A DNA stretch of 64,000 nucleotides from Synechococcus sp. CS-1332 (GTDB lineage Bacteria; Cyanobacteriota; Cyanobacteriia; PCC-6307; Cyanobiaceae), in assembly GCF_025127995.1 (NCBI RefSeq), contig NZ_JAHLYP010000054.1, forward strand, positions 1 through 64,000. The letters are read 5' to 3'. Positions 1-64,000 of this stretch are shown piece by piece. The notes below the pieces were generated by a model. That model searched no databases. It was not told the origin of the DNA and saw nothing but the letters and a program-made list of their open reading frames with translations. The position numbers were made by a program, and so were the translations under genes. The stretch's first letter is position 1. The number at the start of each line of letters is the position of its first letter.

Positions 1-1
1 C

Positions 2-1048
2 ATGGTGAATCGAGTCGATGCCTTAGATGGAGATGATTATGTGTATGGAGGAGGGTTCGCTGATGTGTTGAAAGGCGGGAATGGCCATGACTGGATGGTT
101 GGTGGTGATGGGGATGACCATCTCGATGGTGGAGCCGGTAACGATGTGCTGCAAGGTGGCTCAGGACGCGACTGGTTGATCGCCGGCAGTGGCAACGACA
201 ACCTGAACGGCGGAGCTGGGGATGATTTGTATGTGATCGGGATGGGAGGCGATCACAAGCAGATCAGTGACACGGACTACGTGAGTGGCAACCGTGATGT
301 GGTGAGTTTCCATAACTTGAGATCCCAGGACATCTCCTTGGTCGAGCGTGACGGGAATCACTTGGTATTGCGTCACTCCGGTGGAGGACATGTGAAAGTG
401 GATCAGTACTTTGCTTCTGAGATCTACCGTATCGAAGCTTTTCAATTTTCGAACGGCATTTTCTGGGAAGACAAGCAGCTGCGAGATCGCGTTGTTGTGG
501 CTGGTGCAACCGCTGGGAATGATACCCTTGGCGGCTTCAATGATATGGTCAATCGCATCAAGGGCCTCGACGGAAATGATCTTCTGCAAGGAGGGGTTTT
601 GCATGATGTCCTCACCGGCGGGAACGGTAATGACACGCTTAAAGGTGGTGATGGTGACGACATTCTTGATGGCGGTTCAGGCCATGATGTTCTCCATGGT
701 GGGCGTGGCAAGGACCGCCTCGTCGCAGGCGCTGGCAACGACACGCTCGATGGAGGCGAGGGTGATGACAACTATGTGATTGTCAGGGGTGGATCGTTGA
801 AGCGGATCACCGACTACGATCCTAATCTGCTGAACAGGGACTCGGTCACCTTCTCGAACCTGATGTCTACAGATGTTTCGTCAATACGGAGGAATGGCTT
901 GCACTTGGAAATGAACTTCACAACCAAAGATCAGCTGACTGTTTCGAACTACTTCCTGTCCAATGAATACAGGGTTGAGGCTTTCCGATTTTCCAACGGT
1001 GTCACCTTTGGAGAGGCGCAAGTGCTGGCCCTGATCCCCCCGGCTTAG
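2..1048 (+). CDS. RTX-type Ca2+-binding protein, C-terminal part (5' end outside window)
   Basis: This is the 3' part of a large secreted RTX protein; the first ATG visible is internal, because the same MVNR..LDG segment recurs about 180 residues later. The visible 348 residues form two tandem modules. Each has five or six GGxGxDxLx nonapeptides (about residues 17-75 and 196-258), which in this family fold as a Ca2+-binding beta-roll, followed by an ~80-residue stretch ending in IEAFQFSNG or VEAFRFSNG, matching the haemolysin-type calcium-binding related domain. There are no cysteines. Export by a type I secretion system is family knowledge; no transporter is in view. The DNA is visibly less GC-rich than its neighbours, suggesting a modular or acquired gene. 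It overlaps the convergent next gene by 47 bases. Confidence 0.88.
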   Translation: MVNRVDALDGDDYVYGGGFADVLKGGNGHDWMVGGDGDDHLDGGAGNDVLQGGSGRDWLIAGSGNDNLNGGAGDDLYVIGMGGDHKQISDTDYVSGNRDVVSFHNLRSQDISLVERDGNHLVLRHSGGGHVKVDQYFASEIYRIEAFQFSNGIFWEDKQLRDRVVVAGATAGNDTLGGFNDMVNRIKGLDGNDLLQGGVLHDVLTGGNGNDTLKGGDGDDILDGGSGHDVLHGGRGKDRLVAGAGNDTLDGGEGDDNYVIVRGGSLKRITDYDPNLLNRDSVTFSNLMSTDVSSIRRNGLHLEMNFTTKDQLTVSNYFLSNEYRVEAFRFSNGVTFGEAQVLALIPPA

Positions 1049-2000
1049 TCCCACCAGCTTTCCCCCCATCATTCGGCCTCGGCCGATAGATCGCCACCCC
1101 AATCACATCCTGCACCCGCCCCGCGTACTTCTCGAAGTTCTCGCTACGAATCACCCCCGCTCCCTCCGCCGCGTGGATCGCATCCACCACCCCGTCGCGC
1201 TTCTCCAGGAACCCCACGTGGGTCACATCCAGCCCCGGCACCTTCGTCACCAGTCCGAAGATGTCGCCGCTGCGCAGCGACGGCAGCACCCCCGGCAGAG
1301 CCGCCAGCGGGATGTAGGGCTGGTTCAGCACCAGATCCTTCTCCAGCTCCGTGATGCACTGCTTGTTGCGGGCCAGCTGCATTGGCTTGTAGCTCTTGAT
1401 GTGGTTGCTCATGAAGTTGAGCGCCACCGTGCGGCGGCTGGCCCCCGGCAGGAACGGGGTGAGGTTCACCACATAGCCGTTGCGCTCGGCCGCCTCGGCC
1501 CAGCGGCTGAAGTAATGCTGCCGGCGGCAGTAGTCCACCTCGCCATCCACATAGCGCAGCCGCCGCACGTGCTGCGTGAAGCGCTCCACCCCTTCGTCCT
1601 GGGTGTCCACCTTGCGGCTGTTGCTCAGCGCCAGCAGCTGCTCCACGAACAGCAAACAGTCGAAGTTTGTGAGATCCAGCACCAGCTGTTCCTTCGGGCC
1701 GCCATCAAGGGAGAACCCCTTGAAGGGATAGTCGAGGAAGCGGCGCGCCAGCTGCACCAGCGCCTGGTTCATCGGCGCCCAGGCGGTGGCGTCGATCGCC
1801 TCCATCGCCAGCACCCGCGTTTCCCCCACGAATTTCGGTGCCGGCTCCGCCAGCGCCACACCCCCCGGCAGGGGGGGCGGCGCCGCCGCCACTCCGGAAT
1901 TGGCCGGCGCGGCGTTTCGCAGCAGCAGGTTGGCCGCCGCGAAGCTCGCACCGGCGGCGATCAGCACCGTGAGGCCCAGCAGGAGAGTGGGTTTTCGCAT
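1002..2000 (-). CDS. DUF1460 (amidase-like) exported protein
   Basis: The 332-residue protein has an N-terminal hydrophobic segment (residues 5-28) fitting a signal peptide or membrane anchor, then a low-complexity Ala/Pro linker. The body matches the DUF1460 family, an NlpC/P60-like fold: the likely nucleophile Cys sits in FDCLLF near residue 115 and the partner His in THVGF near residue 261. Known structures of this family suggest peptidoglycan amidase-type activity in the periplasm, but the substrate here is not known. The ATG start is supported by the signal-like N-terminus. The 3' end overlaps the convergent RTX gene by 47 bases. Confidence 0.8.
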   Translation of the reverse strand: MRKPTLLLGLTVLIAAGASFAAANLLLRNAAPANSGVAAAPPPLPGGVALAEPAPKFVGETRVLAMEAIDATAWAPMNQALVQLARRFLDYPFKGFSLDGGPKEQLVLDLTNFDCLLFVEQLLALSNSRKVDTQDEGVERFTQHVRRLRYVDGEVDYCRRQHYFSRWAEAAERNGYVVNLTPFLPGASRRTVALNFMSNHIKSYKPMQLARNKQCITELEKDLVLNQPYIPLAALPGVLPSLRSGDIFGLVTKVPGLDVTHVGFLEKRDGVVDAIHAAEGAGVIRSENFEKYAGRVQDVIGVAIYRPRPNDGGKAGGTKPGGSGPALAPLQR

Positions 2001-2036
2001 CCAGCTGCAACCGCCGCGGCGACCCTACAGCCGCCG

Positions 2037-2708
2037 TCAGGCCGCGCTGCTCGCCAGCCACGTGTCCAGCCCCACCGCCGGCAGCTCGGGGCTGCTGGTG
2101 ATCTCGATGATGCGGCCGCTGGCGGCCGGGTTCGCTGCCGCATCGAGGCACACCCGCGCCACCAGCCGCCGCGGAATGCTGTTGCTCTCCTGCTGGTCGG
2201 GCCCGCTGAAGCGGATCCCTTCGGCCTCGAGCCCCTCTTCGGTTTCCTTCAACCCCCCCGGGCGCACCACCGTCCAATCGAGGCCACTGGCGGCCAGCCA
2301 GCGCTCCCCCACCCCCTTCCACACCAGGATCAGCCCGAACAGGTTCAGCGGGTGCAGCCAGCGGCCGCTGCACAGGGAGCTCACCAGCACCACCCGCTTC
2401 AGCCCGGCCTCGCGGCAGGCGGCGATCTGGGAGCGGATCGCCAGGGCATCCACCTTCAACGGGCCGGCCAGATCCACCGACGGCCGTGCCCCGGTGGCGA
2501 TCACCAAGGCGTCGCAGCCGGCCAGCGCCGCCGCCAGCGCCTGGCCATCGCCCAGCTCCAGGCGTACCAGCTCAGCACCAGCCAGCCCGGGCGGCACCTC
2601 TGAGCCCGGCCGCAGGATCGCCTTCACGCCCCAGCCCCGGCCCAGGGCCTCTTCCACCACCCGCCAACCCGTCTTGCCTGAAGCTCCACTCACGGCGATG
2701 CAGGTCAT
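2037..2708 (-). CDS. atypical SDR / NAD(P)-binding protein
   Basis: The 223-residue protein starts at the ATG giving MTCIAVSGASGKTG, so the dinucleotide-binding motif GASGKTG lies at residues 8-14 as expected for an atypical short-chain dehydrogenase of the NmrA/YwnB type. The longer reading frame upstream adds a sequence with no family character and was not used. LVSSLCSG and the segment SGLDWTVVRPGGL are typical of the family, while a classical YxxxK catalytic pair is not evident. Plant and cyanobacterial relatives act in chloroplast or thylakoid maintenance, but the function here is open. It is divergent from the ABC ATPase gene, with about 95 bases between them. Confidence 0.8.
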   Translation of the reverse strand: MTCIAVSGASGKTGWRVVEEALGRGWGVKAILRPGSEVPPGLAGAELVRLELGDGQALAAALAGCDALVIATGARPSVDLAGPLKVDALAIRSQIAACREAGLKRVVLVSSLCSGRWLHPLNLFGLILVWKGVGERWLAASGLDWTVVRPGGLKETEEGLEAEGIRFSGPDQQESNSIPRRLVARVCLDAAANPAASGRIIEITSSPELPAVGLDTWLASSAA

Positions 2709-2803
2709 GGGGGGTCTGGGTCCAAAGCATTGGCCTCCATTCTCGTTGCCCGCAGGTTTGGATCGCGACAGCCAGCCAGGGGCCCCCTGGGTAGGCTGCA
2801 CCC

Positions 2804-3610
2804 ATGGCCGAAATGGTTCTCGAAGTCAATCACCTGAGCGTGCGGCGTGAGGCCGTCACGGCGGTGGATGACGTGAGCTTCCAGCTGGTGGCCGAATCCG
2901 ACACGGCCCTGGTGGGTCCGAACGGGGCCGGCAAGAGCACCCTGGTGCAGGCCATCCTCGGCATCCTTCCCCGCCAGGCCGGCGAGGTGCGCTTCCTCGG
3001 CTGCAGCCTCGGCAGCCGAGGCCAGTTGCCACGGGAGCTGCGCGCCAAGCTGGCCTACCTGCCCCAGACCCTGAGTCCCCGGGGCCGCTTCCCGCTCACG
3101 GTGGCCGAATTCGTTGGCCTGGGCTGGGATCCCCCGGGTCTGGCCCTGCCCTGGCTGGGCCGCCAGGAGCGCCGCAGCGCCATCCGCGCCGCCCTGCGCA
3201 AGACCCTCTGCGCCGACCTGGCCGACCGCCTGCTCTCCGAACTTTCCGGCGGCCAGCTCAAGCGGGTGCTGCTGGCGTTCTGTGTCGTGCGCCCCCGCCG
3301 TCTGCTGGTGCTCGACGAGGCCCAGGCTGGCCTCGATGCCCGCGCCGCTGAGCAGTTCCACACCCTCCTCTACCAGCTGCGGCGCAGCGAGGGCTGGACG
3401 ATCCTGCAGGTCTCGCACGATCTGGAGATGGTGCGCCGCACCTGCGACGGCGTGCTCTGCCTGAACCGCAGCCTGCGCTGCCACGGCACCCCCGACCACG
3501 CCCTCAGCCCCAACCGGCTGGCCCAGATCTATGGCCCGGGCTTCGTTCCCTACCACCACCGCCACCCACCCCACCGGCCCCCCCACGCCGAGGAAAGCCC
3601 GCCGGTCTGA
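2804..3610 (+). CDS. ABC transporter ATP-binding protein, Zn/Mn (ZnuC-like) type
   Basis: A 268-residue ATPase: Walker A GPNGAGKST at 38-46, Q-loop YLPQ near 88, signature LSGGQ at 147-151, Walker B LLVLDE at 167-172 and H-loop His205. It most resembles the ATPases of Zn2+/Mn2+ importers. After Walker B the usual P is replaced (DEAQAGLD rather than DEPxxGxD). The C-terminus (about residues 248-262) is rich in His and Pro, YHHRHPPHRPPH, which could bind metal. No permease or solute-binding gene is adjacent, so its partners must lie elsewhere. A second ATG nine bases downstream could also be the start. Confidence 0.85.
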   Translation: MAEMVLEVNHLSVRREAVTAVDDVSFQLVAESDTALVGPNGAGKSTLVQAILGILPRQAGEVRFLGCSLGSRGQLPRELRAKLAYLPQTLSPRGRFPLTVAEFVGLGWDPPGLALPWLGRQERRSAIRAALRKTLCADLADRLLSELSGGQLKRVLLAFCVVRPRRLLVLDEAQAGLDARAAEQFHTLLYQLRRSEGWTILQVSHDLEMVRRTCDGVLCLNRSLRCHGTPDHALSPNRLAQIYGPGFVPYHHRHPPHRPPHAEESPPV

Positions 3611-3611
3611 A

Positions 3612-3639
3612 CGGCTCCCTCAGCGGGATGCGGGAGCCG
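3612..3639. terminator. hairpin between convergent genes
   Basis: A perfect 8-bp inverted repeat (CGGCTCCC / GGGAGCCG, 3612-3619 with 3632-3639) encloses a 12-base loop just after the ABC ATPase stop and over the end of the convergent protease gene. There is no T-run, so this is a candidate bidirectional terminator or mRNA 3'-end hairpin rather than a classical intrinsic terminator. Confidence 0.4.
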
Positions 3640-4363
3640 CCGGCAGGGGTTGGCCGAAGTTGGTGGGTTGCTGGTAAAGCCAGCGCAGGGTGGCCCGATC
3701 ACGCCCGCTGAGCTCAAGCACCGGCCGGGCCCCGGGAACGGCCGCCATGGCGTCGGCGGGATCGTCGCTGTGGCCCCACAGCCCGAAGGCATGGCCCAGC
3801 TCATGCAGGGCGTTGGCCTCGGTGGCCTCCGGCCGCTGGCCAGGGCTGATCTGCACCAACACCTGGGGCTCCAGGATCCAGCCGGCCCCCCGATCCACCG
3901 CCACCAACGCCAGCTGGGCCCGGCCATGGCTGGCCCGGGTGCGGCCATTCGGCTCCCTGAGCAGGGGCGGACGCCGCCGCAGGATCCGCACCTGGGCCGC
4001 CGCCGGATCCTCCACCCGGGTGATCGCCAGGTCCTGCTGCCATTGGCCCAGGGCCCGCTCCACCGCGCCGAGCCAGAGCGCGTCCCAGCGTTGGCCCGCT
4101 CCGCCCGTCGCCGCCGGCTCCACCCACACGCACCAGTGATCCAGCCGGGGCCAGCCGAAGCCCGTGGGCCGCAGCAGTTGGCGGTAGTCCTCGCCTGTGG
4201 CTGGTGCCGCGGCGGCTGTGGCGGCGGGCGTGCTCGGCGTTTCCGCGATGGCGCGGGTGGCCATAGCCGCCCTGCAAGGTGGCGTGGCGGCCTGCAGCGG
4301 CGCCGCCAGCAGCAGCAGCGCCGGCACCAAGCCGGCCGCCAGCACGCGGTGGGGCCGGCCCAT
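3620..4363 (-). CDS. secreted matrixin-like zinc metalloprotease
   Basis: The 247-residue protein begins with a clear signal peptide (VLAAGLVPALLLLAAPLQA, cleavage near residue 25). The zinc site HELGHAFGLWGH at residues 187-198 is the HExxHxxGxxxH motif of metzincins, here of the matrixin (M10-like) sort, with Glu188 as catalytic base. The domain before it (about 70-175) contains the short strands expected of this fold. It should be an extracellular or periplasmic endopeptidase; the substrate is unknown. The start is fixed by a TGATG overlap with the upstream DUF2214 gene, which points to translational coupling. A longer frame upstream only translates the DUF2214 gene out of frame. Confidence 0.83.
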   Translation of the reverse strand: MGRPHRVLAAGLVPALLLLAAPLQAATPPCRAAMATRAIAETPSTPAATAAAAPATGEDYRQLLRPTGFGWPRLDHWCVWVEPAATGGAGQRWDALWLGAVERALGQWQQDLAITRVEDPAAAQVRILRRRPPLLREPNGRTRASHGRAQLALVAVDRGAGWILEPQVLVQISPGQRPEATEANALHELGHAFGLWGHSDDPADAMAAVPGARPVLELSGRDRATLRWLYQQPTNFGQPLPAAPASR

Positions 4364-4851
4364 CAGCCCGCCAGTCCGACTCCGCGGGCCATCAGGGAGG
4401 CCATCAGGGGGATGGCGGCAAAGCCCACCAGCTCGATGTTGAGCACCCAGCGCAGGCGGTTGGCCAGGGCCTCGCTCACCTGGGGCAGCTCCCCCTTGCG
4501 CAGCGGAATCGCCCAGAGGATGTAGGTGATGGTGGGGTAGAGGGAGAGGGCGCCCACCGCCAGGTAGGTGCCCACCTTCCACCAGAACAGGGGATTCTCG
4601 GTGTAGAAGCTGGTGCCCTGGCCGAAATACAGCACCCGCAGAATGCCGCTGAGCAGCACCCCCAGGGCGGCCAGGCCGTAGGTCACGTCCGTGATCACCA
4701 TCAGGATCGCGTCCTTGCGATCCGGGTCGGGCCGGATCAGGCGCCGCTCCAGCACCAGGGCGCCGAAGCAGACCATGAAGCTCAGGTAGTGCACGTAGGC
4801 CACCCCGGCGCTGGAGAGCACTTCGGAGGGGATGGAGAGAAGCCCGGCCAT
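4363..4851 (-). CDS. DUF2214 family membrane protein
   Basis: A 162-residue protein with four predicted membrane helices (about 12-32, 50-72, 86-112, 132-155). It matches the DUF2214 family, common in cyanobacteria and proteobacteria and of unknown function. The His in VHYLSF and the charged ERRLIRPDPDRKD loop are features often kept in the family. Its stop overlaps the start of the secreted protease gene (TGATG), so the two are probably made together. It is divergent from the sigma factor gene. Confidence 0.8.
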   Translation of the reverse strand: MAGLLSIPSEVLSSAGVAYVHYLSFMVCFGALVLERRLIRPDPDRKDAILMVITDVTYGLAALGVLLSGILRVLYFGQGTSFYTENPLFWWKVGTYLAVGALSLYPTITYILWAIPLRKGELPQVSEALANRLRWVLNIELVGFAAIPLMASLMARGVGLAG

Positions 4852-5068
4852 CGGCTGGTGTCAGGTGGTCGCTCCGGACGGTAGCGGCTGGGTCGTTGCC
4901 CCCGGGTCCGAGGCTGTGGTCGCTGTGCAGGCCAGTCTGAAATCAGCAGAGAAAAGAGCGAATCAGGTGGCTTTATGCGCAAGACGCAACGGAACACTGA
5001 AGGCTTTCTGTTTGTTTCAGGAACATCCAGAAACAACCGTAGGTTCAACTCATCGATTCAGAGGCTCC
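4852..5068. other. divergent intergenic region (DUF2214 / sigma factor)
   Basis: About 217 bases between divergent genes, with an AT-richer half near 4935-5060. It should hold the promoters for both. An in-frame extension of the sigma gene runs through it without family similarity, so it is read as leader DNA. The sequence AGAGG about seven bases before the ATG at 5069 is the probable ribosome-binding site. I see no convincing -35/-10 pair. Confidence 0.5.
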
Positions 5069-5989
5069 ATGGCGAGTTCCCTCAGTGCCTTTCTCGGCGA
5101 GATCGGCCGCCATCAGCTGCTCACCCCTGAGCAGGAGCTCACCCTAGGGCGAAAAGTGCAGGCGATGGTCAGCCTCCAGGAACGCTGTGCCCAGGCGGGC
5201 GGCACGGGTCCGGCCTGCGAGTACAACGATCTTGAAAAGCGCACCTTGCGCACCGGCGAGCGAGCAAAACAGCAAATGGTGACAGCCAATCTGCGGCTGG
5301 TCGTCAATCTCGCCAAGCGTTACCAAGGTAAGGGCCTTGATCTACTTGATCTGATCCAGGAAGGCACCATCGGACTGACCCGCGCGGTCGAAAAGTTTGA
5401 TCCCACCCGTGGTCACCGTTTCAGCACCTACGCCTACTGGTGGATCCGTCAGGGTCTGAACCGGGCTCTCTCCACCCAGAGCCGCACGATCCGCATTCCC
5501 GTCAACGTCAACGAGAAGCTCACCCGGCTGCGGGCCGCCAAGGCGCGCCATCTCCAGTCCCACGGCCATTCCCCCAACGCCGGGGAGCTGGCCACCGCCA
5601 TGGGGCTGCCGGTGGCCGAGGTCGAAGATCTGCTGGGCTGCGAGCTGCGCAGCGTCACGGTCAGCCTGCAGGGGGCCGTGCGCTCCAAGGCCGACCCCTC
5701 CGAGCTGGTGGACGTGCTGCCCAGCCATGAGCCAGCGCCGATGGAGATGGCCGAGCAGGCCGAGCGCACCGAGTCGGTCTGGACGCTGCTGGAGAAGTCC
5801 AACCTCACCCCCAAGGAGCGCACGGTGGTGCTGCTGCGTTTCGGGCTTGATGGCAGCCGCGAGTGGCGCACCCTGGCCGAGGTGGCCCGGCAGCTGGAAT
5901 GCAGCCGCGAATACTGCCGCCAGGTGGTGCAGCGGGCCCTGCGCAAGCTGCGCAAGACCGGCATCGAAAGCGGCCTGGTGGAGGAGTGA
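5069..5989 (+). CDS. RpoD/SigA-family RNA polymerase sigma factor (group 2 type)
   Basis: A 306-residue sigma-70 factor starting at MASSLSAFLGEIGRH, which corresponds to region 1.2. Region 2 is complete, with VTANLRLVVNLAKRYQGKG (about 71-89), the DLIQEGTIGL core-binding segment and the FSTYAYWWIRQ promoter-melting segment near 118-128. Regions 3 and 4 follow (LTPKERTVVLLRFGL and the helix-turn-helix around ECSREYCRQVVQRAL). It lacks the long N-terminus of the main SigA, so it is one of the alternative group 2 factors that cyanobacteria use for light, stress or nutrient responses. A short insertion (about 38-56) with two Cys interrupts the usual region 1.2-2 spacing. The exact sigma class cannot be assigned by eye. 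Confidence 0.9.
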   Translation: MASSLSAFLGEIGRHQLLTPEQELTLGRKVQAMVSLQERCAQAGGTGPACEYNDLEKRTLRTGERAKQQMVTANLRLVVNLAKRYQGKGLDLLDLIQEGTIGLTRAVEKFDPTRGHRFSTYAYWWIRQGLNRALSTQSRTIRIPVNVNEKLTRLRAAKARHLQSHGHSPNAGELATAMGLPVAEVEDLLGCELRSVTVSLQGAVRSKADPSELVDVLPSHEPAPMEMAEQAERTESVWTLLEKSNLTPKERTVVLLRFGLDGSREWRTLAEVARQLECSREYCRQVVQRALRKLRKTGIESGLVEE

Positions 5990-5992
5990 ATG

Positions 5993-6010
5993 GAGGGGGA
6001 TCCACCCCTC
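5993..6010 (+). terminator. GC hairpin after sigma factor gene
   Basis: GAGGGG and CCCCTC (5993-5998, 6005-6010) can form a 6-bp stem with a 6-base loop, starting three bases after the sigma factor stop codon. No T-tract follows, so it is a weak terminator candidate. Confidence 0.3.
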
Positions 6011-6036
6011 GTTGATCAGGTTGCGTGGCCCACAGA

Positions 6037-6465
6037 ATGAATGGACGCCCAACCCGTTGGCGTGTCCCTTCCCCCGAGCAGATCGCCATGGCTGTTGCTC
6101 CCGCCGATCAAGCCCCCGTCGACGCCGAGGTGCTCGAGAGCGCGGTGCTTGATGAGGCGCTGCTGGTGCGGCTGCTGCGCCGGGCCGGCCGCACCATCGC
6201 CCGCCCCGCCTTCGAGTGCGTGGAGCTCCTGCTGGATGGCGGCACCCCTCCCCAGGTGCGGCTCACCGTGCTGGCGGCCCTCACCTACCTGCTGCTGCCC
6301 CTCGATGTGATCCCCGATTTCATCCCGGCGGCCGGCTTCAGTGATGACATGGTGGCGCTGACGGCCTTGCTGGGGCTCTGCGGAACCCACCGCACGCCGG
6401 CGATCCGCGCCCGGGCCCAGAGCCGGCTGGATCGCTGGTTCCCCCTCTACCGCCAGCAGGGGTAG
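6037..6465 (+). CDS. YkvA family (DUF1232) protein
   Basis: A 142-residue protein whose centre carries the hallmark of DUF1232/YkvA, LLLPLDVIPDFIPAAGFSDD (about residues 86-105), a short amphipathic hairpin thought to sit at membranes. Function is unknown; relatives are linked to membrane stress. The region before it is helical and acidic. The start is uncertain: GTG at 6025, ATG at 6037 and ATG at 6088 are all in frame, and none has a strong ribosome-binding site. It is followed after nine bases by another small gene on the same strand. Confidence 0.7.
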   Translation: MNGRPTRWRVPSPEQIAMAVAPADQAPVDAEVLESAVLDEALLVRLLRRAGRTIARPAFECVELLLDGGTPPQVRLTVLAALTYLLLPLDVIPDFIPAAGFSDDMVALTALLGLCGTHRTPAIRARAQSRLDRWFPLYRQQG

Positions 6466-6474
6466 CGTCTGGCC

Positions 6475-6816
6475 ATGCCAGCGTCCGCCCCCTCCCTCAG
6501 CCCGGAGCAGCTCGACGAGCTCCAGAGCCTTCTCAAGGACTGGTTGCGGCTCACCGGCCGCACCCAGTCCGACCTGCGTCGGGCCCTGAGGGCCGGTTCG
6601 ATCCGCATGCCCGTGCTGCTTGAGGAGCTGCACCGCACCTGGAGCCGCCAGGGCGCGGCGGGCCTGGCCGAACGCCTCTGTGCCATTGAGGCCCAGTGGC
6701 TGGCCGAGGAGCCCGGCGAGGACGGCGCCTTCGACGCCACCGCTGGGCGGCTGGACGATTCGATGGGCCAGCTCGACCTGCTGCTGCAGGAAATCCGCGG
6801 CGACAGCGGCAGCTGA
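6475..6816 (+). CDS. conserved hypothetical protein (picocyanobacterial type)
   Basis: A 113-residue soluble, mostly helical acidic protein without signal peptide, membrane segment or cysteine motif. The N-terminal segment LDELQSLLKDWLRLTGRTQSDLRRALR resembles a small helix-turn-helix-like or coiled element, but no family can be named with confidence. AGGGG upstream of the ATG is a reasonable ribosome-binding site. It follows the YkvA gene closely and is probably in the same transcript. Confidence 0.6.
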   Translation: MPASAPSLSPEQLDELQSLLKDWLRLTGRTQSDLRRALRAGSIRMPVLLEELHRTWSRQGAAGLAERLCAIEAQWLAEEPGEDGAFDATAGRLDDSMGQLDLLLQEIRGDSGS

Positions 6817-6907
6817 CGCACTGCACGCGCTGTGCTGGCGGGCCAGGCGACCAGCCACCAGAGTGGGGTCTGACCGATCCTGCGGCCCCGCGCCGACGCC
6901 CACCACC

Positions 6908-7177
6908 ATGAACGCCACCGCCGTCCCAACCCGCGTCTTCCCCTGGTCCATGCGGGCCGCCGCTGCCCTGGTGGTCGGCTTGAGCTTCACCGGTGCGGCC
7001 CAGGCCCAGGTGGAGTCCTTCATGCTCAAGCGTGGCAGCAGCGTGGGGCCGGAAACCCAGATCAAGCCCACCAACTGCGTCACCAGCCCGGATGGCTCGA
7101 TCACCTGCGACACGGTGATCGAAAATTCCCCCAGTGACACCCCGGCCAAACCCAACTACCAGCCGTTCAAGAACTGA
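6908..7177 (+). CDS. small secreted protein
   Basis: An 89-residue protein starting at MNATAVPTR. A signal peptide is evident (about residues 15-34, hydrophobic core AAAALVVGLSF, cleavage after AQA). The mature part of about 55 residues has two Cys (in TNCVTSPDGSITCDT) that could pair in the oxidising periplasm. No known domain is recognised. The stop overlaps the ATG of the PsiE-like gene as TGATG, so the two are likely translated together. Confidence 0.6.
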   Translation: MNATAVPTRVFPWSMRAAAALVVGLSFTGAAQAQVESFMLKRGSSVGPETQIKPTNCVTSPDGSITCDTVIENSPSDTPAKPNYQPFKN

Positions 7178-7713
7178 TGCGACGCCTGAAGGGGATCTTC
7201 CAGGACACGATCTTTCTCAGCCTGATCGACCGGGGTGAGCGCCTGGTGGCCAAGTTGCTGGCCGTGATGCTGTTCCTGGTGCTGGCGGTGGCGGCCCTGA
7301 AGTTCTCCTTCGAGGTCGTCCTGCAGTTGCTCGACCCATCCCGGCGCTGGGTGGGCGAAGGCCTCATCGCCGTGCTCGGGGATCTGCTCAACCTGCTGAT
7401 CGCCATCGAGGTGCTGCAGAACATCACCTCCTATCTGCGTCGCCATGTGGTGCAGATCGAATTGGTGCTGCTCACCGCCATCACGGCCGTGGCCCGGAAG
7501 GTGATCGTGCTTCCCCCGAACGCCGAGGACAAGCCGCTGCTGGTGGTGGGTCTGGGGGTGGCCGTGCTGTGCCTGGCGGCGGCCTTCTGGATGGTGCGCC
7601 AGGTCAGTGAGCCGGACGTCAGTGAGCGGGATGGGGTGGCCAGAACAGGGCCAGCCAGATCGTTCCAGGAAGCGGGTCACTCGCCAGCAGCCGGTGCCGA
7701 CGGCCCGCACTGA
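7177..7713 (+). CDS. PsiE-like (phosphate-starvation-inducible) membrane protein
   Basis: A 178-residue integral membrane protein with four predicted helices (about 24-46, 62-82, 92-115, 121-142). The segment EVLQNITSYLRRHVVQIELVLL is characteristic of the PsiE family; E. coli psiE is induced by phosphate starvation but its role is unknown. The C-terminal ~35 residues are hydrophilic and low in family character; they coincide with the 95-base overlap with the convergent Nif11-cupin gene. The ATG is shared with the stop of the upstream small secreted protein. Confidence 0.72.
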   Translation: MRRLKGIFQDTIFLSLIDRGERLVAKLLAVMLFLVLAVAALKFSFEVVLQLLDPSRRWVGEGLIAVLGDLLNLLIAIEVLQNITSYLRRHVVQIELVLLTAITAVARKVIVLPPNAEDKPLLVVGLGVAVLCLAAAFWMVRQVSEPDVSERDGVARTGPARSFQEAGHSPAAGADGPH

Positions 7714-8173
7714 TCAGCAGGGCCTCACCGCAGGCCAGGGCACGGGGTTCGGCCTCATCGGCGAACTGCAACCGGGCACTGCCCTGCAGCAGCAGCACCC
7801 ACTCGTGCTCCGTCTGGTCGTACCAGAAGCCCTCCGGGCTGGAGGCGCTGCAGGAGTGGATCCGCTCCAACCGCAGCTGCGGGGTCTGCAGCAGCAGGGT
7901 GGTGACTTCCCCCCCAGCGGCGGGGCACGGGCTCCGTACCAGGGAGGCACTGGAAGCCCCTCCAGAGCTGGCTTCGGCCCCGTCGCCCGCTGGTGGCTCG
8001 CCCCAGCGGCGGCCGATTTCGAAGCCGCAGGAGCGGGCCAGGGCCACCACCTGATGGTGATCGCCACAGTCGCGCAGGGCTTGGCGCAGGGCGGGGTCGG
8101 CCTCGCTCAGGGCCACGAAGGCATTGAGCTGGCGCACCTTCTCCAGGAACTGCTGCAGCTGGGCTTCGGCCAT
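7619..8173 (-). CDS. Nif11 domain fused to cupin domain
   Basis: A 184-residue protein. Residues 1-51 (LQQFLEKVRQLNAF..LRDCGDHHQVVALARSCGFEI) match the Nif11 leader domain, a helical module best known as the leader of cyanobacterial ribosomal peptides. A Gly/Ser/Ala linker follows, then a cupin-like beta-barrel (about 90-180) with EHEWVLLLQGSARLQF and CGEALLISAGRRHRL, the latter giving possible metal-ligand His residues. Cupins bind small molecules or metals, so this is more likely a sensor or enzyme than a peptide precursor. Its 3' end overlaps the PsiE-like gene by 95 bases. Confidence 0.78.
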   Translation of the reverse strand: MAEAQLQQFLEKVRQLNAFVALSEADPALRQALRDCGDHHQVVALARSCGFEIGRRWGEPPAGDGAEASSGGASSASLVRSPCPAAGGEVTTLLLQTPQLRLERIHSCSASSPEGFWYDQTEHEWVLLLQGSARLQFADEAEPRALACGEALLISAGRRHRLLASDPLPGTIWLALFWPPHPAH

Positions 8174-8191
8174 GGGGGAGGTGCTCAGGCG

Positions 8192-8668
8192 TCAGAGCAG
8201 ATCCTTGCCCATCCGCCAGCGCAGGAAGGAGACGCCGCCCAGGATCACCGTTTCTTCGGCGTCCACCACCCAGCCCCGCCGCTCCAGCAGCGGCCGTGAC
8301 AGCTGGCTGGCCTCGGTGCGCAGGCGGCTCACCCCCTGGGTGCGGGCGTGCTGCTCCAAGGCCTCCAGCAGGGCGCCAGCCCGTCCCTGGCGGCTGGCGC
8401 GGCCCCGGCAGTAGAGCAGGGCGAGCCGGTCGATGGGATCGAGAAGGGCAAACGCTTCGATGATCGTGTCGTCGTCGTTGGCACAGCTCACCAACCCATG
8501 GCCCCGTAGCAGTGACGACCGGAAGCCATCATTGCGGCTCGCCTGTTGTGACCAGGCCTCGATCTGTGACGGGCTGTAGAGGTTGCCGGCCTGGCTGATG
8601 ACCGCCTCGTGATAGACAGCGACCAGCTGCTGGCAATCATCGGGCCGGAGTGGACGGATCGGCAGCAT
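8192..8668 (-). CDS. GNAT family N-acetyltransferase
   Basis: A 158-residue protein with GNAT layout: N-terminal IRPLRPDDCQQLVAVYHEAV, a central strand FALLDPIDRLALLYCRGRASRQGRAGALLEAL carrying the acetyl-CoA-binding R/QxxGxG/A loop (RASRQGRAG, about residues 96-104), and the C-terminal QLSRPLLERRGWV strand-helix typical of the fold. It would acetylate an amine of unknown identity. It lies directly upstream of the Nif11-cupin gene with an 18-base gap and probably shares its transcript. It is divergent from the AbrB-type gene. Confidence 0.78.
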   Translation of the reverse strand: MLPIRPLRPDDCQQLVAVYHEAVISQAGNLYSPSQIEAWSQQASRNDGFRSSLLRGHGLVSCANDDDTIIEAFALLDPIDRLALLYCRGRASRQGRAGALLEALEQHARTQGVSRLRTEASQLSRPLLERRGWVVDAEETVILGGVSFLRWRMGKDLL

Positions 8669-8771
8669 CGTGGCCGTGAATGTGCATGGATTGTCGCCGC
8701 TTTCGGCAGCAGGCTGATGGTGCTGGTGTATGCTTTAGTTCTAACCTCACTCACGACACCGCGTACATACC

Positions 8772-9134
8772 ATGCTGACTGGATCGGAATTGCTTGCCAA
8801 GGTCAAGGAACTCGGCGATGTCGGCAAGTCCGAGATCGTTCGGGCCTGTGGCTATGTTTCCACCAAGAAGGATGGCGCCGAGCGCCTGAACTTCACCGCC
8901 TTCTACGAGGCCCTGCTTGAGGCCAAAGGCGTCGAGTTCGGTGCGGCCGGCAAGGTGGGCAAAGGTGGGCGCAAACTCAGCTATGTGGCCACGGTGCAGG
9001 GCAACGGCAATCTGCTGATCGGCAAGGCCTATACCGCCATGCTTGATCTCAAGCCCGGCGATGAGTTCGAGATCAAGCTCGGCCGCAAACAGATCCGCCT
9101 GATCCCCGCCGGCAGCGCCGACGAAGAGGATTGA
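8772..9134 (+). CDS. cyanobacterial AbrB-family transcriptional regulator
   Basis: A 120-residue protein of the cyAbrB type. The N-terminal part LTGSELLAKVKELGDVGKSEIVRACGYVS and the C-terminal swapped-hairpin DNA-binding region (about 83-113, LIGKAYTAMLDLKPGDEFEIKLGRKQIRLI) are characteristic; cyanobacterial AbrBs carry the AbrB fold at the C-terminus. Such proteins act as global regulators of carbon and nitrogen metabolism, and in Synechocystis AbrB-like proteins act on the hox promoter and fermentative genes. hoxE lies 8 kb away, so a role there is possible but unproven. A TATGCT element at 8729-8734 could be a -10 box. The stop overlaps the TTG start of the cytochrome gene. Confidence 0.88.
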   Translation: MLTGSELLAKVKELGDVGKSEIVRACGYVSTKKDGAERLNFTAFYEALLEAKGVEFGAAGKVGKGGRKLSYVATVQGNGNLLIGKAYTAMLDLKPGDEFEIKLGRKQIRLIPAGSADEED

Positions 9135-9526
9135 TTCGCTGGCGCCCGCTGCTGTCGGCGCTGGTGGCCCTGCTCCTGGTGCTGGCCGTGATCCTGCCGC
9201 CACCGGCCCTTGGCTTCCCAGGGCCAAGCTTCGCTTTGGAGGCCAGCGATTCCGCGCTCGCAAGTCTCACCACTGGCGCCGAGCTGTTTGAGGCCCACTG
9301 CATCGGCTGCCATGTCCAGGGCGGCAACATCCTTCGCCGCAGCAAGACATTGAAGCTGGCAGCGCTGGAGCGCAATGGCGCCGCCGACCCGGCGGTGATT
9401 GCCACGATTGCCGCCGCAGGGATCGGCCAGATGGGCGGCTACGGCGAAGCCCTCGGTGATGGCGGGGCCGAGGCGGTGGCCGCCTGGGTGTGGCAGCAGG
9501 CCCAGGCGGGCTGGCCCCGCGGCTGA
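9131..9526 (+). CDS. cytochrome c6-like protein
   Basis: A 131-residue protein with an N-terminal signal peptide (about residues 5-35) and one covalent haem site, CIGCH near residues 57-61. The distal ligand is probably the Met in GQMGGYGEAL, matching the class I c6-type fold ending in AVAAWVWQQAQAGW. It should carry electrons in the thylakoid lumen or periplasm. The usual MPAFGG segment of photosynthetic cytochrome c6 is replaced, so it may be one of the alternative c6B/c6C forms rather than PetJ. Translation begins at TTG overlapping the abrB stop (TTGA), which suggests coupling. Confidence 0.82.
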   Translation: MIRWRPLLSALVALLLVLAVILPPPALGFPGPSFALEASDSALASLTTGAELFEAHCIGCHVQGGNILRRSKTLKLAALERNGAADPAVIATIAAAGIGQMGGYGEALGDGGAEAVAAWVWQQAQAGWPRG

Positions 9527-9576
9527 AGCTGATCCCGTGACGTGACGTCGCTGCACCCGCTACGCCTGGGCGGGGC

Positions 9577-9843
9577 TCAGAAGGCCTGGATCCAGGGATA
9601 GATCTCCACGGCCGTCCAGATGCCCTGGCGCCAGTAGATGTCCCCTTTGACGAGGTTCTCCACCGTCTCCAGCTCGTCGGCTTCGTAGAGGCCGAAGACG
9701 TGGCTGGCGTCGACCGTGGGCCCCAAGGTGAGCAGCACGCCCTCCTCTTTCTGGCGTTGCAGTCCAGCCAGATGCTCGTCGCGGTAGGGGGTGCGCTGCT
9801 CGAGGGCGTCGGCGCAGTAGGTGCCCCAGAGGACGAATTTCAT
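9577..9843 (-). CDS. YciI family protein
   Basis: An 88-residue protein of the YciI-like dimeric ferredoxin-like fold. Typical features are the N-terminal strand KFVLWGTY, the RTPYRDEHLAGLQRQKEEG helix with its conserved His near residue 24, and the Asp/Glu-rich DELETVENLVKGDIYWRQGIW segment. Members resemble muconolactone isomerase; most have no defined reaction. It is a single gene with about 36 bases to the next gene on the same strand. Confidence 0.85.
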   Translation of the reverse strand: MKFVLWGTYCADALEQRTPYRDEHLAGLQRQKEEGVLLTLGPTVDASHVFGLYEADELETVENLVKGDIYWRQGIWTAVEIYPWIQAF

Positions 9844-9879
9844 GGGCCGCAGGGTGGGGGGTGAACGTCCCTCAGCCTT

Positions 9880-10527
9880 TCATTCTCCGCGCCCTTCATT
9901 GCATTGTTGAAACACCAGCAGGCGGTTGTTGGCCGGCATCGCCGCATCGGCCTGCAGATGCAGCCCCAGCTGAGCGGCTTCGACCTGTAGCTCCTCGGCG
10001 TCACGCACCCCCATGGCCGGATCGATCTGGCGCAAGTGGAGGTCGAAGGCCCCGTTGCTCGCGGCGGTGTGGCCATGGCCGTAGCGAAAGGGGCCGTAGA
10101 TCAGCAGCAGGCCATCGGCGGTCAGGACCCGGGCACTGCCGGCCAGCAGGTGGGGCACGGCGGCCGCCGGCATGATGTGCAGCGTGTTCGCCGTGAACAC
10201 AGCCTCGAAGGGCCCGGCTGGCCAGTGGGCCTCGGTCACATCCAGCACCAGCGGCGGCGCCACCCGGGCCCCCGGGGCCAGCCCCGCCTGGCCCTCCAGG
10301 GCGATGCGTCCGGCCAATCCAGCCAGGGATTCGGAGCGCTCACTGGGCTGCCAGCACACCCCCGGCAGGTGGCGCGCCATGTGGATGGCGTGCTGGCCGC
10401 TGCCCGACCCCACCTCCAGCACCCGGGCTTCCGGGGGTATCCACCGGCGCAGCAGCGTCAGGATTGGCTCCTGGTTGCGCAGGCAGGCGGGAGAAAAAGG
10501 CAGTTCCAGTTCCAGTTCCAGCTCCAT
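9880..10527 (-). CDS. DUF938 SAM-dependent methyltransferase
   Basis: A 215-residue protein with the class I methyltransferase signature VLEVGSGSGQHA (about residues 36-47) and the DUF938 hallmarks FTANTLHIMP and LLIYGPFRYGGH-like (GPFRYGHGHT), where the family keeps a GPF motif. The physiological substrate of DUF938 proteins is unknown. The extreme N-terminus is an alternating Glu-Leu run made by a hexanucleotide repeat. The ATG at 10527 is the first available start and the family N-terminus follows soon after. Confidence 0.83.
   Translation of the reverse strand: MELELELELPFSPACLRNQEPILTLLRRWIPPEARVLEVGSGSGQHAIHMARHLPGVCWQPSERSESLAGLAGRIALEGQAGLAPGARVAPPLVLDVTEAHWPAGPFEAVFTANTLHIMPAAAVPHLLAGSARVLTADGLLLIYGPFRYGHGHTAASNGAFDLHLRQIDPAMGVRDAEELQVEAAQLGLHLQADAAMPANNRLLVFQQCNEGRGE
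10503..10526. repeat. hexanucleotide tandem repeat at the DUF938 N-terminus
   Basis: The unit AGTTCC (GGAACT on the coding strand) is repeated about three to four times, with one diverged copy next to the start codon. It encodes an ELELELEL stretch. Because the unit is six bases, copy-number change would lengthen the protein without shifting frame. Confidence 0.7.
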
Positions 10528-10570
10528 CCCATCATGAGGAGATCATCTCCCCACCTTGCGAGGTTGTCCC

Positions 10571-10675
10571 ATGGGTGTTCCATCTCTAACCGCCACGTCT
10601 GTGCTTGTCCCGGCGTCGTTGGTCGCGGCGCTGGCGCTGCTGCTGTCGTTGAGCGCCTGCGCCCCTGTGCTGTAG
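10571..10675 (+). CDS. possible micro-lipoprotein (34 aa)
   Basis: A short frame starting ATGGGTGTT encodes 34 residues: a short polar start, a long hydrophobic stretch (about 12-27) and the lipobox-like LSAC with Cys near residue 30, followed by only four residues before the stop. GAGG about eight bases upstream can act as ribosome-binding site. The layout fits an entericidin-like tiny lipoprotein, but no family is recognised and a chance frame is possible. It fills the otherwise empty space between DUF938 and trpA. Confidence 0.35.
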   Translation: MGVPSLTATSVLVPASLVAALALLLSLSACAPVL

Positions 10676-10680
10676 CTCGG

Positions 10681-11526
10681 CTAAAGCGGCTGATCGAGGG
10701 CGGCGCGCAGCTCGGCGGCGAAGGCACCGGCATCAGCGGCCACATCGGCTCCGCTCTGGTGGGCCTGGGCCATGCGGCGGACCAGGGCGCTGCCCACGAT
10801 GGCGCCGTCGCCGCCCCAGCGGCGCACCTGCAGAGCCTGCTCGCCGGTGGCGATGCCGAAGCCCACGGCCACAGGTGTGGGGCCCAGCTCCCGCAGCTGT
10901 TGCACCAGCGGTCCCACCCGCGTTTCCAGGCTGGTGCGCACCCCCGTCACCCCGGTGACGCTCACCAGGTAGGTGAAGCCGCGGCTGGCGGTGTGGATGC
11001 GGGCCATGCGTTCGGCCGGGGTGTTGGGGGCCACCAGCAACACCAGATCCAGACCATGGCCGGCTGCGATGCCGGAGAGTTTCTGGGCCTCCTCCAGGGG
11101 CAGATCCGGCACCACCAGGCCGGCGGCACCGGCGGCGGCGGCCTCGCGGCAGAAGCTCTCCATGCCCCGGTTGAGCAGGGGGTTGCTGTAGGTGAACAGC
11201 ACCACCGGCAGGGTCAGCTGGCCCCGCAGGGACTCCAGCATCGCCAGCACCCGGCCAGGGGTGGTGCCGGAGGCCAGGGCCCGGCTGGCGGCGGCCTGGA
11301 TCACCGGGCCATCCGCCAGCGGATCGCTGTAGGGGATGCCCAGTTCGATCAGATCGGCGCCGGCGGCCTGCAGGGCCAGCAGGCTGGCGGCGGTGATCGA
11401 CAGATCCGGATCCCCTGCCATCAGAAAGGGCATCAGGGCGCAGCGCCCCTTGGCCCGCAGGGCGGCGAAGCGCTGCTGGATCGGCGTGGGGGTGGTGGCA
11501 GGGCCGGCGGTGGCGGCGACGCTCAT
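10681..11526 (-). CDS. trpA: tryptophan synthase alpha chain
   Basis: A 281-residue TIM-barrel protein that splits indole-3-glycerol phosphate to indole and glyceraldehyde 3-phosphate in the last step of tryptophan synthesis. The catalytic Glu sits in [21 protein letters not shown] (IELG..YSDP), the second acidic residue in [12 protein letters not shown] (PDLP), and the phosphate-binding region in GFGI and GSALV. Length and order match the family. trpB is not in the window. It lies downstream of the DUF3007 gene on the same strand with a 44-base gap. Confidence 0.97.
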
Positions 11527-11570
11527 CGGGCCGGAGTCAGGACGGTGCCCCTGAGCCTATGGGGTCGTCC

Positions 11571-11906
11571 TCACATGTCGGCATCGGCCTGCAGCTGGCC
11601 CACCTCGGCCAGCAGCCTGGCCTGCTCCTCGGGGCTCATGGCGTCGAACTTGCGCTGCAGCTCCTCGTCGGTGACGGCGTCGTAGGCGGCCCGATAGCGG
11701 CGCCGCTGCTCCATGTAGGTCATCTTGCCGCCCACCACCCGCACCAGGTAACTGGCGGTCCACCCCAGCACCACGAGCATCAGCAGCGCCGAAGCGGCGA
11801 TACCGGGGGAGAAGCCCTCCAGGCCGCTGGAGCGAAACACCCAGTAGCCGCCCCCGCCAATGCCGAACACCACAAAGCCCAGCAGGATCGCCTGTGCGCG
11901 GGTCAC
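11571..11906 (-). CDS. DUF3007 family membrane protein
   Basis: A 111-residue protein with two membrane helices (about 5-27 and 35-57) and a soluble, acidic C-terminal part containing YMEQRRRYRAAYDAVTDEELQRKFDAMSPEEQARLL. This is the DUF3007 family found in cyanobacteria and plastids; its function is unknown. It starts at GTG three bases after ndhL ends, so both are likely in one operon, which may give a hint of a role near NDH-1 or thylakoid membranes. Confidence 0.85.
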   Translation of the reverse strand: MTRAQAILLGFVVFGIGGGGYWVFRSSGLEGFSPGIAASALLMLVVLGWTASYLVRVVGGKMTYMEQRRRYRAAYDAVTDEELQRKFDAMSPEEQARLLAEVGQLQADADM

Positions 11907-11909
11907 GGA

Positions 11910-12209
11910 TCAGGCCTCGCCCTGGCCCGCCATGCGCAGGTTGAGGAAGGGGGAGAACAGGATCAGCCCCGGGAAGAACAGGAACACCAGGCCGTAGATG
12001 GCCGTGCGCTCGATCTTGCCCATGACGGTCCAGCGCTTGTGCATCCACCAGTAGAGGGCCAGGGGCACCACCACCAGGTATGCCCCGGCCAGAGCCAGAT
12101 AGGCGCCGATCACCAGCAGGGTGTCGAGCGAAAGGCTGCTCAGAGGTCCGCTCAGGGCCACCGGGGTTGCGCGAAGTGGGGCGAATCTAGGATCCCCGTG
12201 CGGGGGCAT
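11910..12209 (-). CDS. ndhL: NAD(P)H-quinone oxidoreductase subunit L
   Basis: NdhL is a small membrane subunit of cyanobacterial NDH-1, needed for respiration and CO2 uptake. Two hydrophobic helices are seen, with the family segments [23 protein letters not shown] and [15 protein letters not shown]. The start is uncertain: ATG at 12209 gives 99 residues but lies eight bases inside the divergent tRNA-Leu gene; family proteins are usually about 75-85 residues, so a non-ATG start further in (for example the GTG in LLVIGAY) is quite possible. Confidence 0.88.
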
Positions 12210-12285
12210 GGCGAAATTGGTAGACGCAGCGGACTTAAAATCCGCAGGCTGCAAGGCTGTGGGGGTTCAAGTCCCCCTGCCCCCA
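12202..12285 (+). tRNA. tRNA-Leu (anticodon UAA)
   Basis: An 84-base type II tRNA. Acceptor GGGGGCA pairs with TGCCCCC (12202-12208, 12278-12284); D-stem GCG/CGC; anticodon stem GCGGA/TCCGC with anticodon TAA at 12236-12238; a long variable arm; T-arm GGGGG-TTCAAGT-CCCCC. The 3' CCA is not encoded. No group I intron interrupts the anticodon loop, unlike in many other cyanobacteria and plastids. Confidence 0.97.
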
Positions 12286-12552
12286 TCGCTGAGATTCGGG
12301 CCCCGAACTCTGGTCTGGCACTCAGGACAAAAGTTCATCACTAACTGTGTCTGTGGCTCTCCACACGCAGCGGTTCCACGGTCTTCCCCTGCGGCACCAT
12401 CCCGCCTAGACCGAAGCCATCGTGGGATCCCGAAGTTGGTTCATGTCGCTCCGCTGCTGGCCGCCACCTGTCTGGCGGGTTTTGCCCTGTTGCAGTTGCT
12501 GTTCAGCATCGGCACCTTGTGAGGATCGCCATGGCCCCTGCCCGCTTCCGCC
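12286..12552. other. intergenic region after tRNA-Leu
   Basis: About 267 bases with no firm gene. A possible TTG-started micro-frame at 12436-12522 encodes a 28-residue hydrophobic peptide (core PLLAATCLAGFALLQLLFSIG); it has no good ribosome-binding site, so it is noted but not called. A short GC palindrome TTCGGGCCCCGAA lies near 12296-12310 without a T-run. Confidence 0.4.
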
Positions 12553-12870
12553 ATGAAGGTGATCGTTGATCTCTGTGTGGTGCCGATCGGTGTGGGGGTG
12601 AGCCTGGCCTCCTACGTGGCCACCTGCGAGCGGGTGCTGCAGCAGGCCGGGCTGACGATCCGGCTGCACCCCAATGGCACCGCCATCGAGGGGGAGTGGG
12701 CGCCGGTGATGGCGGCGATCGAGGCCTGCCATGCCGCCGTGCATGCCATGGGCTGCCCGCGGATCTTCACCACCGTGACCATCAACACCCGCACCGACCG
12801 GGACCAGAGCCTCGACGACAAGCTGGCCAGCGTGCAGGCGCTGCTGGTGGGAAACTTGAGTGCTTTTTAG
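12553..12870 (+). CDS. MTH1187 / YkoF-like thiamine-binding family protein
   Basis: A 105-residue protein of the MTH1187 family: N-terminal strand VIVDLCVVPIGVGVSLASYVA, the central segment HPNGTAIEGEW, and the C-terminal HAMGCPRIFTTVTINTRTDR. Members form small ferredoxin-like dimers, and some bind thiamine or related compounds; ligand specificity here is not visible. The next gene (DJ-1/PfpI) begins 22 bases after the stop, so the two are probably cotranscribed. Confidence 0.85.
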   Translation: MKVIVDLCVVPIGVGVSLASYVATCERVLQQAGLTIRLHPNGTAIEGEWAPVMAAIEACHAAVHAMGCPRIFTTVTINTRTDRDQSLDDKLASVQALLVGNLSAF

Positions 12871-12892
12871 GCGCCTGCGGGCAGGGCTGACG

Positions 12893-13546
12893 ATGGATCC
12901 AGCCGCGTCCAATGGCGTCGGAAGCTTCGGCATCCTGCTGTTCCCCGGGGTGGAGGAGCTCGACGCCATCGGACCCTGGGAGATGGCCGCCCTGTGGGCG
13001 CGTCAGCCCGGAGGCCCCAGGGAGTGCCTGATGATCGGCCAGGGCGAGGCTCCGATCACCTGCGCCAAGGGGCTGGTGCTGCTGCCCCAGGCCAGCTTCG
13101 CCACGGCTCCGCCCCTGGAGGTGCTGCTGGTGCCGGGCGGCCTGGGCACCCGCACGCAGGTGAACAATGCCGAGCTGATCGCCTTCATCCGCCAGCAGGC
13201 GACCCGTTGCCGGGCGGTGCTTTCGGTCTGCACCGGCGCGTTCCTGCTGCATGCCGCCGGCCTGCTCAGTGGCAAGCGGGCCACCACCCACTGGGCCTCC
13301 CTGGAGCGCCTGCGGGCCCTCGGCGATGTGGAGGTGGTGGAAGAGCGCTTCACCCGGGATGGAGCCATCTGGACGGCGGCCGGCATCTCGTCTGGGATTG
13401 ATCTCACCCTGCAATTCATTGCTGAAACGGCAGGAGAAGAGGTGGCCGCCGAGGTGCAACTGGAGGCCGAATATTTCCCTTCCTCGAAGATCTATGGGTC
13501 TGCCGCCAGCGGTGGCAAAGGAGCAGACTATTTCCGGACATCGTGA
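12893..13546 (+). CDS. DJ-1/PfpI family protein (isonitrile hydratase-like)
   Basis: A 217-residue class I glutamine amidotransferase-like protein. The nucleophile elbow is SVCTGAFLLHAAGLLSGKRATTHW, with the Cys near residue 109 and the His of TTHW close by, as in isonitrile hydratase and in AraC-linked DJ-1 domains. LFPGVEELDAIGPWE near the N-terminus and the GISSGIDL segment complete the family pattern. The ATG at 12893 is preferred over a GTG 33 bases upstream, which would overlap the previous gene. The enzymatic substrate cannot be told from sequence. Confidence 0.85.
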   Translation: MDPAASNGVGSFGILLFPGVEELDAIGPWEMAALWARQPGGPRECLMIGQGEAPITCAKGLVLLPQASFATAPPLEVLLVPGGLGTRTQVNNAELIAFIRQQATRCRAVLSVCTGAFLLHAAGLLSGKRATTHWASLERLRALGDVEVVEERFTRDGAIWTAAGISSGIDLTLQFIAETAGEEVAAEVQLEAEYFPSSKIYGSAASGGKGADYFRTS

Positions 13547-13660
13547 CCGGACAAAGTGACCGAAAACCGTGAACTGAAGTTAAACGATGGGATAGGTGTT
13601 TCCACTCATCTTGGTGGCGACTCTTTCTGATTAGGATGAGTCAAAAGAGGAAGAAATCCA

Positions 13661-13918
13661 GTGACTACCTGTGAATTATCCAGCACAAGTACCTACGCCC
13701 AGCCCAATGCCGCCCAGCCCAATGCCACAGAAGCTCTGCATCGGGTGAAAGATCTAGCCCTGCGTGATCCGTTGTTCTCCGGTGCGTTGCAAGCATCCGA
13801 TTCGCCCCAGGCCGCGTCCGATCTGGCCAGGCAGCACGGCATTGAGGTGAGTCCGGCCGCTCTCTGGCGCCACCGGGGCACCCTGGGTCGCGGGGGCCAG
13901 CCCACCTGGCGTGGCTGA
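13661..13918 (+). CDS. Nif11-like small protein
   Basis: An 85-residue protein from a GTG start with a good ribosome-binding site (AGAGGA, about 12 bases upstream). Residues 25-75 (EALHRVKDLALRDPLFSGALQASDSPQAASDLARQHGIEVSPAALWRH) follow the Nif11 pattern of two amphipathic helices ending in a short GIEVSPAAL-type strand. It carries an RGG six residues from the end but no Cys/Ser/Thr-rich core, so it does not look like a lanthipeptide precursor. The N-terminus holds a duplicated AQPNA. Its role is unknown. The ~115 bases upstream are AT-rich and should hold the promoter. Confidence 0.6.
   Translation: MTTCELSSTSTYAQPNAAQPNATEALHRVKDLALRDPLFSGALQASDSPQAASDLARQHGIEVSPAALWRHRGTLGRGGQPTWRG
13697..13726. 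repeat. 15-bp tandem duplication
   Basis: The unit GCCCAGCCCAATGCC occurs twice in tandem inside the Nif11-like gene and encodes AQPNA-AQPNA. It keeps the reading frame. Confidence 0.85.
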
Positions 13919-13941
13919 ACCCGCCCTTACCGGAGGCCGTT

Positions 13942-14346
13942 TCAGCCCTGGGGTGGGCCCTTGAGTTCGATGCTGTTCCCCTCCGGATCTTCCAGGTAGA
14001 GGGCCGGGCCGACACCCTCGGCCCCATAGGAATGATGGAGGGGGCCGGCCTCTAGGCCATGGCGGTGGAGATGGGCCCGCAAGGCCTCTTCGTCGAAGGG
14101 TTCGATCCGCAGGCAAACGTGATCCAGGTTGTGGCCTTCTGCCCCCGGTCCCACACCTCCCCGGCGACCCAGCTCTCCGTTGACGGCCGCCAGATCGATC
14201 AGGCCGTTGCCGGCTTTCAGGTGGATCAGTCCCAGAGCATCGTTACGTCGGGTCACGGCGCAACCCAGCACGTTGGTGTAGAAGCGCTCCATGGGCTCCA
14301 GATCCCTGCAGCGCAGCACCACATGATCGATACCGATGATCTCCAT
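13942..14346 (-). CDS. VOC family (glyoxalase/bleomycin-resistance fold) protein
   Basis: A 134-residue protein with two beta-alpha-beta-beta-beta modules. Metal-ligand candidates are His in GIDHVVL (residue 7), His in NLDHVCLRI and Glu in YLEDPEGNSIEL. This is the pattern of single-domain VOC proteins such as glyoxalase I-like or virulence dioxygenase-like members. The ATG at 14346 has GGGAGG eight bases upstream and was chosen over an ATG 21 bases earlier. The substrate is not known. Confidence 0.87.
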   Translation of the reverse strand: MEIIGIDHVVLRCRDLEPMERFYTNVLGCAVTRRNDALGLIHLKAGNGLIDLAAVNGELGRRGGVGPGAEGHNLDHVCLRIEPFDEEALRAHLHRHGLEAGPLHHSYGAEGVGPALYLEDPEGNSIELKGPPQG

Positions 14347-14397
14347 GGCAATCGCCTCCCTTGCCATTCTTCCAGTTTTTCGCTCCTCCTGAGCGGT

Positions 14398-16428
14398 TCA
14401 GAGCACGGGCTGCCAGCTGACACTCCGGCTTTCGAACGTATCGCTCTGGTCGCTGAAGGCCAGCACCTGGTTGCGCCCGGTCTGCTTGGCCCGGTACATG
14501 GCACGGTCGGCCCTGGAGATGATCTCGTCGGAGTCTTCGCCAGGTTCGACCATCGTGACGCCGATGCTCAGGGTGATCGACAGGAAGCCAGCACTGGTGG
14601 GGATCGGTTCGGCCACGGCCCGACGCAGCTTGTCGGCGATGGTCACCGCATCGCTCAGGCTTCGCACCCCCTGCAGCACCACCATCAACTCGTCGCCACC
14701 AATGCGGGCGGCCATGTCACCGCTGCGCAGGCCCATGCGGATTCTCGTGGCCACGGCCCTGAGCAATTCATCTCCAGGCACGTGACCGAAGGTGTCGTTG
14801 ATCTCCTTGAAGTTATCGAGATCGCAGAACAACACGGCCGTGGCATGGCCTTGGCGCACCACACGGCCGGCGATGGCGGTGATCTGCTCCAACGCCTCGT
14901 GGCGGTTCACCAGCCCGGTCAGTTCGTCGGTGCAGGCGCGGCGGGCCAGCTCCCTTTCGGCAGCCACCTCCTGATCCACGGTCCGGAAGGATCCCACGAT
15001 GCCGTCGAGGTGGCCATCGAGATCTCTGTAGGGACTGGCATGCAGTTCCACCCAGCGTTGGCTGTGGTCGTGGGCCAGGGCCTGCAGCCTGCTGACAACC
15101 GTCCGACCGGCGGCGAGGGCGTGTAGATCGCGCTCCAGGGCCGGTTGCTCCTCGGCGGGGATGAAGCGGCTGAGGGGATGGCCGATCCAGTCTCCCGGCT
15201 GCCAACCCAGCATGCAGGTGAGCGACGGGGAGATCCAGCTGATCAGCTCGTCCTTGATCAGCAGCACCACATCGCTGGAGTTCTCCGCCAGCAGTCGGTA
15301 GCGCTCCTCCGAGGTGGCCAGGGCGGCTTCCGCCTGAACCATCTCGGTGACGTCGTTGAACTGGGCGATCACGAAGGCCGTGGTGCCGTCGGCATGGCGC
15401 GAGCAGGAGACACTGCAATCCACCCAGATGCAGCGGTCGGGCCGCTGGAGGATGCGCTTGCGCAGCCGGTAGCAGGCGCGTCGACCGCTGAGCAGTTCCT
15501 CCATCAGCGGGGCTTCGCTGGCCTGGTCCGCCGCCGGTGAGAACGCCTGCCAGGTGAGGCCCTCCAGGCCAACGTGGTCCTGGTCGAGCAGCCCGCTGCC
15601 AGTGGGGTTGATGGAGAGGAAATGCCCCTGGGCGTCGAGCAGGGCAATGCCGGTCGAGGCGTTCTCCATCGTGAGGCGCAGCCGTTCCTCCGAGGCCTCC
15701 AGGGCCTCCTTGGTGCGCTCCTCCGCCTGGCGCGCCTCGACTTCCCCCTGGATGTCGCGCCAGCTGCCGACCATCCCCAGCACCTCCCCAGCGGCCCCGA
15801 GCACCGGCCGCAGGGCCATGGACACCCAGCGGCTGCCCCCATCAGCGGTCCGGAAGCGAAGCTCGCAGATACTGCTGTTTCCCTGCAGGACCAGGCCGAT
15901 GCTCTGATCCAGCTGCTTGCGGTCCGCCTCCAGCAGCAGTTCATCGATGGTGCGTCCCTGTAGCTGCCGGGAGTCATGGCCCAGTAACTGGTGCACCGAC
16001 GGGGAGATCCAGGCGATCCGCCCGTTCGGGTCGCTGCTGAGGACCACATCCGGGGCATTTTCGGCCAGCAACTGGTAGTGCTGCTTGAGTTCCCGGTTGC
16101 TGCGGTCCTTGGTCTGCAGTTCCCGGGCCAGCTGCATTGACACCCAGGCCATCCCGATCAGCCCGACCAGCCGCAGCAGCAGTTCCAGCGTTGTGGGCTG
16201 GGGAGCCTGAAGGGACCAGACAACCGTCAGGACGATCGCCAGGCTCGTGAACCAACCCACCTGGCGTGGCGTGGCGAACGAGGCCGCCAGCACCACGGGG
16301 ATCCAGTAGTAAGGAAACAGCGTGAATCCCAGGCTTCTGGTGAGGGCCAGATCCAGCAGAAAGAGGCCGATCAGGGCAACAGCCGAGACGACGACTCTTG
16401 GATGGTAACGAGGGTGGGAAGGAATCAA
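14398..16428 (-). CDS. membrane PAS(x3)-GGDEF diguanylate cyclase
   Basis: A 676-residue protein: N-terminal membrane part with several helices (about 12-105), then three PAS sensory domains (about 118-235, 245-365, 370-490), then a GGDEF domain (about 495-665). The catalytic motif reads GGDEL at 577-581; the metal-binding DLDNFKEINDTFGH is intact, and an RxxD inhibitory site (RSGD) stands five residues before it. It is therefore a plausible active, feedback-inhibited c-di-GMP synthase. The start is a TTG without clear ribosome-binding site, so the N-terminus may be slightly shorter. It stands alone next to the other c-di-GMP genes. Confidence 0.88.
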   Translation of the reverse strand: MIPSHPRYHPRVVVSAVALIGLFLLDLALTRSLGFTLFPYYWIPVVLAASFATPRQVGWFTSLAIVLTVVWSLQAPQPTTLELLLRLVGLIGMAWVSMQLARELQTKDRSNRELKQHYQLLAENAPDVVLSSDPNGRIAWISPSVHQLLGHDSRQLQGRTIDELLLEADRKQLDQSIGLVLQGNSSICELRFRTADGGSRWVSMALRPVLGAAGEVLGMVGSWRDIQGEVEARQAEERTKEALEASEERLRLTMENASTGIALLDAQGHFLSINPTGSGLLDQDHVGLEGLTWQAFSPAADQASEAPLMEELLSGRRACYRLRKRILQRPDRCIWVDCSVSCSRHADGTTAFVIAQFNDVTEMVQAEAALATSEERYRLLAENSSDVVLLIKDELISWISPSLTCMLGWQPGDWIGHPLSRFIPAEEQPALERDLHALAAGRTVVSRLQALAHDHSQRWVELHASPYRDLDGHLDGIVGSFRTVDQEVAAERELARRACTDELTGLVNRHEALEQITAIAGRVVRQGHATAVLFCDLDNFKEINDTFGHVPGDELLRAVATRIRMGLRSGDMAARIGGDELMVVLQGVRSLSDAVTIADKLRRAVAEPIPTSAGFLSITLSIGVTMVEPGEDSDEIISRADRAMYRAKQTGRNQVLAFSDQSDTFESRSVSWQPVL

Positions 16429-16498
16429 ATTATTCTGACTAACGAATGTGACTGCTAATCATTAGCCGCCCATTTCACCGCGTTGGTGGTGAAGACAG

Positions 16499-16642
16499 TT
16501 AGTTGTTGATGTTTTCCGAATGGGTGTCGGAACTGTTCTGGTGGCCGTTGATGTGCTTCTCGCAGGCCATGGCCGCTGAACTGAACAACAGAACAAAACT
16601 CAACACGACGGCTCGGAACGGAGCTTGAAACGCAGGATTCAT
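16499..16642 (-). CDS. small secreted peptide
   Basis: A 47-residue frame: residues 1-24 form a signal peptide (RAVVLSFVLLFSSAAMA), leaving a short polar mature peptide CEKHINGHQNSSDTHSENINN rich in Asn, His and Ser with one Cys. The composition is unlike a random GC-rich frame and the surrounding DNA is AT-rich. Similar short CEKHxNGHQN-type peptides are, as far as I recall, present in marine picocyanobacteria, but this needs a search. No ribosome-binding site is obvious, and an ATG 18 bases upstream is also possible. Confidence 0.5.
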   Translation of the reverse strand: MNPAFQAPFRAVVLSFVLLFSSAAMACEKHINGHQNSSDTHSENINN

Positions 16643-16669
16643 GCTGTAGGGGGGCCTCATCGGAGGAAG

Positions 16670-16775
16670 TATAAGTAGTTGCTCGCTTCCACGCTGTACG
16701 CCCGGATGCTGCATTCCTGCCGCAGTCTGCTGACCGTGGCCCTTGCGGTGGCTAGCAAGGGGCGGTGGGAGAACA
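16670..16775 (+). promoter_or_regulatory. hoxE leader with -10-like box and hairpin
   Basis: TATAAG at 16670-16675 is a possible -10 box without a matching -35. A perfect 7-bp inverted repeat, CCCTTGC (16740-16746) and GCAAGGG (16755-16761) with an 8-base loop, ends five bases before GGGAG (16767-16771), the probable ribosome-binding site of hoxE. The hairpin could influence translation or mRNA stability; function is inferred only from position. Confidence 0.35.
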
Positions 16776-16780
16776 ACGGT

Positions 16781-17284
16781 ATGACCCCTTCGGCCGCAGT
16801 CAGCACCGACCCGCGCATCGCCCAGGTGATCCGCCGCCATGGCGCCGGTGCCGACGCGCTCATTGAGGTGCTGCACCAGGTGCAGGAGCTCCACGGGTAC
16901 CTGGCGCCGGAGTCCCTGCGGGAGGTGGCCACCGGGATGCGGCTGCCGTTGAGCCGCGTCCATGGCGTGGCCAGCTTCTACCACCTGTTCCGGCTGGAGC
17001 CCCCCACCGCCCATCGCTGCGCCGTCTGCCTCGGCACCGCCTGTTACGTGAAGGGAGGTGCCCAGGTGGCAGCCCGCATCGAGCAGCGGCTGGGGGTTCG
17101 CCTCGACGATCCCTCCGGCGATGGCGTCTGGGCCCTGCAGCACGTCAGCTGCCTGGGGGCCTGCGGCCAGGCGCCGGTGCTGGTGGTGGACGGGGTGCTG
17201 GTGACGCGGCTGCACGTGGACCCGCCCGAGGACCTGGACGCCCGGCTGGAGTCAGCCGGCCTGCCTCAGCGCACCACCACCTGA
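16781..17284 (+). CDS. hoxE: bidirectional [NiFe] hydrogenase diaphorase subunit HoxE
   Basis: HoxE (167 residues from the ATG at 16781) is the thioredoxin-like [2Fe-2S] subunit of the diaphorase HoxEFU, similar to NuoE. The N-terminal helical part ends in GVASFYHLFRL; the cluster ligands are Cys in AVCLGTACYV and in SCLGACGQAP. It helps pass electrons between HoxF and ferredoxin or NAD(P)H. A longer upstream frame has no family similarity. Unusually, hoxE is separated from hoxF by three genes, two of them on the other strand, so it must have its own promoter. Its end overlaps the convergent GGDEF gene by 19 bases. Confidence 0.95.
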   Translation: MTPSAAVSTDPRIAQVIRRHGAGADALIEVLHQVQELHGYLAPESLREVATGMRLPLSRVHGVASFYHLFRLEPPTAHRCAVCLGTACYVKGGAQVAARIEQRLGVRLDDPSGDGVWALQHVSCLGACGQAPVLVVDGVLVTRLHVDPPEDLDARLESAGLPQRTTT

Positions 17285-19074
17285 TGGGTCCCCAGGCCCC
17301 TGGATTGGCTCAGGGCCAGTTCCACCCTGCTGAGCATGGTCTTCCCGGTGGGATCCGAGCCACTCTGAAGGCTCAGCCCTGCGTTGATCTCCAGCCTTGG
17401 GGACGAGTCATGGCAGGGTGGTAGCTCCGCCTCGCTGACGACCCTGCGGATCTGCTCGGCCGTGGTGCGGGCCGATTCGAGCGGCTGATCCCAGAGAAGC
17501 AGCAGGAACTCATTGCCTCCGATGCGGAACAGTTCATCGTTGGGGTGAAGAAGCTGCTTCACATCGGCGATCAACTGGCGCAGGACCTCGTCCCCTTTCT
17601 GCCTGCCATGGAGCATATTGATCTGCCGTAGACCCTGCACTGCGAAGGCCAGGGAGGACAGCGGGACGGAGCAGGCACAGGCCCGTTCGGCGACCCGTTG
17701 CAGGCTGCTGTCGAGCTCGGAGCGGTTGCTCGCACCGGTGAGGGAATCGGTGCTGCAGTGGAGTCGCTGTTGCTCGATGGACTGCTCGAGTCGCCCGCTC
17801 ATGGCCGCGAGGTTCTGGCGCAGGCGGGCTTCTTCCCGCCTGTGTTCCTGAAGGCGGTGCGCCGTGCTGTGGATCTCGGCGATGAGACTGCCATAGCCCG
17901 AGACGTTCGCCGCGCCCGGGCGGCCGGAGAGGGCAGGCGGCTCGGTGGCGTCAGCCAGCGGCTGGTCGAGGGGGCGAAGCTGTTTCTCAATCAGAGTGGC
18001 CACAAGCTCGCTGAGCAGGGCCCCCAACAGCGTCATCCCGATCAGGGTGGTGAGCATGGCGGCACTCTGGGCCTGGAGCTTGAGCACCACGGGACGGGCC
18101 GGTTTCACGACCTGCACCGGCTGACCCCTGAAGTCGATGGTTGTGCTCCAGTACCCCCGGATCCATAGCCTGAGGGCAGGACGCTCCCCTCTGGGAACCA
18201 GGATCTGCAGCCCGTTCACCTTGATGTGCTCCTGCGGAGCGGGACGGAAATCAGTCGCCAGGCGCAGGAACAGAGCGGGATTGGAGCTGATCACGTTGCC
18301 ATCGCGATCCTTGAGAAGGAAAGCCGCCGCCCCGACGCTGGCCGGAAGCCCGCGGGATCGCGGCCCGAAAGCCCGGGGATCGGTCCAGACGGCGGCTTCG
18401 CCGACGGTCCGCAGGTTCTCCAGAACCCCTTCCTGGGTGGCGGTCTGCAGCAGGTTGCCGGAGAGAAGGGTGAGAGCCAGCGACGGCAACGTGATCGAAG
18501 CCAGCACCAGGGAGAACACGATGCCCCGCAGGGGTAACAGCCCCCTGCCCCTGCTGTTGTGCCACACCTGCACCAGCACGAACAGGAGGAAGGCCACCAC
18601 CGTGTTGGTCATGCCGTTGACCGCTTGCTTGGCGGCCGTGACTGTCACGTTGGTCGGGTCGATGTCAAGGACACCGCCGTAGAGGAAGAGCACCAAAGGT
18701 GTCCCGACCAGAAGCCAGTAGGCGATGTCGGCAAAGATGATGCGGCCGTTGAAGTCGTTCTCCGGCGGGCCGTTGAGGCGATTCACGAACACCGCCAGCC
18801 AGAGGGCCTCGGCGCTGAAGATCAGGATGGCCCAGGGATGTCCCCAGAGCTTCCAGGTGTAGAGGCTCGCCATGATGGCGATCGCCACGCTCCACCAGCC
18901 CCGCAGCCACAGCAAGGTGAGGGTGGAGGCGATCGGCCCCAGCAGGATCTGGATGCTGAAGAACAGTGGCACCGTGGCCACGTTGCCGAGGACGGCCAGG
19001 CCGGCGAGCAGGGCGAGGAGAAGACCCTGGCGAGAGGTCGTAAGGCCCCGGGGGAGTCGGATGGGACGGCTCAT
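17266..19074 (-). CDS. membrane protein with degenerate GGDEF domain
   Basis: A 602-residue protein with about seven N-terminal membrane helices (about 16-205), a periplasmic-like loop, a further helix near 338-360, a coiled-coil segment (about 405-435) and a C-terminal GGDEF-type domain (about 440-600). The active-site motif is GGNEF (519-523), and the segment that normally holds the Mg2+ Asp and KxxND reads FAVQGLRQINML, lacking both Asp residues. No RxxD inhibitory site precedes it. It is thus probably not a diguanylate cyclase and may bind GTP or c-di-GMP as a receptor or partner. The ATG overlaps the end of the EAL gene (ATGA). Confidence 0.85.
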   Translation of the reverse strand: MSRPIRLPRGLTTSRQGLLLALLAGLAVLGNVATVPLFFSIQILLGPIASTLTLLWLRGWWSVAIAIMASLYTWKLWGHPWAILIFSAEALWLAVFVNRLNGPPENDFNGRIIFADIAYWLLVGTPLVLFLYGGVLDIDPTNVTVTAAKQAVNGMTNTVVAFLLFVLVQVWHNSRGRGLLPLRGIVFSLVLASITLPSLALTLLSGNLLQTATQEGVLENLRTVGEAAVWTDPRAFGPRSRGLPASVGAAAFLLKDRDGNVISSNPALFLRLATDFRPAPQEHIKVNGLQILVPRGERPALRLWIRGYWSTTIDFRGQPVQVVKPARPVVLKLQAQSAAMLTTLIGMTLLGALLSELVATLIEKQLRPLDQPLADATEPPALSGRPGAANVSGYGSLIAEIHSTAHRLQEHRREEARLRQNLAAMSGRLEQSIEQQRLHCSTDSLTGASNRSELDSSLQRVAERACACSVPLSSLAFAVQGLRQINMLHGRQKGDEVLRQLIADVKQLLHPNDELFRIGGNEFLLLLWDQPLESARTTAEQIRRVVSEAELPPCHDSSPRLEINAGLSLQSGSDPTGKTMLSRVELALSQSRGLGTHQVVVR

Positions 19075-21839
19075 GGCAGGGGGACCTTCGCCGGTTCGCC
19101 GTCAGGCACCAGGACGGCAGCCGCTCCCTTCTTGAGTAGAGCTTCGAACGCTGTGGCGGCGAGGGGACGGCTGAACAGATAGCCCTGGAAGGCTTGACAG
19201 CCGCAGCGGCGGAGGAAGCCCAGTTCCTCTGGACGCTCCACTCCCTCCGCCAGGGTTCTGAACCCGAGCCCCACGGCCATGGCCAGGGTGGCGTGCACGA
19301 TCGCCTGGGAGGTGCGATTGGTGTCAATGTCCTTCACGAAGCAGCGATCGATCTTCAGCTTCTGGATGGGATACGTGTGGATCGTGCTCAGGGAAGAGAA
19401 GCCGGTGCCGAAGTCGTCGATCGCCAGTTCCACTCCCATGGCCTCCAGTTCCAGGAGCTGTTCGCGCGTGCTGATGGACTGCATCAGGCAACTCTCGGTG
19501 ATCTCCAGCTCCAGCCGACCGACGCCAAGGCCCGTGCGGCGCAGGCACCCCTTCACCAGATTCGGCACGGTCTGTCGTGGATCCTGGAACTGTCGGTTGG
19601 AGAGGTTCACCGCCAGCCGGCCGGGACTGAAACCGGCCTGCCCCCACACCTGCCACTGGCGGCAGGCGTCCTGCAGCACCCATTCCCCAATCCTGTAGAT
19701 CAGGTCGCTGGCTTCCGCGATGGGGATGAACTCCAGCGGCGAGACGAGACCGAATTTCGGACTGCGCCAGCGGAGCAGGGCCTCCGCGCCGAGGAGATTT
19801 CCCTGGCCATCGACCTGGGGCTGATAGTGAATCTCGAGTTGGTCCGAGTCCACCGCCCGCTGCAGGTGGGCTTCAATCGCCAGGCGGTGCCTGCTCCTGA
19901 GCGTCATCTTGGCCGAGTAGGGCAGGATCGTCTGCGGTCCCTGCTGTCGGGCCTGCCCAAGGGCTGTGGAGGCGAACTGAAGCAGGCTTTCCGGTTCCCT
20001 GGAGTCCTTCGGGAAGCAGCTCAATCCGGCGCAGGCCGAAAGGGCCAGTTCCAGCTTCTGCGCAGGGCCCGTCGGATCGGTGAGCCCGGCCAGGATCCTG
20101 CTGGCCATCTGCGGGCCAGTGGGATCAGCAGGCTCCAGGGTATGCACGATCAGGAACTCACTTCTCCCCACCTGGGCCAGGACGTCCGTGGGGCCCACGA
20201 AGCGGTCAAGCCGGTCGACAATGAGCTGCAATAGCCGATCCCCCTTGGCCTGGCCGAAGCTTTCCTCGATACGCTTGATGCCGTCCAGTTCGATCCAGAT
20301 CACTACCAGGGGTTGGGGCCGCTGGCACATCTCCCCCAGGCGCAGTTCGGCCATCTGCAGGTTGGGGAGCTTGGTGAGGGGGTCGTGATAACCCTGAAAC
20401 ACCAACTGCCGATCCTTCTCCCGGAGCCGGGTGAGATCGGCCATGGCGGCCACGAAATGGCTGGGTGCTCCGGACGCGTCCCGGAGCACCCCCATCCGTA
20501 GCCAGGCGGAGTAGACCTCCCCCGAAGGCCGTCGGTTCAGGATCTCCCCTTCCCAGTGGCCGATGTCTAGCAGCTGTTCCCGGAGCGCTTTGTAGAACGC
20601 GGGGGGCTGATGACCGGAGCCCAACAGGCGGGGGTTGCGGCCCACCAGCTCCTCCTCCCCGTAGCCCGAGATGGCGGCATAGGCCTCGTTGCAGGACAGG
20701 ATCGAACCACCGCTGTCGGTGATCACCACACCCTCCCCGATCAGGGAGAACGCCAGGCGATGGAGGCCGAACCACTGGAGGCTTGCCTCCCAGCTGCGGC
20801 GCATCGCCTCCATGGATCTCTCCCCCCGCTCGGCCATGTGGCTCCGCCGCAGGAACAGGCGGGTCAGCAGGGCCGCCAGGAGGGTGGTCGTCAGGCCAAG
20901 CAGGAGCACCGCCGCCCAATGAGGGAGCGGAAGGCCTGGAACACCCTGGGGAGCCTGCACCAGCAACAGCCAGCGCTGGCCTCCGCTTTCGAACGGCCGC
21001 GCCTGGGCGTGGGGTAACACCCCCTCCCGGGCGAGGTTGCGGGAGTCATAGAGAAGCTGGGCCGGGTCGGCGCGATCGCCGAAGTACAGCTGCAGATCCA
21101 CCGGCTCCCTCAGCTGGATCAACGGGTGGTTCAGGGCCGCCCGCAGCATGTCAGGAAGTGGCAAGGTGGCAAACGCCCAACGTGCTGGTGGCTTCGGCTT
21201 GTCCGAGTCCGCTTCGGTGTTGCTTCCGAAGGGGAGGGTCTGCACCAGGAACAGCGGCTTCCCCTTCTCGGGACGTCCCGGCAGGAGCAGGCTTTCCGGG
21301 GGGGTGGGGTCTGGGGGCAGGGCCTGGAAGGGGCGGGCGGAGCCCCGGATCAGTTGCCAGAGATCGCTCCCCAGCAGCCGGCGGCTGCCGGGATCCAGCG
21401 GAGCGATCAAGCGGATCGAGGCCTTTCCGGGTTCGGCCGAGGCGTAGCCCAGGGTGCCGATGCCCTCCAGAGAGCGGCCGTCAATCTCGAGGGCTCCGAC
21501 GAACCGTTGCAGCTCGGCAGGGGTAACTTCTTCCGAGGCCAGCTGCAGACCTGCAAGAGCCTTCAGCACCGATTGTGTGGTGGCCAGTTCCCTCCGCACG
21601 GCAATCACAACCAGATCGGCCATGGGTCGCTCCCTGTTGTCGTGGTCCTGCCTGGTGTGTTGGGAGCTGCTCCAGGTCAGCAGGCCAGTGCCGAGGATTC
21701 CGGCGGCCACCACAACGCATCCCAGAGAGCTCCAGTCCCGGTTGTCCTGTTCATCTGGCAGTGGGGTGGAAGGCAGGGGAAAGGGAGCGGAGAGTGGGGG
21801 CAGTGGAAATAAAAATGGTGCGCGATGTTGGTATTTCAC
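19071..21839 (-). CDS. CHASE-PAS-GGDEF-EAL c-di-GMP phosphodiesterase
   Basis: About 922 residues: one membrane helix, a periplasmic CHASE-like sensor, a second helix (ALLLGLTTTLLAALLTRLFL), a PAS domain, a GGDEF domain with broken motif GRSEF, and a C-terminal EAL domain. The EAL part keeps GAEALLRW, ELEITES, DDFGTGFSSL, KIDRCFVKDI and AEGVE, so it should hydrolyse c-di-GMP, with the GGDEF part acting at most as a GTP-binding regulator. The start is uncertain: GTG at 21839 would lie only 12 bases from the divergent substrate-binding gene, so a start nearer the first helix is likely. The stop overlaps the degenerate GGDEF gene. Confidence 0.87.
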   Translation of the reverse strand: MKYQHRAPFLFPLPPLSAPFPLPSTPLPDEQDNRDWSSLGCVVVAAGILGTGLLTWSSSQHTRQDHDNRERPMADLVVIAVRRELATTQSVLKALAGLQLASEEVTPAELQRFVGALEIDGRSLEGIGTLGYASAEPGKASIRLIAPLDPGSRRLLGSDLWQLIRGSARPFQALPPDPTPPESLLLPGRPEKGKPLFLVQTLPFGSNTEADSDKPKPPARWAFATLPLPDMLRAALNHPLIQLREPVDLQLYFGDRADPAQLLYDSRNLAREGVLPHAQARPFESGGQRWLLLVQAPQGVPGLPLPHWAAVLLLGLTTTLLAALLTRLFLRRSHMAERGERSMEAMRRSWEASLQWFGLHRLAFSLIGEGVVITDSGGSILSCNEAYAAISGYGEEELVGRNPRLLGSGHQPPAFYKALREQLLDIGHWEGEILNRRPSGEVYSAWLRMGVLRDASGAPSHFVAAMADLTRLREKDRQLVFQGYHDPLTKLPNLQMAELRLGEMCQRPQPLVVIWIELDGIKRIEESFGQAKGDRLLQLIVDRLDRFVGPTDVLAQVGRSEFLIVHTLEPADPTGPQMASRILAGLTDPTGPAQKLELALSACAGLSCFPKDSREPESLLQFASTALGQARQQGPQTILPYSAKMTLRSRHRLAIEAHLQRAVDSDQLEIHYQPQVDGQGNLLGAEALLRWRSPKFGLVSPLEFIPIAEASDLIYRIGEWVLQDACRQWQVWGQAGFSPGRLAVNLSNRQFQDPRQTVPNLVKGCLRRTGLGVGRLELEITESCLMQSISTREQLLELEAMGVELAIDDFGTGFSSLSTIHTYPIQKLKIDRCFVKDIDTNRTSQAIVHATLAMAVGLGFRTLAEGVERPEELGFLRRCGCQAFQGYLFSRPLAATAFEALLKKGAAAVLVPDGEPAKVPLP

Positions 21840-21851
21840 ACTAGTTCCTCC

Positions 21852-22907
21852 ATGCCTTATGGCCCACCCATGGACCCTGGCGCCAGCGAGGCCCATCCCC
21901 CGGGGAGAGCCCCCAGGGATCGGCGGTACCGTCTCGCCCGGATCGCCCTTTTGGGGCCACTGCTGCTGGCGATCGCCATGGGCTGTCAGCGCCAGCCTCC
22001 GCGGCTGATTCTGGCGGTGAACCCATGGCCGGGGTTCTCCTACTTCGCCCTCGCCAAGGCCGGCGCGCATTACGATTCCCGCCGGCTCAACCTCGATCTG
22101 CGCATTTTCGCCGACATGGGGGGGTCGATGCAGGCCTACGTCTCGGGTAGGGCCCAGGCCATCGCCACCACCACGATCGATGTCGTCACCATCTGCGGGC
22201 TGGCCCCGGAGAGATGTCCGGTGATCGTCTACGTCATCGATGAGTCCCGTGGTGCTGATCAGCTGCTGGCCCGCAAGGGGGTGCAGGGTGTGGAGGGCCT
22301 GGTCGGTCGTCCAATCGCTGTCGAACGCGGCAGCCTGGCGCCGTATCTCCTGGCCCGGGCGTTTGAGACCAAGGGCCTGCCTGCCCCCTCGCCTTCTCAG
22401 CTGCGTTTCCTGCCCGCCAGCTCATGGGCGGCGGCCCTGCGGGAGGGGCGGGTGGCGGCGGTGGTGAGCTACCCCCCCCGCAGCGAAATGCTGCTGCGCT
22501 CCCAGCCGCTGCAAACCCTGTTCACGAGTCGGCAACTCCCCTACGAAATCCTGGATGTGCTTGCCGTGGAACCCGAGTTCCTACACGTTCATCCCGAGGC
22601 GGTCCAGGCCCTTGTCAAGGGGTGGCAGAAGGTTCGGGCGGAGGAAAGCCAGCAACAGGCAACGGTGCGCCAGGAGATGGCGAGCCATCTTGGTCTTGGC
22701 TCCACCATGGCGCCAGCGATGGGGAGCGGGATCCGTTATCCGGGACTCCAGGAGCAGTATGAGCTGCTGAACCCGCTTCAGAACAATCTGCCCCCACTCC
22801 TGGAGAAGATCCGTCAGGTGCTCTATGCCAACCGGGTGATCCCCGCCAACACCCCATTGCCGGCCACGGTGGACAGCATCGCCCGGGACCTCGCCAGAGG
22901 CGAGTGA
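21852..22907 (+). CDS. ABC-type substrate-binding lipoprotein (NMT1/THI5 or SsuA-like)
   Basis: A 351-residue periplasmic binding protein. The N-terminus has a basic stretch and a hydrophobic core ending in AIAMGC, a lipobox-like site near residue 40. The body (LILAVNPWPGFSYFALAKAGAHYDSR..DLRIFADMGGSMQAYVSGRAQAIATTTIDVV) is typical of the nitrate/sulfonate/thiamine-precursor binding family. No permease or ATPase is adjacent. It is divergent from the EAL gene and lies 54 bases before hoxF on the same strand, so it may head the hoxF transcript or serve as a sensor. An ATG at 21870 is an alternative start. Confidence 0.82.
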   Translation: MPYGPPMDPGASEAHPPGRAPRDRRYRLARIALLGPLLLAIAMGCQRQPPRLILAVNPWPGFSYFALAKAGAHYDSRRLNLDLRIFADMGGSMQAYVSGRAQAIATTTIDVVTICGLAPERCPVIVYVIDESRGADQLLARKGVQGVEGLVGRPIAVERGSLAPYLLARAFETKGLPAPSPSQLRFLPASSWAAALREGRVAAVVSYPPRSEMLLRSQPLQTLFTSRQLPYEILDVLAVEPEFLHVHPEAVQALVKGWQKVRAEESQQQATVRQEMASHLGLGSTMAPAMGSGIRYPGLQEQYELLNPLQNNLPPLLEKIRQVLYANRVIPANTPLPATVDSIARDLARGE

Positions 22908-22961
22908 ACGGCCGCCCGGCCATTTCCTGGCTAACAAGTCAATAGGCACGCCCGGTCCCCC

Positions 22962-24575
22962 ATGCCCGCCCCCCCGCAGCTGCGCTGCTGCGATGCCAGT
23001 GGTTGCCGTTCCGCCGGTGGCCAGGCCCTGCGCGCCGCCCTGGAGGGCGCCCGTGATGCCGCCGGCCTCGCTGCTGATGCGCTGACGATCAAGCCGGTGG
23101 GTTGCCTGCGCCTCTGCGGCAGCGGCCCCCTGGTGGCCTGCGACGGTCCTGGCCCCACGCAACTCTTCGGGGGCGTGGCACCGGAGCACGCCGGGGCCCT
23201 GATCGCCGCCGGCCTCCCCACCAGCCAGGCCCCCGGCAACGGCGATCCCCTGGCGGCCCACCGCCTCGATCTGGAGGCCCCCTTCTTCGCCCTGCAGCAG
23301 TCCGTGGTTCTCGAGGGCTGCGGGCAGGTGAATCCCGAGTCCATCGACGACGCCCTCTCCCTGGGCGCCTATGGCCAGCTGCGCCGCGTGCTTGAGGACC
23401 TCACCCCCGAGCAGGTGCGCGACGAGGTGCGCCGCAGCGGCCTGCGCGGTCGCGGCGGCGCCGGCTACCCCACGGGTCTGAAGTGGGACACGGTGGCCCT
23501 GCAGCCCCCCGGCCCCCGTTATGTGGTCTGCAACGCCGATGAGGGGGACCCGGGCGCCTTCATGGACCGCAGCGTGCTCGAGAGCGACCCGCACCGGCTG
23601 ATCGAGGGGATGGCGATCGCCGCCTATGCCGTCGGCGCCGAGCGGGGCTTCGTTTATGTACGGGCGGAGTACCCCCTGGCGATCGAACGGCTGCGGCTGG
23701 CCCTGCAGCAGGCCCGCAGCCGGCACCTGCTGGGCAACCACATCCACGGCACCAGCTTCAACCTGCGCCTGGAGGTGCGGGTGGGCGCCGGCGCCTACGT
23801 GTGTGGGGAGGAGACGGCCCTGCTGCTTTCCATCCAGGGCCAGCGCGGCATGCCCCAGCCCCGGCCCCCCTTTCCGGCCCAGTCCGGTCTCTGGGGGGCC
23901 CCCACCTTGATCAACAACGTCGAAACCTTCACGGCCGTGCCGGCGATCCTGCGGCAGGGGGGCGACTGGTACGCCTCCATCGGCACCGAGCACAGCAAGG
24001 GCACCAAGGTGTTCGCCCTCTCTGGGGCGGTGGTCAACACCGGCCTGGTGGAGGTGCCGATGGGCACCCCCCTGCGCACGGTGGTGGAGGTGATCGGGGG
24101 CGGGGTGCCCGATGGCTCGCCGATCAAGGCGGTGCAGACGGGGGGCCCCTCAGGCGGGTGCATCCCGGCCGAACGGCTCGACACCCCCGTCGACTACGAA
24201 AGCCTGCTGGAGCTCGGCTCGATCATGGGCTCCGGCGGCATGGTGGTGATGGGATCCGGTACCTCCATGCCCGAGGTGGCGCGCCACTTCATGGGCTTCA
24301 GCGTCAACGAGAGCTGCGGCAAGTGCGTGCCCTGCCGCGCCGGCACCGTGCAGCTGGCCCAGTTGCTTGATCGCTTCGTGGAACGCCGGGCCACCCCCGC
24401 CGACATGGAGCGGCTCGATGCCCTCTGCCAGATGGTCAAGGTCACCAGCCTCTGCGGCCTGGGCCAGTCGGCCCCCAATCCGGTGCTCAGCACCCTGCGC
24501 TGGTTCCGCCATGAATACGAGGCTGCCTGCCGCGAGCCCGCGGCCTGCCTCGCCACAGGGACGGTGAAGCGATGA
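22962..24575 (+). CDS. hoxF: bidirectional hydrogenase diaphorase subunit HoxF
   Basis: HoxF (537 residues) is the FMN- and NAD(P)-binding subunit, like NuoF. The N-terminal thioredoxin-like part holds Cys in CRSAGG and GCLRLCGSG; the NADH/FMN sites are GLRGRGGAGYPTGLKWD and VCNADEGDPGAFMDR; the C-terminal [4Fe-4S] ligands are in ESCGKCVPCRAG and SLCGLGQ. It transfers electrons between NAD(P)H and the HoxU clusters. Its stop overlaps the hoxU start by four bases (ATGA). Confidence 0.97.
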   Translation: MPAPPQLRCCDASGCRSAGGQALRAALEGARDAAGLAADALTIKPVGCLRLCGSGPLVACDGPGPTQLFGGVAPEHAGALIAAGLPTSQAPGNGDPLAAHRLDLEAPFFALQQSVVLEGCGQVNPESIDDALSLGAYGQLRRVLEDLTPEQVRDEVRRSGLRGRGGAGYPTGLKWDTVALQPPGPRYVVCNADEGDPGAFMDRSVLESDPHRLIEGMAIAAYAVGAERGFVYVRAEYPLAIERLRLALQQARSRHLLGNHIHGTSFNLRLEVRVGAGAYVCGEETALLLSIQGQRGMPQPRPPFPAQSGLWGAPTLINNVETFTAVPAILRQGGDWYASIGTEHSKGTKVFALSGAVVNTGLVEVPMGTPLRTVVEVIGGGVPDGSPIKAVQTGGPSGGCIPAERLDTPVDYESLLELGSIMGSGGMVVMGSGTSMPEVARHFMGFSVNESCGKCVPCRAGTVQLAQLLDRFVERRATPADMERLDALCQMVKVTSLCGLGQSAPNPVLSTLRWFRHEYEAACREPAACLATGTVKR

Positions 24576-25291
24576 GCGTCGTCACTCTCAACGTCAACGG
24601 GCAGGACGTGGCGGTGCCGGCGGGGGCCAGCCTGCTGGAGGCCACCCGGGCGGCGGAGGCCAACGTCCCCACGCTGTGTCATCTCGAAGGGCTCACCCCG
24701 GTGTCCGCGTGCAGGCTGTGCCTGGTGGAAGTGGAGGGCTCGGGCAAGTTGCTTCCCGCCTGCAGCACCGCCGCCGCCGAGGGCATGGTGGTGCACACCC
24801 ACACCCCCCGGCTCAAGGAGTACCGGCGCATGACGGTGGAGCTGATCTTCGCCGAGGGCAACCACGTCTGCGCCGTCTGCGTGGCCAACACCCACTGCGA
24901 GCTGCAGGACATGGCCGTGACCGTGGGCATGGACCACTCCCGCTTCCCTTACCAGTACCCCCAGCGGTCGGTGGATGCTTCCCACCCCCAGTTCACCCTC
25001 GACCACAACCGCTGCATCCTCTGCACCCGTTGCGTGCGGGTCTGCGATGAGATTGAGGGGGCCCATGTGTGGGACATCGGCAGCCGCGGCGGCCAATGCC
25101 ACATCGTCGCCGGCCTCGATGAGCCCTGGGGCCAGGTGCAGGCCTGCACCTCCTGCGGCAAGTGCGTCGATGTGTGCCCCACCGGCGCCCTGTTCCGCAA
25201 CAGCGACACCACGGCCGAGAAGCATCCCAACACCACCTTGCCCGCCCTGTTGCGCACCGCCCGCGAGCAGCGCCGCTGGCACAACCAGTGA
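24572..25291 (+). CDS. hoxU: bidirectional hydrogenase diaphorase subunit HoxU
   Basis: HoxU (239 residues) carries the electron-relay clusters between HoxF and HoxY, equal to the N-terminal part of NuoG. An N-terminal [2Fe-2S] ferredoxin fold ([19 protein letters not shown]) is followed by a CVAN..C/H-type [4Fe-4S] site ([14 protein letters not shown]) and two ferredoxin-like clusters, [12 protein letters not shown] and [18 protein letters not shown]. It starts inside the hoxF stop; hoxY follows after ten bases. Confidence 0.97.
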
Positions 25292-25301
25292 CCCCCACCC
25301 C

Positions 25302-25880
25302 ATGACCCCCACCCCACCCGCCGCCAAGCTCCGCCTCGCCACCGTCTGGCTGGCGGGCTGCTCCGGCTGCCACATGTCCTTTCTGGATCTCGACGAGTTC
25401 CTCTTCGATCTGGCCGAGAAGGTGGATGTGGTGTTCTCGCCGGTCGGCACCGACGTCAAGATCTACCCCGAGAACGTCGACATCGCCCTGGTGGAGGGGG
25501 CGGTGGCCAACGTCGACAACCTCGAACTGGCCCTGCAGCTTCGCCAGCGCACCGCCCTGGTGATCTCCTTCGGCGACTGCGCCGTGACGGCCAACGTGCC
25601 CGGCCTGCGCAACCTGCTCGATGGCGGCCACGACAGCGCCAGGGCCGTGCTGGAACGGGGCTACCTGGAGCTGGCCGACGCCACGGGCCAGCTGCCCTTC
25701 GCCCCCGGCATCGTTCCCGAACTGCTGCCCCGGGTGCTGCCCCTGCATGAGGTGATCCCGGTGGATCTCTTCCTCCCGGGCTGCCCCCCGTCCGCCGAGC
25801 GCATCCGCGAGGCGATCACACCGTTGCTGGCCGGTGAGCGGCCCGTGCAGGAGGGGTCCGCCATGCTGCGGTTCGGATGA
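25302..25880 (+). CDS. hoxY: [NiFe] hydrogenase small subunit HoxY
   Basis: HoxY (192 residues) is the small subunit with the proximal [4Fe-4S] cluster next to the Ni-Fe site. Ligand Cys are in [12 protein letters not shown] (about residues 18-29), FGDCAV and FLPGCPPS, in the order seen in cytoplasmic Hox small subunits. It has no Tat signal, in keeping with a soluble enzyme. The ATG at 25302 lies ten bases after hoxU; the longer frame upstream is only a shadow of hoxU. Confidence 0.97.
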
Positions 25881-25890
25881 GGACAACGCC

Positions 25891-27333
25891 ATGACCCGCA
25901 CTGTCATCATCGATCCGGTGACCCGAATCGAGGGCCACGCCAAGATCACCCTCCACCTCGACGAGGCTGGCCACCTCACCGACACCCGCTTCCACGTGGT
26001 GGAGTACCGGGGCTTCGAAAAGTTCTGCGAGGGCCGGCCCTTCACCGAGATGGCCGGCATCACGGCCCGCATCTGCGGCATCTGCCCGGTGAGTCATCTG
26101 CTGGCGGCCGCCAGGACCGGCGACAAGCTGCTGGCGATTTCGATCCCCCCGGCGGCCGACAAACTGCGGCGGCTGCTCAACCTGGCCCAGCTCACCCAGT
26201 CCCACGCGCTCTCGTTCTTTCACCTCAGCAGCCCTGATTTCCTGCTGGGCTGGGAGAGCGATCCGGCCAAACGCAACGTCTTCGGCCTGATGGCCGCCGA
26301 CCCCGACCTGGCCCGGGCCGGCATCCGCCTGCGCCAGTTCGGCCAGCAGATCCTGGAGCTGCTGGGCGGCCGCAAGATCCACTCCGCCTGGGCGGTGCCC
26401 GGGGGCGTGCGCACCCCCCTGAGCCAGGAGGCCAAGGACTGGATCCTGGAGCGCCTGCCGGAAGCCCGCGCCACCGTGACCCTGGCGCTGGAGCTCTACA
26501 AAAAGCTGCTCGATGGTCCGCTGCAGAAGGAGCAGCGGGTCTTCGGCGACTTCCCCAGCCTGTTCATGGGCCTGGTGACCCCCAAGGGGCTCTGGGAGCA
26601 CATCGACGGTGGCCTTCGCTTCCGGGATGCGAACGGGGCGATCGTCGCCGACCAGCTCAGCGAGGACGACTACGCCGAGTTTCTCGGCGAGGCGGTGGAA
26701 CCCTGGAGCTACCTCAAATTCCCCTACTACAAGCCCCTTGGTTACCCGGACGGCATCTACCGGGTGGGCCCCCTGGCCCGGCTCAACGTCTGCGACAGCA
26801 TCGGCACCCCCTGGGCCGACCGGGAGCTGGCGGAGCTGCGCCAGCGCAGCGGCCATCCGGCCACTTCGAGCTTCGCCTATCACCACGCGCGGCTGGTGGA
26901 GATCGTGGCCTGCCTCGAAGCGATCGAGGCCCTGGTGCGCGACCCCGACCTGATGCATGGCCGCATCCGTCTGCGCGCCTCCCTCAACCGCAACGAGGCG
27001 GTGGGCGTGAGCGAGGCGCCCCGGGGCACCCTCTTCCACCACTACAAGGTGGATGACGACGGCCTGCTCACCAGCGTCAACCTGATCATCGCCACTGGCC
27101 AGAACAACCTGGCGATGAACCGCACCGTGCACCAGATCGCCCAGGAATACATCCCCGATCCGGTGCCCGCCGGCGCCGAGATCCCCGAGGCGATGCTCAA
27201 CCGGGTGGAGGCGGGCATCCGCTGCTTCGACCCCTGCCTCTCCTGTTCCACCCATGCCGCCGGCCAGATGCCGCTGCGGCTGCAGCTGCTGGCCGCCGAT
27301 GGCACCGTGCTGGCCGAACGCCTGCGGGGATGA
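25891..27333 (+). CDS. hoxH: [NiFe] hydrogenase large subunit HoxH
   Basis: HoxH (480 residues) holds the Ni-Fe active site that interconverts H2 and protons. The N-terminal [12 protein letters not shown] and the L1 motif [11 protein letters not shown] supply two Cys ligands; the C-terminal L2 motif [10 protein letters not shown] supplies the others. About 24 residues follow the His of L2 (AAGQMPLRL..), which is the peptide removed by HoxW after nickel insertion. The sequence is of the NAD-linked bidirectional type, not the uptake HupL type. The stop overlaps hoxW (ATGA). Confidence 0.98.
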
Positions 27334-27779
27334 ATGGCTGCGGCGTCGGCACCGGAGGCGCGCTGCTGATCGGCATCGGCAACCCCCTGCGGGGCGATGA
27401 CGGGGTGGGCTGGCACCTGGTGGAGGGCCTGGGCCTGCAGCGCCACCAGCTGACGCCGGAGCTGGCCGAGGCGGTGGCGGCGGCCGATCGGCTGCTGATC
27501 GTCGACGCCTGGTTGGCGCCGCCCCAGAGCCATTGCCTGTTGCGGCCCCTGGCGGCCACGGACGGCTGGGAGCGGGACACGCACCGGGTTCAACCCTCCC
27601 GGTTGCTGGCCCTGGCCGAGCAGCTGTTCGATTGCTGTGTACCGGCCCACGAGTTGCTGGTGCCGGCCTTCGACTTCTCCTGGGGCGATCGCTTCTCGCC
27701 GCAGCTGCGGCGCCAGCTGCCCGAGGCGCGCCGGCTGCTGCGGGGCTGGTTGCAGGGGGCTGTCCAGTCCCGTGCATGA
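27330..27779 (+). CDS. hoxW: hydrogenase maturation protease HoxW
   Basis: HoxW (149 residues) is the endopeptidase that clips the C-terminal tail of HoxH. The family signature [15 protein letters not shown] with its nickel-sensing Asp/Glu is present near residues 13-28, and the second acidic site is IVDAW (residue ~58). It is placed directly after hoxH, with a four-base overlap, and itself overlaps the hypA start by eight bases. Confidence 0.93.
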
Positions 27780-28113
27780 ACTCAGCCTGATGGACGCGGT
27801 GCGGCAGCAGGCCCTGGAGCAGGCCGCCCTGCATGGGGCCCGCCGCATCACCGCCATCACCCTGCGGGTGGGCAGCCTGGCGGGGGTGGAGATCGAGGCC
27901 CTGCGCCTGGCCCATGAGGTGGTGATGGCGGACACAATCGCCGCCGGTTCCCGGCTCGTGATCGAGGCGGTGGCCGCGGCGTGTTTCTGTGCCGCCTGCG
28001 GTCAGCCATTCCCGGCGCTCGATGGTTGCTGCGACTGCCCGCTCTGCGGCCGCATCAGCCGGGAGCTGCTGCGGGGCCGGGAACTGCAGCTGGCCTCCCT
28101 GGAGCTCGACTGA
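27772..28113 (+). CDS. hypA: hydrogenase nickel incorporation protein HypA
   Basis: HypA (113 residues) delivers nickel to the hydrogenase large subunit together with HypB. The GTG at 27772 gives the conserved N-terminus MHELSLM, whose first residues bind Ni2+, so this start is firm even though longer frames exist. The zinc site uses two CxxC pairs, CAAC and CPLC, near residues 73 and 92. The start overlaps the end of hoxW by eight bases. Confidence 0.95.
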   Translation: MHELSLMDAVRQQALEQAALHGARRITAITLRVGSLAGVEIEALRLAHEVVMADTIAAGSRLVIEAVAAACFCAACGQPFPALDGCCDCPLCGRISRELLRGRELQLASLELD

Positions 28114-28391
28114 GGCAGTGCGGGCCTGGCTGCCTTGCACCCCCGGAATCGCCATGCCGACGTGGACCCCGACCCCGCGGCCTGAGATAGGCGGTTATCC
28201 CGATCAGGAGTGGAAAAAATACTCTCTACCGTGCGCTAGGGCCAGGCTGCAGCCAGTTTCAGGCATGAAATTAAATCTTGCGCAAGTTTTCTTTTTTTTG
28301 CCACTCTGTGCCAGGCCTGATGCTGTCCATGACCTGACATTTGGAGCATGGCGTGGGTTTATTTGTAAATGAGTGAGAGGAACGCAACCCC
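28114..28391. other. intergenic region between hypA and the outer-membrane gene
   Basis: An AT-richer stretch of 278 bases without a gene. CTTGCGCAAG (28277-28286), a perfect palindrome, is followed by a T-rich run to 28299 (TTTTCTTTTTTTT): it may form a short-stem terminator for the hox run or be a protein-binding site. CTGACA at 28334-28339 with TTTATT at 28358-28363 (18-base spacing) is a weak promoter candidate. GAGAGG at 28375-28380 is the ribosome-binding site for the next gene. Confidence 0.45.
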
Positions 28392-29441
28392 ATGACTTAT
28401 TTCACAAAGACATTCAATCGAACTTTTCTCCGCGGAGTTGGAATCGCTGCAACGGGCGGTTTCCTCCTGGGTGGCCCCGCCATGGCGGAGGTCAGGTCCC
28501 TTGGCGAGCGCACCGAGCCAGTGACCAACCCTGTGGCATTGGAAACGTCGGCCAGCCTTCCCGGGCTCACGGAAGCCAGCCCCACTGACGCTCCAGCCCC
28601 CAGCGCAAGCCTGGCTCCCCAAGTTGCACCGGAGGCCACCCTCATCGCCCAGACCTACCCCCTGCCGGTGGTGAAAGAGGCCTATTCCGCCAAGGGTTGG
28701 TATCTCACCATTGGTGCTGGCGCCCAGACCCCCAGTGACCAGACGGTCAACAGCACCGGCACGCTGGTTTCACCCTTCTTCACCCCGCTGCTGTTCAATT
28801 TCGGCAACAACAACTCCACCAAGCTCGACCTGGGCGGTGGCTTCTCCGGTGACGTCGGCGTTGGTTACGACTTCGGTGCCCTGCGCACCGAGCTCACCTA
28901 CGGCTACAGCCGGGCGAGCCTGAACGCCGTCGGTGCCGCCAATCCGATCGGCTTCGGTGCCTTCGGCATCGTTCCCTTCACCAACAACGTCTCCGGCATC
29001 ATCAACAAGAATGATGTGCTGGCCAGCCTCTACTACGACATCGAGACCAACAGCCGCTGGACGCCTTACATCGGCGGTGGCATCGGGTACACCAACCTGA
29101 GCACCCCGAGCTTCAGCCTCAACGGCTTCCCCACCAACAGCGTCAACAAAGGGCTGTTCGGTTGGCAGGCCAAGGTGGGCGTCACCTACGCCATGAGCTA
29201 CAACTCCGATGTCTACCTTGAGGGCGTTTATCAGGGCGCTGGTGGCTATTCCTCCGAGAACCTGACCTTCGACGCCTTCAACAGCTTCGGCGGCAAGATT
29301 GGCTTCCGCTACCGCTTCGGCGCCCGCCCGGTGGCTGCTGCTCCCGCACCGGCGCCGGAACCCGTCATCCAGCCCGCACCGGCCCCCATGCCGATCTTCC
29401 AGCCCGAGCCGGCCCCCGCACCGATCCGTGGCCTCTGGTGA
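28392..29441 (+). CDS. outer-membrane beta-barrel protein (Msp4/OMP_b-brl-like)
   Basis: A 349-residue exported protein. The signal peptide is near residues 14-33 (GVGIAATGGFLLGGPAMA). After a disordered segment, about residues 100-320 form an eight-stranded-type barrel with alternating strands (GWYLTIGAGAQTP, GDVGVGYDFGALRTELTYGY, WTPYIGGGIGY, GKIGFRYRF). The C-terminal ~40 residues are Pro/Ala-rich (PAPAPEP.. to IRGLW), a plausible periplasmic tail. Such proteins act as porins or surface proteins; no hydrogenase link is known. A strong ribosome-binding site lies 11 bases before the ATG. It sits between hypA and hypB with its own likely promoter and terminator. Confidence 0.82.
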   Translation: MTYFTKTFNRTFLRGVGIAATGGFLLGGPAMAEVRSLGERTEPVTNPVALETSASLPGLTEASPTDAPAPSASLAPQVAPEATLIAQTYPLPVVKEAYSAKGWYLTIGAGAQTPSDQTVNSTGTLVSPFFTPLLFNFGNNNSTKLDLGGGFSGDVGVGYDFGALRTELTYGYSRASLNAVGAANPIGFGAFGIVPFTNNVSGIINKNDVLASLYYDIETNSRWTPYIGGGIGYTNLSTPSFSLNGFPTNSVNKGLFGWQAKVGVTYAMSYNSDVYLEGVYQGAGGYSSENLTFDAFNSFGGKIGFRYRFGARPVAAAPAPAPEPVIQPAPAPMPIFQPEPAPAPIRGLW

Positions 29442-29503
29442 TCACTCTGGATGATCCCGGTGGTCATCCGGCCCCGTTGGAGCTCCGTGCCTAGCCTTCG
29501 GGC

Positions 29504-29528
29504 AAAGCCGGGCCCCGACGGGGCTTTT
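29504..29528 (+). terminator. intrinsic terminator after the outer-membrane gene
   Basis: GCCCC (29512-29516), loop GAC and GGGGC (29520-29524) form a strong stem followed by TTTT. It lies 60-85 bases after the outer-membrane gene stop and just before hypB, so the hyp operon probably starts from a nearby promoter. Confidence 0.7.
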
Positions 29529-29563
29529 CCGTGCTGTTTCCCTGTCCGGGGGTCGATCCTGCG

Positions 29564-30301
29564 ATGTGTGTCGACTGCAAGTGCGGCCAACCGGTCGCAG
29601 CCGCTATCGAGGCCCCCCGCCACCTGGAGCTGGGCCAGCGCCTGCTGGCGCACAACGACGCCCAGGCGGCGGCCAACCGGGAGCATTTCGCCGCCGCCGG
29701 GGTTCGGGTGATCAACCTGCTCTCCTCCCCCGGCTCCGGCAAGACCGCCTTGCTGGAGCGGCTGGCCCTGGAGCTGGCCCCGATCTCGGCGGCGCGCCAT
29801 CCGATGGCGGTGATCGTGGGGGATCTGGCCACCGACAACGATGCCCGTCGCCTGCGGGCCGCCGGGGTGCCGGCCTTGCAGATCACCACCGGTCAGGCCT
29901 GTCACCTGGAGGCGGAGATGGTGCACCGGGCCCTCCACGACCTTGACCACCTCGGCCATCCCCTGGCTGGTCTGGAGGTGCTGGTGATTGAAAACGTGGG
30001 CAACCTGGTCTGCCCGGCCGCCTTTGACCTGGGCGAAAGCCAGCGGGTGGTGCTGCTGTCGGTCACTGAAGGCGAGGACAAGCCCCTGAAGTATCCGGCC
30101 ACCTTCCACTCCGCCGATGTGGTGGTGATCAGCAAGAGCGATCTGGCCGAGGCCTGCGGCTTTGATGCTCCTTTGGCCCGTCGCCATGTGGCCCGTGTGG
30201 CCCCCCAGGCCCGGATCGTGACGGTCTCCGCCCGCACCGGTGAGGGCATCACCGAGCTGCTGGCGGCCCTCTCAATGGAGCGGGTGCCCGTCGCCGGGTG
30301 A
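29564..30301 (+). CDS. hypB: hydrogenase nickel incorporation GTPase HypB
   Basis: HypB (245 residues from the ATG giving MCVDCKCG) is a GTPase that loads nickel with HypA. Its N-terminus has the CxxCxC high-affinity Ni site but no His-rich stretch. The P-loop is SSPGSGKT, followed by GDLATDNDA; the metal-bridging Cys/His are in TGQACHLEA, and the base-specificity region is ISKSDL. The stop overlaps the GTG start of hypF (GTGA). Longer frames upstream lie in the terminator region and were rejected. Confidence 0.96.
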
Positions 30302-32868
30302 GCAGGCCGCCTGTTGCCGGTCGCGCCCTGCTGCAGCTGGAGTGCCGCGGGGTGGTCCAGGGGGTGGGTTTCCGGCCCCTGGTGCACCGGCTGGCACGCG
30401 ACCTCGACCTCAGCGGGGAGGTGGAGAACGGCCCCGGTGTGGTGCGGTTGCAGCTGCAGGGGGAACGCGCTGCCCTGGAGAGGTTCCTGCGGCGCCTGCC
30501 GCTGCAGCTGCCCCCCGGGGCCCGTCTTGAGGCCCTTGCCCCCCTCTGGCGACCCGCACCCGAGGGGGCTGGTGGGGGGATTTCCCCCGGCGTCCGCATC
30601 AAGGCCGGCGTCGCGGAGCCCCTCAGCATCGACCTGGTGGCCCTGGCCCTGGTGGCCGATCGGGCCCCCTGCCGCACCTGCCTGGACGAGCTGGCCGATC
30701 CCGCCGATCGCCGCTTCGGCTATCCCTTCATCAGCTGCTGCGACTGCGGTCCCCGCTTCAGCATCGCCACCGCCGAGCCCTGGGACCGCGCCCACACGAC
30801 CCTGGCCCCCTTCCCGCTCTGCCCGGCCTGCCTCAGGGAGTTCGAGGATCCGGCCGATCGCCGCTTCCATGCCGAGACGATCGCCTGCCCGGCGTGCGGT
30901 CCGCGGCTGGCCCTCTGGAATGGCGCAGGTCGGCCCCCGGTGGGAGCTGACGTCGGCACCACCTCCGCCCTGATCAACTCTTGCTGCGGCCGTCTCGCCG
31001 CCGGGGAGATCCTGGCCCTGCAGGGGGTGGGCGGCTTCCAGCTGCTGGTGGATGGCACCAACACCGCGGCGGTGGCGCGGCTGCGGCAGCGCAAGCGGCG
31101 GCCCGCCAAGCCCTTCGCCTTGCTGGTGACCGAGGCCGCCGCCATGGACCCCTTCTGCCGACTTGATGACGAGGAGCGTCGGGCCCTGGCGGACCCCGCC
31201 GCTCCGATCGTGCTGCTGCGCCGCCGCCTGGGGGTTCCCGAAGCCCTGCCGGGCGTGGCCCCGGGCAGCCCATGTCTGGGGGCGATGCTGCCGGCTTCGC
31301 CGTTGCACCACCTGCTGGCGCACGCCTTCGGCCGGCCCCTGGTGGCCACCAGCGGCAACCCCAGCGGTGAACCGCTCTGCACCGATCCCGCCGAGGCACT
31401 GGAGCGGTTGGGGGGCGGCGCCGGCGGCCCCATCGCCGATGTCTTTCTTGTGCATGACCGCGCCATCGCCCGGCCCCTGGATGATTCGGTGCTGCAGTTG
31501 ATCGATGGCCGGCCGGCCCTGCTGCGCCGGGCCCGGGGCTATGCCCCCGAGCCCCTGGTGCTGGCTGTCGCCCCAGGCGGGGCGCCGGATGGCGTGGTGG
31601 CGCTTGGCGGGGATCTCAAGAGTGCGCCGGCCCTGGCACTGGAGGGGCGGCTGTGGCTGGCCCCCCACCTGGGCGACCTGGCCGAGGGGCGCCTGCTCTC
31701 CCGGCTGGCGGAGGGTCTGGTGGCGATCGAGCGGGGCTGGGGCAAGCGTCTGACGCGGATCGCCTGCGATGCCCACCCCGGCTACCTCAGCCATCAGCTC
31801 GCCGCCGCCCAGCCGTGGCCGCGGCGAACGGTGCAGCACCACCGGGCCCATGGCCTGGCTGTGCTGGCCGAGCACGGGCTGCCGTTGCCGTTGCTGGCCT
31901 TCACCTGGGATGGTCTCGGTTACGCCCCGGCCCCTGCCGCCGATGGCGGTCCCCAGCTGTGGGGCGGGGAGCTGCTGCTGCTGGGTGGGTCCGGCGCCCC
32001 CCCCTGCGAGCGAATGGTGGCCATGAGGCCCTTCTCCCTGCCGGGCGGTGAGCGGGCCATGGCGGAACCCCGCCGGGCGGCCCTGGGACTCCTGGCCGCC
32101 TCCGGCCCCGCTGCCCTGGCGCACCCCGGCGCCCGCCACAGCCTGGCCGCCTTCACGGCCGGTGAGCGCCGCCTGCTGCTGCAGGCCATCGCCAGCGGCT
32201 GCAACAGCCCCCAGAGCACCGGCGTCGGCCGGCTGTTCGATGCGGTCGCCTCCCTGCTGGGCCTGGTGCAGGTGCAGAGCTATGAGGGCGAAGCGGGTCT
32301 GCTCCTGGAGGGGGCTGCCGCCTCTGCCCCGGGTGAGCCTGCGAGCTGGCCCCTCCCCTTGGTGCCGCCCGAGGCCGTCGCGGATGGCTCCGGCGCGCCG
32401 CGCCTGGGTTGGCTCGACTGGCAACCGTTGCTGGCGGCGCTGCTGGCGGCGATCGCTGCCGGCACGCCGCCGGCGCTGTGTGCCGCCCGCTTCCATCACG
32501 CCCTGGCCGAGTCCCTGGCCGAGACGGCCGCCCTCGCCGTTACCTGGATGTGCCCCCCCGCCAGGGCCAGCAGCGGCGGGGTCCCGGTGGCCCTGGGCGG
32601 CGGCTGTTTCCAGAACCGGCTGCTGCTCGAGGCTGCGATCGCGGCGCTGCGGGCCAGGGGCTTGCAGCCGTTCTGGCCGCAGGTCGTGCCCTGCAGTGAC
32701 GGCGGGCTGGCCCTGGGGCAGGCCTGGGCGGTGGGCGGTCCGTGGGCAGATCCGGCCGGCGCGCCTACAACCGGATGGAGTGTCCACGAGCCGAAATCTC
32801 CCCATGTGCCTGGCCGTGCCGGCTCGCATCCTCTCGATCCGGATCCAGCCGCCGCAGGGAGCGCCTGA
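30298..32868 (+). CDS. hypF: carbamoyltransferase HypF
   Basis: HypF (856 residues) makes the thiocarbamate on HypE from carbamoyl phosphate, the source of the CN ligands. Domains in order: acylphosphatase-like ([16 protein letters not shown], about 18-33), two zinc-finger modules ([26 protein letters not shown], about 124-202), a YrdC-like nucleotide-binding domain (about 205-390) and a Kae1-like carbamoyltransferase domain ([16 protein letters not shown] and [11 protein letters not shown]). It is about 80-100 residues longer than usual, and its last 65 bases overlap hypC in another frame; that tail looks non-conserved. GTG start inside the hypB stop. Confidence 0.95.
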
Positions 32869-33039
32869 GCCGGCCGGGGCCGATGCCGCAGCCGATGACG
32901 GCCTCTGGCGCATGGCTGAGGTGGATTTCGGTGGGGTGCGTCAGCAGGTGAGCCTGGCCTGTCTGCCCGAGGCGGCCGTGGGCGATCGGGTGCTGGTGCA
33001 CGTGGGCCTGGCCCTCAGCCTCGTCGACGACGATCCCGC

Positions 33040-33043
<4 letters not shown>
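32804..33043 (+). CDS. hypC: hydrogenase maturation chaperone HypC
   Basis: HypC (79 residues) carries the Fe(CN)2CO unit with HypD and passes it to HoxH. The family start MCLAVPARI, with the functional Cys2, fixes the ATG at 32804. The middle holds a short Pro/Ala insertion (about 15-32) before VDFGGVRQQVSLACLPEA and GDRVLVHVGLAL. The start lies inside the 3' end of hypF (65-base overlap) and the stop overlaps the nifJ start (ATGA). Confidence 0.94.
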
Positions 33044-36644
<3,601 letters not shown>

Positions 36645-36648
<4 letters not shown>

Positions 36649-37679
36649 CCCGTCCCGATCTGTCCGTCACCTACCTGGGCCTGGAGCTGCGCAGCCCGCT
36701 GGTGGTGGGGGCCGCGGCGCCCCTGAGCGAGGACATCGACCAGTTGCTGCGGCTGGAGGAGGCGGGGGCCGCCGCCGTGGTTCTGCATTCGCTGTTCGAG
36801 GAACAGATCGAGCGCGACCAGCTGGAGCTGCACCGGGTGACCCTGCAGGGGGCCGACAGCTACGGCGAGGCGCTCAGCTACTTCCCCGAGCCCTCGATCT
36901 TCCACGTGGGCCACGACCTCTACCTGCGCCACCTCGAGCAGGCCCGCTCCCGCCTGTCGGTGCCGGTGATCGCCAGCCTCAATGGCGCCCACCCCGGCCA
37001 GTGGGTGCAGGTGGCGCGGCGGATGGAGGACGCCGGCGCCAGCGCCCTGGAGCTGAACATCTATTCCGTCCCCACCGACCCCGATCTCTCCAGCGCGGCG
37101 ATCGAGAACCAGGTGCTGGAGATCGTCGCCGAGGTGCGCGCCGAGGTGACGCTGCCGCTGGCGGTGAAGCTCAGCCCCTTCTTCACCAACTTCGGTGCCA
37201 TGGCCAAGCGGCTGGCCGCCGTCGGGGCCGATGGCCTGGTGCTGTTCAACCGCTTCTACCAGCCCGACATCGACATCGAGGAACTGGAGGTGCGCCCCAA
37301 CCTGCTGCTGAGCACCCCCCACGACCTGCGGCTGCCCCTGCGCTGGATCGCCCTGCTGCATGGCCGCCACCCGCTGGATTTGGCGGCCACCGGCGGCGTG
37401 CACCGCGGCACCGACGTGGTGCGCCTGCTGATGGCCGGTGCCGCCATCACCCAGGTGGTGGCCGCCCTGCTGCGCCATGGCCCCGGCAGGCTGGCGGGGC
37501 TGGAGGAGGAGCTGAGCCAGTGGCTGCTGGAGCACGAGCACGCCACCGCCCGGGAACTTATCGGCTGCATGAGCCAGCAACGCTGCCCCGATCCCAGCGA
37601 GTACGAGCGCTCCCAGTACATGCGCGCCGTCCAGACCTTCCTGCCCGCCGAAGCCACGGCGGCGCCCGGTCCCTGGTGA
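36645..37679 (+). CDS. dihydroorotate dehydrogenase-like flavoprotein
   Basis: A 344-residue TIM-barrel flavoprotein of the DHODH-like group often encoded beside PFOR. It keeps FMN-type segments (SLNGAHPGQW, LPLAVKLSPFF, DGLVLFNRFYQPDI, ATGGVHRGTDVVRLLMAGA). The motif that in true class 1 PyrD reads NxSCPN, with the catalytic Cys, reads NIYSVPTD, so dihydroorotate oxidation is doubtful. The real substrate is not known; a redox role linked to pyruvate or ferredoxin metabolism is inferred from context. ATGA overlap with nifJ and GTGA overlap with hypD bind it tightly to the operon. Confidence 0.88.
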
Positions 37680-38794
37680 GTGCTCCAGCGGTGCAGACGG
37701 CGGAGGTGGCTGCCGTGCGGGAGCTGGCGGCTGAGCTGGCCGCGATCACCACCCGCCCCTGGACGCTGATGGAGGTGTGCGGCGGCCAGACCCACGCCAT
37801 CGTGCGCTGGGGGCTCGACCAGTTGCTCCCCCCCGGCTTGCGGCTGATCCACGGCCCCGGCTGCCCGGTCTGCGTCACCCCCGCCGCCACGATCGATGCA
37901 GCCCGCACCCTGGCCCGCCGGCCGGAGGTGATCCTCTGCTCCTACGGCGACATGCTGCGGGTGCCGGGAAGCGCCGCCGATGGCGAGCCGGGCGACCTGC
38001 TGGGGGTGAGAGCCGAAGGGGGCGACGTGCGCCTGCTCACCTCCCCGTTGGAGGCCCTCGAGCTGGCCCGGCGCCATTTGGATCGCCAGGTGGTGTTTCT
38101 GGCGGTGGGGTTCGAGACCACGGCCCCGGCCTCGGCCCTGCTGGTGCGCCAGGCCGTGGCCTCAGGCGCGGCGAACCTTTCCCTGCTGGCGGCCCATGTC
38201 CGGGTTCCCCCCGCCATGGCGGCGATCCTCACGGCGGAGGGCAACCAGGTGCAGGGATTCCTGGCGGCCGGGCACGTCTGCGCCGTGATGGGTACCGCGG
38301 AGCTGGAGCAGCTGGTCGATCGGCACCGGGTGCCGGTGGTGGTGAGCGGCTTTGAGCCCCTGGATCTGATGCGGGGGCTGGTGGCCTGCGTGCGCCAGCT
38401 GGAGCGGGGGGAGGCCCGGGTGGCGAATGCCTACGGCCGGGTGGTGAGCCAGCAGGGCAACCCGGCCGCCCGGGCCCTGCTGGAATCGGTGTTCGAGCCG
38501 GTGGACCGGCCCTGGCGGGGCTTCGGCGTCATCCCCGGCGGTGGCCTGGGACTGAGGGCGCCCTTCCGCCGCCTGGAGGCCGGCGCTCGCTTCACCGACC
38601 TGCCAGTCGAACCGGCGGACGCTCTGGAGCCGGCGGGTGTCTGCATCAGTGGCGCCATCCTGCAGGGGCGAGCCCGGCCCATGGATTGCCCGGCCTTCGG
38701 CGGCGCCTGCACCCCGGAGCATCCGCTGGGGGCGCCGATGGTGTCCTCGGAGGGGGCCTGCGCGGCCTACCACCGTTACGGCCGCCGTGGCTGA
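37676..38794 (+). CDS. hypD: hydrogenase maturation protein HypD
   Basis: HypD (372 residues, GTG start) is the iron-sulfur scaffold on which the Fe(CN)2CO unit is assembled with HypC and HypE. Conserved blocks: MEVCGGQTHAI with Cys near residue 39, GPGCPVCVTP, GFETTAP, and the C-terminal cluster region CISGAILQGRARPMDCPAFGGACTPEHPLGAPMVSSEGAC. The start codon overlaps the DHODH-like stop (GTGA), and the stop lies eight bases inside the hypE start. Confidence 0.96.
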   Translation: MSAPAVQTAEVAAVRELAAELAAITTRPWTLMEVCGGQTHAIVRWGLDQLLPPGLRLIHGPGCPVCVTPAATIDAARTLARRPEVILCSYGDMLRVPGSAADGEPGDLLGVRAEGGDVRLLTSPLEALELARRHLDRQVVFLAVGFETTAPASALLVRQAVASGAANLSLLAAHVRVPPAMAAILTAEGNQVQGFLAAGHVCAVMGTAELEQLVDRHRVPVVVSGFEPLDLMRGLVACVRQLERGEARVANAYGRVVSQQGNPAARALLESVFEPVDRPWRGFGVIPGGGLGLRAPFRRLEAGARFTDLPVEPADALEPAGVCISGAILQGRARPMDCPAFGGACTPEHPLGAPMVSSEGACAAYHRYGRRG

Positions 38795-39818
38795 GCCGGC
38801 CCCGCCCGCCACGCCCCGGATCCAGCTGGCCCACGGCGGTGGCGGCACCCTGATGCAGCAGCTGATCGACGGCGAACTGCGCCGCCTCTACGCCGATCCC
38901 GACCAGGTGCTGCACGATGCCGCCCGCCTCTCCCTGCCCCACGGGCGCCTGGCCTTCACCACCGACAGCTACGTGGTGCACCCCCTGGAGTTCGAGGGGG
39001 GCGACATCGGCAGCCTGGCGGTGACGGGCACCGCCAACGACCTGGCCATGGCCGGTGCCAGGCCTTTGGTGCTGAGCCTGGGCCTGATCCTGGAGGAGGG
39101 GCTGGAGATCGCCCTGCTGCGCCGGATCGTGTCGTCGCTGGTGGAGGCGTCCCGGCGCTGCGGGGTGAGCATCGTCACCGGCGACACCAAGGTGGTGGAG
39201 CGGGGCAAGGGGGATGGGGCTTTCCTCAACACCAGCGGCATCGGCCTGCTGCAGGTGGACGATCCGATCGATCCACTGGCGATCGTCCCCGGCGACCAGC
39301 TGCTGGTGAGCGGTGATCTGGGCCGCCACGGGGTGGCGATCCTGGCCGCCCGCCATGGCCTCGACCTGCAGCCCCCCCTGGCCAGCGATTGCATGCCCCT
39401 GTGGCCCGCGGTGGAGGCGTTGCTGGCCGCAGGGGTGCGGCTCCACTGCCTGCGCGATCTCACCCGGGGCGGCCTGGCCAGCGCCCTGCAGGAACTGGCG
39501 GCCCCCAACGCCCTGGAGCTGCGGATCGAGGAAGCGTGCCTGCCGGTGGCGGAGCCGGTGCGGCGCACCTGCGCGCTGCTGGGCTTCGATCCGCTGCACC
39601 TGGCCAACGAGGGCCGCTTCCTGGCGGTGGTGCCCGAGGCTGATCGGCAGCGGGCCCTGGCGGTGCTGGCTCCGGCGGGGGGGACCTGGATCGGCCGGGT
39701 GGCGGCGGCAGGCTCAGGAGTCGGCCCCCCCCGGGGCCGGGTGCTGCTGCGCACCCCCTTCGGCAGTGAGCGGGTGCTGATTCCCCTCAGTGGGGAGCTG
39801 CTGCCACGGATCTGCTGA
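38787..39818 (+). CDS. hypE: hydrogenase maturation protein HypE
   Basis: HypE (343 residues, GTG start) dehydrates its C-terminal thiocarbamoyl-Cys to the cyanide ligand using ATP. The PurM-like fold is shown by LAHGGGGTLMQQLI, TTDSYVVHPLEFEGGDIG, GTANDLAMAGARPL and the ATP-site VTGDTKVVERGKGDG. The C-terminal ligand motif PRIC is intact, ending at the stop codon. It is the last gene of the hypB-to-hypE run; its 3' end overlaps the convergent P-type ATPase gene by 32 bases. Confidence 0.96.
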   Translation: MAEPAPPATPRIQLAHGGGGTLMQQLIDGELRRLYADPDQVLHDAARLSLPHGRLAFTTDSYVVHPLEFEGGDIGSLAVTGTANDLAMAGARPLVLSLGLILEEGLEIALLRRIVSSLVEASRRCGVSIVTGDTKVVERGKGDGAFLNTSGIGLLQVDDPIDPLAIVPGDQLLVSGDLGRHGVAILAARHGLDLQPPLASDCMPLWPAVEALLAAGVRLHCLRDLTRGGLASALQELAAPNALELRIEEACLPVAEPVRRTCALLGFDPLHLANEGRFLAVVPEADRQRALAVLAPAGGTWIGRVAAAGSGVGPPRGRVLLRTPFGSERVLIPLSGELLPRIC

Positions 39819-42690
39819 ACCCTGGCAGCACCTGCCCAGGGTGCCGCCAGCGTTTGTCGAGGGCATCCACCAGGATCACCAACACCGGGGCCAGGGCCAT
39901 CGGCCCCAGCCAGGCCATCGGAAACGGCACCATTCCGAACACCGCCGCCACCGGAGCCACCAGCACCAGGGCACTGGCCAGCAGCGGCTCGCTGATCAGG
40001 CCCAGCCAGAGCATGGGATTGGGGATGCCGAGCATGGCCCAGGCGGGACGGCGTTCACTGCGGCAGGCCAGCAGGGTGCCCATCTGGCCGGCCACGATCA
40101 GGCAGAAGGTGACGGTGGTGGCCTGCTGCTGGATCGCCACCACGCCGGCGTCGGCGGTGTGGTGCAGCAGCTGGGGGGCCAGGAGGCGCAGCTGGCTCCA
40201 GCCCACACCGTTGGCACGCCAGGTCAGCAGGTACCCCGCCATGGCCACCAGGCCCTCCACCAGCCCCAGCACCAGGTAGGCGCGCACCATCACGGCCCGG
40301 TTGAGCAGCGGCAAGCCCTTGGGGCGCGGGGGCAGGCGCATCACCCCCGGCTCGGGTGGGTCGGCCCCCAGGCCGAGGGCCGGCAGCAGGTCGGTGCCCA
40401 GGTCGACGGCCAGGATCTGCAGCACCGTGAGGGCAGCGGGAATCCCGGCGATCACCATCGCCAGGAAGGGCAGCACCTCCGGCACGTTTGAGGCCAGCAC
40501 GTAGGTGATGAAGCGGCCGATGTTGGTCACCACCGAGCGGCCGTAGCGGACCGCCTGCACGATCGTGGCGAAGTTGTCGTCGAGCAGCACGATGTCGGCG
40601 GCCTCACGGGCCACATCCGTGCCGCTGATCCCCATCGCCAGCCCGACATCCGAGGCGCGCAGGGCCGGCGCATCGTTGACGCCATCGCCGGTGACGGCCA
40701 CCACCTCGCCGAGGGCGCGGTAGGCCTGCACCAGGCGCAGCTTCTGCTCCGGTGCCATGCGGGCGAACACCAGCCGGCGGCGGTACTTGAGCAGTTGGCG
40801 CAGCTGCACGTCGCTGATCTGGGCCAGGGTGGAGCCCTCGATCACCCGCACCGGGTCGGCGCTGGCCTGCTGATGGGCTGTCGACCGGCCCGAGGATCGG
40901 GGGGGGTCGAGCAGACCGATCTGCTGGGCGATCGCCTGGGCCGTGAGGCCGTAGTCGCCGGTGACCATCGTCACCTTGATGCCGGCTTCGCGGCACTGCC
41001 GGATCGCGTCCGGCACCTCCGGCCGTGGTGGGTCGTACAGACCCAGCAGGCCGAGGAACATCTGCCCACCTTCCAGGTCATCGCTCGGCGCCGTGGTCGA
41101 CTGGTCATCGCCGCGGCGCAGCGCCACGGCGATGACGCGGAAGCCTCGGGCGGCCAGCCCATCGTTGGCGGCCACCACCTGCTGGCGCAGCTCGCCGGGC
41201 AAGGGCGCGTCGCCACCGGAGGACAGCCAGCTGGTGCAGTGCGCCAGCACCTCCAGGGGGGCCCCCTTGGTGATCAGCAGGGAGCCCCCCGTGACGATCG
41301 GCAGATCGTCGGCCTGGTCACTCCAGTCCACCAGCACCGTCATGCGGCGGCGGAGGGAATCGAAGGGGATCTCCCGAAGCCGTGGATGCCGGCCCGGCAA
41401 CTCCTCCGGCACCAGCCCAGCTTCAGCGGCGGCCACCAGCATCGCCGTTTCGGTGGGATCCCCCACCCCCAGCCACGGTTCGGTGGCTCCGACAGAGCCG
41501 GCCACCGCCGCCTCGAGACGGGCGTTGGAGCACAGGGAGGCGGTGCGCAACAACAGCCGTTCCAGCCCCTCTGCGGGCAAGGGCAGCCAGGTGCTCTCCA
41601 CCGCCATCCGGTTTCCGGTGAGCGTTCCCGTCTTGTCGGAGCAGATCACACTCACCGAGCCAAGGGCTTCCACCGCCGAGAGGCGGCGGACCAGGGCCTT
41701 GCGGCTCGCCATGCGCTGCACCGCCATGGCCAGGGCCAGGGTCACGGTGGGCAGCAGCCCTTCAGGGACGTTGGCCACGATGATCCCCGTGGCGAACACC
41801 ACGCTCTCCAGCGGGGTCATCCCGACCAGCAGGACGCTGAGGCCGAAGGCGACCACGCCCATGGTCACGGCGATGGTGCAGATCGTGTGGACGATTTTGC
41901 TGACCTGCACCTCGAGGGTGCTGGCGCCGCGGGTGGTGCCGGCCGCCAGCCGCGCCACCTGCCCGAATTCCGTCTCGGCGCCCGTGGCGTAGACGAACGC
42001 CTCCCCCCGTCCCGAGGCCACCGTGCTGCCGGCCATCACCAGGTTGGCCCGCTCACTGGTGCTGACCTTCGCCTGCCGTTGGCTGGCTTCAGGGGCGTCA
42101 CTCCGGCGCGCCACCGGCAGGGATTCGCCGGTGAGCACGGACAGATCCAGATAGAGCGCGTGGGCGATGCTCACCCGACAGTCGGCCGGGACCCGATCCC
42201 CCTCCTCGAGCCGAACCCGATCGCCCGCCACCAGGTCCTCCGCCGGCAGAAAGCCCAGTTGCCCGTTGCGCCACACCTGCACCTGGCTGGGCAGGGCACG
42301 CGTGAGCGCGGCCAGGGTTCGCTCGGCCTGGAATTCCTGCCAGAAGGAGAAGACACCATTGATCAGCACCACCGCCCAGATGGCCCAGCCCAGCTGCGGG
42401 GTACCGGCGGCGAAGGCCAGGCCTCCGGCGATCCACAGCAGCAGGGCCATGAAGTGGACCATCTGGTCCAGGAAGCGCAGGGCCAGGGGTCGCCGCTTGG
42501 CCGGCGGGAGGCGATTGGGGCCGAACTGAGCCAGGCGTCGGTCGGCCTCTTCGCTGCTCAGGCCTTGCGCTGAGGTCTGCAGGGCCTGGTGGACCTCCTC
42601 CAGGGGCAGCGACCAGATCGGCTGGGATGCGGCGAGAAGCACGGATCGGCAGCGGGGGCCTCGATCAGCATGACCAACTTGCGAAGCCAC
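39787..42690 (-). CDS. cation-transporting P-type ATPase (type II)
   Basis: Up to 967 residues: N-terminal cation ATPase domain (EEADRRLAQFGPNRLPP), actuator motif LTGES, phosphorylation site DKTGTLT, nucleotide-binding KGAPLE and hinge TGDGVNDAPAL, with about ten membrane helices. TM4 has NVPEGLLPT. TM6 reads AVDLGTDLLPALGLG, which is closer to Na+/K+-type (IIC) pumps than to Ca2+ pumps (NLVTD..PA). The ion carried is therefore not certain. The start is a GTG at 42690; another GTG at 42642 is equally possible. It is divergent from the TraB/GumN gene. Confidence 0.9.
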   Translation of the reverse strand: MASQVGHADRGPRCRSVLLAASQPIWSLPLEEVHQALQTSAQGLSSEEADRRLAQFGPNRLPPAKRRPLALRFLDQMVHFMALLLWIAGGLAFAAGTPQLGWAIWAVVLINGVFSFWQEFQAERTLAALTRALPSQVQVWRNGQLGFLPAEDLVAGDRVRLEEGDRVPADCRVSIAHALYLDLSVLTGESLPVARRSDAPEASQRQAKVSTSERANLVMAGSTVASGRGEAFVYATGAETEFGQVARLAAGTTRGASTLEVQVSKIVHTICTIAVTMGVVAFGLSVLLVGMTPLESVVFATGIIVANVPEGLLPTVTLALAMAVQRMASRKALVRRLSAVEALGSVSVICSDKTGTLTGNRMAVESTWLPLPAEGLERLLLRTASLCSNARLEAAVAGSVGATEPWLGVGDPTETAMLVAAAEAGLVPEELPGRHPRLREIPFDSLRRRMTVLVDWSDQADDLPIVTGGSLLITKGAPLEVLAHCTSWLSSGGDAPLPGELRQQVVAANDGLAARGFRVIAVALRRGDDQSTTAPSDDLEGGQMFLGLLGLYDPPRPEVPDAIRQCREAGIKVTMVTGDYGLTAQAIAQQIGLLDPPRSSGRSTAHQQASADPVRVIEGSTLAQISDVQLRQLLKYRRRLVFARMAPEQKLRLVQAYRALGEVVAVTGDGVNDAPALRASDVGLAMGISGTDVAREAADIVLLDDNFATIVQAVRYGRSVVTNIGRFITYVLASNVPEVLPFLAMVIAGIPAALTVLQILAVDLGTDLLPALGLGADPPEPGVMRLPPRPKGLPLLNRAVMVRAYLVLGLVEGLVAMAGYLLTWRANGVGWSQLRLLAPQLLHHTADAGVVAIQQQATTVTFCLIVAGQMGTLLACRSERRPAWAMLGIPNPMLWLGLISEPLLASALVLVAPVAAVFGMVPFPMAWLGPMALAPVLVILVDALDKRWRHPGQVLPGFSRSVAAAPH

Positions 42691-42737
42691 GACGCAGCGT
42701 CGCTAGCGTCCGCGCGACGTTGTTGATACTGCAGCCC

Positions 42738-43643
42738 ATGCGAGCGCGGGTGCTGCACCGCTCCCTGGCTGTGCTGGCCCTGTGGCTGGTCGCCCTTCCC
42801 GCGGCGGCTGCCGAGGTCGGCACCCTCTGGCGGTTGCGCGACGGCGCCGGAACGGTGTTCATCGCCGGCTCCCTGCACCAGCTGCGCCGTGACCGGGCCG
42901 CCCTGCCCCCGTCCTATGGCCAGGTCTATGGCGAGGCGGAGCGGTTGGTGATGGAGCTCGACATGGACGCCATCAGCCCGGCGGCCCTGGCCGGCGAGCT
43001 GATGGGGCGGGCCATCGATTCCCAGGGCCGCTCCCTGAGCGACGGCCTGCCGCCGGCGTCCTGGCGGGCCCTGCAGCCGCGGCTGAAGGGCCTGGGACTG
43101 CCGGAAGCGGCGATCGATCGCTTCGAGCCCTGGGCCGTGGCCCTGCTGCTGGCGTCCGCCGAGTTCCTGGAGCGGGGCTACTCCCCGGACAGCGGCGTCG
43201 AGGGCCAGCTCCAGGCCAGGGCTGCCGCCGACCGCAAGCCCATCGACGGACTGGAGACGCCGGCCCAGCAACTCGAGCTCTTCGATGGGCTGAGCCGGGC
43301 GGATCAGGTGCAGCTGCTGGAGGTCACCCTGAAGGAACTGGACAGCGTCGGGCCGAGGCTTGAGGCCCTCGAGGGCGCCTGGCGGGCCGGCGACCTGGCC
43401 GGGCTCGATGCCCTCCTGCTCGGGGACTACCGTCAGCGCCCCGATCTGTACCAGCGCCTGGTGCTCCGGCGCAACCGGGCCTGGGTGGCTCCGGTACGGG
43501 AGCTCCTGCGACGCCCCGACGACACGCTGGTGGTGGTGGGTCTGATGCACCTGCTGGGGGAGCAGGGGCTGATCGCCCTGCTCAGGGCGCAGGGGCTGAA
43601 GCCGGAGCGGTTCGTGGCTGGGGCCTGGCGGCCCGATCCCTAG
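42738..43643 (+). CDS. TraB/GumN family protein
   Basis: A 301-residue exported protein with a signal peptide (about 8-24, LAVLALWLVALPAAAA). The TraB/GumN fold is marked by TVFIAGSLHQL near the N-terminus, two separated domain halves and the C-terminal VVGLMHLLGEQGLIALLRAQG, which mirrors the N-terminal GSLH motif. The family is distantly related to Tiki/EreA hydrolases with paired His/Glu residues; no reaction is established for bacterial members. The ATG at 42738 matches the signal peptide start. Confidence 0.87.
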   Translation: MRARVLHRSLAVLALWLVALPAAAAEVGTLWRLRDGAGTVFIAGSLHQLRRDRAALPPSYGQVYGEAERLVMELDMDAISPAALAGELMGRAIDSQGRSLSDGLPPASWRALQPRLKGLGLPEAAIDRFEPWAVALLLASAEFLERGYSPDSGVEGQLQARAAADRKPIDGLETPAQQLELFDGLSRADQVQLLEVTLKELDSVGPRLEALEGAWRAGDLAGLDALLLGDYRQRPDLYQRLVLRRNRAWVAPVRELLRRPDDTLVVVGLMHLLGEQGLIALLRAQGLKPERFVAGAWRPDP

Positions 43644-46600
43644 GAGCCCGCGCCGGAGCGATCAACGGACCCGAATCCAGGGTCCTGCATCAGGGCGTCT
43701 GGTTTCGGCCCTCCGCTGCGCCAGCGCAGCTCCCAGCCCTTGACGATCCTGTAGACGGCGGGCACCACCGCCAGGCTGAGCACCGTGGACACCAGCTGGC
43801 CGCTGAACACCACGGTGCCGATGCTCAGGCGGCTGGCGGCACCGGCTCCGAAGGGAAACAGCAGCGGGATGCAGCCCGCCAGCGAGGAGATCGCCGTCAG
43901 CAGGATCGGTCGCAGACGGGCGACGGCGGCCCCGTGGATCGCCTCCTCCAGGGGCAGGCCCGCCTTGAGCCGTTGATTGGCGAATTCCACGATCAGGATG
44001 CCGTTCTTGGCCGCCAGGCTGGAGAGCACCAGCAGTCCCATCTGCCCATAGACATCAAGGGGCAGGCCCCGCAGGCTCAGGCCCATCACGGCGCCGAGCA
44101 TGGCCAGCGGCACGGTGACTAGGATGATCAGCGGATCGATGAAGTTCTCGTAGAGGGCCGCCAGCACCAGGCCCATCACCAGGATCCCCAGGGCGAAGAC
44201 CCGCACGTTGCCGCCACCGGCGCGGGCCTCCTCCCGGGCCAGCCCGGCCCATTCCAGATCCACGGCGCCGGAGTCGCGGCTGCGATGCACCTGTTCGAGC
44301 AGGGCCATCGCCTGGCCGCTGCTGACCCCACGGCGCGGCAGGGCCCGGACGCTGATCGAGCGCACCAGGCGGGTGTGGTTGATGGTGGTCGGGCCGGCAC
44401 CCTGCTCCACCTGCACCACCTCGGCCATCGGGATCAGCCGTCCCTCCCGGTTGCGCACCTGGAGGGCCAGCATGTCCTCCGTACCGGCGCGGGAGCGTCC
44501 GTCGAGTTGCACGATCACCTTGCGGACCTGGTCACCCTCAAAGGTGTCGTTGACGTAATCGCTGCCGAAACTGGCCCCCAGGGTGTCGACCACGGTCGCC
44601 AGATCCACCCCCAGGGAGGCCATGCGCAGGCGATCGGGCACCAGGGTGATCTGGGGGGCCCCGGCGCTGAAGCGGGTGGACACCCGTTGGAAGGCTGGGC
44701 TGCCCTGGATCTCGCTGGCCTGGGCATCGGCGATGAAGGAGCGGGCCTCCTGCTCGAAGGCCGCCAGGCTGAGCAGGCCGCCGCTGGTGTCGAGCAGTTC
44801 CAGTTCCAGCCCCCCCTCGCTGCTGAAGCCGCGCACGCTGGGGGCTTCGCTGAGCTGCACCACCGCGGTGCGGATGCCTTTGGTGAGCAGGGCGTTCATC
44901 CGCTCCGCCACGGCGACGCTGGTCTGGTCGGCCTCGGGGCGTTCCTTGATGGGCCGCAGCCGCAGGAAGAATTGCCCCTTGTTGGGGCTGCTGTCGCCGA
45001 AGGAGCGGCCTGCGTAGAAGTTGGCGCTGGTGATCGCCGGTTCCTTGGAGGCGAGGCGCCGCACCTCCTCCAGCACCTTCTGGGTCTGGGGCAGGGCCGT
45101 CCCGTCCGGCAGGATCACCACCCCCCGCAGCTGGCCGGTGTCCTCCTGGGGGATGAAGGCGGTGGGGAATTGCTGCAGGCTGACCATCGTGAGCAGGAGG
45201 CCCGCCAGCAGCAGCCCCACCACCAGACGGCGCCGGGCGAGCACCCCGTCCAGCAGGCGGCCGTAGGGGGCTTCGATGGCTTCAAGGGCCCGTCGTGGAG
45301 GATCGATCCAGCGCCGCAGCCAGGCCGGTTCGCGCCGTTCGGCGTGGAGCAGGCGGCTGGCGGCCACCGGGGTGAAGCTGATGGCGTTGATGGTGGAGAA
45401 GACCACCGCGCTGCTGATGGCGATGGCGATCGGGGCGTACAGCCGGCCCACGCTGCCTTCCATGGTCAGCACCGGCAGGAACACCACCACCAGCACCACG
45501 GAGGTGGCCACAACGGCACTGCCCAGCTCCGCCATCGCTTCCCGCGCCGCCAGGACGGGCGGGCGGCCATTCTCGATGCGCCTGCCGATGTCTTCACTCA
45601 CGACGATGGCGTCATCCACCACCAGCCCGGAGGCCAGCACCATGCCGAACAGGGTGAGGGTGTTGATCGAGCTGCCGGTGAGCTTGAGCACGCTGAACGA
45701 GCCGATCAGGGCCACCGGCACGGCGCCGGCGGTGATCAGGGCCAGGCGGCTGTTGCCCAGTCCGAGCAGCAGCACCAGGAACACCAGCAGCACCGCGTCC
45801 CTCAGGGCCTCCACGGCGCCATCGATGCTGGCGCGCACGTTCTCGGCCTCATCCACGATCACTTCCATCGCCACCCCGGGTGGAAAGCGGGGGGCCAGGG
45901 CGTCCAGGGCCTTCTCCACGCCCTGGCGCACCTCGAGGGCGTTGCTGCCGTCGCGCTGGAAGATCCCCATCGCCACGGCCGTCTCGCCGGCCAGGTTGGT
46001 GGCGATGGTCTCGTAGCTCTCGCTGCCGAGCTCCACCCGTCCCACGTCCTTGAGCAGGGTGACCCCGCCGTCGCCGGTGCGGGCCACCACCAGTTGTTCG
46101 AACTCCTGGGGCGAGCGCAGTCGGCCTTCCATCCGCAGGGGCAGGGTGGTCATCTGGCTGGATGGAACGGGGGCTTCGCCGGTCTGCCCCAGGGCCGCCA
46201 GGACGTTCTGCTGCTGCAGGGCCTGGCGCACCTCGGCGATCGTGAGGTTGCGGGCCTGGAGCTGGTCGGGATCGAGCCACAGCCGGAAGGCCAGGCTGCT
46301 GCCGCCGAAGAGATTGACATCACCCACCCCGGCGACCCGGCGCAGCCGGTCGCGCACCACCTGGTCCACCCAGCCGGTGAGGAAGGTGTCGGCATAGGTG
46401 CCGCGGCTGGCGCTGAAGCTCAGCACCATCAGCAGATCATCGGAGCTACGCCGTACCTGGACCCCGAACCGGGCCACCGGCGCGGGGAGCTGACGGGCCA
46501 CCACGGTGGCTTCGTTCTGGGTGTTGATCTGGTTGAGCTCCGGGTTGCCGCCCTCGAAGCCCAGGGTGATCGTGCTGCCGTTGGCGGAGCTGGTGGAACG

Positions 46601-46843
46601 GATCGTGTCGAGACGTTCCAGGCCGTTGAACTGCTTTTCGAGCAGGGCGGTGACACCCTGCTCCACCACCTCCGGTCCGGCGCCGGGGTAGCTGGCCCGC
46701 ACCGTGACCCGTCCGGGCGCGATCGGCGGCAGGTTTTCCACCTGCAGCACAGGCAGGCTCACCAGGCCCCCCAACAGGATGAGCAGGCTGACGACCAGCG
46801 TCAGCACGGGCCGGCGCAGGAAGGGGTCGGAGATCGACTTCAC
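43640..46843 (-). CDS. RND-family efflux transporter, inner-membrane subunit (HAE1/AcrB-like)
   Basis: A 1067-residue RND protein with the standard twelve-helix layout and two large periplasmic loops. Typical features: N-terminal RRPVLTLVVSLLILLGG, PGAGPEVVEQGVT, the paired Asp in TM4 (GLVVDDAIVVSEDI), and the C-terminal VSLRGLPLDVYGQMGLLVLSSLAAKNGILIVEFA. It should expel hydrophobic compounds with the proton gradient. No HlyD-type adaptor or TolC-like gene is adjacent, although RND pumps need both. The start is a GTG. The stop overlaps the TraB/GumN stop by four bases. Confidence 0.95.
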   Translation of the reverse strand: MKSISDPFLRRPVLTLVVSLLILLGGLVSLPVLQVENLPPIAPGRVTVRASYPGAGPEVVEQGVTALLEKQFNGLERLDTIRSTSSANGSTITLGFEGGNPELNQINTQNEATVVARQLPAPVARFGVQVRRSSDDLLMVLSFSASRGTYADTFLTGWVDQVVRDRLRRVAGVGDVNLFGGSSLAFRLWLDPDQLQARNLTIAEVRQALQQQNVLAALGQTGEAPVPSSQMTTLPLRMEGRLRSPQEFEQLVVARTGDGGVTLLKDVGRVELGSESYETIATNLAGETAVAMGIFQRDGSNALEVRQGVEKALDALAPRFPPGVAMEVIVDEAENVRASIDGAVEALRDAVLLVFLVLLLGLGNSRLALITAGAVPVALIGSFSVLKLTGSSINTLTLFGMVLASGLVVDDAIVVSEDIGRRIENGRPPVLAAREAMAELGSAVVATSVVLVVVFLPVLTMEGSVGRLYAPIAIAISSAVVFSTINAISFTPVAASRLLHAERREPAWLRRWIDPPRRALEAIEAPYGRLLDGVLARRRLVVGLLLAGLLLTMVSLQQFPTAFIPQEDTGQLRGVVILPDGTALPQTQKVLEEVRRLASKEPAITSANFYAGRSFGDSSPNKGQFFLRLRPIKERPEADQTSVAVAERMNALLTKGIRTAVVQLSEAPSVRGFSSEGGLELELLDTSGGLLSLAAFEQEARSFIADAQASEIQGSPAFQRVSTRFSAGAPQITLVPDRLRMASLGVDLATVVDTLGASFGSDYVNDTFEGDQVRKVIVQLDGRSRAGTEDMLALQVRNREGRLIPMAEVVQVEQGAGPTTINHTRLVRSISVRALPRRGVSSGQAMALLEQVHRSRDSGAVDLEWAGLAREEARAGGGNVRVFALGILVMGLVLAALYENFIDPLIILVTVPLAMLGAVMGLSLRGLPLDVYGQMGLLVLSSLAAKNGILIVEFANQRLKAGLPLEEAIHGAAVARLRPILLTAISSLAGCIPLLFPFGAGAASRLSIGTVVFSGQLVSTVLSLAVVPAVYRIVKGWELRWRSGGPKPDALMQDPGFGSVDRSGAGS

Positions 46844-46900
46844 GGAATCGCCTGGGTGGGCACCGACCCTTTTCGCTCCGTGATCCTGGCAGGGGAATCT

Positions 46901-46929
46901 GCTGCGCTGTGATCCGCTGCGCTGTGATC
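46901..46929. repeat. 14-bp direct repeat, one base apart
   Basis: GCTGCGCTGTGATC occurs at 46901-46914 and 46916-46929, between the RND gene and the end of the next gene, touching its stop codon. It looks like a local duplication. Confidence 0.8.
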
Positions 46930-47149
46930 AGCGCAGGTCGCGTTTCAGCACGGCGTAGAGGTAGTCGGGAGATTTGTAGCGGCTGGGGAGGCAGATGTGG
47001 AGCTGCTCCAGCCGGCTCCAGCAGACCGTCTTCTGAATCGCCTCCATGGTGCGTCCCTCCTTGAGCAGCAGCCGCATCGCCTTGCAGTACAGGGAATATT
47101 TCGCCTCAAGCTCGCCGATCGTGGGGGGCTGACCCTGGACCTGGGGCAT
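46928..47149 (-). CDS. conserved small hypothetical protein
   Basis: A 73-residue soluble protein from the ATG giving MPQVQGQPP. It is basic and helical (ELEAKYSLYCKAMRLLLKEGRTMEAIQKTVCWSRLEQLHICLPSRYKSP), with three Cys but no motif I recognise. It looks conserved in composition rather than random, and likely belongs to picocyanobacterial hypotheticals. A slightly longer start (47164) is possible. It is preceded by pyrF-pyrE on the same strand. Confidence 0.6.
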   Translation of the reverse strand: MPQVQGQPPTIGELEAKYSLYCKAMRLLLKEGRTMEAIQKTVCWSRLEQLHICLPSRYKSPDYLYAVLKRDLR

Positions 47150-47192
47150 GGGGGAAGGGGGCACCCGGGTTTTTCAGGGGCGCCTTACCACT

Positions 47193-48752
47193 CTACGAGC
47201 TGGCCAGTATCCCCTCGACGCCCAAAGCCCGCTCCGGAACGGCGTACCCGAGGGTGGCGGCCTGTCCATCGCTGAGCCGCCCGGCCGCATGCAGCACCCC
47301 GGTGATGCGCGGAATGTCGAGCACGGCATGGCAGCGGTAGCCCGACCTGGCGAGCCGCTGGCGGGCGCTGGTGTCCGCCTGACCGCCGTGGTCGATGAAC
47401 ACCACCACGTCCTCCACCTCCAGGCCGGAGCTTTCCAGCTTGGCGATGCCCTCAAGCACGCTGGTGCCGGTGATCAGGATGTCGTCCACCACCACCACCC
47501 GGTCGCCCTCCTCGAAGTCCCCTTCAATCAGGCGGCGGGCCCCGTGGGCCTTCACCTCCTTGCGCGGGTAGAGCAGGGGCTTGTGCAGCTGCAGGGACAG
47601 CCCGGTGGCCGTGGGCAGGGAGCCGTAGGGAATGCCGGCGATGCGGTCGAAGACCAGCTCACCGAGCTGGCCGGCGTAGGCATGCAGCACCCGGTGGAAG
47701 AGGTTGGGATCGGAGATGATCTGGCGCAGATCCACGTAGTAGTTGAAAACGGCCCCAGAGGCCTGCACGTAGTCGCCGAACAACAGGCAGCCCATGTCGA
47801 ACAGGTCGAGGATCAGGCTGGCCAATGGGTCTTCGCTGCCATCGGCATCCGGCGCGGCGCCGGCTGTCGCCCCGCTGTGCTTTTGGCGATCCGGCAGCCA
47901 CAGGCTGCAGACATCGCTCTGGTCCTGCGCCCGCCGCTCCAGCCAGCGGTCCCGCCGTTCGCTGATGCGTTGCTTGAGGGCGGCCGAGCGCTCGGCGATG
48001 TCGTCCTCCACCAGCAGGTTTTGGGGCAGGGGCATCAACAGGCCGTCGGCCGACGGACTCAGTCCGGCCTCCAGCAGGGCATCGAGCCGGTCCTCCTCTC
48101 CCCAGAGGCTGCGCAGGATCAGGAAGCGCTCCGGTGCCTCCTGGCGCACCCGGGCCAGGATGGCGGGGTCGCTGGTGCCCACTTCCAGCAGCAGCTGGTC
48201 GGGGGTGGCCCAGAGCTGGGTTTCCCGCACGATGCGCAGGTAGAGGGGGTCGTCCTCATCGGGGTGATGCTGCAGCACCCTGGCGGCCGCATTGGCGCTG
48301 TGGCAGGTGATCACCACCGCCTTTTCGGGATACAGCAGGAAGGGGGCGGCGATGTCCTGGCCGGCCAGGGGCGAGAGGGTGACGCCATCGGCGCCGAGTT
48401 CGCGGAACAGGTAATGGGCCAGGGCCGAGGAACTGTTCAGGTCCCCGTGCTTGGCATCGATGATCAGGGGGATGTCGAGGGGCACCAGTTCCCGCACCTC
48501 CCGCAGCAGTTCCAGTCCGACGGGGCCGAGGGCCTGGTAAAAACCGAGGCTGGGTTTGTAGGCGCAGACGTGGTCGGCGGTGGCTTCCACCACCGCCTTG
48601 ATCCAGTAACGCGCCTGGGAGAGAAACGAGCGACCCCCCATGCCGCGGCGGTGGGCCCAGGCCTGCAGCATCTCCGGGTTGGGATCGAGGCCGGTGACCA
48701 GAAGCGACTGACGGGCGGCGATGGCGTCGGTGAGCCGGACGAAAAAGCCCAT
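47193..48752 (-). CDS. pyrFE: bifunctional orotidine-5'-phosphate decarboxylase / orotate phosphoribosyltransferase
   Basis: A 519-residue fusion of the last two enzymes of UMP synthesis. The N-terminal PyrF half (about 1-275) shows LLVTGLDPNPEM and the catalytic DAKHGDLNSS of the long-type decarboxylase; the C-terminal PyrE half (about 315-519) has FDRIAGIPYGSLP and the PRPP-binding motif VVVVDDILITGTS. A Ser/Ala/Gly linker joins them. The order is reverse to the eukaryotic UMPS (PyrE-PyrF). It should turn orotate plus PRPP into UMP in one polypeptide. No other pyr gene is close. Confidence 0.93.
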   Translation of the reverse strand: MGFFVRLTDAIAARQSLLVTGLDPNPEMLQAWAHRRGMGGRSFLSQARYWIKAVVEATADHVCAYKPSLGFYQALGPVGLELLREVRELVPLDIPLIIDAKHGDLNSSSALAHYLFRELGADGVTLSPLAGQDIAAPFLLYPEKAVVITCHSANAAARVLQHHPDEDDPLYLRIVRETQLWATPDQLLLEVGTSDPAILARVRQEAPERFLILRSLWGEEDRLDALLEAGLSPSADGLLMPLPQNLLVEDDIAERSAALKQRISERRDRWLERRAQDQSDVCSLWLPDRQKHSGATAGAAPDADGSEDPLASLILDLFDMGCLLFGDYVQASGAVFNYYVDLRQIISDPNLFHRVLHAYAGQLGELVFDRIAGIPYGSLPTATGLSLQLHKPLLYPRKEVKAHGARRLIEGDFEEGDRVVVVDDILITGTSVLEGIAKLESSGLEVEDVVVFIDHGGQADTSARQRLARSGYRCHAVLDIPRITGVLHAAGRLSDGQAATLGYAVPERALGVEGILASS

Positions 48753-48838
48753 CGCGCGGGGGGTGATTGCCCAAGGTGCTAGGGCGAGGGGCGTCGCCTG
48801 CGCGAGTGGGTGACACAGCTCTTATTGATCCCTCGGGT

Positions 48839-50176
48839 TCAGGGGATCGCCCGCAGGGCGGACCGCAAACCGATCAAAGTGGCGAGGACGGCGCCCGCCA
48901 GAACTGGAATCAGCACGAAGTCATTGACGAGCTCCAAGGAAACTCCCATGGATTTGCCGAAGCTGATGGCCAGGTATGGGATGAACCAGGCGGCCAGGAT
49001 CGGCACCAGAATCAGGCTGATCCAGGCGCGTTGACCCGCGCCGGTGGCCCCTCGGGACAGCAGGGCGCCCGTGAGTCCCAGGATGGGCACCAGGAAGATG
49101 AATTTGTAGTCGTAGGACTTGGTGAACAGGTAGGACCCCACCCAGGTGCCCGAGAAGAGGCTGATGGTGACGGCAATCAGCCGTCCATCGAGCCGGTTGG
49201 CTTGCGACGCCAGAAAAGAGTGCAGACGGTGGCGCATCTCCTGCCGCCAGGCTCCAACGAACCCCATCAAAAGGAAAAGGAGCTTGATCCCCAGGCAACC
49301 GAAGAGCAGGACTCTGGAGTGAGCTCCGGACAAGTTGACCAACTTGTCTAAATAGACTTGGTTATCCATCAGCCCATGGCTCAGGATCCCGCCTGAGGGA
49401 GCTGGGGAATTGCGCAGAATCGGGCCGAGCCAGGGCAGGACCAGGGACAGGCCGGCCACCCCACCGAGCAGACCCCAACGGAGGTTTCTCACCGGAAGCT
49501 GGGCCTTGGATCTCAAGCCTGCAGGCAGCCATTGAGTGGCGATGAGGCCGAACAGGGGAAGGATCTTGGTGGCCACAGAAAGGAACGCCAGGGGGGCTGC
49601 AGCCACGGCCAAGCGCGGCCTCTGGCTTGACAGAGCCAGAGCCAGCAACGCCAGCAGCAGGAACACGATCAGATCGTTGTTAGCCCGCTCCAGCGCCAGT
49701 TGGAATGGCAGCGACAGGTAGGTCAGGGCCAACAGAATCCCTGCCACGGCAGCAGAGGGGATCAGGGTGAAGAAAAAGGTGCCGGTGAGCAGGGCCACGG
49801 CGGCCCCCAGCGCTATGCCCACCCACCCGAGGCTGGCACTGGAGAGACCAAGGGCACTGAACATCCACAGGGCCATCGGCGGATAGGTGAACAGGCGGCC
49901 GTAGGGGTCGCAGTTCACCCGGCCGTCGAAGAGATCGCTCAGGCTGCCGACACAGCGGGAGCTGTGGGTGAGCATGGCAAGGTCGGCAAAGGGGGGAGTG
50001 ACCATCGCGACCTGCCGGATCGGTGCGAAGGCCAGGCCGCGCCATTCCTGAAGCGAAGGAACGGCATACACAACCAGAGAGAAGCAAACGTAGAGAAAAG
50101 ATGATCCTGCCAGCAGATAACCTAAACGGTTGTTGATGTCAGAGGCTGAGGGCTTCTTTGTCTTCCGATCTGACAT
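48839..50176 (-). CDS. multi-pass membrane protein, GT87-like (DUF2029) mannosyl/glycosyltransferase
   Basis: A 445-residue protein with about ten to eleven membrane helices. The loop CDPYGRLFTYPPMALWMFSALG and the segment ERANNDLIVFLLLALLALA are typical of the DUF2029/GT87 family, polyprenyl-phosphate-mannose dependent transferases. The acidic residues in the first loop would be candidates for catalysis. The acceptor is unknown, and a simple membrane protein of other function is possible. The ATG at 50176 was preferred to a TTG 24 bases upstream. The gene is a little less GC-rich than its neighbours. Confidence 0.62.
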   Translation of the reverse strand: MSDRKTKKPSASDINNRLGYLLAGSSFLYVCFSLVVYAVPSLQEWRGLAFAPIRQVAMVTPPFADLAMLTHSSRCVGSLSDLFDGRVNCDPYGRLFTYPPMALWMFSALGLSSASLGWVGIALGAAVALLTGTFFFTLIPSAAVAGILLALTYLSLPFQLALERANNDLIVFLLLALLALALSSQRPRLAVAAAPLAFLSVATKILPLFGLIATQWLPAGLRSKAQLPVRNLRWGLLGGVAGLSLVLPWLGPILRNSPAPSGGILSHGLMDNQVYLDKLVNLSGAHSRVLLFGCLGIKLLFLLMGFVGAWRQEMRHRLHSFLASQANRLDGRLIAVTISLFSGTWVGSYLFTKSYDYKFIFLVPILGLTGALLSRGATGAGQRAWISLILVPILAAWFIPYLAISFGKSMGVSLELVNDFVLIPVLAGAVLATLIGLRSALRAIP

Positions 50177-50220
50177 CGACTGGGAAGGGCTTAGGGCCAA
50201 ATGATATCACGAATTAAGTG

Positions 50221-51948
50221 CTAATCCAGGGCCTCAAGTTTCTCGTAAGTGGGACTCCATCGGCAGTCTTCGAGTCTTGCTCTGGCGGCCTCGAGGCTGC
50301 TGGCCTGGCGCGCCAGTCCCTCCTGCACCGCCGCGATCGCCACGGCTTCGGCCACGGCCCGGGACACCGCCTGCACGGCTGAAAGGGGTGGCATCAGCGG
50401 CGCCTCAGGATCGCTGGCGGCAGGAATCACCCGGGCCAGGGCCTCGATGCTGGCGTCAATCATGGTGTCGCTCACCTCCCTGGCGCCCACCGCCACGGCT
50501 CCGTAACCCAGGCCGGGGAACACGAAGCAGTTGTTGCACTGGCCGATCACCCGTTCGATCGGCTGGCCGGCGCTGCCGGTGCAGGCCACGGGGGGGAAGG
50601 GGCTGCCGGTGGCCACCAGCGCCCGGCCCTGGCTCCAGTCCAGCAGGTGCTCCGGGGTGATCTCCGCCAGGTGGGTGGGATTGGAGAGGGGCAGAACGAT
50701 CGGCCGCTCGACACCGCCGCAGAGCGCCTCCACCACCGCCTGGTTGAAGGCCCCGGCCGCCGTGGAGGTCCCGATCAGCACCCCCGGCCGCACCGCTTCG
50801 ATCACGGCCAGCAGGCCCGGCCCGTGGCTGCTCTCGCCGGCCTCCGCCCCGAAGCGGGCCGTCAGGAGCTGTTGCGACTTGGCAAACGGCCGGGCGCCGC
50901 CCGCAAGAGACGGGGTGGCGGCGTGGATCAGCCCATCACGATCGATCAGCCAGAGGCGATCAGCGGCTTCGGAGGCGGTGAGCCCCGCGCGCTGCAGCAG
51001 ACGCCAGAGCCGCTCGGCGATGCCGCAGCCGGCACTGCCCGCCCCGAAGATGACGATCTGCTGATCAACCAGCTGCTTGCCGAGGCCCCGCAGGCCGGCC
51101 AGGATCGCGGCGGCGGCCACGCTGCTGGTGCCCTGGATGTCGTCGTTGAAGCTCGGCACCCGGTGCCGGTAGGCCTCCAGCACGGAGCGGGCATGGGTGG
51201 CGCCGAAGTCCTCCCAGTGCACCAGGGCGCCGGGGCAGACCCGCTGCACCGCCGAGACGAAACAGTCGAGGAAGGCGGTGTAGGCCTCCCCCTGCAGGCG
51301 GGGCTGGCGCAGGCCCGGGTAGCAGGGGTCGGCGAGCAGTTCCGGCCTGTCGGTGCCCACATCGAGCATCACTGGCAGCCCCCTGGCTGGATCGAGCCCG
51401 GCGCAGAGGGTGTAGACGGCCAGCTTCCCCTGGCAGATCTGGATGCCCCCCACGCCCTGGTCACCGATGCCGAGGATCCCCTGGGCGTCGGTGACCAGCA
51501 GCAGGTCCGGGGAGTGGTCGCCGCAGGCCTGAACCAGCAGCTCCTCGAGACGCTCCTGCTGCGGTGCCGCCAGGTAGATCCCCTGGCTGGGGCTGCGGTA
51601 GGTGTGGCTGAAATGCTGGATCGCCTGCCCGACCGTGGGGGTGTAAACGATCGGCATCGCCAGCTCGATGTGATCGGCCAGGAAGCGGTGGAAGAGGGTC
51701 ACGTTCCGCTCCCTCAGGGTCTGGAGGTAGGCGTAACGCTCCAGGTCGCTGCCCATCGCCTCGAAGGCCAGGCGGCAGCGCTCCACCTGGGCCTCGATGC
51801 TCTCCACCTGCCAGGGCAGCAGGGACTCCAGGCCCAGGGCCTGGCGCTCTGCCCGGCTGAAGGCGGTGCCCTTGTTGAGCAAGGGGTCATTCAGCAGCTC
51901 GGCGCCGCGGAGGATCGTGCTCCGCTGGCGACGGGGTTCGGCGACCAC
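50221..51948 (-). CDS. maeA: NAD-dependent malic enzyme
   Basis: A 575-residue enzyme of the large SfcA/MaeA type: oxidative decarboxylation of malate to pyruvate. Features are MPIVYTPTVGQAIQHFSHTYR, the metal-binding HWEDFGATHARSVLEAYRHRVPSFNDDIQGTSSV segment and the nucleotide-binding IVIFGAGSAGCG. The length matches the family. It starts at GTG. The product pyruvate is the substrate of NifJ, but the genes are 14 kb apart. Confidence 0.94.
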   Translation of the reverse strand: MVAEPRRQRSTILRGAELLNDPLLNKGTAFSRAERQALGLESLLPWQVESIEAQVERCRLAFEAMGSDLERYAYLQTLRERNVTLFHRFLADHIELAMPIVYTPTVGQAIQHFSHTYRSPSQGIYLAAPQQERLEELLVQACGDHSPDLLLVTDAQGILGIGDQGVGGIQICQGKLAVYTLCAGLDPARGLPVMLDVGTDRPELLADPCYPGLRQPRLQGEAYTAFLDCFVSAVQRVCPGALVHWEDFGATHARSVLEAYRHRVPSFNDDIQGTSSVAAAAILAGLRGLGKQLVDQQIVIFGAGSAGCGIAERLWRLLQRAGLTASEAADRLWLIDRDGLIHAATPSLAGGARPFAKSQQLLTARFGAEAGESSHGPGLLAVIEAVRPGVLIGTSTAAGAFNQAVVEALCGGVERPIVLPLSNPTHLAEITPEHLLDWSQGRALVATGSPFPPVACTGSAGQPIERVIGQCNNCFVFPGLGYGAVAVGAREVSDTMIDASIEALARVIPAASDPEAPLMPPLSAVQAVSRAVAEAVAIAAVQEGLARQASSLEAARARLEDCRWSPTYEKLEALD

Positions 51949-52089
51949 GGCGTGCTCCTGGGTCCGCTGGCGCCCCCATCATCCATGGGCCGCCGGGATC
52001 ACGCTGCCCGCGCCGCCCCGGGAATCTGGGCGAGAGTGGCCGCTCTGAGCAACCTGCGGTCTCGGCTTGATGCCCTTGTGACGTCCCCC

Positions 52090-52917
52090 ATGAAGATCGT
52101 GCGGTACCTCGATGGCGCGGGTGGCCTCCATCACGCCCGTCTGGATCCCGACGGGCTCCTGGAGCGTTTGGCGGGCGACCTGTTCGGTGAACTGGTGCCC
52201 ACGGGCGAACCGGCCGTGGCGAAGCGGATCCTGGCCCCTTTGGAGCCCCGGGCCATCCTCTGCATCGGTCTGAACTACCGCCGCCATGCCGCCGAGACCG
52301 GTGCGGCGATCCCCTCCTATCCGGTGCTGTTCATGAAATCGCCGGGGGCGGTGCAGCACCCGGACGCCCCCATCACCCTGCCGACCACCGCGTCCAGCCA
52401 CCAGGTGGATTACGAGGGGGAACTGGCGGTGGTGATCGGTCGCACCTGCCGCAACGTGCCGCGCTCCGAGGCCCTCAAGGTGGTGCTGGGCTACACCTGC
52501 GCCAATGACGTCAGCGCCCGCGACTGGCAGAAGCAGCCCCGCCTCGGCGGCGGCCAGTGGTGCCGCGGCAAGAGCTTCGACAGCTTCGCGCCCCTGGGCC
52601 CCTGCCTGGTGAGCGCCGCAGCGATCCCCGATCCCCAGGCCCTCAGCCTGCAGACCCGCCTCAACGGCGCAACGGTTCAAGCGGCCAGCACCGCCGACAT
52701 GATCTTTCCAGTGGCGGAGATCATCGAATTCCTCAGCGCCAGCACCACCCTGCTGGCCGGCACCGTGATCCTCACCGGCACCCCCAGTGGTGTGGGCATG
52801 GCGGCTGATCCACCCCGCTGGCTGCGCGTGGGCGATACGGTCGAGGTGGAGATCGAAGGCATCGGTGTGCTGCGCAACCCGGTGATCGAAGAGCCCATCT
52901 CCGCGCAGATCCACTGA
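52090..52917 (+). CDS. fumarylacetoacetate hydrolase family protein
   Basis: A 275-residue FAH-fold protein. The metal and active-site region is CIGLNYRRHAAETG, MKSPGAVQHPDAPI, DYEGELAVVIGR and GYTCANDVSARDWQ, with RGKSFDSFAPLGPCLV and GTPSGVGM in the order of YcgM/acylpyruvase-type members. Such enzymes hydrolyse acylpyruvates or decarboxylate oxaloacetate. Substrate not determinable here. The ATG at 52090 matches the family N-terminus; longer frames upstream do not. The Trp-rich small protein follows after about 25 bases. Confidence 0.9.
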   Translation: MKIVRYLDGAGGLHHARLDPDGLLERLAGDLFGELVPTGEPAVAKRILAPLEPRAILCIGLNYRRHAAETGAAIPSYPVLFMKSPGAVQHPDAPITLPTTASSHQVDYEGELAVVIGRTCRNVPRSEALKVVLGYTCANDVSARDWQKQPRLGGGQWCRGKSFDSFAPLGPCLVSAAAIPDPQALSLQTRLNGATVQAASTADMIFPVAEIIEFLSASTTLLAGTVILTGTPSGVGMAADPPRWLRVGDTVEVEIEGIGVLRNPVIEEPISAQIH

Positions 52918-52942
52918 CGTTCTATCCCCCGCCTCCCGCTTG

Positions 52943-53188
52943 ATGAAGCTGCCCGCCGCCTGGACTGCCCAGCCCGCCTGGGCCGAACGCAGCGGTGGCT
53001 ATCGCCACTTCGCGGTGCTGGGCCAGCGGGGTCGCGGCCGCGAGCGGACCGTGGAGCTTCAGGCGGTGCTGGAGCCGCAGGTCCGGCTGCTGGTGCCCCT
53101 GGGTGAGCTGCGCGACCGCGATGCATGGCAACCGGGCTGGCAGCAGCTGCCGCAGCAGGAGGGGCCATCCGAGGGGACGGCCCTTTGA
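52943..53188 (+). CDS. Trp-rich small protein (TIGR02450 family)
   Basis: An 81-residue protein matching the TIGR02450 Trp-rich family: LPAAWTAQ, the GYRHFAVLGQRG strand, VELQAVLEPQVRLLVPLGELRDRDAWQPGWQQL. Members are common in picocyanobacteria and proteobacteria and have no known function. It has three Trp, fewer than many members, and no Cys. It is probably cotranscribed with the FAA hydrolase gene. Confidence 0.8.
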   Translation: MKLPAAWTAQPAWAERSGGYRHFAVLGQRGRGRERTVELQAVLEPQVRLLVPLGELRDRDAWQPGWQQLPQQEGPSEGTAL

Positions 53189-53203
53189 GGGACGCGGCCG
53201 GGC

Positions 53204-55060
53204 TCAACCCCGAGACAGTCCCCGACGGGCGACCACGTCCCAGGCCTGGTCGTTGTCGGCGCTGATGCTGTACCCGTCGGCCTGGAGCAACTGCTCCAGG
53301 TCATGGGTCAGCTGACGCGAACGGGCGATCACCAGCGCGTCGTCGCCTTCGATCGTCGCCATTTCCTGCAGCGCGGCCTCATCGTGCTGACGGAAGGTCT
53401 GGGCGATTCGATGGGCCCGGTGGGCCCGCACTCCCAGCAGCCTGAGGGCATCGATGCCCATCTCCAGGGCCGAGCCGAAGGTTTCCCGACGGATCAGGCT
53501 CACCCCATGGCGGATCAGGGCGTAGGCATGGCGGCGATCCTGGGCTCGGGCCAGGATCGCCAGGTGGGGGAAATGCTTCTGGGCCAGGGCCACGATCTCC
53601 AGTGCCTTGTCGGGATCATCAATCGCCACCACCAGCAGCCGGGCCTGGGCGGCCCCGGCCGCCTGCAGCAGATCGAGCCGACCGGCGTCGCCGTAGAACA
53701 CTGTCCAGCCGAAGCGCCGCAGCAGATCGATCTGGGCGGGGCTGTGGTCCAGCACCGTGATGCGACAGCGGTGGGCCAGCAGCAGCCGCCCCACAACCTG
53801 CCCGAAGCGGCCGAAGCCGGCGATGATCACCGGGCTGTCGCTCGTGTCGATGCCGTCGGCCTCCCGTTCCTCGTCCGGGCTGGCGAAACGGGGCTGCAGC
53901 CAGCGGTCGTTGGCGATCAGCAGCAGGGGGGTGAGCAGCATGGAGAAGGCCACCACCGCCACGAGCACGGCCGTGAGGCTTTCCGGCAGCACCTTGGCCT
54001 TGGTGGCGAAGGAGAACAGGACGAAGGCGAATTCGCCCCCCTGGGCGAGGGCGAAGCCGAACAGGAGGGTCTGGCTCCAGGCCAGACGGAAACCCCGCCC
54101 CAGGGCCACCAGCACGCCCAGCTTGGTGAACACCAGGGCTACTACCAGGCCCAGGATCAACCACGGCCGCTCGATCAGCAGGCCGAAATCGATGCTGGCC
54201 CCCACCGTGAGAAAGAACAGCCCGAGCAGCAGCCCCTTGAAGGGGGCGATGTCACCCTCCAGCTCGTGGCGGTATTCGTTGTCGGCCAGCACCACCCCGG
54301 CCACGAAGGTGCCCAGGGCGGGTGAGAGGCCCACCTGCTGCATGGCGAGGGCAATGCCGATCACCAGCAGCAGGGCCATGGCGGTGAACACCTCCCGCAA
54401 CCGCGTGGCGGCCACGATGCGGAACACGGGCCGCATCAGGTACCGGCCGCCGACGATGATCCCGGCCACGATTCCCAGCACCATCACAGCCTGCAGCCAG
54501 GGATTGAGCGCCGGCCCGTGGCCCCCCAGATCGGCCTTCTCGTAGGCCAGCAATGGCAGCAACGCCAGGATGGGGATCACCGCGATGTCCTGGAAGAGCA
54601 GCACCGAGAAGGCCGACTGGCCCGCGTCGGTTTTCGCCAGGCCCTTCTCGTCCAGGCTCTGCAGGCCGATGGCCGTCGATGACATCGACAGGATCAGCCC
54701 CACCGCCAGGGCCATCGTCCAGGCCAGCCCGAGCCCCATGGCCAGGGCCGCGATCAGCAGGGCGGTGGCCAGCACCTGCAGGCCACCCATGCCGAGGATC
54801 GGCAGTCGCAGACGCCACAGCCTGGAGGGCTGCAGCTCCAGCCCCACCAGGAACAGCAGCATGACCACGCCGAACTCGGCGAAGTGCATCACGTCCTCCC
54901 CCTCCTGCCCCACCAGACGCAGGCCGAAGGGGCCGATCACCACCCCGGCGATGAGATAGCCGAGCACCGAACCCAGCCCCAGCCGGTTGGAGATCGGTAC
55001 CGCCACCACGGCCGCAGCCAGATAGATGAAGGCCTGCAGGAAAAGGCTTTCGTCATGCAT
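53204..55060 (-). CDS. monovalent cation:proton antiporter (CPA2, KefC-like)
   Basis: A 618-residue protein with about twelve membrane helices (MHDESLFLQAFIYLAAAVVAVPIS onwards) and a C-terminal RCK/TrkA-N domain (about 405-520) with the NAD-binding IIAGFGRFGQVVGRLL. The antiporter core keeps the conserved acidic residues around helices 5-6. It resembles KefB/KefC, which release K+ when gated by electrophile adducts. The start codon overlaps the stop of the KefF-like gene by eight bases, so the two are coupled as in the enterobacterial kefFC operon. Confidence 0.9.
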   Translation of the reverse strand: MHDESLFLQAFIYLAAAVVAVPISNRLGLGSVLGYLIAGVVIGPFGLRLVGQEGEDVMHFAEFGVVMLLFLVGLELQPSRLWRLRLPILGMGGLQVLATALLIAALAMGLGLAWTMALAVGLILSMSSTAIGLQSLDEKGLAKTDAGQSAFSVLLFQDIAVIPILALLPLLAYEKADLGGHGPALNPWLQAVMVLGIVAGIIVGGRYLMRPVFRIVAATRLREVFTAMALLLVIGIALAMQQVGLSPALGTFVAGVVLADNEYRHELEGDIAPFKGLLLGLFFLTVGASIDFGLLIERPWLILGLVVALVFTKLGVLVALGRGFRLAWSQTLLFGFALAQGGEFAFVLFSFATKAKVLPESLTAVLVAVVAFSMLLTPLLLIANDRWLQPRFASPDEEREADGIDTSDSPVIIAGFGRFGQVVGRLLLAHRCRITVLDHSPAQIDLLRRFGWTVFYGDAGRLDLLQAAGAAQARLLVVAIDDPDKALEIVALAQKHFPHLAILARAQDRRHAYALIRHGVSLIRRETFGSALEMGIDALRLLGVRAHRAHRIAQTFRQHDEAALQEMATIEGDDALVIARSRQLTHDLEQLLQADGYSISADNDQAWDVVARRGLSRG

Positions 55061-55688
55061 GGTCGGTCACCGGGGAGGGGCCGAGCACCCGCTCGAGGTT
55101 GTGATACAGGTACTCCCCTTCTGAGAGTCCATCCCAGCGCACCGTGTCATCCCGCAGCCCCATGAGCAGGAGCCGGTAGGAGCGGACGTAGGGGTCGATC
55201 TGGCCGGCCTCCCGGAGCAGGTGGGTGCCGTGGATCACGAAGGGGGGCAGCCAGTCCATGCCGCAGAGGCGGGCGGTCTGCTCGAAGGGTGCCAGCAGTT
55301 CCCTGATCGCAAAGCGGTTGGCGCCGGAGCGGCTGTAGGCCTGCTGCTGGCCGCCGGTGGTGATGGCCGAGAGAAACTTCTTGCCCGCCAGGGCCGTTCC
55401 GCCGGCACCGTAGGCGAAGCCGTGCTCGAGCACCAGGTCCTGCCACTCCTTGAGAATCGCCGGGCTGCTGTACCAGTAAAACGGGTGCTGGAACACGATC
55501 ACGTCGTGGGCAAGCAGCAGGGCCTGCTCCCTTTTCACGTCGATGTGGAAGCTGGGATAGGCCTCGTACAGATCGTGCAATGTGACGTGTTCGAGGTCGC
55601 CGATGGCCCGGATCAGGCGACGGTTCACCCAGGACTTGTGCAGGGCCGGATGGGCGAACAGCACCAGGATGCGGTTGGCGTTGTCCAT
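55053..55688 (-). CDS. KefF-like NAD(P)H oxidoreductase (flavodoxin fold)
   Basis: A 211-residue flavodoxin-like protein: ILVLFAHPALHKSWVNRRL (FMN/phosphate binding), the FQHPFYWYSSPAILKEWQDLVL motif of quinone reductases, and a central GFAYGAGGTALAGKK segment. In kefFC-type systems this subunit is needed for full activity of the antiporter and can reduce quinones. The eight-base overlap with the antiporter gene supports that role. The ATG at 55688 is the first family-consistent start. Confidence 0.88.
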   Translation of the reverse strand: MDNANRILVLFAHPALHKSWVNRRLIRAIGDLEHVTLHDLYEAYPSFHIDVKREQALLLAHDVIVFQHPFYWYSSPAILKEWQDLVLEHGFAYGAGGTALAGKKFLSAITTGGQQQAYSRSGANRFAIRELLAPFEQTARLCGMDWLPPFVIHGTHLLREAGQIDPYVRSYRLLLMGLRDDTVRWDGLSEGEYLYHNLERVLGPSPVTDHA

Positions 55689-55798
55689 GGGCCGTTCCTC
55701 CGTGTGCGGAGGTTAGTCGGCATTCTCGGCACGGACAGACGCAGGAAGGCGTTGCTTGCAGGCTGGCGATTCGCCCCGGATTCCCGTCTGCCGGCCGG

Positions 55799-56077
55799 AT
55801 GGATTCCGCCGCTGTCCCTAAACTGGCCTCACCTGAAAACGGCCCTGTGACCTTCAACGGATCCCTGGCGGAGCTCCAGGCCCTGGTCGAGGGCCTCGGC
55901 TGCGTTGGCCACTGGGTCCACGAGGGGGCCTTCGAGATGCTGGTGATCGAGGACGGCGTATCGAACCTGCGGCTCAACTGGTGGCCCGGGACCGGAACCC
56001 TGATGCTGGTGGGAGATCCGGCCCAGCGCAGGGAACTGGAGCCGCGGCTGAAGGAGGCCCTGGCCGGCCGCGCCTGA
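55799..56077 (+). CDS. small conserved hypothetical protein
   Basis: A 92-residue acidic protein of one compact alpha/beta domain: LAELQALVEGLGCVGHWVHEGAFEMLVIEDGVSNLRLNWWPGTGTLMLVGD. It is likely conserved in picocyanobacteria but I cannot name a family. A GTG start at 55847 (MTFNGSL) would drop 16 residues of poor character and is quite likely. It runs into the convergent L,D-transpeptidase gene with eight bases between stops. Confidence 0.6.
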   Translation: MDSAAVPKLASPENGPVTFNGSLAELQALVEGLGCVGHWVHEGAFEMLVIEDGVSNLRLNWWPGTGTLMLVGDPAQRRELEPRLKEALAGRA

Positions 56078-56084
56078 ACGCCGC

Positions 56085-56621
56085 TCAATCCCGCACGAGC
56101 AACTCGGTGGTGCCGCTGCGCCGCAGCAGATCGCCGAGCACCAGCAGGTCGTTGCCATGGATCAACCCGATACAGCCGTCGGTGCCACTGCTGCGCCCCC
56201 GGCCAGCGCTGGGATCATGGTGGATGCCCAGGCCCCGGCGGGCGGTGTGGAAGTCGGGTTCCAGGCCGATCCAGAGAAACCGGCCCAGTTCGGCATCTTC
56301 CGTCGGGGGCACGGGCGTGATCTCGGTGACGGCATAGCGGCCCCGCGGCAACGGCGCCTTGCTGCCCAGCCGGCCCCGGTCGCCGTCCTGGCGCCGCATC
56401 CGGCCCACCAGCGCTTCATAGGCCCGCGGCGGCTGTCCGGGGAGCAGGAGCTGCAGCTCCCAGATCGGATCGCCGGTGATGGGCAGCCGCCGCTCGGTGC
56501 GGACCAGCACCATCTGCCCGCCGCCGCTCCCCACCGCCAGGGCCCTGGGACCAGGACCAGCCAGGGGCGCGGCCAGGCCCCAGGCAAGGGCCAGCAGGGC
56601 CAGGCCGGTGGATCGCTTCAT
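56085..56621 (-). CDS. small exported L,D-transpeptidase-like (YkuD) protein
   Basis: A 178-residue protein with a signal peptide (about 5-30). The C-terminal half has the YkuD hallmark: His in GIHHDP followed by SGTDGCIGLIHGNDLLVLGDLL, with the Cys of GCIGL as nucleophile. It lacks extra domains and is shorter than most, so it might be a minimal peptidoglycan-linking enzyme or carboxypeptidase. The ATG at 56621 gives a proper signal peptide; an earlier ATG 66 bases upstream does not. Confidence 0.78.
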   Translation of the reverse strand: MKRSTGLALLALAWGLAAPLAGPGPRALAVGSGGGQMVLVRTERRLPITGDPIWELQLLLPGQPPRAYEALVGRMRRQDGDRGRLGSKAPLPRGRYAVTEITPVPPTEDAELGRFLWIGLEPDFHTARRGLGIHHDPSAGRGRSSGTDGCIGLIHGNDLLVLGDLLRRSGTTELLVRD

Positions 56622-56698
56622 GGACAACACGGGACCAGTGCCCGTGTTACTGCCCCGGCAAGGGCGCCACAAGGGCGGGGCTGCCACCCTTCGACGCC

Positions 56699-56974
56699 TC
56701 AGTCCCGTTCATCGCCGTCCCGGCTGATCGTCACCAGGGCCGGTGCGAACAGGAACACCGTGTCCCCCAGCCGTTCGGACTGACCATCCAAGGCGAAGAC
56801 GCCGCCCGAGACGAAGTCGATGGTGCGCTGGGCCTCCTCCGGCGCCATCGCGCTGAGGTGCAGCACCACCGTCTTGAACTGCTGCACCGCCAGCACCGCA
56901 TCGACGGCTTCTTCGAAGCGGGCCGGTGTCATCACCACCACCTCGTGAAACCAGGTGCCGAAGGGGGTCTCCAT
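56699..56974 (-). CDS. short SepF-like protein
   Basis: A 91-residue protein whose body matches the SepF (DUF552) domain: VVVMTPARFEEAVDAVLAVQQFKTVVLHLSAMAPEEAQRTIDFVSGGVFALDGQSERLGDTVFLFAP. SepF helps anchor FtsZ, but here the N-terminal amphipathic membrane helix and linker are absent, so only the polymerising core remains. It may be a second, regulatory SepF. A start at 56995 would add seven residues without a helix. Confidence 0.75.
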   Translation of the reverse strand: METPFGTWFHEVVVMTPARFEEAVDAVLAVQQFKTVVLHLSAMAPEEAQRTIDFVSGGVFALDGQSERLGDTVFLFAPALVTISRDGDERD

Positions 56975-57043
56975 CGACCCAGGTTGCCTCAGCACGGCTC
57001 TCCCAGCTACCGGCTGGTCTTGGGCGAACGGGCAGGAACCGCC

Positions 57044-57472
57044 TCAGGCGACCACGGCGATGGCGTCGATTTCCACCCGCGCCCCCTTCGGCAGGGCCGC
57101 CACCTGCACGCAGGCCCGCGCCGGAGCCACCCCCGCTCCGAACACACCGGCGTAAAGGCTGTTGACCCGGGCGAAGTCGTTGAGATCCACCAGATACACG
57201 GTGGTGCGGACCACCTGATCGGGGCTGCAGCCGGCGGCGGCCAGCACCGCCTGCAGGTTGGCCAGCACCTGGACGGTCTCGGCCTCCACATCGCCATCGC
57301 CCACCAGCGTGCCGCTCACCGGATCAAGGGCGATCTGGCCGGAGCAGTAGAGGACGCCACCGGCGAGCACGGCCTGGTTGTAGGGGCCCACCGGGGCGGG
57401 GGCGGCCGGGGTGTTGACCGGATGAGACAAGGGCCTGTGCCTTTCGTCACCCCTGCCAGCACTGGAACTCAT
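57044..57472 (-). CDS. RidA family enamine/imine deaminase
   Basis: A 142-residue RidA-type protein; the core runs from PAPVGPYNQAVLAGGVLYCSGQIALDP to ARACVQVAALPKGARVEIDAIAVVA, with the Arg of PARACV that binds the substrate carboxylate. It would hydrolyse reactive enamines or imines from amino-acid metabolism. The start is uncertain: ATG at 57472 gives about 20 residues before the core, while a TTG at 57430 (LSHPVNTP) gives the normal family N-terminus. Confidence 0.9.
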   Translation of the reverse strand: MSSSAGRGDERHRPLSHPVNTPAAPAPVGPYNQAVLAGGVLYCSGQIALDPVSGTLVGDGDVEAETVQVLANLQAVLAAAGCSPDQVVRTTVYLVDLNDFARVNSLYAGVFGAGVAPARACVQVAALPKGARVEIDAIAVVA

Positions 57473-57483
57473 GACGGGTGACA

Positions 57484-58695
57484 ATGCGGGACTGGGATCT
57501 TATGGCCTCTTCCACCACCATCGCCACGCCAGCCGCCACGCCAGCTATCACGGCTTCGAGCACCGGGGAGATTACCGGCCTCGCCCCGCGCGACCACGTG
57601 TGCATCGAGGATCTCTGGTATCGCTATCCGGGCCGCGACGCCCCGTCCTGGACCCTCAAGGGGATCGACCTCGTTCTCGGTGCAGGGGAGCTGGTGGGTC
57701 TGCTGGGCCCTTCCGGTTGCGGCAAGACCACCCTGCTGCGGCTGATCGCCGGCTTCGAGCGCCCCGGCCGCGGCAGCATCAGCATCGGCGGACAGCAGGT
57801 GGCGGGTCCGGAGCGGCTGTTGCCACCCGAACGGCGCGGCGTCGGCATGGTGTTCCAGGACGATGCCCTCTTTCCCCATCTCGATGCCTGGCGCAACGCC
57901 TGTTTCGGCCTGCGCCGCGGCCAGGACACCGCCAGGGTGGCCTGGTTGCTCGACCTGCTGGGCCTGGGCGGACTGGAGCGCCGCTATCCCCACGAACTCT
58001 CCGGCGGCCAGCGTCAGCGCCTGGCCATGGCCCGGGCCCTGGCGCCATCGCCCTCGGTGGTGCTGCTGGATGAACCCTTCTCCAATCTCGACGTGGAGGT
58101 GCGGCTGCGGCTGCGCAGCGAGCTTCCGGCCGTGTTGGCCCGCTGCGGCGCCAGCGGCCTGATGGTCACCCACGACCCGGAGGAGGCCCTGGCGATCTGC
58201 GACCGGGTGGGCGTGCTCCGCGACGGGGTGCTGCACCAGTGCGCGCCGCCCCGCGAGCTGGTCGACCAACCGGCCACCGCTTTTGTGGGCCAGTTCGTGC
58301 TCCAGTCCAATCTGTTGCCGGCCCACTGGCGAGACCGCCGTCTGCAGACCGTGCTCGGGGATCTCGAGCCGGCGACCAGAGGTTCAGACGGCCCGGAGGA
58401 ACCGGAGGCCCTTGAGGTGATGGTCCGTCCCCAGGCCCTGGAGTTTCTGCCCGAGGAGGATGGTCCGGCCTGGATCACCGGCCGAGAGTTCCTCGGCCGG
58501 GAATGGCTCTACCAGGTGCAGCTCGGTGACCACCGGCTGCGCTGGCGGGCTCCCCTGGCGGCGGACCACCCCCATGGCTGCAGGGGCCGGCTGCGGTTCC
58601 GCGCCGGCGAGTCGGCGCTGTTGTTTCCTGGTGGACGTTCCCTGGTGACCCTGCCGCTGGGACGCGCCTCCGAAAGCCTCAGCTCGCCTCCCTGA
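57484..58695 (+). CDS. ABC transporter ATP-binding protein, Fe3+/sulfate (FbpC-like) type
   Basis: About 403 residues: ATPase domain with Walker A GPSGCGKTT (near 84-92), signature LSGGQRQR, Walker B VVLLDEPFSNLD and H-loop VTHDPEEAL, then a C-terminal TOBE-like regulatory part (about 285-395). VFQDDALFPHLDAWRNACFGLRRG is the Q-loop seen in iron and polyamine importers. No permease or binding protein is adjacent. GTG at 57478, ATG at 57484 and ATG at 57502 are alternative starts. The last 17 bases overlap the convergent PP2C gene. Confidence 0.88.
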   Translation: MRDWDLMASSTTIATPAATPAITASSTGEITGLAPRDHVCIEDLWYRYPGRDAPSWTLKGIDLVLGAGELVGLLGPSGCGKTTLLRLIAGFERPGRGSISIGGQQVAGPERLLPPERRGVGMVFQDDALFPHLDAWRNACFGLRRGQDTARVAWLLDLLGLGGLERRYPHELSGGQRQRLAMARALAPSPSVVLLDEPFSNLDVEVRLRLRSELPAVLARCGASGLMVTHDPEEALAICDRVGVLRDGVLHQCAPPRELVDQPATAFVGQFVLQSNLLPAHWRDRRLQTVLGDLEPATRGSDGPEEPEALEVMVRPQALEFLPEEDGPAWITGREFLGREWLYQVQLGDHRLRWRAPLAADHPHGCRGRLRFRAGESALLFPGGRSLVTLPLGRASESLSSPP

Positions 58696-59926
58696 CCCCG
58701 GACACGAGGCGGCGCCTCAGCAACAGCAAAGTGCAATCGTCCTCAAGGTGCTGGCTGCTGGTGAAGCCCCGTAATCTGTGGCGCAATTCGTTGACCAACG
58801 TGTTCAGGGGGGCCTGGCCTGCTTCGCCAAGCAGGCGCTGGCAACCCTTAACACCGAAGGGCTCCCCTTGGATGTTCTCCGCTTCGGTGACACCGTCGGT
58901 GTACACCATCAGCAGGTCTCCGGGTTCAAGCTGCAGGCTCAGATTTCGATAGGTTCGGCCGGGGTACACACCAACCACCACGCCCTTTGGCATCGGAATC
59001 GGATGGATCTCGCGGTTCTGGAGCAGCAGTGGCGGGCAGTGGCCACCGTTGGAGTAGGTGAAGAGGCCGGAGTCCACATCCAGATAGCCACAGAACATCG
59101 TGACAAAAAGGGATGCTTCGTTTCCCTCCGTGAGGCTGTCGTTGAGGCGGCGCAGAACGTCGTCAGGAGATGTTTCTGTGTTTGCAAGAATCCTCAGCAG
59201 CCCAACAGTGCGAGCCATGAACAGTGCCGCTCCGAGACCATGGCCGGAGACGTCACCAATACAGATGAAAAGTTTGTTCGTCTCGACGAAAAAGGCATCG
59301 AAGAAATCTCCTGCCACCGTGGTCGCAGGCTCCATGAGCGTGGCGATCTCGATGTCTGGATGCTCGGCAAACAGGCAGCCCTGGGGTGGCAGCATGCCCA
59401 GCTGCAAGTCCCGGGCCAGGTCCATTTCCTTGCGGAGATGGGACAGCTCCAGGGCTTCCCGCTGGGCAGCCAGCGTGAGCTGATTGGTGAGCCGGGTGCG
59501 CTCCACCAGGGAAATCATCATGTTGCGAGCCACCCCCGGCAGTTGCACCAGGTGCTTCCAGAACACCTGCGGGGGAATCCTCAGGACAACCGCGTCATCT
59601 TCCGCCCGCACCAGGGCCGATGCAGGCATCCCATCGATGGCGGAGAACTCTCCGATGCATTGCCCGATGGGAATGGCAATGCCCTTTCCCCTGGATCCTT
59701 CCGCGCCGAGGTGAACGGTGACTGTTCCCGCCAGGATGATGAAGATGTCCTTGTTGGTCTGGCCAGGGGTGAGCAGTACACGGCCTGGTGCCAGGGTCAG
59801 AAGATCACAGCGATTCACTGCCGCCATCAACTGATCCGGCCTGACATTCCGAAACAGTGGAATCTCTTGGAAGGGAAGGGAAGTGGTGGTCGAGGAGTCA
59901 AGGGAGAGTGAGGGCTCGACGCACAT
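58679..59926 (-). CDS. PP2C (SpoIIE/RsbU-type) phosphatase with cyclic-nucleotide-binding domain
   Basis: A 415-residue protein. The N-terminal part (about 18-150) is a cNMP-binding fold (PLFRNVRPDQLMAAVNRC, GEFSAIDGMPASALVRAED), a short helix follows (about 150-185), then a PP2C domain (about 186-410) with metal sites GDFFDAF, GDVSGHGLGAALFMA and DGVTEAEN and EDDCTLLLL. It should remove the phosphate from the STAS antagonist and thereby release it, in response to a small ligand or redox cue. It is the third gene of the partner-switching operon, six bases after the kinase. Confidence 0.92.
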   Translation of the reverse strand: MCVEPSLSLDSSTTTSLPFQEIPLFRNVRPDQLMAAVNRCDLLTLAPGRVLLTPGQTNKDIFIILAGTVTVHLGAEGSRGKGIAIPIGQCIGEFSAIDGMPASALVRAEDDAVVLRIPPQVFWKHLVQLPGVARNMMISLVERTRLTNQLTLAAQREALELSHLRKEMDLARDLQLGMLPPQGCLFAEHPDIEIATLMEPATTVAGDFFDAFFVETNKLFICIGDVSGHGLGAALFMARTVGLLRILANTETSPDDVLRRLNDSLTEGNEASLFVTMFCGYLDVDSGLFTYSNGGHCPPLLLQNREIHPIPMPKGVVVGVYPGRTYRNLSLQLEPGDLLMVYTDGVTEAENIQGEPFGVKGCQRLLGEAGQAPLNTLVNELRHRLRGFTSSQHLEDDCTLLLLRRRLVSGVREAS

Positions 59927-59932
59927 TCCAGA

Positions 59933-60382
59933 TCAGGGTCCTTTCGGCCAGTAGATCCCGAGCTTAAGCACGTTCCTGTCCCCGGCCCTCTCGTAGCTGC
60001 GTTCATCCATGAAACGCCTCACGAGCAGAAGGCCGAGACCACCTGGTTCGGCGTCGGCAAGGGAGCGGGGCAGGGGCCCGCGGCTGACGCCCAGGGGATC
60101 GAAGGCTGGACCGGTATCGATGATGGTGAGGGTGGCCAGACCGCGATCCCCGCAATCGGCCAGCTCCAGGCTCAGATCCACCGGAGCGCTGAAATCGGCG
60201 GCCCCGGCGTGGTCGATGAGGTTGGCCAGCACCTCGTTGAGGCAGAGGTCGAGTTTGCCGGCAGGTCCGGAGGGGACGGCCTGGGTCTGGCAGCTCTCCG
60301 TGAGCCAGATGGAGCAGCGACGCAGTTCCAGGGGGGTGGGCTGCACCGAAAGGCTGAGCACGTCGGGCTGGGGTGGCGCCAT
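59933..60382 (-). CDS. anti-sigma factor serine kinase (RsbW/HATPase type)
   Basis: A 149-residue GHKL kinase from the ATG giving MAPPQPDVL. N-box LCLNEVLANLIDHAG, ATP-lid region TIIDTGPAFDP and EPGGLGLLLVRRFMDE are all present. In Rsb-type systems it binds and holds either its target (sigma factor or effector) or the STAS antagonist, which it phosphorylates. The start is ten bases after the STAS stop; a longer frame only repeats part of the STAS gene in another frame. Confidence 0.92.
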   Translation of the reverse strand: MAPPQPDVLSLSVQPTPLELRRCSIWLTESCQTQAVPSGPAGKLDLCLNEVLANLIDHAGAADFSAPVDLSLELADCGDRGLATLTIIDTGPAFDPLGVSRGPLPRSLADAEPGGLGLLLVRRFMDERSYERAGDRNVLKLGIYWPKGP

Positions 60383-60392
60383 CAATCGAATC

Positions 60393-60761
60393 TCAGGCCA
60401 GAGCTTCCCGTTCGGCCTCAGCCTCATCGCTGATCATCGGGATCACGTCGTCGATGCCGGTGGTTTCCAATGTGTCCCTGACCAGCTCGTTGTCACCGAG
60501 AAGCAGCACCATGCGGCCACCCTTCTGATCGAGGGCGCGGGCACTGGAAATGATGCTGCGAATGCCGATGGAGGCCAGAAAACTGACATCGCGCAGATCG
60601 ACAATGACAGGCAGTGGCTTGATGGCCGTCAGTGACGTGAGCTTCAGGGCAATCTCTTCCATGCCGAGCATGTCGAGCCGACCCGCCAGAACAACCTTGC
60701 GCAGCTTGATGGAGCCATCGGCCTCCAGGACATCGTCCGATCGGATCGAAGCCGCCTGCAT
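60393..60761 (-). CDS. STAS-domain anti-sigma factor antagonist
   Basis: A 122-residue STAS protein. The phosphorylation loop reads LRDVSFLASIGIRSIISSAR, where the Ser of ASIG corresponds to the SpoIIAA/RsbV phospho-Ser. It would bind the RsbW-like kinase when unphosphorylated. It is first in the three-gene operon. The C-terminal tail (DEAEAEREALA) is acidic. The ATG at 60761 is the first available start. Confidence 0.93.
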   Translation of the reverse strand: MQAASIRSDDVLEADGSIKLRKVVLAGRLDMLGMEEIALKLTSLTAIKPLPVIVDLRDVSFLASIGIRSIISSARALDQKGGRMVLLLGDNELVRDTLETTGIDDVIPMISDEAEAEREALA

Positions 60762-60834
60762 GATGACCGCTGGGAATTGAACGAGTCGACATTACCCGGC
60801 TGATGCCAGGCTCAGAATGGACTGCCGCAGGGTT

Positions 60835-60848
60835 GTGTTGTGCAACAC
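60835..60848. promoter_or_regulatory. 14-bp inverted repeat upstream of the STAS operon
   Basis: GTGTTG-TG-CAACAC is a perfect 6-2-6 inverted repeat 74 bases before the STAS start, in the 148-base region between gloB and the operon. It could be an operator; no known consensus is recognised. Confidence 0.35.
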
Positions 60849-60909
60849 CTTCATGGTGGAAGACGACACTCAGCCTGCCCCAATCCTGCCCCCAATCCGG
60901 CGGCGGCGT

Positions 60910-61668
60910 TCAATCCGTCCAGTCATTCTTGCTGCGCCGCAGGGCGGCCAGTTCCCGGGCATCCGTCGCCCGCAGGAACAGGTTGGTGCGCCGTTCTTCG
61001 CCGATGCTGCTGGGGATGGTGGGCTTGTCCTGGGTCCGGGCGAGCAGCACTGCGGCCAGCCGTTCGGCGATGGCCCCATCCCCCGGTTGCTGGGCCGCGG
61101 CCCAGCGCAGATTCGAGGCGGTGTACTCATGGGCGCACCACACCCGGGTCGTCTCCGGCAGCGCTGCCAGCAGGCCCAGGGAGTGATGCATCTGCTCGGG
61201 ACTTCCCTCGAACAGCCGGCCGCAGCCGGCGGCGAACAGGGTGTCGCCGCAGAACAGCTCCCCCTGCAGGGGCAGGTGGAAAGCCAGGTGGGCACGGGTG
61301 TGGCCCGGCACCGCCAGCACCTCCACCGGCTGGCCCAGCAGGCTGAAGCGATCACCACCCGCCACCCCCCGGGTCTGGAAGGGGATCCGCTCCCGATCGG
61401 CCAGGGCCGCCACCACCTCCGCCCGGGGCCATTCCGCCAGCAGTCCGGGGGTGCCGCCGATGTGATCACTGTGGTGGTGGGTCTGCAGCACCGCCACCAG
61501 CTCCAGGTCCCGCTGCTTCAGCCAGGCGATCGCCGGGGCCGCCACGGCAGGGTCCACCACCGCCGCCTGGCGGCCGTCGTGGAGCACGAACAGGTAGTTG
61601 TCCCGCAGCACCGGCAGCAACACCACCTGCAGCGCGGTGGCGGGCCCGGCTTGGGCGTGATCCGGCAT
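60910..61668 (-). CDS. gloB: hydroxyacylglutathione hydrolase (glyoxalase II)
   Basis: A 252-residue metallo-beta-lactamase-fold enzyme that splits S-D-lactoylglutathione. The two-metal site [10 protein letters not shown] (about residues 63-72), the [11 protein letters not shown] His and the [16 protein letters not shown] Asp are present, and the C-terminal [10 protein letters not shown] completes the glyoxalase II pattern, with RRTNLFLRA at the end for glutathione. It is divergent from hisG with about 30 bases between starts. Confidence 0.95.
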
Positions 61669-61697
61669 CGTTACAGTCCAGGTTGCTGCTGGCTTCC

Positions 61698-62390
61698 ATG
61701 ATCACCGCCAACCAGCGGTCTCCGATCACCGTCGCCCTGGCCAAGGGTGCCCTGCTGAAGGATTCGGTGCGCCGCTTTCAGGCGGCCGGTCTGGATTTCT
61801 CCGATCTGCTGGAGGAGGACAACCGCCTGCTGATGGTGCCGAGCCGCTGCGGCACAGCCAGGGCCCTGCTGGTGCGCAACGCCGATGTGCCGGTGTACGT
61901 GGCCTACGGACAGGCCCAGCTCGGGGTGGTGGGCTACGACGTGCTGCGGGAGCACCAGCTGCCGGTGGCCCAGCTGGTGGATCTCGGCTTCGGCGGCTGC
62001 CGCATGGCGGTGGCGGTGAAGGCCAGCAGCGGCTATCGCCGCGCCGCCGATCTGCCGGCCCACTGCCGCGTGGCCAGCAAGTTCACCCGCTGCGCCGAAG
62101 CCTTCTTTGAGCAACTGGATCTGCCGGTGGAGCTGATCCACCTCACCGGTTCGGTGGAGCTCGGTCCGATCACGGGCATGTCTGAGGCGATCGTCGACCT
62201 GGTGGCCACCGGCCGCACCCTGCGCGACAACGGCCTGGTGGCGATCGAGGATCTGTTTACCAGCTCGGCCCGGTTGATCGGCCATCCTCTGGCCCTGCGC
62301 CTCGATGACGGGTCCCTCCAGGGCCTGGTCGAGCGGGTCGCCACCGTCCAGATGAATGTCCAGAGGCCCGTCCAGGTGCCGGTCCGATGA
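61698..62390 (+). CDS. hisG: ATP phosphoribosyltransferase (short form)
   Basis: A 230-residue HisG of the short type that lacks the C-terminal regulatory domain and therefore needs a HisZ partner, not seen here. It catalyses the first step of histidine synthesis. Typical blocks are [48 protein letters not shown] and the PRPP site [27 protein letters not shown]. The ATG at 61698 gives the family N-terminus. The stop overlaps the ABC exporter start (ATGA). Confidence 0.96.
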
Positions 62391-64000
62391 GCAGCCTCGA
62401 TGGCCAGCGCCTGCGGCGACTGCTGCCTTACCTGGGCCGGGATCGCAAGCGGCTGCTGCTGTCCCTGCTGCTGCTGATCCCCCTGGCCCTGGCGGCCGCG
62501 GTGCAGCCGTTGCTGGTGGGGCAGGTGATCTCCAAACTCCGGGGCGAGGAGGTGCTGTCCTGGCTGGCCCCTTTGCCCGTGCCGGTGGCCCTGAGGCTGC
62601 TGGTGCTGCTGCTGCTGGCGGCGGTGCTGCTGCGCCTCTCCCTGCAGGGCACCCAGACCTACAACGTGCAGGTGGTGGGTCAGCGGCTCACCGCCCGCAT
62701 CCGCGATGACCTGTTCCGCCACGCGATGGCCCTGTCGCTGCGTTTCCATGACCGCACGCCGGTGGGCAAGCTGCTCACCCGCCTCACCAGCGACGTCGAT
62801 GCCCTGGCCGAAGTCTTCGGCAGTGGTGCGGTGGGGGTGCTCTCCGACCTGGTCACCCTGCTGGTCATCGGCCTGACGATGCTGTCGATCGAGTGGCGTC
62901 TTGGGCTGCTGCTGCTGGCCAGCCAGGTGCCGGTGACCATGGGGGTGCTCTGGTTGCAGGGCCGTTATCGCAAAGCCAACTACCGGGTGCGGGAGGAACT
63001 GGGCCAGCTCAACGCCGACCTGCAGGAAAACCTCCAGGGGCTGGAGGTGGTGCAGATGTTCCGGCGTGAGGCCGTCAATGGCGAGCGCTTCTCCCACACC
63101 ACCGACGCCTACCGCCAGGCCGTCACCGGCACGATCTTCTACGACAGCTCCATCTCGGCCTTCATCGAGTGGGTGGCCCTGGCGGCCGTGGCGATGGTGC
63201 TGGCCCTCGGCGGCGCCATGGTCACTGGCGGGGCGATGGGCCTGGGCACCTTGACCACCTTCATCCTCTTTTCCCAGCGGGTGTTCGACCCGCTGCGGCA
63301 ACTGGCGGAGCGCTTCACCCAGATCCAGGGGGGCCTCACCGCCGTTGAGCGCATCGGGGAACTGCTGGAGCAGCCGATCGAGATCGCCGATCTGCCCGCC
63401 AGCGAGCGCAGCCCCGCCGCGGTTCGCTCTGGTGCCGAACGCTTCAGCCCCGGCGAGGTCGAGTTCGAGAACGTCTCCTTCGCCTACCGCCCCGACGATC
63501 CGATCCTCACAGATCTTTCCTTCCGCATCGCTCCCGGGGAGCACGTGGCCATCGTGGGCCCCACCGGATCCGGCAAGACCACCGTGATCCGGCTGCTCTG
63601 CCGGCTCTACGAACCGCAGCAGGGCACCATCCGCCTCGACGGGGTGGACATCCGCGAACTGCCGATCGCCACCCTGCGCCGGCGCCTGGGGGTGGTGCTG
63701 CAGGACACTTTCCTGTTCAGCGGCAACGTGGCCGACAACCTGCGCCTCGATGCCGACATCAGCGAGGCGGATCTCGAGCGCCTCTGCGGCGATCTCGGCC
63801 TCACCCCCCTGCTGGGCCGGCTGGGGGATGGCCTGGCCACGGAGCTGCGCGAGCGGGGCGGCAACCTCTCCTCCGGCGAACGGCAGCTGCTGGCCGTGGC
63901 GCGGGTGGCGATCCGCGACCCCTCCGTCCTGGTGATGGACGAGGCCACCGCCTTCATGGATCCCTCCACCGAAGCCACCCTGCAGCGGGACCTCGAAACC
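62387..64000 (+). CDS. ABC exporter, fused permease and ATPase (3' end outside window)
   Basis: The first 538 residues of an ABC transporter, still open at the window end. Six membrane helices (about 22-310) carry the exporter fold, including [25 protein letters not shown] and the coupling helix [25 protein letters not shown]. The ATPase half has Walker [10 protein letters not shown] (near 388-396), signature LSSGE, and Walker [13 protein letters not shown]. It should be a lipid or drug exporter. The start at 62387 overlaps the hisG stop (ATGA). Confidence 0.94.

Follow-up and report, generated by a model that had tools for sequence, protein, structure and literature searches.

In Caulobacter PdeA, a degenerate GGDEF domain modulates the EAL phosphodiesterase of its own protein with GTP. 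FimX is described in a similar way (PMC8846402), and the same source presents RmcA of Pseudomonas aeruginosa as an example of a periplasmic binding-protein fold serving as a c-di-GMP sensor. In the NspS-MbaA system of Vibrio cholerae, also found in Sinorhizobium meliloti, a GGDEF/EAL receptor of the inner membrane has its activity set by a separate periplasmic solute-binding protein (SBP) (PMC8967002; PMC9993111). Finally, CdgI of Escherichia coli is a lone degenerate GGDEF protein whose N-terminal domain is common to active diguanylate cyclases (DGCs); it engages in strong heteromeric contacts through its GGDEF domain, and degenerate GGDEF domains heteromerise in E. coli (PMC5635695).

Here we describe a cassette of three genes in the window, by which we mean the whole 64,000-nucleotide stretch of Synechococcus sp. 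CS-1332 DNA that was analysed. The cassette separates hoxE from hoxFUYH of the bidirectional hydrogenase, and encodes an SBP, a predicted c-di-GMP phosphodiesterase (PDE; the EAL protein) and a membrane protein with a dead GGDEF domain (NEF). We lean towards reading the three proteins as an SBP-gated receptor, in which the pseudo-cyclase NEF would relay the state of a periplasmic ligand to the phosphodiesterase. The features and their window coordinates are as follows:

14398..16428, minus strand: gene for a PAS-PAS-PAS-GGDEF diguanylate cyclase with an intact motif (ORF list, Pfam)
16781..17284, plus strand: hoxE (ORF list, Pfam)
17266..19074, minus strand: NEF gene, encoding a multi-helix membrane region, a small periplasmic domain, a transmembrane segment, a helical linker and the dead GGDEF domain (GGNEF)
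19071..19074, minus strand: ATGA start/stop overlap of the EAL and NEF genes (ORF coordinates)
19071..21839, longest frame to 22070, minus strand: gene for the EAL protein, the predicted c-di-GMP phosphodiesterase, with a transmembrane segment, a CHASE-like periplasmic region, a second transmembrane segment, a PAS domain, a degenerate GGDEF domain (GRSEF) and an intact EAL domain
21870..22907, plus strand: SBP gene, for a TauA/SsuA-like solute-binding lipoprotein; frame open from 21825; divergent from the EAL gene
22962-24575, plus strand: hoxF
24572-25291, plus strand: hoxU
within 24975-25880, plus strand: hoxY
25834-27333, plus strand: hoxH, named from the gene order

The initial annotation had suggested that the two c-di-GMP genes may work as a pair, an enzyme plus a membrane partner. 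The pairing is supported, but the divergent SBP gene and the location among the hox genes had been overlooked, and with the former the reading shifts from a simple pair towards a receptor gated from the periplasm.

The cassette resembles NspS-MbaA in that its SBP gene adjoins a GGDEF/EAL gene, and by analogy it would function in a like manner. It is not, however, a member of that type, because its SBP belongs to another family, it has no active cyclase and its subunits are separate. NspS, a PotD-family SBP, binds polyamines, whereas the cassette SBP is TauA/SsuA-like by its Pfam match (NMT1_2) and its fold. MbaA is one bifunctional protein with an active cyclase, whereas the cassette divides into a separate PDE and a dead cyclase; no active cyclase is left in it, the EAL domain being intact and both GGDEF domains degenerate. 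NEF is like CdgI in being a lone degenerate GGDEF protein. Unlike NEF, which has lost the I-site, CdgI retains it and binds c-di-GMP, and the passages on CdgI mention no SBP partner (PMC5635695). In FimX and PdeA the domains share one chain, whereas the dead domain of the cassette sits in a separate membrane protein and the EAL protein carries a second degenerate GGDEF domain. In RmcA, an SBP_bac_3 domain is fused into the enzyme, whereas the cassette SBP is a lipoprotein of its own and comes from a different SBP family. Among the papers listed in searches of one open-access library, none deals, by its title and abstract opening, with cyanobacterial c-di-GMP genes that have an SBP as neighbour.

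The start/stop overlap of the EAL and NEF genes, described from the outset as spanning four bases, is kept in all ten cassette genomes, as ATGA in nine and GTGA in one. The longest frame of the EAL gene (19071-22070) encodes 999 residues and an in-frame GTG at 21839 would give 922; either is a candidate start. The NEF gene encodes 602 residues, and its 3′ end overlaps that of hoxE by 19 bases. The SBP gene probably starts at 21870, since orthologues have no earlier start, and 55 bp separate it from the downstream hoxF on the same strand. Ten intact or nearly intact copies rule out that NEF arose as an assembly or frameshift artefact. No RNA elements were found between the cassette genes at Rfam gathering thresholds.

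Pfam identifies EAL (2.4e-62), GGDEF (4.8e-23) and PAS domains in the EAL protein, whose N-terminus is transmembrane and periplasmic. CHASE (PF03924) is not called in the window protein itself, hence our term CHASE-like; it is called in the homologue at locus L105, which is 32% identical to the window protein across that region. The EAL-domain positions E686, N745, E777/E779, E782, D808, D809, K829, E865 and Q885, the catalytic residues, are invariant in the window protein and its 7 orthologues (8/8), and the GGDEF motif reads GR(S/G/N)EF in the same eight. The early reading of this gene, with all EAL residues but GRSEF, is thus borne out, and on its residues the protein is predicted to be an EAL phosphodiesterase that hydrolyses c-di-GMP. 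A LapD-type receptor, in which a degenerate EAL domain binds without hydrolysis, was considered and set aside, as the EAL residues are intact.

In NEF, GGDEF is the sole Pfam domain called (3.4e-20), and no named membrane sensor domain was matched in residues 1-425 at E 0.5. The AlphaFold2 model, for which the alignment took in intact homologues (mean pLDDT 84.8), has a GGDEF fold by comparison with structures such as 6hbz_B (Z 24.5, rmsd 2.2 Å, 164 residues aligned); the VIA-align structure matches concern mostly residues 402-602. In the window protein, Ala and Gln occupy the metal-ligand Asp positions, the signature reads GGNEF and His replaces the I-site Arg (HxxD), in agreement with the initial annotation, which had noted the lack of both metal-binding Asp residues and of RxxD. 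The active-site positions of NEF are given in PleD numbering (D327, K332, N335, D344, E370, K442 and R446). All ten cassette copies carry Ala or Ser at D327, Asn or Ser at E370 and HxxD in place of RxxD, and all ten retain the guanine-recognising Asn and Asp (N335 and D344). Two phosphate-site Lys residues are Arg in the cassette copies (K332R and K442R), and R446 is lost in the nine copies scored, that of genome G132 being cut short before this position. The other copies read GGSEF, GGSAF or GGSKF, GGNEF being the version of the window genome, so the conserved feature is the loss itself and not the letter N. Pairwise dN/dS is 0.20-0.56 for the dead domain in the five pairs listed, similar to the 0.18-0.51 of the membrane part, which points to purifying selection maintaining NEF together with its dead domain. 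With the fold of a cyclase domain and neither its signature nor its metal ligands, NEF is predicted not to be an active diguanylate cyclase. The suggestion that it might be a c-di-GMP-binding membrane partner finds no support: the I-site Arg is His in 10/10 copies and there is no EAL domain, and we reject such binding as unlikely.

GTP binding by NEF is possible on the residues that it keeps. It could then be a sensor of GTP (or GDP), with metal-free binding of the guanine nucleotide and a PDE that is switched as the GTP level changes. This reading draws on N335 and D344, on the exchange of K332 and K442 for Arg, and on FimX, the PDE activity of which is raised by GTP via its degenerate GGDEF domain (PMC8846402); the loss of both metal ligands and of R446 weighs against it. 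We regard it as possible though doubtful, and it is compatible with the SBP-gated receptor.

Profile, curated-family and fold searches all group the cassette SBP with TauA and SsuA (Foldseek E 1.4e-18 against TauA), and it has a lipobox pattern, IAMGC. It differs from TauA and SsuA in that its score is under every curated NCBIfam cut-off and that no ABC ATPase motif lies within 3 kb of its gene, in a test that covered only a motif pair of ABC ATPases. Judged by this motif, it does not appear to be encoded with transporter genes, as an ABC-transporter binding protein would be.

We compared 54 loci of SBP relatives, a subset of all matches with a score of at least 240 bits with profile A3, with 20 controls, which are lower-scoring SBPs from genomes of the same family. 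Eighteen of the 54 had been reached via NEF or hox, and 36 were chosen by SBP score at places where no full-length NEF gene was already known nearby. At 41 of the 54 loci there is a GGDEF, EAL or NEF gene within 3 kb, versus 2 of the 20 controls (both at 2.7-2.9 kb); it should be noted that these counts are not independent events, because the loci are related. The 41 consist of 17 of the 18 loci reached via NEF or hox, the sole miss (L071) being at a contig edge, and 24 of the 36 chosen by score. An ABC ATPase motif is found within 3 kb at 1 of the 54 loci versus 16 of the controls. Among the 13 loci that lack a c-di-GMP neighbour, two (L103 and L106) have the SBP preceding a large sensor gene, with Pfam matches at L103 to a hybrid kinase and to an HD-domain response regulator; ten of the 54 loci have no recognised signalling neighbour (L095, L098, L101, L109, L129, L132, L133, L136, L138 and L139). 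The arrangements seen are SBP-SBP-DGC with a divergent NEF gene, with or without the EAL protein; SBP-SBP-DGC with a divergent GGDEF-EAL gene; SBP-DGC; and SBP with a divergent GGDEF-EAL gene. In other genera, SBP pairs adjoin an intact DGC, divergent from a NEF protein, and this DGC keeps GGDEF and, in most cases, RxxD. Profile scores above 240 bits are confined to the window's own family in a phylum-wide sample of 386 genomes.

SBP linkage was also compared with the state of the active site in 33 NEF-type proteins that have a GGDEF domain; of these, 19 are SBP-linked (including that of G132, where the SBP is on another contig) and 14 are not. By a ten-residue criterion fixed after the alignment had been inspected, all 19 linked proteins lack at least one residue and 10 of the 14 without an SBP nearby have a complete active site; on the NEF N-terminal tree this amounts to 1-2 independent contrasts and is without phylogenetic power, and a single SBP-linked clade is not rejected (p-AU 0.13). 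NEF is degenerate without an SBP at L059, L060, L062 and L063. The SBP-linked proteins of L044, L046 and L069 keep the signature and metal ligands, missing only phosphate-site residues, and may be active as cyclases.

In the SBP-gated receptor that we favour, the lipoprotein, of the taurine/sulfonate-binding type, would capture a small ligand and, loaded or empty, dock on NEF from the periplasmic side, and perhaps contact the EAL protein at its CHASE-like region as well. Docking would set the posture of the helical linker and dead GGDEF domain of NEF. NEF would synthesise no c-di-GMP; instead, its dead domain would meet the EAL protein's degenerate GGDEF domain in trans, and this contact would alter PDE activity, possibly with a bound guanine nucleotide as cofactor. 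We infer the contact between SBP and NEF from the gene association and the NspS-MbaA precedent, and the GGDEF-GGDEF contact with its effect on PDE activity from the gene overlap, the maintenance of the dead domain and the degenerate-GGDEF heteromers of E. coli. That the two c-di-GMP proteins work as a pair, as first suggested, is supported by the overlap in 10/10 genomes, by purifying selection and by the joint presence, decay or absence of the block; the block is contiguous, however, and a single deletion removes all of it. The c-di-GMP neighbours of the SBP relatives and the degenerate sites of SBP-linked NEF proteins also speak for the receptor, whereas the ten loci without a recognised signalling neighbour, the three SBP-linked proteins that may be active and the four degenerate ones without an SBP speak against it. 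If the proposal is true, a dead cyclase serves as a separate receptor subunit, and SBP control of c-di-GMP widens to include picocyanobacteria and SBPs of the TauA/SsuA kind. The inputs of most c-di-GMP enzymes are unknown, and the cassette offers a route to one: as the SBP gene adjoins the enzyme genes, screening ligands on this soluble protein could reveal the input directly.

In the main rival reading, the SBP signals straight to the EAL protein through its CHASE-like region, and NEF takes no part in the relay, being either an accessory or a former cyclase in decay. It is the main rival because the closest relatives of the SBP and the EAL protein pair without NEF: the divergent SBP/GGDEF-EAL pairs at L105, L107 and L108, of the same genus, hold the nearest relatives of both (43-47% identity for the SBP, 41-44% for the EAL protein), and L134 is similar. 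NEF may thus not be the docking site of the window SBP, and the G132 cassette does carry a NEF gene deprived of its end by an early stop. However, dN/dS of the dead domain is below 1 and the gene overlap is kept in every cassette genome, and in other genera NEF-type proteins occur beside SBP pairs without that EAL protein. We consider direct signalling rather unlikely as the whole account, and it could be true together with the relay through NEF.

We surveyed 42 genomes of the genus, 36 of which have HoxF, and examined the interval between hoxE and hoxF in 30 of the 36. Among these 30, 10 have an intact or nearly intact cassette, 3 a decayed one and 17 none. The ten include G132, in which the cassette is split over two contigs and the end of NEF truncated, and a MAG (G307) with a break in the SBP; the decayed cases (G090, G005 and G286) hold remnants, or a copy in which each of the three genes is broken. 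Where both hox genes are on one contig, the interval measures 5.6-5.7 kb with the cassette and 5328, 872 and 809 bases in the decayed cases; in empty genomes it is 33-147 bases in 16 of 17 and 884 in G175. Among the named holders are Synechococcus sp. BO 8801, several Cyanobium strains and Aphanothece. In the Hox-protein tree, all cassette and decayed rows plus the empty G113 and G280 form one clade (100/100), the placement of these two empty rows having weaker support. Since three decayed and two empty sites nest within the cassette clade, the ancestor of that clade probably already had the block, which then suffered about five losses or breakages. The conserved neighbouring PAS-PAS-PAS-GGDEF cyclase gene (14398-16428) was set aside as a cassette member; it persists where the cassette is decayed (L039, L040 and in part L038) or absent (L073 and L074), and therefore probably does not belong to it.

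The cassette, its remnants or broken copies lie between hoxE and hoxF in 13 of 13 genomes (G132 on two contigs), a constant location that may have a historical origin. It could also mean that the cassette regulates the bidirectional hydrogenase or is regulated with it, the SBP gene leading hoxFUYH from its position just 5′ of hoxF and the PDE acting on hydrogenase expression. This is improbable: 17 of the 30 genomes have hox genes without the cassette, no hox match was obtained at L041-L050, which hold more distant NEF genes, and a promoter and terminator consensus search of the region gave no excess over chance (1 promoter site versus 0.7 expected).

That a nutrient SBP and two unrelated c-di-GMP genes are neighbours by chance is very improbable, for although c-di-GMP genes are abundant (9 EAL matches in the window genome), the same arrangement recurs in 10 genomes, with similar ones elsewhere, and so few control SBPs have such neighbours.

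A broader proposal, which we advance as speculative, is a picocyanobacterial family of ligand-gated pseudo-cyclases. These would have lost catalysis on becoming SBP-gated subunits and would act in trans on the adjoining c-di-GMP enzyme, an intact DGC in some genera and a PDE here. In the clade of the window, the module would have settled among the hydrogenase genes, which may have placed the ligand sensor under joint expression with hoxFUYH. In all five tandem SBP pairs checked, a lipobox is present in one member and absent from the other.

The cassette splits the bidirectional hydrogenase genes, leaving hoxE on its own, apart from hoxFUYH. Besides the EAL phosphodiesterase gene, it comprises:

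17266-19074, minus strand: NEF, a membrane protein with a dead GGDEF domain (GGNEF)
21870-22907, plus strand: SBP, a TauA/SsuA-like solute-binding lipoprotein

The SBP gene lies upstream of hoxFUYH on the same strand, separated from it by a gap of 55 bp (window 21870-27333), and thus SBP and the hydrogenase may share one common transcript. At the other border, hoxE and NEF meet tail-to-tail and share 19 bases at their 3′ ends (window 17266-17284), and a similar overlap is found at orthologous loci.

Five further loci (L038, L039, L040, L035 and L075) carry copies of the cassette at differing stages of decay. The forms seen among them are:

all three genes broken
remnants of ~0.8-0.9 kb
an early stop in NEF, in one copy
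a break in SBP, in one copy

The membrane region of NEF (residues 15-225; window 18400-19030) has no Pfam name. Matches to it were found in 51 of 386 cyanobacterial genomes, and the three large matching proteins that were examined further are sensor or hybrid kinases. This sensor region is also fused to other outputs, namely:

histidine kinase: L053 (Pfam); L051 and L054-L056 (own profile)
SpoIIE phosphatase: L067 (Pfam); L068 (N-terminus similarity only)

SBP relatives were found at other loci as well. In L103 (562-6659) and L106, a large sensor gene and the SBP gene overlap by 4 bases; the sensor in L103 is a hybrid histidine kinase, and the gene after it encodes an HD-domain response regulator. 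No signalling neighbour was found for the family members in L095, L098, L101 and L109. By eye, seryl-tRNA synthetase-like genes lie near SBP in L095, L098 and L101, as does a site-2 protease-like gene in L095 and L101.

Degenerate NEF-like genes without SBP occur in L059, L062 and L063. Inspection by eye places formylglycine-generating enzyme-like genes close to all three, and a sulfatase-like gene near those of L059 and L063.
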